Below, piece after piece: positions 1 to 43,342 of a stretch of 43,342 nucleotides of DNA. This DNA is from Candidatus Gastranaerophilales bacterium (GTDB lineage: Bacteria > Cyanobacteriota > Vampirovibrionia > Gastranaerophilales > Gastranaerophilaceae). The stretch lies in contig CALVAY010000015.1 of assembly GCA_944325665.1 (NCBI GenBank), forward strand, positions 1-43,342, written 5' to 3'. Numbering within the stretch: the first letter of the stretch is position 1; every line of letters begins with the position of its first letter. Both the position numbers and the translations under genes were made by a program. A model generated the notes under the pieces. That model ran no database searches, was not told the origin of the DNA, and saw nothing but the letters and a program-made list of their open reading frames with translations.

Positions 1-72
1 GCGTCTGATGCGATTCGAACGCATGACCTATCCCTTAAAAGGGGAGTGCTCTACCTGCTGAGCTACAGACGC
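1..72 (-). tRNA. tRNA-Lys (anticodon UUU)
   Basis: The reverse complement folds as a full cloverleaf: acceptor strand GCGTCTG pairing with CAGACGC, D stem GCTC/GAGC, anticodon loop CTTTTAA with anticodon TTT, and T arm ATGCG-TTCGAAT-CGCAT. The outermost anticodon-stem pair is a C-U mismatch and the other four pair. The 3' discriminator base lies just outside the window, so whether CCA is encoded cannot be seen. The first 14 bases of the gene recur in the tandem repeat directly upstream. Confidence 0.95.
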
Positions 73-103
73 AAATTCTAAACTTATTTAATTGTCATAT
101 CCA

Positions 104-166
104 TAGCTCAGCAGGTAGTTTTTGTGGACTTCGCCACTATCCTCGCTCTGCTCGTATATTGAGCTA
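104..166. other. tRNA-derived imperfect hairpin, copy 1
   Basis: The arms TAGCTCA (104-110) and TGAGCTA (160-166) pair at the base. GCAG/CTGC and GTGG/CCAC pair further in, around an ACTTCG loop. The left arm continues as TAGCTCAGCAGGTAG, which is the tRNA-Lys D-arm region in inverted orientation; the right arm is the 5' part of the tRNA-Lys sequence on the minus strand. Whether it is transcribed is unknown. Confidence 0.7.
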
Positions 167-204
167 CAGACGCAAATTCTAAACTTATTTAATTGTCATA
201 TCCA

Positions 205-267
205 TAGCTCAGCAGGTAGTTTTTGTGGACTTCGCCACTATCCTCGCTCTGCTCGTATATTGAGCTA
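205..267. other. tRNA-derived imperfect hairpin, copy 2
   Basis: This is identical in sequence to the hairpin at 104-166, displaced by exactly one 101-bp period. The identity of both copies means recent duplication, homogenisation or an assembly artefact. Confidence 0.7.
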
Positions 268-469
268 CAGACGCAAATTCTAAACTTATTTAATTGTCAA
301 TTCAAACGCAATCAAATCTTCAATTCCTGACTGCTTAATCAATATAACAAGAACAAAATTCTACGTCAAACATTTTTTTTAAAAAATTACCCGACTGTAA
401 TTCGCCAATCGGATTATTCAAATCATAGAATTTTGCTTAATATTAGAAATATACAGGAAAGGGAAAATT

Positions 470-1087
470 ATGAAGAAAACATTAGCATTACTTGCGGTAG
501 CAATTTTTATCTCGCAAAGCGCATTTGCAGCATGTCCGGTTAATTCACCTTGTGAAACAAAAAAACCATGCCAAGAAAAATGTACACAGCATAACGTGGC
601 AAAGGGTTGTGAAAATCCTAAAATGAAAAAAACATGCAAAACACCTGAAAAAAACACTATGTACGAAGATAACAAGTGCTTTTTTGACAATGAATATAAA
701 GCAATGAAAAAAGTTTTATGCTTAAGTCCGCAACAAGAAAGTGCAATTGACTGCATTTATGACAAATTTAAAAACCAAATGCAAATTATTCATATGCAAG
801 CAAACGAGAAACAAAATTGCCTATGCAAAGCAATAAACAATGGCGACAAATGCAACATGAAAACTTATAAAAAAGAATTAAAACAAATCAGAAAAGAAGC
901 AATGGAACAGTATAAATGCTTCACACAAGAAGTAAAAGCTCAACTTTGCAAAGACCAAATTAAATGTTTAAACAGATTTAACAGAGCCGAAAAAAGAAAA
1001 ATGAAACAGCTTGCAAAATATTGCACAAAACCTCATTTCCCATGTGATTGCGGCTCTAAAATGCACAGCGCTTGCGGATGTAACTAA
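470..1087 (+). CDS. Secreted cysteine-rich Spy/LTXXQ-like helical protein
   Basis: The 205-residue product starts with a clear signal peptide (Lys-Lys, a hydrophobic core, and cleavage after Ala-Phe-Ala near residue 20). The mature chain holds 20 cysteines in about 185 residues, in pairs such as CxC and CxxxC at both ends. A central stretch starting LSPQQESAIDCIYDKF resembles the helix pattern of periplasmic Spy/CpxP (LTXXQ) proteins, but the match is weak. The rest is rich in Lys, Gln and Asn and is probably helical. A purine-rich ribosome site (GGAAAGGG) precedes the ATG. It stands alone and ends in a shared terminator facing valS. A periplasmic metal-binding or disulfide-stabilised role is possible but not shown; I do not recognise an exact family. 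Confidence 0.85.
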   Translation: MKKTLALLAVAIFISQSAFAACPVNSPCETKKPCQEKCTQHNVAKGCENPKMKKTCKTPEKNTMYEDNKCFFDNEYKAMKKVLCLSPQQESAIDCIYDKFKNQMQIIHMQANEKQNCLCKAINNGDKCNMKTYKKELKQIRKEAMEQYKCFTQEVKAQLCKDQIKCLNRFNRAEKRKMKQLAKYCTKPHFPCDCGSKMHSACGCN

Positions 1088-1113
1088 TACTCTAACTTAC
1101 ATAACTGAACAAA

Positions 1114-1137
1114 AAACCGCCTCAGATGAGGCGGTTT
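1114..1137. terminator. Bidirectional intrinsic terminator between the Cys-rich gene and valS
   Basis: The arms AAACCGCCTCA and TGAGGCGGTTT form a stem of up to 11 bp. On the plus strand it is followed by a short T-rich run, and on the minus strand by a run of six T. It lies between two convergent stop codons and can serve both genes. Confidence 0.9.
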
Positions 1138-1140
1138 AAT

Positions 1141-3753
1141 TTATGATAATTTTGATATTAAATCATCTATTGTTTTAATTTCGCCCTCAACTTCAACAAC
1201 TCTTTGTTTTGTGGATTCAACAACCTCTTTGGGTGCAGAATTAACAAATTTTTCGTTCGACAAGCGTCCATTTAGCGAGTTAAGTTCAGCTTGAAGTTTT
1301 TGGATTTTTTTATTTTGTCTTTCAATTTCTTTTTGAATATCAATCAAACCTTCAAGAGGAACGATTATTTTTGTATCGGCAACCGTACAGAAAGCGCAGT
1401 GTTTTGAATTTGCATTTTCGCTTACAAACTCAACATTTTCAACCCTTGCAAGTCTTTTAATGTATGGAGTTATTTTTTCAAAAAGCTCTTTGTTGCCTTC
1501 AATTTTAATATCCATTTTTACCCCGACAGGAATATTGAAGTCGGCTCTTAAGTTTCTTAAAGACTTAATTGCTTCAAAAACAATTTCCATATTTTGTGCA
1601 TCATTCTCAAACGACAAATCTTCTCTAAATTGAGGGAAATCTGTTTTCATAAGAGCAATTTCAGTCTTTTCAACAGGCATCATCTGCCAAATTTTCTCTG
1701 TCAAGTGAGGCATGATAGGATGAAGCAATTTTAATGACTGCTCAAGCACATAAGTTAAAACTGCCTCATTTTTTTCAATTTTAGACAACTCGACATACCA
1801 ATCACAGTAATAATTCCAGAAGAAATCATACAAAATTGTTGCAACTTCGCCGATTCTATAGTTTTTAATGTTGTCATTAACTTCTTTTACAACTTTGTTT
1901 AAAGAATTTAAAATCCATTTGTCTGCAATAGACAAATTATTTAAGTCAAGTTTTAAATCTTTAGCAGATTTTGTTAAATTCATCAAAACAAAACGAGAAG
2001 CATTCCAGATTTTATTTGCAAAGTTTCTTCCGTACTCAAATCTTTCATTAGAAAGCTTAATATCTTGACCACCGTATGTACAAAGAGAAGTTAGAGTAAA
2101 TCTCATTGCATCACAGCCGTATTTTTCAATAATTTCAACGGGGTCAATTGTATTACCTTTTGATTTTGACATCTTCTGACCGTTTTCATCACGAATAAGA
2201 CCATGGATATAAACTGTTGAAAATGGCGGAACTTTTGTGAATTCAAGCCCCATTGTAATCATTCTTGCAACCCAGAAGAAAATAATATCAAAACCTGTTA
2301 CAAGAGTTGTAGTCGGGTAGAATTTCTTGAAATCATCACTGTTAACATCAGGCCAGCCCATTGTTTCAAAAGGCCAAAGCCCTGAAGAAAACCAAGTATC
2401 AAGCACATCTGTATCCTGTGTATAGTTTTTAGGATCAGGATTTTCTTCGGCTACAACCATTTCGCCTGTTTGATTATGATAATATGCAGGAATTTGATGT
2501 CCCCACCAAAGTTGACGAGAGATACACCAATCGCGGATGTTTTCCATCCACATTAAATAATTCTTTTCCCAACGAGATGGAACAAATTTAATTGAACCGT
2601 CTTTAACTTTTTCAATGGCAGCTTTTGCCAAAGGCTCCATTTTAACAAACCACTGCTCTGAAAGTAACGGTTCAATTGTCGTATTACATCTTTGACATTT
2701 GCCGACAGCATGCGGATGTTCGGTAATTCTAACCAAAACCTGATGAGCTTTTAGCATCTCAACGGTTTTTTCACGTGCTTCATACCTGTCTAAGCCTTGA
2801 ACATCGGGGTGAACCTCGGCACATGAAATCATTTTACCCATTTCATCTATTACTTTAATGGATTTTAAATTATGACGTCTGCCAACTTCAAAGTCATTCG
2901 GGTCATGAGCCGGAGTAATTTTAAGAGCGCCCGTGCCAAAGCTTTTATCAACATATTCATCAGCAATAATCGGTATTTCTCTTCCGGTTAAAGGTAAAAC
3001 ACAAGTTTTTCCGATTAAATCTTTATATTTGTAATCATTAGGGTTAACTGCAACTGCAACGTCCCCATACATTGTCTCAGGTCTTGTTGTAGCAATTACA
3101 ATAGCGCCCATCTCATCTTTTAGAGGATAGGATATTTCCCAAAGTTTACCGTCTTCGTTTTCATATTGTGTTTCAATGTCCGAAATAGCACTTTGGCAAC
3201 GAGGACACCAGTTAACAATATATGCGCCTTTATAAATTAAGCCTTTATTATACAGGTCAACAAAAACTTTTTTAACTGCACGAGAGCAGCCTTCATCAAG
3301 AGTAAAACGGGCTCTGGATAAGTCAAAAGACGCACCTAAGCTTTTAAATTGTCCTAAAATTCTGCTTTTATGGTCATTTGCCCACTCCCAAGTTATTTTA
3401 ACAAACTCTTCTCTACCTAGGTCATGGCGAGTTTTACCTTCTTTTGCAAGATGCTTTTCAACAACGTTTTGAGTAGCAATTCCGGCGTGATCGCACCCCG
3501 GCAGCCAAAGAGCTTCATAGCCGCACATTCTGTGGTATCTTGTTAAAATATCTTGTAATGTGCCATCCAGCGCATGCCCCATATGCAAAACACCTGTTAC
3601 GTTTGGCGGAGGAATAACGATTGAATAAGGCTCTTTTTTAGATTTATTATCAGCCTTAAAGCATTGGTTGTCTTCCCAAAACTTATAAATATCTTTTTCT
3701 ATCTCTCTTGCTTCATAAGTTGTTGCCATTTCAAGTGTTTGCGAATTATCCAT
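1141..3753 (-). CDS. valS: Valyl-tRNA synthetase
   Basis: This 870-residue class I aminoacyl-tRNA synthetase charges tRNA-Val in the cytoplasm. The HIGH signature is HMGH at residues 57-60, after PPPNVTG, and the KMSKS signature is at 527-531. WCPRC near 182-186 and CQRC near 353-356 are candidate zinc ligands. The CP1 editing domain with TTRPETMYGD lies at about 211-350. The last 70 residues form the Lys/Glu-rich coiled-coil arm typical of ValRS. The length is normal for bacterial ValRS. The gene is monocistronic, with a divergent TolC-like gene 96 bp upstream and a shared terminator downstream. No T-box leader is visible in the upstream gap. Confidence 0.97.
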   Translation of the reverse strand: MDNSQTLEMATTYEAREIEKDIYKFWEDNQCFKADNKSKKEPYSIVIPPPNVTGVLHMGHALDGTLQDILTRYHRMCGYEALWLPGCDHAGIATQNVVEKHLAKEGKTRHDLGREEFVKITWEWANDHKSRILGQFKSLGASFDLSRARFTLDEGCSRAVKKVFVDLYNKGLIYKGAYIVNWCPRCQSAISDIETQYENEDGKLWEISYPLKDEMGAIVIATTRPETMYGDVAVAVNPNDYKYKDLIGKTCVLPLTGREIPIIADEYVDKSFGTGALKITPAHDPNDFEVGRRHNLKSIKVIDEMGKMISCAEVHPDVQGLDRYEAREKTVEMLKAHQVLVRITEHPHAVGKCQRCNTTIEPLLSEQWFVKMEPLAKAAIEKVKDGSIKFVPSRWEKNYLMWMENIRDWCISRQLWWGHQIPAYYHNQTGEMVVAEENPDPKNYTQDTDVLDTWFSSGLWPFETMGWPDVNSDDFKKFYPTTTLVTGFDIIFFWVARMITMGLEFTKVPPFSTVYIHGLIRDENGQKMSKSKGNTIDPVEIIEKYGCDAMRFTLTSLCTYGGQDIKLSNERFEYGRNFANKIWNASRFVLMNLTKSAKDLKLDLNNLSIADKWILNSLNKVVKEVNDNIKNYRIGEVATILYDFFWNYYCDWYVELSKIEKNEAVLTYVLEQSLKLLHPIMPHLTEKIWQMMPVEKTEIALMKTDFPQFREDLSFENDAQNMEIVFEAIKSLRNLRADFNIPVGVKMDIKIEGNKELFEKITPYIKRLARVENVEFVSENANSKHCAFCTVADTKIIVPLEGLIDIQKEIERQNKKIQKLQAELNSLNGRLSNEKFVNSAPKEVVESTKQRVVEVEGEIKTIDDLISKLS

Positions 3754-3849
3754 TTTATCCTCGAATTTCTCTACATAAATAATGTATCACAAAAGTATTA
3801 GCCCATAAAGCCTATTATTTTAAAAGCAATATTTTATTAATCTAAATTT

Positions 3850-5283
3850 ATGAAAAAAGTTATTTTTATAATTTTTTTTATAATCCATATTTTATTCAAT
3901 ATGCAAACATGTTTTGCAGAAGTTGAGCTGTATGAAAAAGAAATTAATCTGAATGGGGACTTTAGCGAATATTTAAAAGAAGTAAACATAGAGGGGGAAG
4001 TTAAAAAATACTTTCAATTTGACCCGATATACATAAACTTAAGAGAATGTATCCAAATTGCACTTATACACAGTTTGTATCAAAAAAGTGCAAACTATGA
4101 TTATATTTCATACCAGTGGAAATATAAGGAATCCTTAAGCAACTTTTTACCTGAATTCACATCAAGCTCTTATATTATTCACTACAACGGTCAAGTTCTT
4201 GTTGGCGCGGCACTTTTAGACGACTTTGACGAAGTTGCAATATCAACGTTTTTAAGAGGAACTCACTATCTTACAAACGGTGGTGAGCAGATTTTTAATG
4301 CCTTAAGCAAAAAGAGTTTAAAGTTTGCAAAAATGCACCAACTAAACTACACAAGAGCACAGATAATTTATTATGTAACAAAATACTACTATGAACTTTT
4401 AAAATGCAAATTAGATATAGAAATATACAGAAAAAACTATGACGAAAGATATGTACAATTAGTATTAACTCAAAATAGATTAAAGTCAGGCTTAGGAACA
4501 AAGTTTGACGTAATACGTTCGCAAACCGAATTGTCGCAAGCAAAACAAAATTTGCTTGATACGCTGGAGAACTTTAAGTTTGCACAAGCAAAGCTATGCA
4601 ACATCATGGGTATAGAAATCACAACCGCGCTTATGCCGATTGAAACAGAAGCCAAGGAGTATAAATATATCGATGATGAAAATACGGTTGAAAACCTCTA
4701 CGCATGCGCACAAAAGAACAGAGAGGATATTAAAAAAATTCAAAGCGAAATAAATTCTCTAAAAAATGAAAAAAGGATGATTTATACGGAATTTGTTCCA
4801 AAGGCTAGAGTTTTTGTGCAAAAGCAATGGCAAGGTACTGCAAACGCAGGGCTTGCCCCCGCTACTCTTGTTGCAGGATATATTGATATTAACCTTGGGA
4901 AAAACCTCGGGGTCGGCACAATAACACAAGCTAAAGGAAAACAGGCGGAAATAGACAAAAAAATTGTGGATTTAGAGCAAACACTTAGAGACACAAAAGA
5001 AAAAATCGTTCAGGCGTTTTATGAATCAAAAATCTCAAAAGACAGAATTACAATTTCAAAAAATCAAGAAGTATGTGCAAAAGAAAGTGTTGAGCTGGCA
5101 GAAATGAGGCTAAACGCCGGAGAAGGGATACTGATTGATGTTATACAAGCTCAAACTTTTAAAACAAGAGTTAGAATAGAGCTGTTAAATTCAATTATCA
5201 GATACAACATTGCGCAGGCTCAAATGCTCTTTGAGAGCGGGCAAATAACAGTTGAAAAAATATTAAAAGACTATTCACCGTAA
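3850..5283 (+). CDS. TolC-family outer-membrane efflux protein
   Basis: The product has 477 residues with a signal peptide cleaved after Cys-Phe-Ala near residue 23. It carries two halves of the OEP (TolC) family pattern: LRECIQIALIHS around residue 65, long amphipathic helices with heptads such as NYDERYVQLVLTQNRLKSG, and a second helical hairpin ending in RLNAGEGILIDVIQAQT. Such proteins form trimeric channels through the outer membrane for type I secretion or RND efflux. No partner membrane-fusion or inner-membrane component is adjacent, so the substrate is unknown. The start is the first ATG before the signal peptide; its ribosome site is weak. A terminator lies about 115 bp downstream. 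It could equally serve as a generic TolC or an adhesin-export channel. Confidence 0.85.
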   Translation: MKKVIFIIFFIIHILFNMQTCFAEVELYEKEINLNGDFSEYLKEVNIEGEVKKYFQFDPIYINLRECIQIALIHSLYQKSANYDYISYQWKYKESLSNFLPEFTSSSYIIHYNGQVLVGAALLDDFDEVAISTFLRGTHYLTNGGEQIFNALSKKSLKFAKMHQLNYTRAQIIYYVTKYYYELLKCKLDIEIYRKNYDERYVQLVLTQNRLKSGLGTKFDVIRSQTELSQAKQNLLDTLENFKFAQAKLCNIMGIEITTALMPIETEAKEYKYIDDENTVENLYACAQKNREDIKKIQSEINSLKNEKRMIYTEFVPKARVFVQKQWQGTANAGLAPATLVAGYIDINLGKNLGVGTITQAKGKQAEIDKKIVDLEQTLRDTKEKIVQAFYESKISKDRITISKNQEVCAKESVELAEMRLNAGEGILIDVIQAQTFKTRVRIELLNSIIRYNIAQAQMLFESGQITVEKILKDYSP

Positions 5284-5398
5284 AGAAATGTAAAGATTTA
5301 AGAGCAAAAAAATAAATTGTAGCAAATACACTAATTTACGAGTTTTAAATAAATGAAAACAAGATACCTAACAACCCTAAATACATATTAACACAAAT

Positions 5399-5420
5399 GC
5401 CCGTTTCAAACGGGCTTTTT
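5399..5420 (+). terminator. Intrinsic terminator after the TolC-like gene
   Basis: GCCCGTT and AACGGGC form a stem with a 3-base loop, followed by five T. It ends about 40 bp before the flavin reductase start. A TATAAT at 5439-5444 just behind it may be the -10 box of that gene, but no good -35 box is seen. Confidence 0.85.
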
Positions 5421-5462
5421 ATTTTGCTAAAAAAATTATATAATTGTCCAAAAGGAGATTTT

Positions 5463-5963
5463 ATGGACAAGAAAACTTTTACAAAAATATCATACGGGGT
5501 TTATATTATTGGCACAAGAGATAACCAAAGACTTTGCGGCTGCACTGCAAACTCAAGCATGCAAATAACCTCAGAGCCCGCCAGTATTGCAATAAGCATA
5601 AACCATAATAATTATACAAATAAATGCATTAAAGACTGCGGGGAATTTTCCATAAATATTTTAAGTACAGAATCTAACCCGCTTTTAATCGGAACTTTTG
5701 GCTTTAAAAGCTCAAAAGATACCGACAAATTCAGCGGCTTTGAATATGAAATTAAAGACGGTTTACCCGTTTTAAAAGACATTTGCGGCTATATTTTGTG
5801 CAAAGTTGTGCAAAGTGTTGAAACGCAAACTCATACAATATTTATAGGCGAAGTAAAAGACGCCCAAACTTTAAACGAAAATATACCAATGACTTACTCT
5901 TATTATCATAACGTCATAAAAGGCACAAGTCCCAAGAACGCACCGACTTACATTGAGGCTTGA
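5463..5963 (+). CDS. Flavin reductase domain protein (Hrb/flavoredoxin type, no rubredoxin)
   Basis: The 166-residue product matches the FMN-binding flavin-reductase-like domain: it begins GVYIIGTRDNQRLCGCTANS, continues with ITSEPASIAISINHNNYT, and ends with the TYSYYHNVIKGTSPKNAPTY segment. In high-molecular-weight rubredoxins (Hrb) this last segment links the flavin domain to a C-terminal rubredoxin. Here the protein stops at that linker, so the rubredoxin is missing and electrons would have to come from a separate carrier. The start at 5463 was chosen because AAAAGGAG lies at the right distance; an in-frame upstream start overlaps the terminator hairpin. The 3' end overlaps the opposing gene by 16 bp. 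A role in O2 or NO detoxification is inferred from family members only. Confidence 0.85.
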   Translation: MDKKTFTKISYGVYIIGTRDNQRLCGCTANSSMQITSEPASIAISINHNNYTNKCIKDCGEFSINILSTESNPLLIGTFGFKSSKDTDKFSGFEYEIKDGLPVLKDICGYILCKVVQSVETQTHTIFIGEVKDAQTLNENIPMTYSYYHNVIKGTSPKNAPTYIEA

Positions 5964-6388
5964 TTATTCTGCAAACTGTTAAACTTGTCAACAAGAGCTT
6001 TTATTGTTTTATCAAGTTTTCTTAATCCGAAAAACGGCGAATCAAACTTGTTGCATAAAAATTGAATAGTTTGCAGATTTAACATAAAAAGCGATAAGTC
6101 CTTAGGGCTGGAGACGTTGTAAACACCGGCGTCTTGGATTGTCTTATCCGGATAAACAGCACAATCAAAATCCAGTTTGTAGCTGTATTTTCCTTTGCTT
6201 GCGCGCGCTTTGGATATAGTTATAGTATCTCCAATGCTCATTTGCTTTACTTTTGGCAAGTCGAGAAAGCGCTTATACTGCGCAAGGGTATTTTTAAGTT
6301 CGCCTTCATCCTGCGCAGATAAATGTTGATATATATCAGGACTAACAACAAGATTAGCCCTAAAGGGTATGGGTGAATTTTTAATCAT
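5948..6388 (-). CDS. Lineage-specific protein of unknown function
   Basis: I do not recognise this 146-residue protein. The start at 6388 is supported by GGAGAT five bases before the ATG; a longer reading frame upstream lacks such a site. The N-terminus (MIKNSPIPFRANLVVS) carries IPFRA at residues 7-11, the same [VI]-x-F-x-[GA] pattern seen in two other proteins of the window. The rest is mixed alpha/beta in appearance, with KMSIGDT-like and FGLRKLDKTIKAL segments, and has no membrane span or Cys cluster. The similar layout in the RelA/SpoT-type protein suggests a short variable leader before a folded domain. Confidence 0.7.
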   Translation of the reverse strand: MIKNSPIPFRANLVVSPDIYQHLSAQDEGELKNTLAQYKRFLDLPKVKQMSIGDTITISKARASKGKYSYKLDFDCAVYPDKTIQDAGVYNVSSPKDLSLFMLNLQTIQFLCNKFDSPFFGLRKLDKTIKALVDKFNSLQNNQASM

Positions 6389-6608
6389 GGTATCTCCAAG
6401 AACTAAAAAGAGTGTAAATAAAATAATTTGCCAAAATAATTTTAACAAAGAAAAGTGCTTGCACTGTAAGGCTTTTGGTATTTTTCTCCATTAAATATAC
6501 AGTTTTTATGTTAAGTATTGTAACAAAATGAGTATATACTGAATTTATACTTTTTATATTGTTTTTATATAGGTGTATAGATTGAAGATAAAAAAAAGGA
6601 GATTTATT

Positions 6609-6911
6609 ATGTGTCTTAGTGCAAGTGCAAATGTAACAAACAACAGACCGTTTGTTCTAGGAAGCAAACCTCAAGTTACTCCCAAAAATGATTTAGAATA
6701 TTTAAAGAAAAAAGAAGAAAAACCTCAAGTAGCTAACCCGTTCGATTTCTCACCCGAAGAAATCAGTGCAAAAATGGCTTCTTATTCTAACCCGATTCAA
6801 TCAACACCTACTGAAACTCTAGGAACAATGGCTTACTCAGGTGGCGGCGCAGAAGCAGCAGGTACAATGGCAAGCGCTGGCAGTGTATCAAGCGTTAACT
6901 GTGTAGCGTAA
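6609..6911 (+). CDS. Small unknown protein with Gly/Ala/Ser-rich C-terminus
   Basis: The 100-residue product begins MCLSASANVTNNRPFVLGSK. It has a charged middle (LEYLKKKEEKPQ) and a C-terminal low-complexity tail of Gly, Ala and Ser with MAS/MAYS repeats. The start was set by AAAGGAG eight bases before the ATG; an in-frame upstream TTG-type start lacks a site. No transmembrane segment or known motif is visible. It is followed 36 bp later by a 47-codon membrane protein on the same strand, so the two are probably co-transcribed and end at the terminator at 7112-7140. Its function is unknown; the disordered tail could be a structural or surface-exposed linker. Confidence 0.65.
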   Translation: MCLSASANVTNNRPFVLGSKPQVTPKNDLEYLKKKEEKPQVANPFDFSPEEISAKMASYSNPIQSTPTETLGTMAYSGGGAEAAGTMASAGSVSSVNCVA

Positions 6912-6947
6912 GTAAGTTTCTCTGAGATAGAATTAAGGTGGTAGAAT

Positions 6948-7091
6948 ATGAGTGAAAATAAATTTACAAACTGCTTGCTTTGCTCAATATTATTATTGAC
7001 AACAGTAATGTTCAGTTGGACATTTTTATACATTAATCAAATAGCAATCAATACAACAAATACTCCAATAGTATCAGCATTCGACGCATAA
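6948..7091 (+). CDS. 47-residue single-span membrane protein
   Basis: The small frame starts MSENKFTNCLLCSILLLTTV and contains one hydrophobic span at about residues 9-30, including two cysteines, followed by a polar tail ending SAFDA. AAGGTGG precedes the ATG at normal distance, which supports translation. The orientation would be a short cytoplasmic N-terminus and a roughly 17-residue outside tail. It sits 36 bp behind the small Gly/Ala/Ser-rich protein gene and before a strong terminator, so it is likely the last gene of a two-gene unit. No family is recognised. Confidence 0.6.
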   Translation: MSENKFTNCLLCSILLLTTVMFSWTFLYINQIAINTTNTPIVSAFDA

Positions 7092-7111
7092 TCTTCAAAT
7101 ACATAATAAAA

Positions 7112-7140
7112 AAATACCCTATGAACTTCATAGGGTATTT
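7112..7140. terminator. Bidirectional terminator between the small membrane gene and the kor operon
   Basis: The arms AAATACCCTATGAA and TTCATAGGGTATTT form a perfect 14-bp inverted repeat around a single C. T-runs flank it on both strands, so it can end the plus-strand small genes and the minus-strand oxidoreductase operon. Confidence 0.92.
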
Positions 7141-7156
7141 TTATTTTAGAAAAAAA

Positions 7157-7408
7157 CTATTTCTTTTCTATTCTGATTGCGTTGTCCGGACAAACCATAG
7201 CGCATGTACCGCAAGCAATACATTCATCAGGGTTTGGCTCAACTGCCGGAGTTTGGTAAATACCAACTTCTTTTGACCAGTTAAGACATTTTTTCGGACA
7301 TTTTACGATGCAAAGACCGCAACCTTTACAGTAATCAGTGTATAAAAACCAATCAGCTTTAGCTTTTGCAACGTCAGCAACTTTAATTGCTTTATGTAAA
7401 GTACTCAT
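7157..7408 (-). CDS. 2-oxoacid:ferredoxin oxidoreductase, delta subunit (2[4Fe-4S] ferredoxin)
   Basis: The 83-residue ferredoxin-like subunit has two cluster motifs: CKGCGLCIVKCPKKC (about residues 29-43) and CIACGTCAMVCPDN (about 63-76). It would pass electrons from the thiamine-bound intermediate to ferredoxin. Its start codon overlaps the stop of the gamma-subunit gene by one base, so it is translationally coupled. It is the last gene of the minus-strand operon and ends at the terminator at 7112-7140. Substrate specificity cannot be read from this subunit. Confidence 0.93.
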   Translation of the reverse strand: MSTLHKAIKVADVAKAKADWFLYTDYCKGCGLCIVKCPKKCLNWSKEVGIYQTPAVEPNPDECIACGTCAMVCPDNAIRIEKK

Positions 7409-7968
7409 TAAACACCTGCTTTCTGTATTAGACCCATACCCATTTCAAGTGCTTTGTAGTTAAGCTCTCTTAACTCGGGTTTAGCATCAAATTTCTTACC
7501 AAGAGCCATTTCCATAGCGTTTTTAATATCGCTTAATTGAAGAACATTAGTTGCACTAAGTAGAACACCTAATACAATAATGTTGAATACTCTTGCGCTT
7601 AACTGTTCGTTAGCGATTTTGTTAGCTTCAACAGCGATTATGCTCTTAGCTTCACAAGTTGGTTTTTTTGTACAAACAGATGAGTCATAAATAACAGTTG
7701 AGTTGGGACTTACATAGTCGCAGCATCTGTCAATTGCTCTATCTGAAAGCATAATAACTATATCACCTTTTGAAAATCTTGGTTCACCAATTTTTTCATC
7801 GGCAATTTGACAAAAAGCGATTGAAACACCGCCCCTTTGTTCTACACCAAAGTTTGGGATGTAAAGGATTTCTTTACCTGCTTCGTATCCGGCTTCAACA
7901 AGGATTTTCGCAACACTTTGAACACCTTGTCCGCCTTCACCTGCTAAAACTATTCTTGTTCTTGCCAT
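7408..7968 (-). CDS. 2-oxoacid:ferredoxin oxidoreductase, gamma subunit
   Basis: The 186-residue product starts MARTRIVLAGEGGQGVQSVA, with the glycine-rich GEGGQGV motif that marks the gamma domain of pyruvate/2-oxoacid:ferredoxin oxidoreductases. The following YIPNFGVEQRGGVSIAFCQI matches the conserved core. The gamma domain helps bind CoA and assemble the heterotetramer. It lies 3 bp downstream of the beta-subunit gene and overlaps the delta gene by one base. The length is normal for a separate gamma subunit. Confidence 0.93.
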   Translation of the reverse strand: MARTRIVLAGEGGQGVQSVAKILVEAGYEAGKEILYIPNFGVEQRGGVSIAFCQIADEKIGEPRFSKGDIVIMLSDRAIDRCCDYVSPNSTVIYDSSVCTKKPTCEAKSIIAVEANKIANEQLSARVFNIIVLGVLLSATNVLQLSDIKNAMEMALGKKFDAKPELRELNYKALEMGMGLIQKAGV

Positions 7969-7971
7969 AAT

Positions 7972-8727
7972 TTACTCCAATCCTTCTCTTTGAACAAAAT
8001 CTTTAACTTCAAAGAATTCTTCCATTGTTTTTAATCTATCCCAAGTTTGAACGTTGTTTGTTCTCCAGTTCAAAGGACATACAGATAGAACTTCAACAAA
8101 AGAAAAACCGCCCATATCAACGTTTTTAAGAGCTTTTTTGAATGTTGCTTTTAACTTTCTCAAGTTAGAAACAGAAGCTCTTGCAACGAATGATTTTTCG
8201 GGGTCAGCAATAGAAGCAACCATTTCAGCACCTTTAGCAGGACGACCTGTAACGTCGCAATCACGACCATAAGGAGTTGTTTCTGTTTTTTGACCAGGCA
8301 TTGTAGTTGGAGACATTTGTCCACCTGTCATACCGTAGTTAGTGTTGTTTGCAACGATGATAAGAAGATTTTCACTTCTTACTGAAGCGTTCACTAAGTG
8401 TTGTGAACCGATAGCCAAACCGCCGCCGTCGCCCATATACGCAATACCAACAACATCAGGGTTAGCACGAGTAACACCGTAGATAACCGGGGTTGTACGA
8501 CCGTGGTGAGTTTGAACTGTATCTAAGTTCATATAATTCCAAGATAAAAGAGAACATCCGATATCGCATCCAAATACAGCCTTTTCGTTAAGTCCTAATT
8601 CATCAATTGATTGGGCAAGAGTTTTTAATATCATGCCATGTCCGCAACCGGGACAGAATTTAGATGCACCGACCTCAGCATTTTGTGCCTTGGCTAAATC
8701 GGGCCCTTTTTCTAACATTTCAATCAT
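7972..8727 (-). CDS. 2-oxoacid:ferredoxin oxidoreductase, beta subunit (thiamine diphosphate-binding)
   Basis: The 251-residue product has FCPGCGHG at residues 24-31, the usual cluster-ligating start of the beta subunit. GCDIGCS and HGRTTPVIYG follow, then the thiamine diphosphate motif GDGGGLAIG (about 99-107) with the closing NNTNYGMTGGQ. It performs the decarboxylation of the 2-oxoacid together with the alpha subunit. The length and motifs fit the 2-oxoglutarate or branched-chain (KorB/VorA) class better than one-chain pyruvate synthases. It is 29 bp from the alpha gene and 3 bp from the gamma gene. Confidence 0.93.
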   Translation of the reverse strand: MIEMLEKGPDLAKAQNAEVGASKFCPGCGHGMILKTLAQSIDELGLNEKAVFGCDIGCSLLSWNYMNLDTVQTHHGRTTPVIYGVTRANPDVVGIAYMGDGGGLAIGSQHLVNASVRSENLLIIVANNTNYGMTGGQMSPTTMPGQKTETTPYGRDCDVTGRPAKGAEMVASIADPEKSFVARASVSNLRKLKATFKKALKNVDMGGFSFVEVLSVCPLNWRTNNVQTWDRLKTMEEFFEVKDFVQREGLE

Positions 8728-8756
8728 TATTATTTCCTCTTTTTCTATTTCTAAAA

Positions 8757-9851
8757 CTATACAGTAGCCGGTTCTTTAACCATTTGCTCAACTTTTTGAA
8801 CAATATCGTCGCCTGTTACGCCAACACCCATTTTGTATAATGTTGAGTACGGAGTTGTTAGGCCATAAAGTTTTTCAAGAACCATTTGTGCTAATTGACC
8901 ATTTGCAGATTCTGTAAATAGTACTTGTTTAGCACGTTTAACTGCCGTCCTTAGAGGATTAACAGCTAAAGGACGCAAAGTAATCGGTCTGAATAAGCCG
9001 GCTTTAATACCTTTTGCTCTTAATTCATCGATTGCAGTCATTGCAGATCTTGCAACGATACCGTGAGCAATAACAAGGATTTCAGCATCTTCAGCTTTGT
9101 ATTCAAGATATTCTTCAATTTCAGGAGAAATTCTGTCGAATTCTTCTTGATATTTATCCAGAACTTCCATCAACTCTTCTTCTAAGTTGAAAGTATTTCT
9201 AATGTGGTTAACAGGTCTTGAACCGTTAGCACCACCCAATGTAGCTTCAGTCGGAACCATTTTGATACCGCGAGAAGCAGGATCATAAAGTGTAACAGGT
9301 TCTCTCATTTTACCTTGATAACCGTCAGCTAACATAAATGTCGGGAATTTATATTTCCAAGCAGTATTGAAAGCTTTAATCATATAATCATATAAGTCTT
9401 GGTGTCCTGCTGTTGAATAAACAATTCTAAAGCCTTCGCCGTTACCGCCAAAGCATGTTAATCTTGTTTCTTGTTGAGCATAGATAACAGTAGCAGTTGA
9501 CGGGCCGCCTCTTTGCATAACTGCACATACAAAAGGTATTCTCATCATTTCAGCCATTGACTGAGCATCTTGCATGATAACGTTGCCCGGGCCTGCTGTT
9601 GCAGTAAAGGCTCTTTTACCTGCTAAAATACCGCCAATTGTTGAGAAACCGGCAGAAATTTCGTCTTCTGTTTGCAAGAAACCTGCTTCTGTTTTAGGAA
9701 GCAATTTACACCAAGTGTGCATGATTTCGTTTTGAGGTGTAATTGGGTATCCATACATAAATTCAGCCTCAGCAGCATTTGCAGCATAGGCTATAACTTC
9801 ATTACCAGTTAAAAACATTCTGGTATCTTGTGTGATAAGTTTTTTAACCAT
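8757..9851 (-). CDS. 2-oxoacid:ferredoxin oxidoreductase, alpha subunit
   Basis: The 364-residue first gene of the operon shows the pyrimidine-binding domain (GNEVIAYAANAAEAEFMYGY, PITPQNEI), TATAGPGNVIMQDAQSMAEM, and RGGPSTATVIYAQQE near residue 115. The C-terminal half has the transketolase-C-like domain with ILVIAHGIVARS and LFRPITLRP. The complex converts a 2-oxoacid, CoA and oxidised ferredoxin to acyl-CoA, CO2 and reduced ferredoxin. 2-Oxoglutarate and branched-chain 2-oxoacids are both possible, so no gene symbol is given. GTAAGG before the ATG is a plausible ribosome site. The operon order alpha-beta-gamma-delta is intact. Confidence 0.9.
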   Translation of the reverse strand: MVKKLITQDTRMFLTGNEVIAYAANAAEAEFMYGYPITPQNEIMHTWCKLLPKTEAGFLQTEDEISAGFSTIGGILAGKRAFTATAGPGNVIMQDAQSMAEMMRIPFVCAVMQRGGPSTATVIYAQQETRLTCFGGNGEGFRIVYSTAGHQDLYDYMIKAFNTAWKYKFPTFMLADGYQGKMREPVTLYDPASRGIKMVPTEATLGGANGSRPVNHIRNTFNLEEELMEVLDKYQEEFDRISPEIEEYLEYKAEDAEILVIAHGIVARSAMTAIDELRAKGIKAGLFRPITLRPLAVNPLRTAVKRAKQVLFTESANGQLAQMVLEKLYGLTTPYSTLYKMGVGVTGDDIVQKVEQMVKEPATV

Positions 9852-9886
9852 TTTGAATCCTTACATTTTGAACTGAACACACTAAT

Positions 9887-9915
9887 CATGTACTACAAAA
9901 ATAAGGATTATTCAA
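9887..9915 (-). promoter_or_regulatory. Candidate promoter of the 2-oxoacid oxidoreductase operon
   Basis: On the minus strand TTGAAT (9910-9915) and TACATG (9887-9892) are separated by 17 bases, about 36 bp before the alpha-subunit ATG. The -10 box is a weak match, so this is tentative. Confidence 0.3.
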
Positions 9916-9927
9916 GTAAAAATTATA

Positions 9928-11097
9928 TTAGGAATTTTTAGTTTTTTCCCAATCCGCACGAGATTTCAGCTTGTATAAATTATTGAAATCAAGCTCTTTG
10001 GGAAGATGTACTTTTTTCCTGTATTTCTTCTCAAACTGACCTAAAGTAAGAAACTCCGGAAGCATTTGTTCCTCTTCGTGTCTTGCTCTTGCAGCTTTTT
10101 CACGTTCGTATCTGTATGCAGCTTGAGTATAGTCCATAAATTCTCTTTTAAGTTTAATTCTTTGGACATTATCTGGATTATCAGGATTATTATCGACAGG
10201 TAAAAGCGGTTCGAAAGCTTTTTTAATGTCTGCATATTTTTTATCTACCGATTTACCTTGTAATATTTTATAAGGAATATCTTCAACATCTTTTAACATG
10301 GCAACGTCATGTCCCAAGATTTGAATTTCACCTCTAAAGCCTTCTTGAAATTCAACAAGCAGGTGAATTGCCGTATATCCCGTATTATTTCTTACTATTT
10401 TATCGGGAACAAAAATACCGTATTTTTCAGAAGAAGCTTGAGCTAAAAGACGAAGTTTTGTTTGACTTGCGTATTGATATTTTTTATCTGTCGGAATATG
10501 GTTTTCGGCTTCAATTACTTTCAATCTGCCGTCTTTAACAGCTTCCATGATTTTATCAATAACGATGTTACCGCTTTCACGGCTGCCGTCTCCCAAAATT
10601 ACACGTGCACCGGATAAGTCGGTAATCATGTGGATTACACCTTCTTTTGTGTATAAAAATTTCTGAGTTGCCTTTTCTCTTATTGAATTTGCTTTTTTGG
10701 TTCTGAATTCAAGCTTAGCAACCGGTTTTTCAAGTGTGTATTCTTGATGAGGTTCAGGGAAAAGTGTTTTTAGATATTTATCCAAAGTGCTTTTCATAAT
10801 GCTTGTATTATGTTCGGCTTTTCTATATATACTGTGTGCCAAACCATGACTTATAGTCCAAGTCTTATCCTCTAACTTCTTTTCACTCGAAGCACGAGTT
10901 TTAACAATAGTTTGAGGCTGTACAGTCTGGGGCTTTTGAGTTTTTTTTCTACCCTCAAAAGAAACTGTATCTTCCTTAAGCGGTGCAAGATTTGCTCCGT
11001 TAAGGTTAAACTTATTTTCGCTCTTTAAGCCGCTTTTCCTCAAAAAAGAAGAGGCAAAAACAGGAGTTTGGTTTTTAAGGGTAAGAAATTTAATCAT
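9928..11097 (-). CDS. RelA/SpoT-type nucleotidyltransferase (alarmone synthetase-like) without HD hydrolase
   Basis: The 389-residue product contains a RelA/SpoT synthetase-like fold at about residues 125-300. Visible marks are RTKKANSIREK (substrate loop), DLSGAR at 160-165 (metal-binding Asp in the DIxGxR position), GYTAIH at 240-245 (guanine-stacking Tyr in the GYRSLH position) and EIQI at 257-260 (catalytic Glu). There is no HD hydrolase domain and no TGS/ACT tail. A leader of about 120 residues, with the motif VSFEG at 45-49 and low-complexity Lys/Gln/Thr sequence, precedes the domain; a Lys/Arg-rich helical tail follows. The ATG at 11097 has GGAAAT upstream; an in-frame TTG four codons earlier was not chosen. 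(p)ppGpp synthesis or a ToxSAS-like transfer to tRNA are both possible; neither is proven. Confidence 0.8.
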   Translation of the reverse strand: MIKFLTLKNQTPVFASSFLRKSGLKSENKFNLNGANLAPLKEDTVSFEGRKKTQKPQTVQPQTIVKTRASSEKKLEDKTWTISHGLAHSIYRKAEHNTSIMKSTLDKYLKTLFPEPHQEYTLEKPVAKLEFRTKKANSIREKATQKFLYTKEGVIHMITDLSGARVILGDGSRESGNIVIDKIMEAVKDGRLKVIEAENHIPTDKKYQYASQTKLRLLAQASSEKYGIFVPDKIVRNNTGYTAIHLLVEFQEGFRGEIQILGHDVAMLKDVEDIPYKILQGKSVDKKYADIKKAFEPLLPVDNNPDNPDNVQRIKLKREFMDYTQAAYRYEREKAARARHEEEQMLPEFLTLGQFEKKYRKKVHLPKELDFNNLYKLKSRADWEKTKNS

Positions 11098-11148
11098 AGT
11101 TATTTCCAATCAACAAAATATTAAAACGTCTAAAAAAAATAAATTGCG

Positions 11149-11505
11149 CTAAATTTGAATATTTTCAATAAAATCAATTTTAAATTCGCGATTTGTCTTT
11201 AAAATCGATATAGCACTCAGATAAAACGTCGTGAATTTTTCCTTTGTTTGCGACAAATAGTACTTGGCACTCAGGTAAATTTTTTCGAGTTTTGATTTTG
11301 TAATCGCTTCTTGAGGCATGCCAAAAAATTCAGATGTTCTGAATTTAACCTCAACAAAATGAATAATTTTATTCTTAATAGCGATAATATCAATCTCCCC
11401 GTATCTTGAGTACCTGAAATTGCAATCAAGTATTTTAAAACCTCTCTTTAAAAGAAAATCTCTTGCAATCTCTTCCCCATATTTGCCTTTAAGTTTGTTT
11501 GACAT
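11149..11505 (-). CDS. YraN/UPF0102 family nuclease-like protein
   Basis: The 118-residue product begins MSNKLKGKYGEEIARDFLLK and carries the restriction-endonuclease-like core of the UPF0102 family: GEEIA, then RYGEIDIIAIKN and HFVEVKFRTS. The Glu, Asp and EVK residues form the putative PD-(D/E)XK metal site. YraN proteins are widespread and often near ribosomal or rnhB genes; a role in DNA processing is suspected but unproved. It is divergent from gatA with only 34 bp between the start codons, so their promoters must overlap. Length is normal. Confidence 0.92.
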   Translation of the reverse strand: MSNKLKGKYGEEIARDFLLKRGFKILDCNFRYSRYGEIDIIAIKNKIIHFVEVKFRTSEFFGMPQEAITKSKLEKIYLSAKYYLSQTKEKFTTFYLSAISILKTNREFKIDFIENIQI

Positions 11506-11539
11506 AGAATTATTATAATACTAGAAGTGGAGTTAATCA

Positions 11540-12976
11540 ATGGAATTATTGAAAAAAACAGCAGTTGAACAAAGGAAGGCGTTACTAAACAAAGAAATAA
11601 GCGCTCTTGAACTTGTTGAAGAAACTTTTCGAGAAATAGAAAAAAACGACGATAAAATCGGAGCTTATAATTCACTTACAAAAGAAGATGCAATTAATTG
11701 CGCAAAACAAGTGGATGAAAAAATAGCAAAAGGTGAAGATTTACCGCTTATGGCAGGTATTCCTCTTGCACTTAAAGACAACATGAACATGATTGGTTCA
11801 AAAACAACTGCCAGCTCAAAAATACTTGAAAATTTTGTATCACCTTTTGATGCAACGGTAACAAAAAAATTAAAAGAAAATCTTGTCCCTATAATCGGCA
11901 AAGCGAACATGGACGAATTTGCCATGGGCTCAAGTAATGAAAACTCTGCTTTCAAAATAGTAAGAAACCCGCATAATTTAAACAAAGTCCCGGGTGGCTC
12001 ATCAGGCGGTTCGGCAGCTTGCGTTGCAGCTTATGAAGCTACCGTTTCTCTTGGTTCCGACACAGGCGGAAGTATCAGACTTCCCGCAAGTTTTTGCGGT
12101 ATCAACGGTTTTAAACCGACATACGGAAGAGTTTCCAGATACGGACTAATAGCTTTTGCCTCTTCTTTGGACCAAATCGGCCCGTTTGGCAGATGTGTTG
12201 AAGACGTTGCAAATCTTTATATGGCTATTTCAGGCTGGGATGAAAAAGATTCAACTTCACTTAAAATGGATGTTCCTGACGTTAATAAAACTCTAAAAGA
12301 CGGCGTTAGCGGTTTAAAAATTGGCGTCATAAAAGAACTTTTAGGCGAAGGGGTTGAGGAAGACGTAAGGAAAGCAACGCTTGATGCCATCGAAACATAC
12401 AAAAAGCTTGGCGCAACAATAAAAGAGGTATCTCTGCCGCTTTTAAAATATTCTATCGGAATATATTATATTGTTGCAACAGCTGAAGCAAGTTCGAATT
12501 TAGCTCGTTTTGACGGCGTAAAATATGGTTATAGGACAAAGGATGCTCAAAATCTTCTTGAAATGTACACAAAAACACGTGCAGAAGGCTTTGGAGACGA
12601 AGTTAAAAGACGTATAATGCTTGGAACATACGCCCTATCAAGCGGTTACTATGATGCATATTATAAAAAAGCTCAACAGTTAAGACGTCTTGTTAAAAAT
12701 GATTTTGACAACGTGTTTAAAGATGTTGATGTACTTATTTCACCAACTTGTCCTACAACAGCGTTTGATATAGGCTCAAGAAACGAAGATCCGCTTAAAA
12801 TGTATCTGACCGATATTGCAACAATTAGTGCAAACTTAATAGGCGCTCCCGCAATTAGCACACCTTGCGGTTTTGATGGCGAAAAAATGCCTATCGGCTT
12901 ACAGATAATCGGTAAAAACTTAGACGAAGCAACTGTTCTAAAAACGGCATATTCGCTTGAGCAAGCTATAAAATAG
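11540..12976 (+). CDS. gatA: Glutamyl/aspartyl-tRNA amidotransferase subunit A
   Basis: This 478-residue amidase-signature enzyme releases ammonia from glutamine to convert Glu-tRNA(Gln) or Asp-tRNA(Asn) to the amidated form. The Ser-cisSer-Lys triad is visible: Lys in GIPLALKDNM (about residue 79), and the serine-rich GGSSGGSAA and SDTGGSIRLPASFCG (about 154-180). FKPTYGRVSRYGLIAFASSLDQ follows as in GatA. Length is normal. gatB and gatC are not in the window. GGAG precedes the ATG, and a TATAAT at 11514-11519 lies 20 bp upstream but without a convincing -35 box. A terminator follows directly. Confidence 0.97.
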   Translation: MELLKKTAVEQRKALLNKEISALELVEETFREIEKNDDKIGAYNSLTKEDAINCAKQVDEKIAKGEDLPLMAGIPLALKDNMNMIGSKTTASSKILENFVSPFDATVTKKLKENLVPIIGKANMDEFAMGSSNENSAFKIVRNPHNLNKVPGGSSGGSAACVAAYEATVSLGSDTGGSIRLPASFCGINGFKPTYGRVSRYGLIAFASSLDQIGPFGRCVEDVANLYMAISGWDEKDSTSLKMDVPDVNKTLKDGVSGLKIGVIKELLGEGVEEDVRKATLDAIETYKKLGATIKEVSLPLLKYSIGIYYIVATAEASSNLARFDGVKYGYRTKDAQNLLEMYTKTRAEGFGDEVKRRIMLGTYALSSGYYDAYYKKAQQLRRLVKNDFDNVFKDVDVLISPTCPTTAFDIGSRNEDPLKMYLTDIATISANLIGAPAISTPCGFDGEKMPIGLQIIGKNLDEATVLKTAYSLEQAIK

Positions 12977-12994
12977 GCTAATAAATATCTTTTT

Positions 12995-13023
12995 AGAGAG
13001 GGTTAAAATAACCCTCTCTTTTT
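12995..13023 (+). terminator. Intrinsic terminator after gatA
   Basis: AGAGAGGGTT and AACCCTCTCT form a 10-bp stem with an AAAAT loop, followed by five T. It begins 18 bp after the gatA stop codon. Confidence 0.93.
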
Positions 13024-13029
13024 AACATT

Positions 13030-13057
13030 TTGTTACAAAACATAAAGTTTATATAAT
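13030..13057 (+). promoter_or_regulatory. Sigma-70-type promoter of the EF-hand/YD-repeat gene
   Basis: TTGTTA (13030-13035) and TATAAT (13052-13057) are separated by 16 bases. It lies directly behind the gatA terminator and about 50 bp before the next ATG. Confidence 0.7.
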
Positions 13058-13105
13058 CATTGCCGACAACTAAACCATAAGTATGTGGTGTAAGAAAGGT
13101 AGTGT

Positions 13106-14530
13106 ATGGATATCAATTTAAATGATTTGCTCAAATCCCTTGGTATCAAAGACTCTTTTGATACAAGAGCAAAAGAAGCACTTGAAAAAGAAAAGGGAAA
13201 TGTAGATGATACAAGCATTTTTGACTCACAACAAAGCTTTGTAAGTCATTATAGTGAACAAATTTTTGGCGATAAAGACGAAGTGGATTTTCAGGACTTT
13301 GGCGATAATCTCGTTAAAAGCGGCTATGTCGAAAATGACGAAATTGTCGGATTGCAAGCACTTGTTGATAATAATGCCGACAATAAGTTAAGCAAGGACG
13401 AAGCAGAAAATCTGCTATCAACAGTGTATGCAAATGCAGCACCGGAACCCGAAGCGACAAAAACTCAAACGACTAAAGCACAGACACAAGAATCAGATAC
13501 GGCTGAAGAACTTTATGATACCGTTGAAGTTCAACCCTGGGGTACCGGCGAAGACGATTGCTTATCAAGAATTATACAAAAGCACGTTGACGGAATAAAG
13601 CTATATACCGACGACTATCATCAATATGTCGCTGAAACATGCAAGCTAAACGGCATTGAAGATCCAAATCTATTTTCTAACAAAGAAGTTAAATTGCCAG
13701 TTATGAAAAAGGATGACAACGGAGAAATAATCAAAGATGAAAACGGCAAAATACAGTTTTACAGTGAAGAAGAATTAAAAGAAATGAAAAAAACCGGTGA
13801 AGCCGGAAAAAATGGTTCTGCATCTTCTGAAGGATTAAAAGCAACACTTGATGCAAACGGCAAAGTTACGGGGTACACAACGCAAATTCTTAATGAAAAC
13901 GGAAGTGTGGAAAAAGAATTACATTACAATTCGGATAAAACTTTTGCAGGCTATACAACGTACAAATATAACGACGACGGACAAATTGCAAGCAAAAGAA
14001 ATTTCAATGACGAAAGTGAGTTGACAGATGCAACAACTTACAAGTATAACTCAGAAGGTAAAATACACAGCGAAGAAACAAGAGACAAAAACAATGAAAT
14101 TGTAAGTACAAAAGAATATGCTTATGACGAAAACGGAAGAATAACAAATATAATAACCCAAGATGTAAACGGACAAGTAACAGGGCAAGAAAAAACCGAA
14201 TATTTGGACGACGGAGCAGTTGAAACTACATTCCTAAATGAAAACGGTGAGCCAACAAAGGTAACAGTTAAAAGAGATACAACTATTGAAACAAAATATT
14301 ATGAAGAAAACGGCGAGATTAAATCTCAAAATATATCCGAGTACAACGAAAACGAACAAAAGGTTAAAGAAACTCTTCTCGATAAAGACGGCAACAATGT
14401 AAACATATACATGTATGAATACAATGAACAGGGTGTAAAAATAACTGAAAAAATCTTCGACAGCGAGAATAAACTCGTTAAAGAAAGAAAATTCGACCCG
14501 ACAACAGGTGAAGAAATAACTGATGGCTAA
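13106..14530 (+). CDS. EF-hand, LysM-like and YD-type repeat protein
   Basis: The 474-residue acidic protein has no signal peptide. A canonical EF-hand loop, DNNADNKLSKDE, occupies residues 88-99; the preceding FGDKDEVDFQDF region may be a degenerate partner. After a Thr/Gln-rich linker (110-135), residues 138-200 resemble a LysM domain (VQPWGTGEDDCLSRI, then a helix and LPVMKK). Residues 245-465 hold about ten repeats of roughly 20 residues with the consensus Tyr-x-Tyr-Asp/Asn-x-x-Gly-x-Ile, like RHS/YD or MORN-type beta repeats. AAAGGTAG precedes the ATG. It probably binds calcium and a carbohydrate or peptidoglycan; how it leaves the cell, if it does, is not evident. A second EF-hand gene follows at 14820. 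Confidence 0.75.
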   Translation: MDINLNDLLKSLGIKDSFDTRAKEALEKEKGNVDDTSIFDSQQSFVSHYSEQIFGDKDEVDFQDFGDNLVKSGYVENDEIVGLQALVDNNADNKLSKDEAENLLSTVYANAAPEPEATKTQTTKAQTQESDTAEELYDTVEVQPWGTGEDDCLSRIIQKHVDGIKLYTDDYHQYVAETCKLNGIEDPNLFSNKEVKLPVMKKDDNGEIIKDENGKIQFYSEEELKEMKKTGEAGKNGSASSEGLKATLDANGKVTGYTTQILNENGSVEKELHYNSDKTFAGYTTYKYNDDGQIASKRNFNDESELTDATTYKYNSEGKIHSEETRDKNNEIVSTKEYAYDENGRITNIITQDVNGQVTGQEKTEYLDDGAVETTFLNENGEPTKVTVKRDTTIETKYYEENGEIKSQNISEYNENEQKVKETLLDKDGNNVNIYMYEYNEQGVKITEKIFDSENKLVKERKFDPTTGEEITDG

Positions 14531-14703
14531 TATGCCTTAAAAAACCTGTTAGAAGAACCTTCCTTCCCTATCCTTACACTTACCGATTTTAAACACTTTG
14601 GGCACTTGCCGACATAGGCTGTGCCCTCTTTATTTTTATAAATTCTGCCATACACATGGCAGCACTCAAACATAACTCCTAAGAATTGTTTTTTCTCACT
14701 CAT
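14527..14703 (-). CDS. Small zinc-ribbon-like protein (58 residues)
   Basis: The minus-strand frame encodes a 58-residue protein with CC at residues 14-15 and CPKC at 34-37, in the context FECCHVYGRIYKNKEGTAYV, ending RIGKEGSSNRFFKAY. The spacing of the two Cys pairs suggests a single zinc ribbon. The FECC-VYGRIY-GTAY-G-CPKC-RFF pattern looks like a conserved small family, from memory only. The start could also be the ATG at 14673, 10 codons in; neither has an ideal ribosome site. Its stop codon overlaps the stop of the opposing YD-repeat gene by 4 bp. The function is unknown; nucleic-acid or protein contact is typical of such ribbons. Confidence 0.7.
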   Translation of the reverse strand: MSEKKQFLGVMFECCHVYGRIYKNKEGTAYVGKCPKCLKSVSVRIGKEGSSNRFFKAY

Positions 14704-14782
14704 AACTAAATTCTATTACTTTATAAAACTTAAAACAAGCCATATCATTCAAACAGTTGTTTTCTTTTTTTAAAAAAATCAT

Positions 14783-14800
14783 TAACCTAAACTTAGGTTA
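14783..14800. promoter_or_regulatory. Interrupted palindrome upstream of the EF-hand gene
   Basis: TAACCTAA (14783-14790) and TTAGGTTA (14793-14800) are perfect inverted arms around AC. The site ends 19 bp before the ATG at 14820 and has no T-run, so an operator for a dimeric regulator is more likely than a terminator. No regulator can be named. Confidence 0.45.
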
Positions 14801-14819
14801 TTTATAAGAGGTTAGATTT

Positions 14820-15320
14820 ATGAGCAGATTAAGCGGTCAAGGACTTATGGCACAAGCCATTTTTGGTCTTACAAACAACTTTGCCACACTAAGTGCCGGA
14901 GCAACGGGCGGATTAACGATTGATCAAATTATGAATCCGTCGGATGAAGTTAATAAAAACAACTTAAACGCAAGTTTTCAAAGCTATCTTTGCCAAAATT
15001 TTGCAACAATAGACTCTGACGGAGACGGAGTTATAAGCGCAAGTGATATGCAAAAATACACAAACAGGTTATCCCAACAAGGGCTTAGCTATCAAGAATT
15101 AATGCAGCTATGTTACTCAGGCAGTGCAAGTGCACAATTGGAAGAAGTTTTGGCTAATTTCAGCGAAATTGATGCAAACGGAGACGGCAGAGTAACAAAC
15201 GCAGAAATTGCAGGCTATGGCGTTGATACAGAAATGGAAGAAATGGAAGAAAATCATCCTAAATTCCAACCGACCAACATTTCAAATTACGTTGATAACG
15301 AAGACACTACATCATCTTAA
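14820..15320 (+). CDS. Protein with paired EF-hand loops
   Basis: The 166-residue product carries two textbook EF-hand calcium loops, DSDGDGVISASD at residues 65-76 and DANGDGRVTNAE at 118-129. They are separated by a helical linker with SQQGLSYQELMQL. The N-terminal 45 residues are Gly/Ala-rich (GLMAQAIFGLTNNFATLSAG) and could insert into or associate with a membrane; no cleavage site is clear. The C-terminus is acidic (EMEEMEENH). AAGAGG precedes the ATG, with an 18-bp palindrome further upstream. Its 3' end overlaps rsmD by 9 bp. Together with the EF-hand/YD protein at 13106 it suggests a local calcium-binding theme. Confidence 0.8.
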   Translation: MSRLSGQGLMAQAIFGLTNNFATLSAGATGGLTIDQIMNPSDEVNKNNLNASFQSYLCQNFATIDSDGDGVISASDMQKYTNRLSQQGLSYQELMQLCYSGSASAQLEEVLANFSEIDANGDGRVTNAEIAGYGVDTEMEEMEENHPKFQPTNISNYVDNEDTTSS

Positions 15321-15854
15321 TTTAACAAACAAAAGACAACAACGACCATAATTTTTTTCTTTAAAAAGCTCAAAAGAATCTTGCGAGTTAATTTGCAAGG
15401 CAACTTCGGGCTTTTTCTTTTTATCACACTCAAAAATCGCTATTGCGTCTTTATTTAGTTTATCTTTAAGTGTGGCAATTATTTCCAAATAAGAACTGTC
15501 CCAAGGCGGGTCAATATATATAACATCAAAAGTTTCATTTGTATTTTTTAAATATCTTATAGCGTCAGATTTTATAATCAAAGGCGACAGTTTAAACTCA
15601 AGCGCATTTGCTTTTGCCATTTTAACCGCATTAGAATCAATATCGCAAGAGATAACATCAAAACCACGTGATAAGGCTTCAAAAGTCATAACGGATGAAC
15701 CTAAGAACATATCAAAAAATTTTTTTTGCGAAAAATCACCAAAATGAGAATACAAGATATTGAAAACACTTTCTCTAACAAGAGACAGGGTCGGTCTTGC
15801 ACAACTTGGAGTTTTAATTTTTCGCCCTTTAAATTGCCCACCTGTAAGATGCAT
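15312..15854 (-). CDS. rsmD: 16S rRNA (guanine966-N2)-methyltransferase
   Basis: The 180-residue product begins MHLTGGQFKGRKIKTPSCAR and RPTLSLVRESVFNIL, as RsmD does. It then has the SAM-binding core with DMFLGSSVMTFEALSRG and the catalytic IDPPW motif (DPPWDSSYLEI). It methylates G966 of 16S rRNA during small-subunit assembly. Family members usually have FAGSGALGIEALSRG where this one has DMFLGSSVMTFEALSRG, a modest divergence. Length is normal. It is divergent from the flavoprotein gene, with 29 bp between starts, and overlaps the EF-hand gene tail to tail. Confidence 0.92.
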   Translation of the reverse strand: MHLTGGQFKGRKIKTPSCARPTLSLVRESVFNILYSHFGDFSQKKFFDMFLGSSVMTFEALSRGFDVISCDIDSNAVKMAKANALEFKLSPLIIKSDAIRYLKNTNETFDVIYIDPPWDSSYLEIIATLKDKLNKDAIAIFECDKKKKPEVALQINSQDSFELFKEKNYGRCCLLFVKLR

Positions 15855-15883
15855 TTATCCTTAACCTCTTGCATCATATTAAC

Positions 15884-17251
15884 ATGAAAAAAATTGTTAT
15901 AATAGGCGGATGTGCCGCAGGGCCAAAAGTTGCCGCCAAGGCAAAAAGAGTTAACCCAAAAAATATAATTGAACTATATACGCAAGAAAACTTAATTTCA
16001 TACAGCGCTTGCGGGCTACCTTACTTTATTGAAGGAGTCGTAAAAAACATTAATCAATTAATCATAAGAACTCCCGAAGATTTTGAAAAAAAAGGGATTA
16101 AAATTTTTCTTGAGCATAAGGCACAAAAAATTCTTCCAAAGGAAAAAATTGTAATAATAAACGACAAAGAAGTTCACTATGACGAACTTGTAATTTGCAC
16201 TGGAGCAAAACCAATTAGGCCGAATATAAAAAACTATGAAGCCAATGGAGTCTATGAGCTTAGAAAAATTGAGGACGGCATAAAAATTAAAGAAGTAATG
16301 CATAAATCAAAAAAAGCGATAATTATTGGCGGAGGCTACATAGGTATTGAACTTCTTGAAGCTTTTGTTCAAAACGGACTTAGTGTAGAAGTTGTCGAAG
16401 CAAATGCAACACTTATGAGAAACTTGGATTGCGAATTTGGGGATATGATTAAAAACTATATCCAAGATGAACATTCGCAGTGGGTAAATTTTCACTTTGG
16501 CGAGATTGCTCAAGAGTTTATGGTTGATGAACAAAACAATTTCTTAGGCGTAAAAACAAAAAGCGGACTTATGCTTGAAGCAGATTTTTGCGTTGTGTGC
16601 ATAGGTGTTAAGCCAAATGTTGAAATTCTTGAAGGCACAGGAATTAAAACAGGCGCTTTTGGCGGTATCACGGTTGACAAATATTTAAGAACAAGCGAAG
16701 AAAATATTTGGGCTGCGGGAGATTGCTGCGAAACTCAATGCTATCTTACAAAACGACCTGTTTATATAGCTCTTGGAACAATTGCAAACAAAGGCGGCAG
16801 AGTTGTCGGCATAAACGCCTCAAGCAAAGAAAAAGACTGGGAAACATTTGACGGCGTACTTGCTTCCGCCATAACAAAATATTTCGGTTTAACCATTGCA
16901 ACAACAGGGCTGACGCTTGAAGCAGCAGAGAAAATTTCATCAAGATTTAATTTACACCCGATAAGCGCAACGGTTGTAAAAAAAGATAAAGCGGGCTACA
17001 TGCCTGACAGTGAAAACATTACCCTAAAAGTTGTGGCAGATAAAAATACGGGCAAAATACTGGGGGCACAAGGTATTGGGCTTGGAGATGTTAACAAAAG
17101 AATAAATGCGGTAACAAGTGCAATTCAGTCAAAAAGTACGGTTGAAGAACTTTTGCACATCGATTTGCCCTATGCACCGCCTTATTCTTCCACAATAGAT
17201 GTACTAATTACTGCACTATACAGGCTAAAAGACCAAATGAGCGAGAATTAA
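15884..17251 (+). CDS. CoA-disulfide reductase/NADH oxidase-type flavoprotein
   Basis: The 455-residue protein has an N-terminal FAD motif (KIVIIGGCAAGPKVAAKAKR) and the single redox cysteine Cys43 in YSACGLPYFIEG. A second nucleotide-binding motif, AIIIGGGYIGIELLEAF, lies at about residue 145, followed by WAAGDCCET and the C-terminal dimerisation domain. This is the CoA-disulfide reductase, NADH oxidase and persulfide reductase family, which uses one active-site Cys rather than a CxxxxC pair. It probably reduces a low-molecular-weight disulfide, persulfide or O2 with NAD(P)H. No rhodanese domain is attached. The start ATG was preferred to an in-frame TTG five codons upstream; neither has a strong ribosome site. 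It overlaps nadC tail to tail by 4 bp. Confidence 0.88.
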   Translation: MKKIVIIGGCAAGPKVAAKAKRVNPKNIIELYTQENLISYSACGLPYFIEGVVKNINQLIIRTPEDFEKKGIKIFLEHKAQKILPKEKIVIINDKEVHYDELVICTGAKPIRPNIKNYEANGVYELRKIEDGIKIKEVMHKSKKAIIIGGGYIGIELLEAFVQNGLSVEVVEANATLMRNLDCEFGDMIKNYIQDEHSQWVNFHFGEIAQEFMVDEQNNFLGVKTKSGLMLEADFCVVCIGVKPNVEILEGTGIKTGAFGGITVDKYLRTSEENIWAAGDCCETQCYLTKRPVYIALGTIANKGGRVVGINASSKEKDWETFDGVLASAITKYFGLTIATTGLTLEAAEKISSRFNLHPISATVVKKDKAGYMPDSENITLKVVADKNTGKILGAQGIGLGDVNKRINAVTSAIQSKSTVEELLHIDLPYAPPYSSTIDVLITALYRLKDQMSEN

Positions 17252-18111
17252 TCGAGATAATCAAAAGCTAAATCCAATGTTGGCGCTTTTGCAACAATTG
17301 CACTTGTAGAGATAATATCCACACCGCATTTTGCAATTTCCTCAAGCTTTTGAAAATCTACCCCGCCGCTTGCTTCGACAACAGCCTTTTTGTTAATCAG
17401 GCTAACGCATTCTTTCATTTGCTCAAGGGTCATATTGTCAAGCATAATAATATCTGCACCGCTATTAAGTGCTTCTTTAACCTGCTCAATTGTATCGCAC
17501 TCAACTTCAATCTTATGAGCATGGGAAATTGTTTTTCTCACGCTTTGAACGGCTTTTGAAATTGAACCGCCTAAAAGTGCAATATGGTTATCTTTTAACA
17601 TAACACAGTCGCACAAGTTAAAACGATGAAGGTAGCCGCCGCCTACTTTTACGGCATATTTTTCAAAAAGTCTGAAGTTCGGGGTATTTTTTCTTGTATC
17701 AACAACTCTTGCACCGTATTTTCCTGCAATTTCTTGGAATTTTCTTGTAAAGGTTGCAATACCGCTCATCCTTTGAGTGAAATTAAGAGCAAGTCTTTCA
17801 CCCGTTAAAATATATCTTGCACTGCCTGAAATTTTAGCTATTTTATCACCTTTTTTAATTTCATCACCGTCATTAAAGTAAAATTCAACTTTTACTTTGT
17901 CTTTTGCCAAAACTTCAAAAACAATTCTAAAAACATCTGCGCCGCAGAAAACACCGTCATTTCTTGTTGTTAAATAAACGCAAAATTGAGCGTCTTTGTC
18001 TAAGCACTCACAAATAGAGTCGGTAGAAATATCACCATAGCCAATATCCTCAACTAGTGCATCTTTGACGTATTTTTCAACCATAAAATCATTCAGCAAA
18101 AATTTTGCCAT
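17248..18111 (-). CDS. nadC: Nicotinate-nucleotide pyrophosphorylase (quinolinate phosphoribosyltransferase)
   Basis: The 287-residue product converts quinolinate and PRPP to nicotinate mononucleotide, CO2 and PPi in NAD synthesis. Marks are EDIGYGDISTD, LNFTQRMSGIAT, DTRKNTPNFRLFEKYAV, GGGYLHRFNLCD, MLKDNHI and the C-terminal VEASGGVDFQKLEEIAKCGV. Length is normal. Its ATG lies inside the end of nadB (23-bp overlap) with GAGGTAG just before it, so translation is coupled to nadB. nadA, the partner quinolinate synthase, is not in the window. Confidence 0.97.
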   Translation of the reverse strand: MAKFLLNDFMVEKYVKDALVEDIGYGDISTDSICECLDKDAQFCVYLTTRNDGVFCGADVFRIVFEVLAKDKVKVEFYFNDGDEIKKGDKIAKISGSARYILTGERLALNFTQRMSGIATFTRKFQEIAGKYGARVVDTRKNTPNFRLFEKYAVKVGGGYLHRFNLCDCVMLKDNHIALLGGSISKAVQSVRKTISHAHKIEVECDTIEQVKEALNSGADIIMLDNMTLEQMKECVSLINKKAVVEASGGVDFQKLEEIAKCGVDIISTSAIVAKAPTLDLAFDYLD

Positions 18112-19735
18112 TTTCTACCTCGCTATCTGATTTTTTACACAGATTTGTTTTCTCTTCGCTTTTTGTATCGCCTTGCGGAAAGTCTTCTCTAAAATGAGCA
18201 CCCACAGAGTTTTCTCTTTTAAGTGCAGCCTTAGTTACAAGATTTGCCACAAGCAGCATGTTTTTAACTTCATAACAATCACCTATGTGAGCGCAAGTTG
18301 AAGAAGAAATTATTTTTGAAATATCTTCAAGCTCTCTTTGAGCCTTTAGCAATCTTTCCTTATTCCTTACAATTCCGACATTTTCCCACATGGTATTTTT
18401 AATTTTGTTTTTAATGTCTTCAATGTCCATATCGTTAAATTCGCAGACATTGTCTGTTTCTTGGACATATTTATCAAGAATAGCCTTCACTTTTTCATCA
18501 AAATTCTTTGGCGCATCCAGATTACCTTCAGAAAGATAATCTGCAAGTTCATAAGCGCTTACAACGCACTCAAGAAGAGAGTTTGAGGCAAGCCTGTTTG
18601 CACCGTGAAAACCACTGCAAGAAGCTTCACCTATTGCATATAGATTTTCAATATTTGTTTCGCCGACAATATTTGTTTCAATACCGCCCATAAAGTAGTG
18701 TGCAGCCGGTGCAACAGGAATTAAACCGTCAGATATATCAACTCCTGAGTCCTTACAGCTTTTTGAAATACTTGGAAATCTGTTTTTAAAATATTCAAGC
18801 CCCATTTGCGAAACGTCCAAAAAGACATTGTCGTCATTGTTTTCAAGCATTGTGGTAAATATTGCTCTGGCTACAACATCTCTTGGTGCAAGTTCTCCTT
18901 TAGGGTTAAATTTTGTAGCAAAATAGTTACCTTGTGAATCACACAGTTTTGCACCCGCACCCCTGACCGCTTCAGATACAAGTGGCATAGAAAGCGTGTT
19001 ATTTACGGCAAGTGCAGTCGGGTGAAACTGAACAAACTCCATATCTTTAACTTTAGCACCTGCTCTATACGCTAGAGCAATACCGTCGCCTGTTGTTTGG
19101 GCAGGATTTGTTGTATGAGCATAAATTTGCCCTATGCCGCCAGTAGCAATTACAACAGAGTTTGAATAAACAGCCTCATACTCATCAGTTTCACGGTTGT
19201 ACACAACCACACCTTTGGCAGAATTTGTACTGTCAACAAGAATTTCAACCGCTATTGTATGTTCATATACTTCAATATCTTCGCATTCACGAACTCTTTG
19301 ACACAAGACATCTTCAATTGCTCTGCCTGTATAATCTTTAACGTGCAAAATTCTTGGCACGCTGTGTGCAGCTTCCAAGGCAAAGCTCAATTTACCTTCG
19401 TCGGTTTTATCGAAGTCAACACCAAGTTTTATTAAATCTTGAATTGCAGCGGACGAGTTTTGAGAAATAAATTTTACAACATTAAAATCATTCAAACCAC
19501 AGCCTGCTTTAATAGTGTCGCTAACGTGGGAGCTTATTGAGTCAGCCTTGTTAAATTCCGGTAACACGGCTACAATACCGCCCTGAGCCAATCTTGAATT
19601 AGAATCTTCAAGATTGGATTTTGTGATTACTAAAACTCCATCCTTTAAGTGCTTTTGAGAGGCAACTTTAAGAGCTAAATATAGGCCTGAAACACCGCTC
19701 CCAATTATAACAACAGAATATTTTGAATATTTCAT
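18089..19735 (-). CDS. nadB: L-aspartate oxidase
   Basis: The 548-residue FAD enzyme oxidises L-aspartate to iminoaspartate for quinolinate synthesis. It shows the FAD motif VVIIGSGVSGLYLALKVA, LAQGGIVAVL, AAHSVPRILHVKDYTGRAIE, FVQFHPTAL, SEAVRGAGAKL and HGANRLASNSLLECVV. Length is normal for NadB; the C-terminal region ends in HFREDFPQ and a polar tail that encodes the nadC ribosome site. AAAGG precedes the ATG. The gene is 72 bp downstream of the DUF2400 gene and may be read from its own promoter. In an anaerobe fumarate would be the likely acceptor. Confidence 0.96.
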   Translation of the reverse strand: MKYSKYSVVIIGSGVSGLYLALKVASQKHLKDGVLVITKSNLEDSNSRLAQGGIVAVLPEFNKADSISSHVSDTIKAGCGLNDFNVVKFISQNSSAAIQDLIKLGVDFDKTDEGKLSFALEAAHSVPRILHVKDYTGRAIEDVLCQRVRECEDIEVYEHTIAVEILVDSTNSAKGVVVYNRETDEYEAVYSNSVVIATGGIGQIYAHTTNPAQTTGDGIALAYRAGAKVKDMEFVQFHPTALAVNNTLSMPLVSEAVRGAGAKLCDSQGNYFATKFNPKGELAPRDVVARAIFTTMLENNDDNVFLDVSQMGLEYFKNRFPSISKSCKDSGVDISDGLIPVAPAAHYFMGGIETNIVGETNIENLYAIGEASCSGFHGANRLASNSLLECVVSAYELADYLSEGNLDAPKNFDEKVKAILDKYVQETDNVCEFNDMDIEDIKNKIKNTMWENVGIVRNKERLLKAQRELEDISKIISSSTCAHIGDCYEVKNMLLVANLVTKAALKRENSVGAHFREDFPQGDTKSEEKTNLCKKSDSEVENGKIFAE

Positions 19736-19807
19736 ATATACCTTTAAGGTGATTAACCTTTTATTCTTACATTAATATTTTAATACAAATATTTTACTAA
19801 TCCATGC

Positions 19808-20554
19808 TTAAAGGTCATTGTTTTGGTCAATTCCTGCACCAAATAAAGCAAAATCGTATTTTACAGGGTCGCTTTCGTCAAATTCTTTTAGTTTTTCCGT
19901 AAGCTCAACTACCGATTTAAAATCATTGGATTTTCTGCTTAAAAGCCCCAACTCTCTTGAAACTCTTGCAACATGGGTATCAAGAGGGATTAGAAGTTTG
20001 TCTGCACCAATAAAGTCCCAAAGCCCAATATCCACCGGCCCGCGCCTTATCATCCAGCGAAGAAACATATTCATCCTCTTTAGCGCACCGCCGTTTTCAA
20101 CCTTTGCAAATAAATGACAAAAGCCTAATTCGGGGGTTTTAACGGTTGAATAGAAAAAATCATTAACCGCCTCAAACATCTTATTTTGCCTGTATCCGTT
20201 ACAAAACAGCTCTTCAAGAGAGGAATTATCTTCCCTGTATAATTTGTTTAAAGCAAGCAGGAGTGAATTTATATCAGGATATTTTACAAAACGGTAAACA
20301 AAAGAGGAAAATTCTTTTTGATTTTTGTGATACTCCAAAATGTACTCAAAAGGAGAGTTGTGCATAATTTCAAAAATTAAATTCAACTTTTGAATAAAGG
20401 CTTCTCTTCTTCCAAAAGAAAAAAGAGCAGCAATAAAAGAGGCAATTTCAATATCTTGTTTTTTTGAAAACCTGTGTGCAAACTGCACAGGGTCGTTTTT
20501 TATAAAGTCTTTGGTTTCGTATTTTTTAACAAGGTTGTCTAAATATTGTTTCAT
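19808..20554 (-). CDS. DUF2400/TIGR02757 family protein
   Basis: The 248-residue product matches the TIGR02757 family as I remember it: KYETKDFIKNDPVQFAHRFS and EIASFIAALFSFGRRE near the N-terminus. MFLRWMIRRGPVDIGLWDFI, LLIPLDTHVARVSRELGL and PVKYDFALFGAGI are in the C-terminal half. The function of the family is unknown; it is conserved in Bacteroidetes, Proteobacteria and others. The Asp-Thr-His in LDTHVARV and the Arg-rich stretch could be functional. It overlaps tadA by 4 bp and is the last gene of the six-gene unit that begins with nfeD. Confidence 0.87.
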   Translation of the reverse strand: MKQYLDNLVKKYETKDFIKNDPVQFAHRFSKKQDIEIASFIAALFSFGRREAFIQKLNLIFEIMHNSPFEYILEYHKNQKEFSSFVYRFVKYPDINSLLLALNKLYREDNSSLEELFCNGYRQNKMFEAVNDFFYSTVKTPELGFCHLFAKVENGGALKRMNMFLRWMIRRGPVDIGLWDFIGADKLLIPLDTHVARVSRELGLLSRKSNDFKSVVELTEKLKEFDESDPVKYDFALFGAGIDQNNDL

Positions 20555-20997
20555 TTTCTAAGCCTTAAAAAATATTCTTTAATAACATTATCGCACTCAT
20601 TTTCAAGTATTCCGCCAAAAATGTTTATCTTTGCGTTTGAAAGCTCACACAGGTTAATTTTTGAGCCAAAAGCGCCGTAGTTTAAGTCATAAGAGCCAAA
20701 ATAAACATTTTTAATTCTTGAATTTAATATTGCCCAAGCGCACATTGGGCAAGGTTCAAGCGTAACGTACAAGTCGCACTCAACAAGCCTCCAAGTATTA
20801 AGTTTTTTGGAAGCCTCTTTTAGAGCTAAAATTTCAGCATGAGCAGATACATCTAAGTGTTTTTCTTTTAGATTATGAGCAGAGGCAATTATCTCGCCGT
20901 CTTTAATAATAACGCAGCCGACAGGAATATCCTCTGATGACTTTTTTGCGCACTCAAGAGCGGCTTTCATATATTGATTTTGGGAACTATTGAACAT
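20551..20997 (-). CDS. tadA: tRNA-specific adenosine deaminase
   Basis: The 148-residue deaminase converts A34 of tRNA-Arg(ACG) to inosine. The zinc-binding and catalytic motif is HAE at residues 53-55 (SAHAEILAL) and PCPMC at 82-86 (TLEPCPMCAWAI). IPVGCVIIKDGEIIA and the Asn in SAHNLKEKH match TadA. Length is normal. The start overlaps the end of the histidine kinase gene by 11 bp, and the end overlaps the DUF2400 gene by 4 bp, so this essential enzyme appears translationally tied to a two-component system. A general cytidine or guanine deaminase is less likely, given the motifs. Confidence 0.93.
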   Translation of the reverse strand: MFNSSQNQYMKAALECAKKSSEDIPVGCVIIKDGEIIASAHNLKEKHLDVSAHAEILALKEASKKLNTWRLVECDLYVTLEPCPMCAWAILNSRIKNVYFGSYDLNYGAFGSKINLCELSNAKINIFGGILENECDNVIKEYFLRLRK

Positions 20998-22639
20998 AAT
21001 CGTTAAAAGTTAAAGTAATTTTGAAATAATTATCTGAACAGTCAAGAGAAATATCTATATACATAGCTGCGCACAAGCCTTTTACAATGTACAGACCAAG
21101 ACCTGTCCCCCTTGTTGTTCTTGTTAATTCGGAGTCTGTCCTTATAAATTTATCAAAAATCTTATCCTGCATATTTTTTGCAATAGGCAAGGATTTGTTT
21201 TTTATCTCAACAGTCGGAATAGAATTAGCATTATATGCTCTAATAACAATCGGCTCGTCATCTTGATTGTACTTAACCGCATTATCGCACAGGTTAATTA
21301 AAATCTGCTCAAGCCTGTCAGAATCCGCATAGATATTTTTAAGGTCATCAGCCACATCTACAACAAATTTTGAGTTGTTTGAATTAGCATACAAAACAGA
21401 GTTTTCAATAGCTTCAGCCAGGTTTATTTCAACCTTGTTAAGCTGAATAGAAAAGCTTTCAATTTCAGGTACAACAAGCAAGTCCTCAACCATTCTTGAA
21501 AGCCTTTGCGCCTGCTGTTTTATAATCTTTAAGGATTTATTTTTTGTTTCATCATCAATTTTAATATCCTGACGCATTAACCTGCTGCAATAGCCTACAA
21601 TACTGGTTAGAGGGGTTCTAAACTCATGGCTTATAGCGTTAACCAAGTTTGTTCTAAATTCATTTAATCTTTCAAGCTCAACGTTTTTCTCGGACAAGTC
21701 ATGATAAGATTGGTGAATTTTATTTGCCATATAGTTAAATTCTTTTGCAAGGAAAACAATTTCATGTGGAGTAAAGGCGCTTTTTAACAGGTGAATTTTG
21801 CGCTCATAACTGCCTTTTGAAATCGCAATAATACCTTTGAACAACTGTCTGATGTTGATATAAAGGTAAAAAGTGTACATACCGACGATTGCAATAATAA
21901 AAATTGCAGCCAAAGAAAGTGCCAAAACTATTCTAAAGCGCGCTGTGTCAATTGTCGCATTTGTAATTTTCTCTGTTGTATTAACCATTACAACCCATTT
22001 AGGGTTTTTAAGGGCATAATAAGCGCTTGGCTGGTTTTTAAACTTGTTAAATAAATCCGAATTTTCAAAAATCATATTTTTTGGTAAATCGGATACCAAA
22101 GCAAAAAACTCAGGGGTTTCACCAACATTTGATGCAATTAATTTACCTTCTTGAGTTGCAATATATATCTGCCTTTTTTCGTTTTTATACCTTTTTACGA
22201 CAGCGTTTTGCATATTTGCAATGTCAATTTCACCCAAAAGAAAATATTCATCGTTTATTGGTGCATATATTCTGATTTTTGAGCCATCCTCGCTTGCAGA
22301 ATATATTTCATTTGGCATTTTTGAATTTGGTAAAATCTGCAAATTTTGGATATTGGTATTTGTACGCTCAATTTCAGATAAAAAATCAACCCTGTCCGAT
22401 GCGTACGGCATAAAAGTCAAAGCATCCGCTACTTGTTTTAAATTTGACCTTGAAAAGCTAAGGTAAGACTCAACATTTTCCGCAATTGAGCGTGAAATCT
22501 CTAACGCGCTGTAATTAAGCTCGCGTCTCAGTGTTTGCTGCTGTATGTTTGAGATAATAAGCCCGATAGTTACAAAGGGTATTAAAACGGCAAACAAAAG
22601 TACGATTATGATTTGTTGAGCAATTTTTAATCTTTGCAT
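20987..22639 (-). CDS. Membrane sensor histidine kinase (HAMP, HisKA, HATPase)
   Basis: The 550-residue kinase has a transmembrane span at about residues 8-30 and an extracytoplasmic sensor of about 200 residues. The latter has a Cache-like ending (ALKNPKWVVMVNTTEKI). A second span lies at about 235-262, followed by a HAMP region and a coiled coil. The H box is NAISHEFRTPLTSIVGY with phospho-acceptor His338. The N box NLCDNAVKYNQ and the ATP-lid G box TRGTGLGLYIVKG follow. It starts 2 bp after the response-regulator stop, so the two form a cognate pair. The ligand is unknown. Its end overlaps tadA by 11 bp. Confidence 0.93.
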   Translation of the reverse strand: MQRLKIAQQIIIVLLFAVLIPFVTIGLIISNIQQQTLRRELNYSALEISRSIAENVESYLSFSRSNLKQVADALTFMPYASDRVDFLSEIERTNTNIQNLQILPNSKMPNEIYSASEDGSKIRIYAPINDEYFLLGEIDIANMQNAVVKRYKNEKRQIYIATQEGKLIASNVGETPEFFALVSDLPKNMIFENSDLFNKFKNQPSAYYALKNPKWVVMVNTTEKITNATIDTARFRIVLALSLAAIFIIAIVGMYTFYLYINIRQLFKGIIAISKGSYERKIHLLKSAFTPHEIVFLAKEFNYMANKIHQSYHDLSEKNVELERLNEFRTNLVNAISHEFRTPLTSIVGYCSRLMRQDIKIDDETKNKSLKIIKQQAQRLSRMVEDLLVVPEIESFSIQLNKVEINLAEAIENSVLYANSNNSKFVVDVADDLKNIYADSDRLEQILINLCDNAVKYNQDDEPIVIRAYNANSIPTVEIKNKSLPIAKNMQDKIFDKFIRTDSELTRTTRGTGLGLYIVKGLCAAMYIDISLDCSDNYFKITLTFNDYVQ

Positions 22640-22641
22640 TA

Positions 22642-23361
22642 CTACTCCTCAAGCGAACCGAACGGAGTAAGCTTGTAGCCGACATTTGTAACCGTGTGAA
22701 GGTATTTTGGATGCCTTGTGTCTTCTTCGATTTTTTGCCTTAATGAACCGACATGGACTCTTACCATTCTTACATCTTCATCTGAGCCGTAGCCCCAAAC
22801 CTCATCCAATAGCGTTGCCAAGGTAACAGGGTTATTTAAGTGCTGCAAAAGGCAATATAAAATTTCAAACTCTGTCGGAGTAAGTTTAATTTTTTTATCC
22901 AAAATAACTGTTTCAAGAGAATCAGGCAAAATTTCTATATCGCCCGCTCTTAAAACTTCTTTTGAATCGGCTTGCTCGGAAGCTGATTCAGAACGCCTCA
23001 ATAAAGCCCTTATGTGCAGTAAGACCTCTTGAACATCAAAAGGCTTAACCAAATAATCATCCGCACCACAGTCAAAACCTTCTGTTTTATCATTAATTGT
23101 ACCTTTTGCCGTGAGCATAAGTACGGGAATTGAAGGTTTTACAAGCCTGATGTTTTTGCAAACATCATACCCGTTCATCTTTGGCATCATGACATCAAGC
23201 AAAATAAGATCATAGTTATTTTCAAGCGCTTTTTTTAAACCCTCTTCGCCGTCTTTTGCGCTATCAACAATATAGCCGCTCTGGGCAATATCGAAGGTCA
23301 AAAGCTCTCTTATTTGTTCATCATCATCAACTACTAATAATCTTTTGTTGCTTTTTGTCAT
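22642..23361 (-). CDS. OmpR-family response regulator
   Basis: The 239-residue regulator has a receiver domain with the acidic pair VVDDDEQ, phospho-acceptor Asp56 in LILLDVMMPK, and conserved Thr/Lys in MLTAKG and DDYLVKPF. It is joined to a winged-helix DNA-binding domain (LTPTEFEILYCLLQ, VWGYGSDEDVRMVRVHVGSL, TVTNVGYKL). The second of two close ATGs was chosen because AAAGG sits at proper distance only from it. The gene lies between qmcA (9 bp) and the kinase gene (2 bp). The targets are unknown; the operon itself is a natural candidate. Confidence 0.94.
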   Translation of the reverse strand: MTKSNKRLLVVDDDEQIRELLTFDIAQSGYIVDSAKDGEEGLKKALENNYDLILLDVMMPKMNGYDVCKNIRLVKPSIPVLMLTAKGTINDKTEGFDCGADDYLVKPFDVQEVLLHIRALLRRSESASEQADSKEVLRAGDIEILPDSLETVILDKKIKLTPTEFEILYCLLQHLNNPVTLATLLDEVWGYGSDEDVRMVRVHVGSLRQKIEEDTRHPKYLHTVTNVGYKLTPFGSLEE

Positions 23362-23370
23362 ACTCATCCT

Positions 23371-24339
23371 TTATTTCTTATCAAACATTTGTTTAATACC
23401 GTCAACAGAACTTAAAATTCCTGTTGCTTCATAAGGCATATAAACAACTTTATTGTCTTTTCCGCTTGTCATTTCTTGCAAGGTTTCAATATATTTCATT
23501 GCAATTAAGTATTTATCAGGCTGCCCGTTATTACTTAAGGCATCAATAATATTTCTGATAGCTTGTGCTTCACCTTCCGCTTCTCTGATACGGGCTTGCG
23601 CTTTACCTTCAGCCACAAGAATTTCAGCTTGCTTTTCACCTTCAGCTTTATTGATTTGACTTTCTTTAATACCTTCAGCTTCAAGAATTGCAGCTTTTTT
23701 AAGACCTTCAGCCTCAAGGATAGCAGCACGTCTGTCTCTTTCCGCCTTCATTTGTTTTTCCATAGCATTTTGGATTTCTTTTGGCGGAATGATGTCTTGA
23801 AGTTCAACTCTATTAATCTTTACGCCCCATTTGTTTGTAGCTTCATCCAAGATTGCTCTTAATTTTTCATTTATAATGTCTCTGGAAGTAAATGTAGTGT
23901 CTAAATCCATTTCACCTATAACGTTTCTTAGTGTTGTTTGAGTTAATTTTTCAATAGCTTCGGGTAAATTTTCAATTTCATACACCGCACTTTTTGGATC
24001 TACAATTTGAAAATATAAAAGCGCATTGATAGAGATTGTAACGTTATCTTTTGTAATTACGTTTTGACGAGGGAAGTCAAAAACACTTTCCCTTAAATCG
24101 ATTTTATCAACGGTTGTGTAAACACTGTATGTGTCGCCATTTGCCAGTCTTACAACTTTTTTCCAATGAACTCCTCGAACAGTGTCAACAAAAGGAATAA
24201 TAAACTGTAAGCCGGGGCTTAAAATTCGGTTAAATCTTCCTAAACGCTCAATTATCATAACTTGAGCCTGATTAACAATTTTAAAACCGCTCAGGAAAAA
24301 TACCGCAACCAAAACTATAAAAATCAAAAATAAAGGCAT
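23371..24339 (-). CDS. qmcA: SPFH/stomatin-family membrane protein (QmcA-like)
   Basis: The 322-residue product has an N-terminal membrane anchor (PLFLIFIVLVAVFFLSGF) and the SPFH/band-7 domain, with VMIIERLGRFNRILSPGL and VNQAQ, then FPRQNVITKDNVTISINALL. A long Ala/Glu/Lys-rich coiled coil at about 195-265 contains repeats of the type AAILEAEG and AEGEKQAE. These proteins form ring-shaped cages or membrane microdomains, often with an NfeD partner. GGGGAG precedes the ATG. The nfeD gene ends 4 bp upstream, so the standard NfeD-SPFH pair is present, here joined to a two-component system. Confidence 0.92.
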   Translation of the reverse strand: MPLFLIFIVLVAVFFLSGFKIVNQAQVMIIERLGRFNRILSPGLQFIIPFVDTVRGVHWKKVVRLANGDTYSVYTTVDKIDLRESVFDFPRQNVITKDNVTISINALLYFQIVDPKSAVYEIENLPEAIEKLTQTTLRNVIGEMDLDTTFTSRDIINEKLRAILDEATNKWGVKINRVELQDIIPPKEIQNAMEKQMKAERDRRAAILEAEGLKKAAILEAEGIKESQINKAEGEKQAEILVAEGKAQARIREAEGEAQAIRNIIDALSNNGQPDKYLIAMKYIETLQEMTSGKDNKVVYMPYEATGILSSVDGIKQMFDKK

Positions 24340-24343
24340 TATT

Positions 24344-24790
24344 TTACTCCCCTTTTACCTTTTCTACAAACATTATAAGACTTTCGTTTCTTATTATTTT
24401 AACCATTTCGCCCGCTTTAATCTCTTCTCCCGTTTGAGATTTAGCTTGCCAAACTTCTCCGTAAATTTTTATTGTACCCAAGCCATCCGTTTGAGGCTTT
24501 GCAATATCGCTTAAAACTTGAGCAACGCTACCTATATATTTTGCCTCAATACCTGTTTTTTCCGAGTTATTTAGTTTTCTTTTCATATAAGGTCTTACTG
24601 TAAAGAAAAACAAAAAAGCAAACACGGCAAAAGTAACACCTTGAATCCAATATTCATCAGGCGCTTTAAATGCCGCTATTGCAGTAAAGAAGGCAGCTCC
24701 GCTTAGAGTTAGGAAAAACATGGACGGATTTAGCATCTCAAGAAATAAAAATGCAAATCCTAAAATAGCCCAAATTTTATATAAATCCAT
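24344..24790 (-). CDS. NfeD-like membrane protein (short form)
   Basis: The 148-residue product has two to three hydrophobic spans (YKIWAILGFAFLFLEML, MFFLTLSGAAFFTAIAAF, GVTFAVFAFLFFFTVRPY). A C-terminal OB-fold domain follows, with GSVAQVLSDI, GTIKIYGEVWQAKS and GEEIKAGEMVKIIR. This is the short NfeD class without the serine-protease domain and is the usual partner of SPFH proteins such as QmcA. It is the first gene of the six-gene unit. The protein probably stabilises or localises the SPFH assembly in the inner membrane. Confidence 0.9.
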   Translation of the reverse strand: MDLYKIWAILGFAFLFLEMLNPSMFFLTLSGAAFFTAIAAFKAPDEYWIQGVTFAVFAFLFFFTVRPYMKRKLNNSEKTGIEAKYIGSVAQVLSDIAKPQTDGLGTIKIYGEVWQAKSQTGEEIKAGEMVKIIRNESLIMFVEKVKGE

Positions 24791-24871
24791 ATTCTACCTC
24801 TTTTGTCTGACATACTAAGTCTAGTGGCTTTAAGGCTTTGTGTCAATTATACAAAGAGTTCTTTACAAAGA

Positions 24872-26245
24872 CTATCTTGAAGCGATAACCCTTGCCACAT
24901 GAACGCCTGAGGCACTAGCTTGCATTAAACCTCTTGTTACACCTGCGCCGTCGCCTATTGTGAACAGATTTTTTACGCCTTGTGTTTCAAGCTCGTTTGT
25001 CAAAAGTACTCTTGCAGAATAGAATTTAACCTCTACACCATACAAAAGTGTATATCTTGATGCAACACCCGGGGCAATTTTATCAAGTGCGTAGAGCATT
25101 TCAATAATACTTAAAAGCTGTCTGTAAGGAAGCACCAAGCTCAAATCACCGGGGGTAGCGCATGCTAAAGTCGGAGTTATAATGCTTTCTTTGATTCTTT
25201 GAGCGGTAGAGCGTCTGCCGTCAAGCAAATCGCCGAATCTTTGAACCAAGATACCGCCGCCAAGCATATTTGCAAGACTTGCAATATGTTGACCGTATTT
25301 AATAGGCTCTTTAAAGGGTTCGGTAAATTTCTTTGAAACCAAAAGAGCAAAGTTTGTATTAGGAGTTTTCTTATTTGCATAAGAGTGTCCGTTAACAGTT
25401 GAAATACCGTTATAATTTTCGTTTACAACTTCACCGTTAGGATTCATGCAAAAAGTTCTGACTTCATCACCGAAAGTTGGCGAGTGGTATATTAATTTTG
25501 ATTCATAAAGTCTTGATGTAATCGGCTCCATAACGGCAGCGGGAAGTTCAACACGAACACCGACATCCACTGCATTATTTACCATGCCGATTTTATTCTT
25601 TGCAAATTCGTGTGTTAACCAGTCAGCACCTTCTCTACCGGGAGCAATGACGATATAATCAGCTAAAATCTTATCACCGGTATTTGTGATAAAACCTTTC
25701 ACCTGTTCGTTTTCAACAATCAGGCTTTCTGCTTTTTGATTATTTATAATAGTAATTTTTTCATTTAAAAAGTCTTGCATATGCTTAAGAACATGCAAAG
25801 AACGTTCTGTTCCCAAGTGTCTTACAGGGGAGTGAACAAGTTTTAATTCAGCCAAAGTTGCGGCACGCTCAATATCTGCAAATTCTTCTCTGTTTGTACC
25901 GTAAACAACTTCTGTTGCGCCGTGGTCTAAGTACAGTTGGTCGCAGTATTTAATAAGGTCTTCAACTTCTTTGTAGGACATGTAATCAACCAAATGTCCG
26001 CCAACATCAGGAGTTAGAGTGAGCTTACCGTCAGAGAATGCACCTGCGCCGCCCCAACCGCAAAGCAAACCGCAATTTTTACAATTTACACACTGCTTTA
26101 AACCTTCTCTCATAGGGCATTTACGGTTCTCAATTTTTGAACCTTTTTCAATTAAAACAACTTTCCAATCAGGTTTTAATTTAGTAATTTCAAGAGCCGT
26201 AAAAATACCTGCGGGGCCACCGCCAACAATAGCTACATTATACAT
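24872..26245 (-). CDS. FAD-dependent dehydrogenase of the COG2509 type
   Basis: The 457-residue flavoprotein starts MYNVAIVGGGPAGIFTALEI, a Rossmann FAD motif, followed by a Cys-rich stretch (CPMREGLKQC, CVNCKNCGLLC, then GWGGAGAFSDGKL) characteristic of COG2509. A second conserved region is FMNPN-like FCMNPNGEVVNENY, and the end has GDGAGVTRGLMQASASGV. The role of the family is unknown; NAD(P)H-dependent reduction of a thiol or quinone substrate is a guess. The start ATG at 26245 has AAAGGAAG at the right distance; an in-frame TTG two codons earlier does not. It is monocistronic and divergent from clpP. Confidence 0.87.
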   Translation of the reverse strand: MYNVAIVGGGPAGIFTALEITKLKPDWKVVLIEKGSKIENRKCPMREGLKQCVNCKNCGLLCGWGGAGAFSDGKLTLTPDVGGHLVDYMSYKEVEDLIKYCDQLYLDHGATEVVYGTNREEFADIERAATLAELKLVHSPVRHLGTERSLHVLKHMQDFLNEKITIINNQKAESLIVENEQVKGFITNTGDKILADYIVIAPGREGADWLTHEFAKNKIGMVNNAVDVGVRVELPAAVMEPITSRLYESKLIYHSPTFGDEVRTFCMNPNGEVVNENYNGISTVNGHSYANKKTPNTNFALLVSKKFTEPFKEPIKYGQHIASLANMLGGGILVQRFGDLLDGRRSTAQRIKESIITPTLACATPGDLSLVLPYRQLLSIIEMLYALDKIAPGVASRYTLLYGVEVKFYSARVLLTNELETQGVKNLFTIGDGAGVTRGLMQASASGVHVARVIASR

Positions 26246-26333
26246 ATTCAAAACTTCCTTTGCTAATTAATAATCGGGAAAAACCCGCCAAATCTAATTA
26301 TACTACAAACAAATTAATTAAAAGGTTTTATGG

Positions 26334-26363
26334 TTGAATTTTTACCATTTTTAATATTATAAT
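26334..26363 (+). promoter_or_regulatory. Sigma-70-type promoter of clpP
   Basis: TTGAAT (26334-26339) and TATAAT (26358-26363) are separated by 18 bases, 29 bp before the clpP ATG. The boxes are good matches. Confidence 0.65.
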
Positions 26364-26391
26364 TACGAAGACACAAAATAAGGATAGTTTT

Positions 26392-26997
26392 ATGAACGAG
26401 TATAAAATTCTTGATTACGTTCCGACAGTAATTGAATCCTCTTCAAGAGGCGAAAGGTCTTTTGATATTTTCTCAAGACTTTTAAGAGAAAGAATCATTT
26501 TTTTAGGTTCGGAAATTGACGATGATGTTGCAAATTCAATTGTCGCACAACTTTTGCTGTTGGATAGCGAAAATCCCGAAAAAGATATTATGCTCTACAT
26601 TAACTCCCCCGGCGGCGTAATTACTGCCGGCATGGCAATATATGACACAATGAAACTTATAAAGGCAGATGTTTCAACAATTTGCTTAGGCGATGCCGCT
26701 TCTATGGGTGCATTTTTGCTATCAGGCGGTACAAAAGGAAAACGTCTTGCCCTTCCTAATTCAAGAATAATGATTCACCAACCCCTGGGCGGTGCAAAAG
26801 GTCAGGCAACAGATATTGAAATTGAAGCAAAAGAAATTTTAAGAATGAAAAATATGCTAAACGGATTATTGGCAGAGCATACAGGTCAAAAAATCGAAAA
26901 GATTAAGAAAGATACCGAAAGAGATAATTTCATGACTGCTCAAGAGGCTCTTGAATACGGTCTAATCGATAGAATCATAACAAGAGAAGAAGCTTAA
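26392..26997 (+). CDS. clpP: ATP-dependent Clp protease proteolytic subunit
   Basis: The 201-residue serine protease forms the double-heptamer chamber that works with ClpX, ClpA or ClpC. The triad is Ser104 ([11 protein letters not shown]), His129 ([10 protein letters not shown]) and Asp178 (ERDNFM). [19 protein letters not shown] and the hydrophobic N-terminal region are as in family members. AAGGATAG precedes the ATG. No clpX is adjacent. It ends one base before the convergent small gene at 26999. Confidence 0.96.
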
Positions 26998-26998
26998 A

Positions 26999-27358
26999 TT
27001 AAACTTTTTCAAAAACATAAATTAACCAGGCTCCGGTAGTGTAATGACCATTCAAACGGAGCCTTTTTAGTGCTTCATCCACTACATAATTTCTTGTATA
27101 AGAGCTAACAAGATACAAAAAGGGAATTTTATAATATTGGTCATTATTATTTAAAATCTCTCTAAAATCACCGGGTGAGAAAAAAGAAACGCTGGTAAGG
27201 TCAACCACAAACATTCTATCACCCTTATTTAGCTTAGAAAAATAATGTATTCTCAACATATCATCCAAAACAGGATTAGTCTTTGCTAAAAATACAGGTC
27301 TATACAAGTTATGCCCATCCAAAAAAGCTTCATAAGTGCTTGATTGAGGCGAATACAT
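26999..27358 (-). CDS. Small unknown protein downstream of the glycosyltransferase
   Basis: The 119-residue product is not recognised. It begins MYSPQSSTYEAFLDGHNLYR. Its core, RMFVVDLTSVSFFSPGDFREI, has the beta-strand/turn/helix pattern of STAS-like domains, and the C-terminal half is YKIPFLYLVSSYTRNYV and WLIYVFEKV. No signal peptide or membrane span is visible. The ATG has no strong ribosome site. It lies 23 bp after the GT39 gene and is probably expressed with it, and its stop is one base from the clpP stop. The STAS resemblance is weak. Confidence 0.6.
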   Translation of the reverse strand: MYSPQSSTYEAFLDGHNLYRPVFLAKTNPVLDDMLRIHYFSKLNKGDRMFVVDLTSVSFFSPGDFREILNNNDQYYKIPFLYLVSSYTRNYVVDEALKRLRLNGHYTTGAWLIYVFEKV

Positions 27359-27381
27359 TACGTAGGGAAAATTATATTTAT

Positions 27382-28677
27382 CTATTGAATTAGAGAAAAA
27401 AAAACTCCCTTTTCCTTTGTGTACTTTTCAAACCTCTGTGGCGGATAGTAAAGGTACAAAACCCTATCCGTACTTTTTATGTTCATATCGCATAATGCAG
27501 ATACCACAAGCCTTTGCCCCTCTTTTCTAACCAATTTTACGGGGGATGCATTAGAAGCTACGATGTAGAAAAGTGTAAGCACTGCAAAGATTGTCGCAAG
27601 AGCAATTTTTAACCCTCTTAATTTCATGCCTGCCCAGCCTACTGCAACAAGTAAAATTAAAATCGGATAAAGCTCTATTAAATATTTTGTAAGAAAAATT
27701 ATCTTACCAAACAAAGATGCTATAAGCACAGTTAAATACACTGCACAAAAAACACTTAAAAGATACCAATTAACTCTTCTTCCGTTATCAAAGGCTTTAA
27801 TTACAAGACCAATGCAAATAAAAGAAGGAATTAAGGCAAAAATTATAAAACCAAGATTTGCTCCCGCATTATCAAAAATTTGATTTAAAAAGCTTGGTGG
27901 CGCATTTGTGATATTTTTTAGCACGGGCGAAAATAAGTCTGTAAAATAGAACAACAATTTTGACCAAGAAAACGGCGCCCACCACTGGCTAAAATAGCGA
28001 GGATGCGCAAATAAGTTAAACAAAAACGGAACTAAAGGCAAAGATAAAATGATTATTGCCAAAATGTTATTAAAAAGATTATTTTCCTTCTTTTTCCTTT
28101 GCATAAAGACTAATAAAGCGCACACATCAAAGACAACAAAAACAAAACCGATTGTGTGTTCAAAAATAAGCAAAAGTGAAAACAGGCTTAAAAGCCAGCA
28201 ATTTTTATTAGAAGGATTATTAAATACTTTTAGCGAATAGTAAAGAACTAAAGACGAAATTAAGAAAGTAAGAGAATAAATTCTTACCTCTTGAGAAAAA
28301 TAAATTAAAAATCCGCTTATTGAGCAAATAAAAGCAGCAGCTAGAGCACAAAGTTCGGAATTTTTCTTTAAAAGATACTCTTTTGCGCAAAGATACATAG
28401 TAAAAATTGAAACCACTCCGGGGACTAAAGAAGAGAATCTAAGCGAAACATCCGAATCCCTAAAGAGCATCATCCAACCCTTTAAGTAAAAATAATGAAG
28501 AGGGGCATGACAATTTGTTGCAATACCTTTAAAGAAGTCTATCGGAAACTTAAGAGATGCAATAGTCCAAGTTAAGTATTCGTCATTCCACATGCCCTCG
28601 GGCTTATCTATGTTCCAAAGGCGCAAAAGAACGCCCAATAAGATTATTAATACCAAATATAAAACATTATTTTTCAT
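27382..28677 (-). CDS. GT39/ArnT-like integral membrane glycosyltransferase
   Basis: The 431-residue polytopic protein has about ten hydrophobic spans. The first loop contains MWNDEYLTWTIASL, the Asp-Glu pair that in ArnT/PMT-type enzymes binds the lipid-linked sugar, and CHAPLHYFYLKGW, another conserved loop of that family. A C-terminal soluble part follows the last span (LVRKEGQRLVVSALCDMN). Such enzymes transfer sugars from polyprenyl phosphate to lipid A, glycans or proteins on the periplasmic side. The substrate cannot be inferred. Length is a little short of ArnT (about 550), as is common in the wider PMT_2 superfamily. Confidence 0.8.
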   Translation of the reverse strand: MKNNVLYLVLIILLGVLLRLWNIDKPEGMWNDEYLTWTIASLKFPIDFFKGIATNCHAPLHYFYLKGWMMLFRDSDVSLRFSSLVPGVVSIFTMYLCAKEYLLKKNSELCALAAAFICSISGFLIYFSQEVRIYSLTFLISSLVLYYSLKVFNNPSNKNCWLLSLFSLLLIFEHTIGFVFVVFDVCALLVFMQRKKKENNLFNNILAIIILSLPLVPFLFNLFAHPRYFSQWWAPFSWSKLLFYFTDLFSPVLKNITNAPPSFLNQIFDNAGANLGFIIFALIPSFICIGLVIKAFDNGRRVNWYLLSVFCAVYLTVLIASLFGKIIFLTKYLIELYPILILLVAVGWAGMKLRGLKIALATIFAVLTLFYIVASNASPVKLVRKEGQRLVVSALCDMNIKSTDRVLYLYYPPQRFEKYTKEKGVFFSLIQ

Positions 28678-28787
28678 AAGAGAAATATAACAAAAGTTTT
28701 TAATTTTGTCATATATTTTAAAAAAGTTTAAGAAGTGGAAAAAAAGAAATTTTCAGTGTATTATTATATCCAAAAGGAGTAATCTCA

Positions 28788-30110
28788 ATGGGGTTTAACA
28801 ATATAATATCTGTTATAAGCAACGACGAAGCATTAATTGAACAAATAAGCTCAAAGCTTGTTCTTTTAAGGGATTTAGATAAAATTATAAGCAATTCTTA
28901 CGAAGGCGCAATGGAATTTTTAAACAAAGAAATTCCAAACGTAATTATTCTGCATTGTCAAAAGGATGACGCCTTAGCACTTGAGCTTATTAAGAAAATA
29001 AGACAGGATAAAATCTTAAAACAAACCCCTATTTTACTTTTGGACGAATTTAACAGCAGAGAAACAATTATTGATGCTTTTGACTCCGGAATAAATGATA
29101 TGCTTGAATTCCCTTGCGAAAACCATCAGCTTTTAATCAGGACTATCTGGTGTATCCAAAAGGACGAACTAAATACAAACATACGGACAAATTCCGACTT
29201 TATGAAGCAGCTTGGCGTTCTAAACAAAAGCGGAATATATGAAAAAGACTACTGCAAAGACTTTCTTAAAAGCCAATTAGAAACAGTTAAAGAAAGAAAA
29301 ATGAATGCCTGCTTAATGCTTATTACACCAAAATTGGCAGAAAATTCTAATTTAGATAATTTTATTGAAGTTGTAAACAAGTCCGTAAGACTAAATGATA
29401 TTGTAGCAGCAAAAAATGATAACGAGTTTTATATATTCTTACCCAAAACAAAACTTAACGGAGTTTACCCCGTATTTGAAAGAATTAACAAAAACTTAAA
29501 TCAAACTTGCCAAACAAGCGCTTCAGTAATTGAGCTAAAGGGAGAATATCCCGAAAATATCGAAGAATTGCTTGAAAACTCACTAAAACGCGCAAAAGAA
29601 GAAACAAACGCTCTAATTGTAGCTTCAAGCGCATTTTTAAAAGACCCTAATGCAGGAATTAACCTTTCAAAGCAAAAACCCGTTGAGGCAAACAATTTAG
29701 ATATTGAGGTTTTAGCTAAGCACGCAGAAATTTCGCAAGGTGAAAAAGAAAATTCTAAAATATACAGACAAGCTTACAGGCAAAAATGCAAGGTTGTTTT
29801 TGAGCCTGTATTTGAAAAGTATCAAAACATTATTAATGCAAAAATAAAAGATGTTTCAACAAGATATGAAGCAACGGTAGATAAAACAGTTTTTGCAGCG
29901 CTTAAAAATAATGTTCGCGCAAGCCTTACAATTACATACGGCGGAATGTATAAAGCAAGAGTTGACAGTGCAATTATGCACTTTGGAATTGCAAAAAGTT
30001 CTAATACAATTGCCTTAGACTTTGTAGATTTGAACTTTAAAAAGCTTTCAGAAATTCTTGAAGAACTATATGGGGAATTTAAAAAATACCTCGAAACAAA
30101 CGCTAATTAG
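28788..30110 (+). CDS. Pseudo-receiver plus degenerate GGDEF protein
   Basis: The 440-residue protein begins with a CheY-like fold (ISVISNDEALIEQ at the start, TPILLLDEF at 80-88, AFDSGINDMLEFP at 97-109). The phospho-acceptor Asp is replaced by His56 (IILHC) and the conserved Lys by Phe108, so phosphorylation is unlikely. Residues 145-285 follow the GGDEF fold (SVRLNDIVAAKNDNEFYIFL), but the motif is NDNEF at 210-214, so diguanylate cyclase activity is unlikely. The last 150 residues are helical and unrecognised. AAGGAGT precedes the ATG. It may act as a protein-protein or ligand-sensing scaffold. The 3' end overlaps the opposing gene by 4 bp. Confidence 0.75.
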   Translation: MGFNNIISVISNDEALIEQISSKLVLLRDLDKIISNSYEGAMEFLNKEIPNVIILHCQKDDALALELIKKIRQDKILKQTPILLLDEFNSRETIIDAFDSGINDMLEFPCENHQLLIRTIWCIQKDELNTNIRTNSDFMKQLGVLNKSGIYEKDYCKDFLKSQLETVKERKMNACLMLITPKLAENSNLDNFIEVVNKSVRLNDIVAAKNDNEFYIFLPKTKLNGVYPVFERINKNLNQTCQTSASVIELKGEYPENIEELLENSLKRAKEETNALIVASSAFLKDPNAGINLSKQKPVEANNLDIEVLAKHAEISQGEKENSKIYRQAYRQKCKVVFEPVFEKYQNIINAKIKDVSTRYEATVDKTVFAALKNNVRASLTITYGGMYKARVDSAIMHFGIAKSSNTIALDFVDLNFKKLSEILEELYGEFKKYLETNAN

Positions 30111-30310
30111 TTATTGCTAACAAGCATTTTAAAAGCAACAAGACCACGTGCAGCAATTTGTTTTGAAGTTACACGTTGTTCTTTTGCAATATTGAAAATT
30201 CTTGCTATTCTTTGTACTTCTTGAATTTTTTTTGTGCTGTCCAGTTTGTACACGTTTTTTTCAGGATCGCAAACAATATTAAAAATCGTGTTCAATTCTA
30301 TTTCTGTCAT
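30107..30310 (-). CDS. Small helical protein of unknown function
   Basis: The 67-residue product starts MTEIELNTIFNIVCDPEKNV and ends with VTSKQIAARGLVAFKMLV, an amphipathic helix. A helix-turn-helix is possible but not certain. An in-frame ATG five codons earlier is an alternative start; GAGAGAA lies before the chosen ATG. A 16-bp palindrome lies about 75 bp upstream. The gene follows kdsC on the same strand at a gap of about 120 bp and overlaps the end of the pseudo-receiver gene by 4 bp. No family is recognised. Confidence 0.55.
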   Translation of the reverse strand: MTEIELNTIFNIVCDPEKNVYKLDSTKKIQEVQRIARIFNIAKEQRVTSKQIAARGLVAFKMLVSNN

Positions 30311-30383
30311 AATAAATTCTCTCATTAATCTATTGTTATACTTATAAAGTTTTTATAGATTAAATAATTGACAAAAATAGTTC

Positions 30384-30399
30384 TATTTGTTAACAAATA
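30384..30399. promoter_or_regulatory. 16-bp palindrome between kdsC and the small helical gene
   Basis: TATTTGTTAACAAATA is a perfect palindrome centred on GTTAAC. It lies upstream of the small minus-strand gene and downstream of kdsC, without a T-run. It may be an operator; the AT-rich context makes chance possible. Confidence 0.3.
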
Positions 30400-30432
30400 T
30401 TAATTTATTGTTTATGAGGGTTTCTTAAGTCG

Positions 30433-30939
30433 TTAAAAAGTTATATTTCTGCTCTCAAGTAAAAGGTTGCAAACTTCGCGAACAGCGCCATGCCCTGCTG
30501 TTTTGACTGTAACATAATCACATATTTCAACAACTTCATCTATGGCATCATTGGGGCAGGCCGATAAGCCGCAAGCCTTAAGAACTTCCATATCGGGCAA
30601 ATCATCGCCCATATATAAAACTTCATCTGCGGCGATATTATATTCTTTTAAAATTTCCTCAAAAGCCTCGATTTTATTTCTCTGGTTTAAATAAACCTTA
30701 TCAATATTAAGCACCTCAGCCCGATTAAGCACAACAGGGGCATCTTTTGCGGTAATTATTGCGGTAATAATTCCTGCTTTATGTATCATACTAAGTCCAA
30801 GACCGTCTTTTGCATTAAACATCTTGGCTTCACTTCCGTCAGGCAGATAAATAAGACCGCCGTCAGTCATAACACCGTCTATATCAAAAGCAGCCAGCTT
30901 AATTTTTTGTGCTTTTCTTTTTAGCTCAAGGGAAATCAT
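30433..30939 (-). CDS. kdsC: 3-deoxy-D-manno-octulosonate-8-phosphate phosphatase
   Basis: The 168-residue HAD-superfamily phosphatase has the nucleophile motif AFDIDGVMTDGG (Asp18/Asp20 region), NAKDGLGLSMIHKAGI, IITAKDA and GDDLPDMEVLKACGLSACP, the KdsC pattern. It removes phosphate from Kdo-8-phosphate in lipopolysaccharide core synthesis in the cytoplasm. It directly follows kdsD with no spacer, and both belong to one minus-strand operon. kdsA and kdsB are not in the window. Length and motifs are normal. Confidence 0.93.
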   Translation of the reverse strand: MISLELKRKAQKIKLAAFDIDGVMTDGGLIYLPDGSEAKMFNAKDGLGLSMIHKAGIITAIITAKDAPVVLNRAEVLNIDKVYLNQRNKIEAFEEILKEYNIAADEVLYMGDDLPDMEVLKACGLSACPNDAIDEVVEICDYVTVKTAGHGAVREVCNLLLESRNITF

Positions 30940-31929
30940 CTAAACTACTCCTGCCTTAAGTAAGTCATGAATATGAAGTAAACCGATAGGGACATTATTT
31001 TCATCAACAACCGCAAGAGAGGTGATAGAATATTTTTCCATAATAGACAAGGCTTTCGCGCAAAGTGCATCATGCGGAATTGTTTTTGGATTAACCGTCA
31101 TAACTTCTTTTACTTTAAGATTAGAGCAATCAGGGTGTTTTATAACCGCACGTCTGATATCACCGTCGGTTAGAACACCTTGAAGAGTATTTTTTTCATC
31201 TACAAGAAGTGCAGTGCCCAATTTTTTCTCGCTTACTAGTGAAATTGCCTCGCTAAATAAAACATCTTGAGAGATAATAGGCAACTTTTCACCCTTGACC
31301 ATAAGCTCTTCAACTTTATATAAAATTCCCTTACCAAGAGCGCCTGAAGGATGAAAAAGAAGAAAATCTTCGTATGAAAAACCGCGTTTTTTAAGAAGAC
31401 AAACAGCAAGGGCATCACCCATAGCTAATGTTGCAGTAGTGCTTGCGGTCGGAGCTTTGTTTAGAGGACATGCTTCTTTTTCTACCGAAATATCTAAAAC
31501 CACATCGCTTTTTTGTGCAAGTGTTGAATTAAGCCCGCCTGTAACACCTATCAAGGGAACGCCAAAGCGCATTATAAGCGGGAGCAGATTTAGCAACTCT
31601 TGAGTTTCTCCGCTGTTTGAAATCGCAATTACGACGTCATTTCTTGAAATAATTCCGCTATCGCCGTGAGTTGATTCGGCTGGGTGTAAAAACACGGCAG
31701 GAGTGCCTGTTGAGCAAAGAGTGGAAGCAATTTTTCTGCCGATAAGACCTGATTTACCCATACCCGTTACAACAACCTTGCCGCGTGAAGAATAAATTAT
31801 CTCAACTGCTTTAACAAAGTCATCTGAAATTCTGTCTTTTAATTTTAAAATTGAATCAGCTTCAATATCAAAAACTTCCTTAGCGCTTTTGATAATTTCT
31901 AAATCGTTAACAACAGCAGAATTACTCAT
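30940..31929 (-). CDS. kdsD: Arabinose-5-phosphate isomerase
   Basis: The 329-residue enzyme interconverts ribulose-5-phosphate and arabinose-5-phosphate, the first step of Kdo synthesis. The SIS domain shows VVTGMGKSGLIGRKIASTL, STGTPAVFLHPAESTHGDSG and AISNSGETQELL, and two CBS domains occupy about 205-329 (LLVDEKNTLQGVLTDGDIRR, SLAVVDENNVPIGLLHIHDL). Length matches KdsD/KpsF. It is the first gene of the kdsD-kdsC unit and is divergent from the small STAS-like gene. Confidence 0.95.
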   Translation of the reverse strand: MSNSAVVNDLEIIKSAKEVFDIEADSILKLKDRISDDFVKAVEIIYSSRGKVVVTGMGKSGLIGRKIASTLCSTGTPAVFLHPAESTHGDSGIISRNDVVIAISNSGETQELLNLLPLIMRFGVPLIGVTGGLNSTLAQKSDVVLDISVEKEACPLNKAPTASTTATLAMGDALAVCLLKKRGFSYEDFLLFHPSGALGKGILYKVEELMVKGEKLPIISQDVLFSEAISLVSEKKLGTALLVDEKNTLQGVLTDGDIRRAVIKHPDCSNLKVKEVMTVNPKTIPHDALCAKALSIMEKYSITSLAVVDENNVPIGLLHIHDLLKAGVV

Positions 31930-32051
31930 AATTGCCTCACAAAAAATATTATAAAAAAATTATACACCAAACAACCTATATTTTATATTTGATTGTTAAA
32001 AAAAGCAAAAAAACTCCGAGAAAAATTATATACGGAGATAAAACCTATAAC

Positions 32052-32348
32052 ATGAATAAATTGGTAATTAAAACAAAAGAAGAAAGCCAAGAGCTTTCGC
32101 GTCTTGAAGCGTATTTTAAAAAATTTCCTCAAGAAAAAATAGAAATAGACATAAGCAATCTGAATTTAATTGACGCATCGAGAATTGCAGTATCATACTC
32201 TACCGACATTTTTATAAAATACCCCCAAGCAAGAATTAAATGGGTTGTAAAAGATGTTGAGACAAAGAGAAATATATTACCTATGATGCTATTAAACAGC
32301 GAAGTAGGCATTGCTGATAATATAGAATTGATAAAGGTAACGGCATAA
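32052..32348 (+). CDS. Small STAS-like protein coupled to a KDPG aldolase gene
   Basis: The 98-residue product begins MNKLVIKTKEESQELSRLEA. The core KIEIDISNLNLIDASRIAVS has the beta-strand, Asp and helix pattern of a STAS domain, although the acceptor position reads Ala-Ser instead of Asp-Ser-Ser. It is small and soluble. The ATG was chosen although GGAGAT lies about 12 bases upstream, longer than usual; a longer frame from further upstream is poorly supported. Its stop overlaps the start of the aldolase gene by one base (TAATG), showing translational coupling. The STAS call is tentative. Confidence 0.6.
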   Translation: MNKLVIKTKEESQELSRLEAYFKKFPQEKIEIDISNLNLIDASRIAVSYSTDIFIKYPQARIKWVVKDVETKRNILPMMLLNSEVGIADNIELIKVTA

Positions 32349-32956
32349 TGAGCGAAGTGATTAATCAAATAATAAAAAGCAAAATTTACGGAATAATAAG
32401 AGAAGATAACACACAAAAAGCTATCGAGATAGCGCATGCATATCTTGAAGGCGGTATTAAGGTTATCGAGGTAAATTCGACCATAGAAGCCGTTAAGAAA
32501 ATTTCATCGCTTGAAGGTGTTTTTGTTGCCCAAGGTGGGGTTATAACCTCTCAACAAGCGCATCTTGGAATTGAAGCAGGTGCAAAACTCCTTGTTTCCC
32601 CAATTTTACAAATGGGACTTGCTAAAGTTTCATCAGCATACAAAATTCCTTTAATCCTAAGCGCTACAACACCTAATGAAGCATACAGTGCTTGGAAAGT
32701 CAGAGTTCCGATTATAAAAATATTCCCCATAAAGGACTTAGGCGGTGCAACATACATTGAAGACTTACTAAGACCTATGAGCTTTTTAAATGTTATGCCT
32801 TGCGGAAGCGTTAAAACAGAACATATTGCGCCATTATTAAAAGCAGGTGCCAAAGCAGTCGGCATGGGCAGGGAATTATACGTGGACAAAAACTACGAAC
32901 AAATTGTCCAAAGCACAAAAGATGCCGTAAAAGAAGCTAGTTGTATATCTGATTAA
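32348..32956 (+). CDS. KDPG/KHG aldolase family protein
   Basis: The 202-residue class I aldolase fits the Eda family: GIIREDNTQKAIEIAHAYLE, catalytic Glu41 in GIKVIEVN, and Schiff-base Lys124 in PIIKIFPI. VSPILQMG and the phosphate-binding end AGAKAVGMGRELY follow. Typical Eda has VTLRT after the Glu and KFFPA at the lysine, so specificity may differ from 2-keto-3-deoxy-6-phosphogluconate. No 6-phosphogluconate dehydratase is adjacent. It overlaps the small STAS-like gene by one base and leuA tail to tail by 20 bp. It probably cleaves a 2-keto-3-deoxy sugar acid phosphate to pyruvate and an aldehyde. Confidence 0.83.
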   Translation: MSEVINQIIKSKIYGIIREDNTQKAIEIAHAYLEGGIKVIEVNSTIEAVKKISSLEGVFVAQGGVITSQQAHLGIEAGAKLLVSPILQMGLAKVSSAYKIPLILSATTPNEAYSAWKVRVPIIKIFPIKDLGGATYIEDLLRPMSFLNVMPCGSVKTEHIAPLLKAGAKAVGMGRELYVDKNYEQIVQSTKDAVKEASCISD

Positions 32957-34457
32957 GAGCATTAAATATAGCTTTTACGTTAGCTTTAGCAGTGTTTTTG
33001 TCGGTAGCACGACCGATAATTTCTTCACCATTTTTACCTACAAGATGAATAACACTCATCGCGGTAGCGCCTGAGCCCATTTTATCTTCATCAAGGGCAT
33101 ACTGTTTATAGTGAGAAAGCTTTCTTGGAAAACCTGCATTTTTAAGAGCATCTAAGCAAGCATCCAAAGGCCCGTTACCACATCCCTTAACTTCTTTTTT
33201 CTCGCCCCTAAAGGTAAATTCAAGAGCAAAATTGTCTTCTTCAAGGTGTTTAAAGGAGATTAGCTCAAACGCACCTTTAATATCAAGCACTTCTCTAAAG
33301 TAAATTTCAAGAATTTCATCCAAAGCAAGTTCGCCTTTTTGTTCTGAAACCTCTTTAACATGCGGAGTAATTCTGATTGCTTCAGGCATTGTGATAGGAT
33401 AGCCGGCATTATTAAGTATTTCAAAGATTGCAGTCTTGCCTGATTGAGAAGTGAAGCCAATTTTTTCATCATCATCTCGACCGATAAGAGAAGGATTGAT
33501 GGGTCTATATGCACCAAATTCCATATCTTTTGTTTTAATTGCGCCGTCTTGATGAATTCCGCTTCTGTGCGCAAGTGCTTCAGGACCAATTAGAGGCGCT
33601 TTTTCATAAATTTGAACCTTAGACATCTGAGAAATTATAACCGCGGTTTCATAAATTTTATCCAAATTAACCGGAACTTTAACACCGTTATTGTGAAGAG
33701 CAACTGCAACCTGCGCAAAATCAGTGTTCCCAGCGCGCTCGCCAAGACCGTTTAAGCAGCATTCAAGTTGTGTTGCGCCTGCAAAATATCCTTCAATCGT
33801 TGTGGCTGTTGCCATGCCTAAGTCATTATGATTATGAAGAGAAATTATAATATCTTCATCAAGAGCATCAATAACTTTTTCAACCAAATTTATAAAAGTC
33901 TTAGGGCGCGTTCTCTCAACGGTATTTGGCAAATTAATTACACTAGCCCCTGCTTTTGTTATCTCCTTTAGTGTTTCTATAACAAAATCAATATTTTCAA
34001 TACAGTCTCCAAAATGCTCGACACTGAACTGCACTTGAGCGTCTTTATTTATTTTTTTTACTTGTTCGTATGCATATCCGACTGCTTCTATTGCGGTTTT
34101 TGCACAATAGGAAGGTTCTTTGTTTAATACATATTTCATGTGAAACGGACTAAGCGTTAAGAAAGTATGAACCCTTGGAATTTTGGCATGCCCGATTGAT
34201 TTTATGGCACTATCAATATCCGAGCGCACAGCACGGGCAAGAGCAGAAATAACAGTTTTATTATCTGCCATGTCAGCCAATGACTTACATGCTTCAAAAT
34301 CCATATGAGACGACGCAGGAAAACCAACTTCTACCGCTTGAACATTAAGTTCTAAAAGTTTATTAAAAATAAATTGCTTTTCCTTTAATTGCCAAGGCTT
34401 TTTAAGGGATTGATTTCCATCTCTAAGTGTAATGTCATAAAAAAAAGGTTGACGCAT
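32937..34457 (-). CDS. leuA: 2-isopropylmalate synthase
   Basis: The 506-residue enzyme condenses acetyl-CoA with 2-oxoisovalerate, the first step of leucine synthesis. Marks are FYDITLRDGNQSL near the N-terminus, AVEVGFPASS, SLHNHNDLGMATATTIEGY and NGLGERAGNTDF. A C-terminal regulatory-type domain has GNGPLDACLDAL and GSGATAMSVIHLVG. The DGNQ form in place of DGEQ is seen in one branch of LeuA. The ATG at 34457 has TGGAAT upstream; a longer frame upstream is unlikely. Other leucine genes are not in the window. Citramalate or homocitrate synthase activity cannot be excluded. Confidence 0.9.
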   Translation of the reverse strand: MRQPFFYDITLRDGNQSLKKPWQLKEKQFIFNKLLELNVQAVEVGFPASSHMDFEACKSLADMADNKTVISALARAVRSDIDSAIKSIGHAKIPRVHTFLTLSPFHMKYVLNKEPSYCAKTAIEAVGYAYEQVKKINKDAQVQFSVEHFGDCIENIDFVIETLKEITKAGASVINLPNTVERTRPKTFINLVEKVIDALDEDIIISLHNHNDLGMATATTIEGYFAGATQLECCLNGLGERAGNTDFAQVAVALHNNGVKVPVNLDKIYETAVIISQMSKVQIYEKAPLIGPEALAHRSGIHQDGAIKTKDMEFGAYRPINPSLIGRDDDEKIGFTSQSGKTAIFEILNNAGYPITMPEAIRITPHVKEVSEQKGELALDEILEIYFREVLDIKGAFELISFKHLEEDNFALEFTFRGEKKEVKGCGNGPLDACLDALKNAGFPRKLSHYKQYALDEDKMGSGATAMSVIHLVGKNGEEIIGRATDKNTAKANVKAIFNALNQIYN

Positions 34458-34622
34458 AGTTATTCCATTTCTAAAACATATGTGATATAATTGTAAAACA
34501 AAAAATAAAGTTAATGTCAAATCACCCAGTATGTAAATTTTTATTAATGCCAGTATGCAATTAGCTAATTAAATAGCAATTTAAGATATTGCCGAGCGTT
34601 AAAGAAAATGGTCAGAAGGTCT

Positions 34623-35234
34623 ATGATTACTAGAGTACAAAGCAACAACAACAAGGTTAATTTTGGTGCGTTAAAATTAAAACCAATAGAATTGGGCAAA
34701 AACGCACAAACCGCCTTAGGCAAAATTAATGATTTTTCAAGCATTCACCAAAGACTTGCCATAGGAACTTTTGGTCTTGTTATACAGCCAATGATTGATA
34801 TTCACAACAAAGAAGTTGATGAAGAAACAAGAAAAACATCGGCAGTAAGAAGTGCTGCAAAAGCGATAATCGGAACAGCAACAGGTATTGTTGTTCGTGG
34901 CGCCTGCATGAAAGCAAGTGAACTCAAATTTGCAAAACGAGACGCTTTAGGCAAAATAGTAAAAGAAAACGGCAAGCTTGTTCTTGACGAGCAAAAAATT
35001 AAGAACACATTTAAAGAAGGCTTTGAGCATTTGAATTTGGATGAAAAAACTCTTTCGGATTCAGTTAAAAGGGTACCGTCCGTAATTGGTACAATAGCTG
35101 CTCTTGGCGTAATGATTATAACAAACTTTGTAGTAGATGCACCGCTCACGAACATAACCATGGAAAAAATCAACAAATTCATGGAAGAGCATTTTGCAAG
35201 AAAAAAACAAAGCAAAGGCGGTGCGAATGAATAA
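34623..35234 (+). CDS. Membrane-associated lineage-specific protein with N-terminal VNFGA motif
   Basis: The 203-residue protein is not recognised. It starts MITRVQSNNNKVNFGALKLK with VNFGA at residues 12-16. It has three hydrophobic stretches, near residues 43-58 (LAIGTFGLVIQPMID), 73-92 (AAKAIIGTATGIVVRG) and 155-178 (IGTIAALGVMIITNFVV). A Lys-rich hydrophilic loop separates the second and third. GAAGG lies close to the chosen ATG; another ATG five codons earlier is possible. The 3' end overlaps the next gene by 8 bp, so the two are translated together. A membrane role is inferred from the hydrophobic segments. Confidence 0.65.
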   Translation: MITRVQSNNNKVNFGALKLKPIELGKNAQTALGKINDFSSIHQRLAIGTFGLVIQPMIDIHNKEVDEETRKTSAVRSAAKAIIGTATGIVVRGACMKASELKFAKRDALGKIVKENGKLVLDEQKIKNTFKEGFEHLNLDEKTLSDSVKRVPSVIGTIAALGVMIITNFVVDAPLTNITMEKINKFMEEHFARKKQSKGGANE

Positions 35235-35778
35235 CTTTATACAAAAAACAGTTGCAAAATATGCAAATGATAACGCAAAATTTCTATTCATTACAGCTGC
35301 TGCCGGCTGGTTTTTGGCAAGTGCAGCACAAACTTTTGGCATTGTTGTAAACAATAAAATAGATAAGGATGAAAAAAAATTCCTTGTACCTCAAGAAATA
35401 TGCGACGGTGCCGCAAATATCGGCTTATACGCTCTTGTAACCGCACCGCTTATTAAAACCACTGACAAATTGGTTGAAAGCGGAAAAATTTCATTTAAAA
35501 ATATACAAAAAAATACTCCCGAATTTGACAAATTAAGGGGTGGTGCAAGAGTTTTAGCATCGCTAGCAGGTGCTGTTTTATCAAGCAGCATTTTAACACC
35601 TTTAATAAGAAATAAAATCGGTTCAATGGCAAAAGGGGAAGATATTAAGCAAAAAACTCCCATCTACAACAACTATACACCATATTATCAACCGTTTTTT
35701 CAAAAAAGCTATAATAAAATACCGACAAGAATGAACAGCTATCTTGCTTTTACAAAAAATTCAAATATGAAAATATAA
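35227..35778 (+). CDS. Membrane-associated lineage-specific protein, partner of the upstream gene
   Basis: The 183-residue product starts MNNFIQKTVAKYANDNAKFL. It has hydrophobic segments near residues 20-42 (FLFITAAAGWFLASAAQTFG), 70-85 (IGLYALVTAPLI) and 115-135 (RVLASLAGAVLSSSIL), the same number and spacing as in the upstream protein. A polar Tyr/Asn-rich tail (YNNYTPYYQPFFQKSYNK) follows. AAAGGCGG precedes the ATG inside the upstream gene. The two may be distant relatives that form a complex, but I see no clear residue identity. The frame ends directly against the convergent sigma-like gene. Confidence 0.65.
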   Translation: MNNFIQKTVAKYANDNAKFLFITAAAGWFLASAAQTFGIVVNNKIDKDEKKFLVPQEICDGAANIGLYALVTAPLIKTTDKLVESGKISFKNIQKNTPEFDKLRGGARVLASLAGAVLSSSILTPLIRNKIGSMAKGEDIKQKTPIYNNYTPYYQPFFQKSYNKIPTRMNSYLAFTKNSNMKI

Positions 35779-36459
35779 TTAAGAAAGCTCCAGCTGAACA
35801 AACTTTGACATTTCACAAAATCTCTTGCTTAAATCAGCTTGAGAAAGTTTTAAACTGTGAGCAATTTTGCTTTGGTGAATTTTTTGTACATATTTTAAAT
35901 TAAAAATCTCAAGATATTTCTTATTGGGTTCTTGCTCATCCAATTTAACTATGGCATCAATAATTCTTTTTGCCTGCAAGTCGGAAGTAGGCTCTTTTGG
36001 AAAAATTTCCAAAGGGTCAATTAAGCCCTCATAAGGATTTGACTGCTCAATAATTTCCTCGGTTGGCTGATTAACTTCCGTTACTTCTTTAATATCTTCT
36101 TGCACTTGAGGCTCGATATCATCTTCTATATTGTCATTTTCTTCTTCAATATTGACATCTTGTTTTTCAATTTTATTACTTTTTTTGTTGTGATTAACTT
36201 TAACACTATCGAGCGAAACTATTTTTTTTGAACCAAATGAAGAATTTGAACGTTTTATCAAGCTTAGAACGGTATTATCAACAACGCGAACTAAGTATTT
36301 TTTTAAACTTTCAATATTTGAAACAGAATCTAAAAGAAGGTATGATTTTTTATATACTTCCGCACAAATCAAATCGAGCATGTCCTCATGCCCTTTAAAT
36401 CTTTGATTTTGCTTGATTAAGCCTTCAATTAATTCACGCTGTTCGCTGTTAATATTCAA
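35779..36459 (-). CDS. Sigma-70-like protein with acidic insertion
   Basis: The 226-residue product starts at a TTG with GAGGGG at good distance. Residues 25-72 (MLDLICAEVYKKSYLLLDSV, YLVRVVDNTVLSLIKR) resemble region 2 of ECF sigma factors. Residues 160-222 (AKRIIDAIVKLDEQEP, IFNLKYVQKIHQSKIAHSLK, LSQADLSKRF) resemble the region-4 helix-turn-helix. Between them lies an acidic, probably disordered linker of about 50 residues (DVNIEEENDNIEDDIEPQVQ). If a sigma factor, it is atypical and has no visible anti-sigma partner. It could instead be a transcription regulator built on the same fold. Confidence 0.55.
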   Translation of the reverse strand: MNINSEQRELIEGLIKQNQRFKGHEDMLDLICAEVYKKSYLLLDSVSNIESLKKYLVRVVDNTVLSLIKRSNSSFGSKKIVSLDSVKVNHNKKSNKIEKQDVNIEEENDNIEDDIEPQVQEDIKEVTEVNQPTEEIIEQSNPYEGLIDPLEIFPKEPTSDLQAKRIIDAIVKLDEQEPNKKYLEIFNLKYVQKIHQSKIAHSLKLSQADLSKRFCEMSKFVQLELS

Positions 36460-36556
36460 AATAACCCCTCATAAAACAATAATATTTTATACCATGGTAA
36501 AAAAAATTGTAGCTTTTTTTAAAAAAATTTTCATATTGTTACATTATTTGACGGGT

Positions 36557-36585
36557 TTGCAGGAAGGTATTTGTTGTTATATAAT
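36557..36585 (+). promoter_or_regulatory. Sigma-70-type promoter of bamA
   Basis: TTGCAG (36557-36562) and TATAAT (36580-36585) are separated by 17 bases, 37 bp before the bamA ATG. The spacing and -10 box are good. Confidence 0.65.
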
Positions 36586-36622
36586 ATTAAGATAGAGAGA
36601 TAAACTGTTTATCCGGAGTTAG

Positions 36623-38608
36623 ATGAGAAGCATAAAAAAACTTGTGGTACTGTATGCCGTGTTGGGGATATTATTTGTCCAACAGCCTACTTATGCTGCT
36701 TTTAACTTCAAATTCCCCAAATTTTTCAAGTTTAAAAAAGAAAAGAAAATAGATAAACAAAACCAAGACAACACGGAGCAAGTAGAAGAAGAGATTCTGC
36801 CTGCACAAGAGCAAACGGAAACTCAAGAAACGCAAGAAGCAGCAACGGATACAAGTGATGTTGAAGCGGTTTATATTAAACAAGTTGAAGTGTACGGGAA
36901 TAACCTGATTGAAACTTCTTATATTAAGGAGCAGATGACTTCAAAAGAAGGCTACATCTACGACAGAAAAAATATCTCTCAAGACTTAAACAAAATCTAC
37001 AAAACAGGCTATTTTACACAAAACATCCGTGCTGTGCCGCTAAGGAGTGAAGATGGCGGTATCAGACTAAGGATTGTTGTTGAAGAAAACCCCGCCATTA
37101 AAGGTTTTACAATTGAAGGCAACAATGCAGTTGCAACGAACGAAATTATGAATATCTTGTCCCAATACGAAGGACAACCGCAAAATATCTTAAGCATTAA
37201 TGTCGCAATAGAGCAAATACAAGAAATGTACAGCTTAAAGGGCTACATTTTAGCTCGTGTAACTTCAGTTCAAGATGACCCTGACGGAATTGTAAACATT
37301 AAAATTGACGAAGGTGTTATTGAAGATATTGTTGTTGAAGGCAACTACAAAACAAGAGATTTTATCGTTAAAAGAAATATCTTGCTTCAGCCCGGAACCG
37401 TTTACAATGAAAATATTATGCGAGATGACATCTTAAGACTTATGGGAACTCAAGCATTTAAAGATGTCAAACGCGATATTGAAATGAACCCCAATACGGG
37501 AAAATATAACGTAGTTATCTCTCTTGACGAGCAAAGAACAGGTAAAATCTCTCTTGGTGTAGGTGTTGACTCTATATCAGGTTTCTTTGGCTCGGTCGGT
37601 TTTTCTGAAAATAACTTTAGAGGCTTAGGACAAAAACTCAGCTTGAACTTCATGGCAGGTACAGGTATTTTGATGAACGACAGTTCAATAATTAACAGAC
37701 CTAACCTGCAAGCAGAACTTAGCTTTATAGAGCCTCATTTTAAATCAGAAAATCAATCTCTCGGTTTTAGAGCTTTTGTTCGTAACTTTGGAAGCTACCA
37801 AGTACCTCTATCCATTGAAAAACGCTATGGCGCAGATGTTACTCTTACAAGAAGATTTAAAGCATTTAAAAACCTAACCGGAAGTATCAGCTTTGGTGGA
37901 GAAAGTGTTGATATGGAAGAGGGTGATGAATGGAAAGCAAGACAAGTGTTTGCCTCAAGGGGAATTGACTACTCAAGAAGAGCGGAGCAGTTAGATGGCG
38001 GCGTATATGCAAAAATTACACCGGCATTGACCTATGACACAAGAGATACCATTGTTAACACAAGAAGAGGTGTCTTAGCTCGTTTGAGTCTTGAAGAATC
38101 AATTGGCTTTGGAACAGATTCCTTTGGCAAACTGCACGGTGTCTTAAAGAAATTCATACCTGTGGGCAGGAAATCAACCTTGGTTATTGCAGCTCGTGGC
38201 GGCGGAAAACTGCACGGCGATATGCCTGAATTTGCAGCATACGCACTAGGCGGCCCGTATAGCGTAAGAGGTTTTAACATATCTGAAGTTGGTACTGGTA
38301 CAGGCTTTATGATGGGTACGGCAGAGTTTAGAACTCCAATACCTTTTATGGACAGACTTACAACAAATACCTTCTTAAACAACGTTCGTGTAGCAGTGTT
38401 TATGGATGCGGGCAAACTATTCGGACAAACTCTTACAAACGAACTGTATGACAGACCGGGTTACGCAATTACTGCCGGTGTAGGTTTAAGAGTATTTATA
38501 CCGGGTCTTGGCCCTATCAATCTTGACTACGGCATACCGTTTACAAATACAGGCGGAAAAGACCGCAGCAACGGTTTCTTTACATTCGGTATGGGTGAAA
38601 TGTACTAA
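36623..38608 (+). CDS. bamA: Outer-membrane assembly protein BamA/Omp85 with three POTRA domains
   Basis: The 661-residue protein has a signal peptide (cleavage near Tyr-Ala-Ala, residues 24-26) and a Lys-rich then Gln/Glu-rich linker to about residue 80. Three POTRA domains lie at about 82-155, 157-231 and 233-304, each with the conserved pattern of the type IKGFTIEGNNAVATNEIMNI. A 16-strand barrel follows (305-661), with the lid motif VRGF at 548-551. Proteobacterial BamA has five POTRA domains; three is typical of cyanobacterial Omp85. The chain ends in an aromatic residue (GMGEMY). CGGAG precedes the ATG. It inserts beta-barrel proteins into the outer membrane; no lpxA-type or skp gene is adjacent. 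Confidence 0.93.
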   Translation: MRSIKKLVVLYAVLGILFVQQPTYAAFNFKFPKFFKFKKEKKIDKQNQDNTEQVEEEILPAQEQTETQETQEAATDTSDVEAVYIKQVEVYGNNLIETSYIKEQMTSKEGYIYDRKNISQDLNKIYKTGYFTQNIRAVPLRSEDGGIRLRIVVEENPAIKGFTIEGNNAVATNEIMNILSQYEGQPQNILSINVAIEQIQEMYSLKGYILARVTSVQDDPDGIVNIKIDEGVIEDIVVEGNYKTRDFIVKRNILLQPGTVYNENIMRDDILRLMGTQAFKDVKRDIEMNPNTGKYNVVISLDEQRTGKISLGVGVDSISGFFGSVGFSENNFRGLGQKLSLNFMAGTGILMNDSSIINRPNLQAELSFIEPHFKSENQSLGFRAFVRNFGSYQVPLSIEKRYGADVTLTRRFKAFKNLTGSISFGGESVDMEEGDEWKARQVFASRGIDYSRRAEQLDGGVYAKITPALTYDTRDTIVNTRRGVLARLSLEESIGFGTDSFGKLHGVLKKFIPVGRKSTLVIAARGGGKLHGDMPEFAAYALGGPYSVRGFNISEVGTGTGFMMGTAEFRTPIPFMDRLTTNTFLNNVRVAVFMDAGKLFGQTLTNELYDRPGYAITAGVGLRVFIPGLGPINLDYGIPFTNTGGKDRSNGFFTFGMGEMY

Positions 38609-38632
38609 GGAAAATATAGTTTAAAGCATAAA

Positions 38633-38663
38633 AAAATAACGACCTTATTCGGGTCGTTATTTT
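38633..38663. terminator. Bidirectional terminator between bamA and gyrA
   Basis: AAAATAACGACC and GGTCGTTATTTT form a 12-bp stem with a 7-base loop. T-rich sequence follows on both strands, so it can end both convergent genes. Confidence 0.92.
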
Positions 38664-38678
38664 TATTTAAGAATTTAA

Positions 38679-41225
38679 TTACTCTTCAAAGTTTAAGTTA
38701 CCCTGAGTAACATCCTCTTGAGCCGTATCAGTTTTAAGCGAGTCAGTAGCTTGTTGAGCATCGTCATCATCAGGATTTATAATCTTATTTACCGAAACAA
38801 CAGTGTCGTTATCAACAAGGTTTTGTACTTTAACACCTGTTGCAGGACGACCTTGACGCGAAATATCGGCAGCGCTTACACGAGTAACTATACCATTTGC
38901 AGTAACTACCATAATATCATCGCTTTCATCAACGATAGTTAGTGCAACAAGTCTTGAAGCAGCTGATTTGAACTTAGTTGCAATTAATCCCAAACCGCCT
39001 CTGTTTTGCGGTCTGAATTCGCTAAGTTTAGAACGTTTACCAAAACCGTCTGATGTAACAACAAGTAAATCAGCATCATAATCTCTCGGAACTACATCAC
39101 AACCGATAATTGTGTCGCCCGTTCTTAATTTCATTGAATTAACACCGCGGGCAGATCTGCCAAGAGGTCTTAAATCTTCAATTGCAAAGCGAATTGCCAT
39201 ACCGCAAGAAGTACCGATAATAATTTCATCGTTACTTTTTGCAAGTTTAACCCAGTTTAGAGTATCGCCTTCTTCTAAACCTATTGCTATAATACCGTTA
39301 CGTCTGATATTTGCAAAGTTATCGAGACTAATTCTCTTGATATAACCTGCTTTTGTCAGCATAATTAAATTAGCATTAGGATCGTACTCGCTTACGGGTA
39401 CAACAGCTGTAATCTGCTCATCCTGTGCAATAGGCAAGACATTTATAATAGGTAAACCTTTAGACTGTCTTGAACCTTCAGGGAAGTCATATACGTTTAG
39501 ACTATATACAACACCTTTTGAAGAGAAGAACAATACTTTATCATGCATCATGGCAGTAAAGAAATGATCAACATCATCATCCTCTTTTGTTTTCATGCCG
39601 CCCTTACCACGTGTAGCACGGTTTTGTCTTTCAAAGGTGTCAAGAGAAATTCTCTTAATATACCCTTGACGAGTCATAAACACAGCCATAGCAGTATTAG
39701 GCGTCAAATCTTCAATATTTAATTCGCCTTGCTCAGGTAAAATTTGTGTTTTTCTGTCATCGCCATATTTTTCTTTATCTTCAAGAAGCTCTTCTTTAAT
39801 CAAGGCAAGAACTTTATTTCTATCAGCCAAAATAGCTTCATATTCGGCAATTTTCTTGATTAAATCATCATATTCTGCCCTAATTTTATCCTGCTCAAGA
39901 CCCGTCAAACGTCTTAATTGCATTTCTAAAATTGCATTTGCCTGATCAACATCAAGCCCAAAGCGAGACATTAAGCCGTTTCTTGCTTCTTCAGTATTCT
40001 TAGATTTTTTAATTAACTCAATTACTTCATCAAGAGCATTTAGGGCAATCATTAAACCTTCTAAGATATGAGCTCTTGCTTTTGCTTTCTTTAAGAAGAA
40101 AAGTGTTCTTCTTGTAATAACTTCAACACGGTGCTCGATAAACTCGTTTAGGACTTCATACAAGTTAAGAAGTCTTGGTTGTTGTCCGACAAGAGCAACC
40201 ATATTAACACCAAAGCTTGTCATCAAAGCTGTTTGCTTGTATAAATTGTTTCTAACAACATCAGGCTTTGCATCACGCTTAAGTTCAATAACTACTCTCA
40301 TACCGTCACGGTCGGACTCATCTCGAATATCGGATATACCTTGAACTTTGCCTTCTTTAACCAAATCGGCAATTTTTTCAATAAGAGCAGCTTTGTTTAC
40401 CTGATAAGGAATTTCAGTAACAACAATAGCAGTTCTTCCTTGTCTGCCATTACCGCCGGGAAGCTCTTCAATTTGAGAAACAGCAGACATTTTAATCGAA
40501 CCGCGACCTGTTTCGTATGCTTTTTTAATTTCTGATGTACCTATAATTGTTGCAGCTGTTGGGAAATCAGGCCCTTTGATGTACTGCATTAAACCTTCAA
40601 TTGTAATTTCCGGATTATCAATCATGGCAATTGTGCCGTCAACCACTTCGCATAGGTTATGAGGCGGAATATTTGTTGCCATACCGACTGCAATACCTGA
40701 TACACCGTTTAAAAGCAACATCGGTAATCTTACGGGTAATACCGCAGGCTCTTGCAGCGAACCGTCGAAGTTAGGTGTAAAATTAACCGTTTCGCAGTCA
40801 ATATCAGCCAGCATTGAAGTTGTAATTTTATGCATTCTGGCCTCAGTGTACCTCATTGCAGCAGCACCGTCGCCGTCAACCGAGCCGAAGTTGCCGTGTC
40901 CGTCAATTGTTAAATATCTTGTAGCAAAATCCTGCGCCATACGAACCAAGGCTTCGTAAACCGCACTATCGCCGTGTGGGTGATATTTACCCAAAACTTC
41001 GCCAACAATTCTGGCGCATTTCTTAAAAGGCTTATCAGGAGTCATTCCAAGCTCGTTCATAGCGAACAAAATTCTTCTGTGAACAGGTTTTAAGCCATCT
41101 CTTACATCAGGCAAAGCACGCCCTACAATTACACTCATAGCGTAGTCAATATATGAGCGTTTCATTTCATCTCTAATATTTACGGGAACAATTTTTCCGT
41201 GATCAAATAAATTTGTTTGACTCAA
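38679..41225 (-). CDS. gyrA: DNA gyrase subunit A
   Basis: The 848-residue subunit cleaves and rejoins DNA in the negative-supercoiling enzyme. Marks are [37 protein letters not shown] (quinolone region, with Ser at the position of E. coli Ser83) and catalytic Tyr126 in [12 protein letters not shown] six-bladed C-terminal domain follows, with a GyrA-box-like [11 protein letters not shown] that departs from the usual QRRGGKG. The tail is acidic ([11 protein letters not shown]). The start is a TTG at 41225 with AGGAG eight bases away; an in-frame ATG at 41258 lies next to TATAAT (41264-41269 on the minus strand) and would leave no leader. ParC is the alternative, but the box and length favour GyrA. 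Confidence 0.95.
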
Positions 41226-41343
41226 AACTAATTCTCCTAAACTGCCTCTAATATACATATTTTATTATAAACAAACTAACATGGCAAACCTTTAAAATAT
41301 ACATACTTGTATTTTTTTGGCACTTTGAGTAAACTTAAAACGT

Positions 41344-42462
41344 ATGAACAAGAAAATTAAAGTCGTATTAGTTTTTGGCACAAGACCCGAGGCAATTAAA
41401 ATGGCACCGTTGGTTTTGGAGCTCAAAAAAAGAGAGGAATTTGAAGCCATAACGCTTGTAACGGCTCAACATCGCCAGATGTTAGATCAGGTTCTTGAGC
41501 TTTTTGATATAGTTCCGGATTACGACTTAAACCTTATGAAACCAAATCAAAACCTTTGGTCTTTAACGACAGATGTCATTATGCAAACCAAAGAAATTTT
41601 TGAAAAGGTTAAACCTGACATCGTTCTTGTCCACGGAGATACAACAACCGCGGGCGCTACCGCTCTTAGTGCGTTTTATGCAAGAATTCCAATCGGACAC
41701 GTTGAAGCGGGGCTTAGAACATTTAACAAGGATTACCCTTTTCCCGAGGAAATTAACAGGGTTCTGGCAGATGCCGTGAGCGATATGCATTTTTGTCCGA
41801 CTGACGGCTCAGTTGAAAACATTAAAAAATCAGGCATTAAAACGCCAAATTCTATCTACAAAACAGGTAATACCGTTATTGATGCGCTTTTGTACACCGT
41901 TAATAACAAAGAAGTTGATTTAGATTTTATTAATCTTGATCCCAACTTAAAAACAATTTTATTAACTTCCCACAGAAGGGAAAATTTCGGCAAACCTCTT
42001 GAAGAGATTTGCGATGCCGTAATTGAGCTTATCAATTCAAATAAAGATATACAGGTTGTTTATCCTGTTCACCTCAACCCTAATGTTCAAAATACCGTAA
42101 GGGCTAAATTGGGTAATGTTGAAAGAGTTAAATTAATCGACCCGCTTGATTACGCACCTTTTGCAAGCTTAATGAAAAAATCTCATATAATTTTAACAGA
42201 CTCAGGCGGAGTTCAAGAGGAAGCCCCTTCTTTGGGTGTGCCTGTACTTGTTTTAAGAGATGAGACAGAGCGCCCCGAGGCACTTGAGTACGGGTGTGTA
42301 AAATTAGTCGGCGCACACAAGGACAAGATTGTTTCAACCGTGCAGAAATTACTTAACGATAAAGATTTTTATAATTCCATGAAACAAGCAGTTAACCCCT
42401 ATGGGGACGGACTTGCTTCCAGCAGAATAGCAGAAGCCATATTAACAAGATTTCAAAACTAG
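41344..42462 (+). CDS. wecB: UDP-N-acetylglucosamine 2-epimerase (non-hydrolysing)
   Basis: The 372-residue enzyme interconverts UDP-GlcNAc and UDP-ManNAc for surface polysaccharide synthesis. Marks are VFGTRPEAIKMAPLVLEL, HGDTTTAGATALSAFY, GHVEAGLRTFNKDYPFPEE, LTSHRRENFG and TDSGGVQEEAPSLGVPVLVL with ETERPE following. Length is normal. The ribosome site is weak. The next gene on the strand starts 43 bp downstream. No wecC (UDP-ManNAc dehydrogenase) lies next to it. Confidence 0.95.
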   Translation: MNKKIKVVLVFGTRPEAIKMAPLVLELKKREEFEAITLVTAQHRQMLDQVLELFDIVPDYDLNLMKPNQNLWSLTTDVIMQTKEIFEKVKPDIVLVHGDTTTAGATALSAFYARIPIGHVEAGLRTFNKDYPFPEEINRVLADAVSDMHFCPTDGSVENIKKSGIKTPNSIYKTGNTVIDALLYTVNNKEVDLDFINLDPNLKTILLTSHRRENFGKPLEEICDAVIELINSNKDIQVVYPVHLNPNVQNTVRAKLGNVERVKLIDPLDYAPFASLMKKSHIILTDSGGVQEEAPSLGVPVLVLRDETERPEALEYGCVKLVGAHKDKIVSTVQKLLNDKDFYNSMKQAVNPYGDGLASSRIAEAILTRFQN

Positions 42463-42505
42463 CAAAAAAAATATTTTTGATTGTTTGTAAAAACGGACAG
42501 GAAAA

Positions 42506-42790
42506 ATGAACATAAGCATTAACAAAATACAAATAGCCTTACAAAAAGGCAAATTTGCAGCCGCGGAAAAACTTAAGCTAAACCCAGGTTCGGCTTCAAA
42601 AACAGCAGTTGCAAAACTGGCCGGAATTAAAGCAGATAAATTCGAGCGAAAAGTAACAGCAACATGTAAAAAACCCTTAAGCCCCGCAGGCAAAGCAGCC
42701 TTATTAAGCGCCGAAGCAGATTTGATAAGAATGGGCTATACGCCCTTAAAGGCTCACTGCATCGCCTTAACAAACTTTTATCTAAAATAA
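42506..42790 (+). CDS. Small basic protein of unknown function
   Basis: The 94-residue product begins MNISINKIQIALQKGKFAAA. It is Lys/Ala-rich (KLKLNPGSASKTAVAKLAGI, KKPLSPAGKAALLSAEADLI) and ends GYTPLKAHCIALTNFYLK. It is mostly helical in appearance, with two Cys and no membrane span. GGACAGGAAAA precedes the ATG. It may be co-transcribed with wecB and ends 6 bp before the opposing gene. No family is recognised. Confidence 0.6.
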   Translation: MNISINKIQIALQKGKFAAAEKLKLNPGSASKTAVAKLAGIKADKFERKVTATCKKPLSPAGKAALLSAEADLIRMGYTPLKAHCIALTNFYLK

Positions 42791-42796
42791 GATTAT

Positions 42797-43141
42797 TTAA
42801 GAATAGGCACTTAATATATCGGATAACAAGGTAAAATTGTTGTTGTAACTGTTGTTATCACCTTGCAAAAGTTCATAATTCAAAATTTCACAAGCAATCG
42901 GATTGGATTCGGCAAGATTTTTTATACCGAGCGAAAAAATATCTTGTGTTTTATTTTGAGTTGCATCAGAAGAATTTTCAGTATTTGAAGAGTTGTTAGA
43001 AGTTTTGTCGCTATCTATTTCAACGTAGTCAAGCGCATTTTCGAAATTATCCTCATAAACTTCAATATCTGTTTTTGAAACACTCGAGTAGGTTCCAATC
43101 GAATAAGCACCGATATTTGAAGAAGAAACACTCTCAACCAT
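42797..43141 (-). CDS. Small acidic Ser/Asn-rich protein of unknown function
   Basis: The 114-residue product begins MVESVSSSNIGAYSIGTYSS. It is acidic (DIEVYEDNFENALDYVEIDS) with a Ser/Asn-rich middle (TSNNSSNTENSSDATQN) and a hydrophobic-helical end (IACEILNYELLQ). The ATG at 43141 has GGAGGT at good distance; an ATG four codons earlier is less suited. It has no signal peptide or membrane span. It lies downstream of rpsI, behind a terminator, and is likely monocistronic. No family is recognised. Confidence 0.6.
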   Translation of the reverse strand: MVESVSSSNIGAYSIGTYSSVSKTDIEVYEDNFENALDYVEIDSDKTSNNSSNTENSSDATQNKTQDIFSLGIKNLAESNPIACEILNYELLQGDNNSYNNNFTLLSDILSAYS

Positions 43142-43217
43142 AACTACCTCCAAAATTATTATGGCATATAAAAAGAGCGTCTAAATCCTACATATAATAT
43201 ACACGAATTTGTATAAC

Positions 43218-43250
43218 AAAATACCGCCCGTATATAATAGGCGGTATTTT
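43218..43250. terminator. Intrinsic terminator after rpsI
   Basis: AAAATACCGCC and GGCGGTATTTT form an 11-bp stem with an 11-base AT-rich loop and a short T-run on each strand. It lies 17 bp after the rpsI stop codon on the minus strand. Confidence 0.85.
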
Positions 43251-43267
43251 TGAAATATAAGAAAAAA

Positions 43268-43342
43268 TTATCTTTTTGAGAATTGGAATCTTTTTCTTGC
43301 TCTTTTGCGACCGTATTTTTTACGTTCTTTAACTCTTGCATC
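43268..43342 (-). CDS. rpsI: Ribosomal protein S9, C-terminal end (partial)
   Basis: The last 24 codons and the stop codon are present; the rest lies beyond the window. The residues DARVKERKKYGRKRARKRFQ and FSKR match the S9 C-terminus, whose final Lys-Arg tail reaches the P-site tRNA. A terminator follows directly. Confidence 0.88.
   Translation of the reverse strand, partial: DARVKERKKYGRKRARKRFQFSKR

Follow-up and report, generated by a model that had tools for sequence, protein, structure and literature searches.

A candidate self-derived palindromic leader repeat at tRNA genes of the Gastranaerophilaceae

The repeat array upstream of tRNA-Lys

The window, i.e. the whole 43,342-nt stretch of DNA analysed here, is contig C15 of a 30-contig MAG, whose genus has named members labelled Candidatus Gastranaerophilales. 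It opens on a tRNA-Lys(UUU) gene (minus strand, 72–1), which ARAGORN misses because the contig edge cuts the gene, and 2.4 units of 101 bp lie upstream of this gene, at positions 59–299 (Table 1). The divergent gene at 470–1087 (plus strand) encodes a cysteine-rich protein of 205 aa, whose start resembles a signal peptide, and stands beside tRNA-Lys in most congeners too; it is adjoined by an 870-aa ORF (1141–3753, minus strand) that presumably encodes a valyl-tRNA synthetase, judging by eye.

The first-pass annotation of this DNA had described two identical 101-bp units and a partial third, and a direct-repeat search returned the same picture: positions 59–159 and 160–260 are 100% identical and a partial third copy follows, with a 39-nt core repeated at 59–97, 160–198 and 261–299. 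Each unit is made up of a linker (L), which recurs with a TTGAAAATTAAATA-like sequence, nucleotides 1–14 of the tRNA, a small hairpin segment (X) and the D-arm copied in antisense. Read along the minus strand, the promoter is followed by a leader, by L, tRNA 1–14, X and antisense D-arm, by the same four elements once more, and lastly by the L that adjoins the tRNA. The 14-base tRNA copies reported earlier are present, as is the inverted D-arm copy TAGCTCAGCAGGTAG, which matches the tRNA at window positions 51–65 exactly over 15 nt. The antisense arm matches its own partner arm over a shorter stretch than the real tRNA. The 63-nt hairpin that had been proposed for each unit does fold better than shuffled sequences (z −2.7; z −5.1 for the whole 299 nt); its local stem amounts to 7–8 bp, or 12 bp if G-U pairs are counted.

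Table 1. Features of the tRNA-Lys repeat array and its promoter in the window
Feature	Position	Strand	Basis
tRNA-Lys, anticodon UUU; 3' end = contig end	1..72	-	RF00005, 63 bits
Linker L adjoining the tRNA, TGACAATTAAATAAGTTTAGAATTT	73..97	-	direct repeat
Antisense D-arm copy 1, minus strand CTACCTGCTGAGCTA; complementary to tRNA nt 8-22	104..118	-	inverted repeat
X segment 1: small hairpin part, GTGG-CGAAGT-CCAC, and CGAGC-type repeat	119..159	-	repeat, folding
tRNA nt 1-14 copy 1, GCGTCTGTAGCTCA	160..173	-	match to tRNA
Linker L, copy 2	174..198	-	direct repeat
Antisense D-arm copy 2	205..219	-	inverted repeat
X segment 2	220..260	-	repeat
tRNA nt 1-14 copy 2	261..274	-	match to tRNA
Linker L, copy 3 (outer edge of the array)	275..299	-	direct repeat
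Sigma-70-like promoter TTGACG-17-TATATT, outside the array, kept across the genus	341..369	-	consensus match only

We also concur with the annotation on what the array is not. There is a single tRNA, of which the units contain 14 nt, and hence no tRNA array; whole 101-bp units are identical and unique spacers are absent, as would not be the case for a CRISPR; and the window units are 5' copies spaced 101 bp apart, which speaks against an att duplication. At the gathering score of Rfam 15, the start of the window matches tRNA only, and neither the unit nor the shared module described below has a match.

The exact copy number (2.4) is uncertain, since the tRNA sits right at the start of the window, which shares a 77-nt overlap with contig C28. 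This position, together with the finding that a tRNA is no more than 300 nt away from 11 of the 60 contig ends of the MAG (0.77 expected), could suggest that the array was created by the assembly at a contig end. However, the same units are found inside contigs in many independent MAGs of other species, and the congener assemblies that contain the unit bear contig names suggestive of different assemblers. The contig ends at tRNAs are better accounted for by real repeats, and we therefore dismiss an artefact as next to impossible, the exact copy number in the window excepted. The units explain the breaks that assemblies of this group show at tRNA genes, as well as the tRNAs missing from their annotation. 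At the end of contig C29, repeated 5' units of a tRNA are present and the tRNA gene itself is missing from the contig.

Recurrence at other tRNA genes, in the genus and in the family

The first-pass annotation had made the reality of the unit depend on its presence in close relatives. When 15 congeneric genomes were searched and their tRNA-Lys loci read, the unit was found in 11 of the 13 species with a resolved tRNA-Lys (the G001 and G006 assemblies gave no tRNA-Lys match), which excludes a chance repeat. Most species have one copy, G007 has 1.4 and the window genome 2.4. In G009 and G010, a similar promoter and the same tRNA are separated by a short, unit-free leader, which in G009 may reflect a secondary loss.

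Units are likewise present at tRNA-Val and tRNA-Phe in nearly all congeners; their number is 1 to 3 or more, and the copies within one genome are identical or almost so, linker included. This bears out the recent duplication or homogenisation that had been deduced from the window alone. At tRNA-Phe, two different X types exist, and G003 and G008 have both of them in series, which implies that units formed repeatedly. As judged from these sequence patterns, the units form again and again and are amplified and homogenised.

To describe the extent of the phenomenon, we read 1,654,251 of the 1,654,326 bases of the window's genome, in which ARAGORN recognizes 38 tRNAs, and scored as positive any tRNA gene that has, no further than 250 nt away and with other tRNAs masked, a copy of its own sequence in direct (12 nt or more) or inverted (11 nt or more) orientation. 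Half of the bacterium's tRNA genes (19/38) bear such pieces of themselves at their ends, compared to 0.15 expected from shuffles. Other genera of the family gave 31 positives among 108 tRNAs that were chosen by covariance score and not at random (0.20 from shuffles), with rates differing by genus (0/18 in G020, 9/16 in G019), and the sister families tested gave none (0/43 tRNAs in seven genomes of the order's other families). The direct repeats, the recurrence in congeners and the excess over shuffles together rule out chance. The upstream architecture is common to many tRNAs of the window's genome, often as two tandem copies about 92–105 nt apart, and a tandem-repeat survey places 22 of the 49 near-tandem repeat regions of this genome at a tRNA. 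Of 21 flanks, 14 find their best match in their own tRNA and 5 match another tRNA equally well (best or tied, 19/21), and the X segments differ from locus to locus. A mirror image of the unit exists at 3' ends, where the tRNA is followed by the trailer/terminator, an antisense T-arm, X, a copy of the tRNA 3' end and the trailer again; such units were seen at Arg-CCT, Glu and Lys tRNAs. The annotation, which was right in part, had overlooked both this genome-wide and family-wide extent and the mirror-image 3' versions.

Related structures were observed elsewhere in the genome. On contig C24 (8343–8699), the 3' end of the tmRNA gene (7963–8358) is copied twice downstream, with nested palindromic sequence between the copies, which resemble the tRNA 3' units. 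A dispersed palindromic mosaic repeat of about 110 bp, CCTGTCGGCAAGGCTC..., in places tandem, occurs at C1 80848, C5 53198, C6 71, C11 7254, C18 34790 and C20 18969, and contig C22 has at its end (13280–13469) about two copies of an 89-nt unit, TTTTGGGTCGCTGGGGGTATAATAATAG..., that has no Rfam match.

Could the copies at tRNA-Lys be remnants of attachment sites left by integrative elements, a known source of tRNA fragments (PMC9897764)? Downstream of tRNA-Lys, on contig C28 (6330–6994), two tandem units of about 290 bp each contain copies of 42–44 nt of the tRNA 3' half as well as a piece of the D-arm into which 85 nt of palindromic sequence are inserted, and these two copies start at the anticodon loop, like classical att sites. 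The upstream units, for their part, consist of 14-nt 5' copies with an inverted arm and have no element between them, and many tRNAs have comparable units, at 5' as well as at 3' ends. We reject an att duplication for the 5' units on the basis of their anatomy and regard this origin as highly improbable overall. On contig C18, the 3' part of a Met tRNA is duplicated exactly over 45 nt (21062–21106 and 28871–28947, 7.8 kb apart), as expected if an integrated element had its att sites here.

A sequence-conserved mini-hairpin, CTCTGCCGAGNAAAA-stem-loop-TTTTNCGAGAGG, is part of X in several relatives and, in the window's genome, at one Met tRNA; it can also be written CTCTGCCGAG-NAAAA-stem-TTTTN-CGAGAGG and occurs at many tRNAs. 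Of 286 genomes of the order, 152 contain this module; they represent 31 genera, all of the Gastranaerophilaceae, and the reversed control gave no match. The stem pairs of the module covary. In the sampled tRNA loci, the module follows the tRNA-end fragment and points inward, on the same strand as the tRNA at 5' ends and on the opposite strand at 3' ends. In three genomes with 23–25 copies, most copies are situated within other dispersed palindromic repeats and not at tRNAs.

These properties (the spread over 31 genera and many tRNAs, the constant inward orientation in the sampled loci and the dispersal in three genomes) would suit a mobile palindromic element, REP-like or MITE-like, that an enzyme would move and insert into the hairpin loops of tRNA genes. 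The family-wide module shows that part of the diversity of X is mobile, something that simple template switching does not account for. As an explanation of the units themselves, an element of this kind is nevertheless unlikely. The window X is devoid of the module and has no second location anywhere in its genome, and the arms derived from a tRNA are peculiar to the tRNA at their locus and do not travel with the element. Transposition is further weakened by the fact that the window's genome (G000) shows no match to PF01797 (Y1, TnpA_REP), nor do 9 of 12 other genomes searched, and none to PF00078 (RVT_1); on these grounds, a RAYT/IS200-type or reverse-transcriptase origin was rejected. Carriage by phages was rejected as well, both the module and the Lys pattern being absent from IMG/VR. 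Note that the Lys-unit pattern also matched Neobacillus pocheonensis (L039 4211–4284), where one end of an annotated tRNA-Asn reads GGCTCAGCAGGTAG; this match was set aside because it sits in an ordinary tRNA cluster.

Constraint on the units and predicted folding of the pre-tRNA

When the Lys, Val and Phe units of the genus were compared, the antisense arm and the tRNA copy turned out to be the least variable parts (6 of 45 and 4 of 40 variable columns, respectively, as opposed to 44 of 112 for X and 55 of 93 for the linker); the antisense arm differs in this respect both from X (p 0.0013) and from the linker (p 2e-7). At tRNA-Val, it retains a conserved TACCAAC that is unpaired in the local consensus hairpin and next to which the loop is variable. 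Conservation therefore tracks complementarity to the tRNA, through selection or through templated correction, and the latter could by itself, without selection, keep the variation of this arm low. Covariation inside the Lys and Val units is thin: at Val, one pair has changed on both sides in three related sequences, and at Lys one pair in one sequence, which is not above shuffles.

At Lys, Val, Phe and other tRNAs, the putative promoter is located outside the array. Lying between promoter and tRNA, the units should belong to the pre-tRNA and be transcribed as its leader. If transcribed as predicted, they could interfere with tRNA folding or control it. In equilibrium folding, which ignores co-transcriptional folding, proteins and modification, pre-tRNA-Lys without a unit (G009, G010) forms the cloverleaf with a predicted probability of 0.7, as compared to about 1e-11 to 1e-12 for every unit-bearing leader. 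The predicted loss arises because the antisense arm takes the D-arm and because parts of the leader and of the tRNA re-pair. Across the window's genome, the acceptor stem is predicted to be lost in the presence of a 150-nt leader for 12 of the 14 tRNAs scored with a 5' unit, but also for 8 of the 21 others (p 5e-5); at least one of these others, Val-GAC, does have a near-tandem repeat at its 5' end, which escaped the flank test. The tRNAs affected in this calculation include single isoacceptor genes that must work, so that folding order, processing or proteins would have to resolve the conflict. This raises the question of how essential tRNAs mature from leaders that are predicted to unfold them. 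Taken together, the conserved antisense arm and the predicted alternative fold are possibly those of a cis-acting element for folding or processing of the pre-tRNA.

Origin of the units and comparison with known systems

Hairpin-forming template switching is an established type of mutation (PMC8794818), and the units show an inverted copy of adjacent sequence, flanked by a direct repeat that comes from the same locus. From this anatomy, we infer that they originate from template switches. Synthesis that copies the end of the tRNA-Lys gene would switch template inside the D-arm, copy a stretch backwards to give the antisense D-arm, and then resume upstream of the tRNA, leaving a linker, tRNA 1–14, X and the antisense arm ahead of an intact tRNA. 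Similar events would have taken place many times, at 5' ends and, mirror-imaged, at 3' ends of many Gastranaerophilaceae tRNAs. Tandem amplification and homogenisation, through recombination or slippage, would have followed, and X would have gained nested mini-hairpins, one of which is now widespread in the family. In the pre-tRNA, the antisense arm may pair with the tRNA-like arm of its own unit or with the real D-arm; the leader hairpin could be the first to form during transcription and be processed away afterwards, with the conserved antisense arm serving as a cis folding or processing element. The snap-back replication product put forward in the first-pass annotation is the best-supported origin, since self-templated inverted copying of this kind is seen at many tRNAs, at 5' and 3' ends alike; the tRNA mimic and the small RNA that the annotation also named are further candidates.

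The alternative that weighs most is that the units are a neutral by-product: tRNA genes would be hot spots of hairpin-primed template switching in this lineage, and the units would be gained and lost without any function and owe their similarity to recombination and templated correction. The varying copy number, the presence or absence of the units in different species and the near identity of the copies are compatible with this, as is the symmetry between the two gene ends, which is expected for a process that operates on DNA, and compensatory changes can be produced by template switching itself (PMC8794818). On the other hand, the tRNA-complementary arm is far less variable than X or the linker, even at the Val positions that are unpaired in the local hairpin, and the units persist throughout the genus despite the damage they are predicted to cause to the pre-tRNA. 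We consider neutrality a real prospect, with clearly less than an even chance. The reading that we prefer, to which we assign a probability of roughly 0.55, is that the units are a lineage-specific, self-derived palindromic tRNA leader repeat that arose by template switching, was amplified in tandem and may play a part in folding or processing. It is doubtful whether one can go further and see in these self-derived antisense leaders, continually renewed by template switching and tandem amplification, a folding switch that would control the maturation of a large share of the family's tRNAs.

The ingredients of these units are known singly, as hairpin-forming template switches, short palindromic repeats and tRNA fragments. 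Rickettsia palindromic elements are small palindromes inserted in or near genes, RNA genes included, and one sequence is common to many sites; the units described here, by contrast, are locus-specific. REP and other short palindromic repeats (GTAG and CGTC families, PMC3733652) are also short, non-coding palindromes, at times clustered or in tandem with flanking DNA, and their stems undergo compensated changes as observed here. However, REPs are dispersed copies of one sequence, whereas our arms take the sequence of their own tRNA and the window X is confined to its locus; even the family-wide module has no evident GTAG or CGTC tag, and no Y1 transposase was found in the genome. The tRNA fragments of integrative elements (PMC9897764) share with our units the partial tRNA copies adjoining an intact tRNA, but differ from the 14-nt 5' copies with an inverted arm, arranged in units of about 100 bp with no integrated element between them. 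In the open-access journal literature searched, no account of such tRNA-flanking units was found, including for Gastranaerophilales/Melainabacteria. The closest parallels are template-switch mutations (PMC8794818) and tandem inversion duplications, with which the units have in common a short inverted copy of a neighbouring sequence, a palindromic junction, a flanking direct repeat and perfect or compensated stems. Unlike these, the units are a regular feature of tRNA gene ends in one bacterial family, are amplified in tandem and carry nested modules. This systematic self-copying at tRNA ends within one family appears to be new, and it would constitute a natural, recurrent record, at defined loci, of hairpin-forming template switching, a process that is rarely caught.
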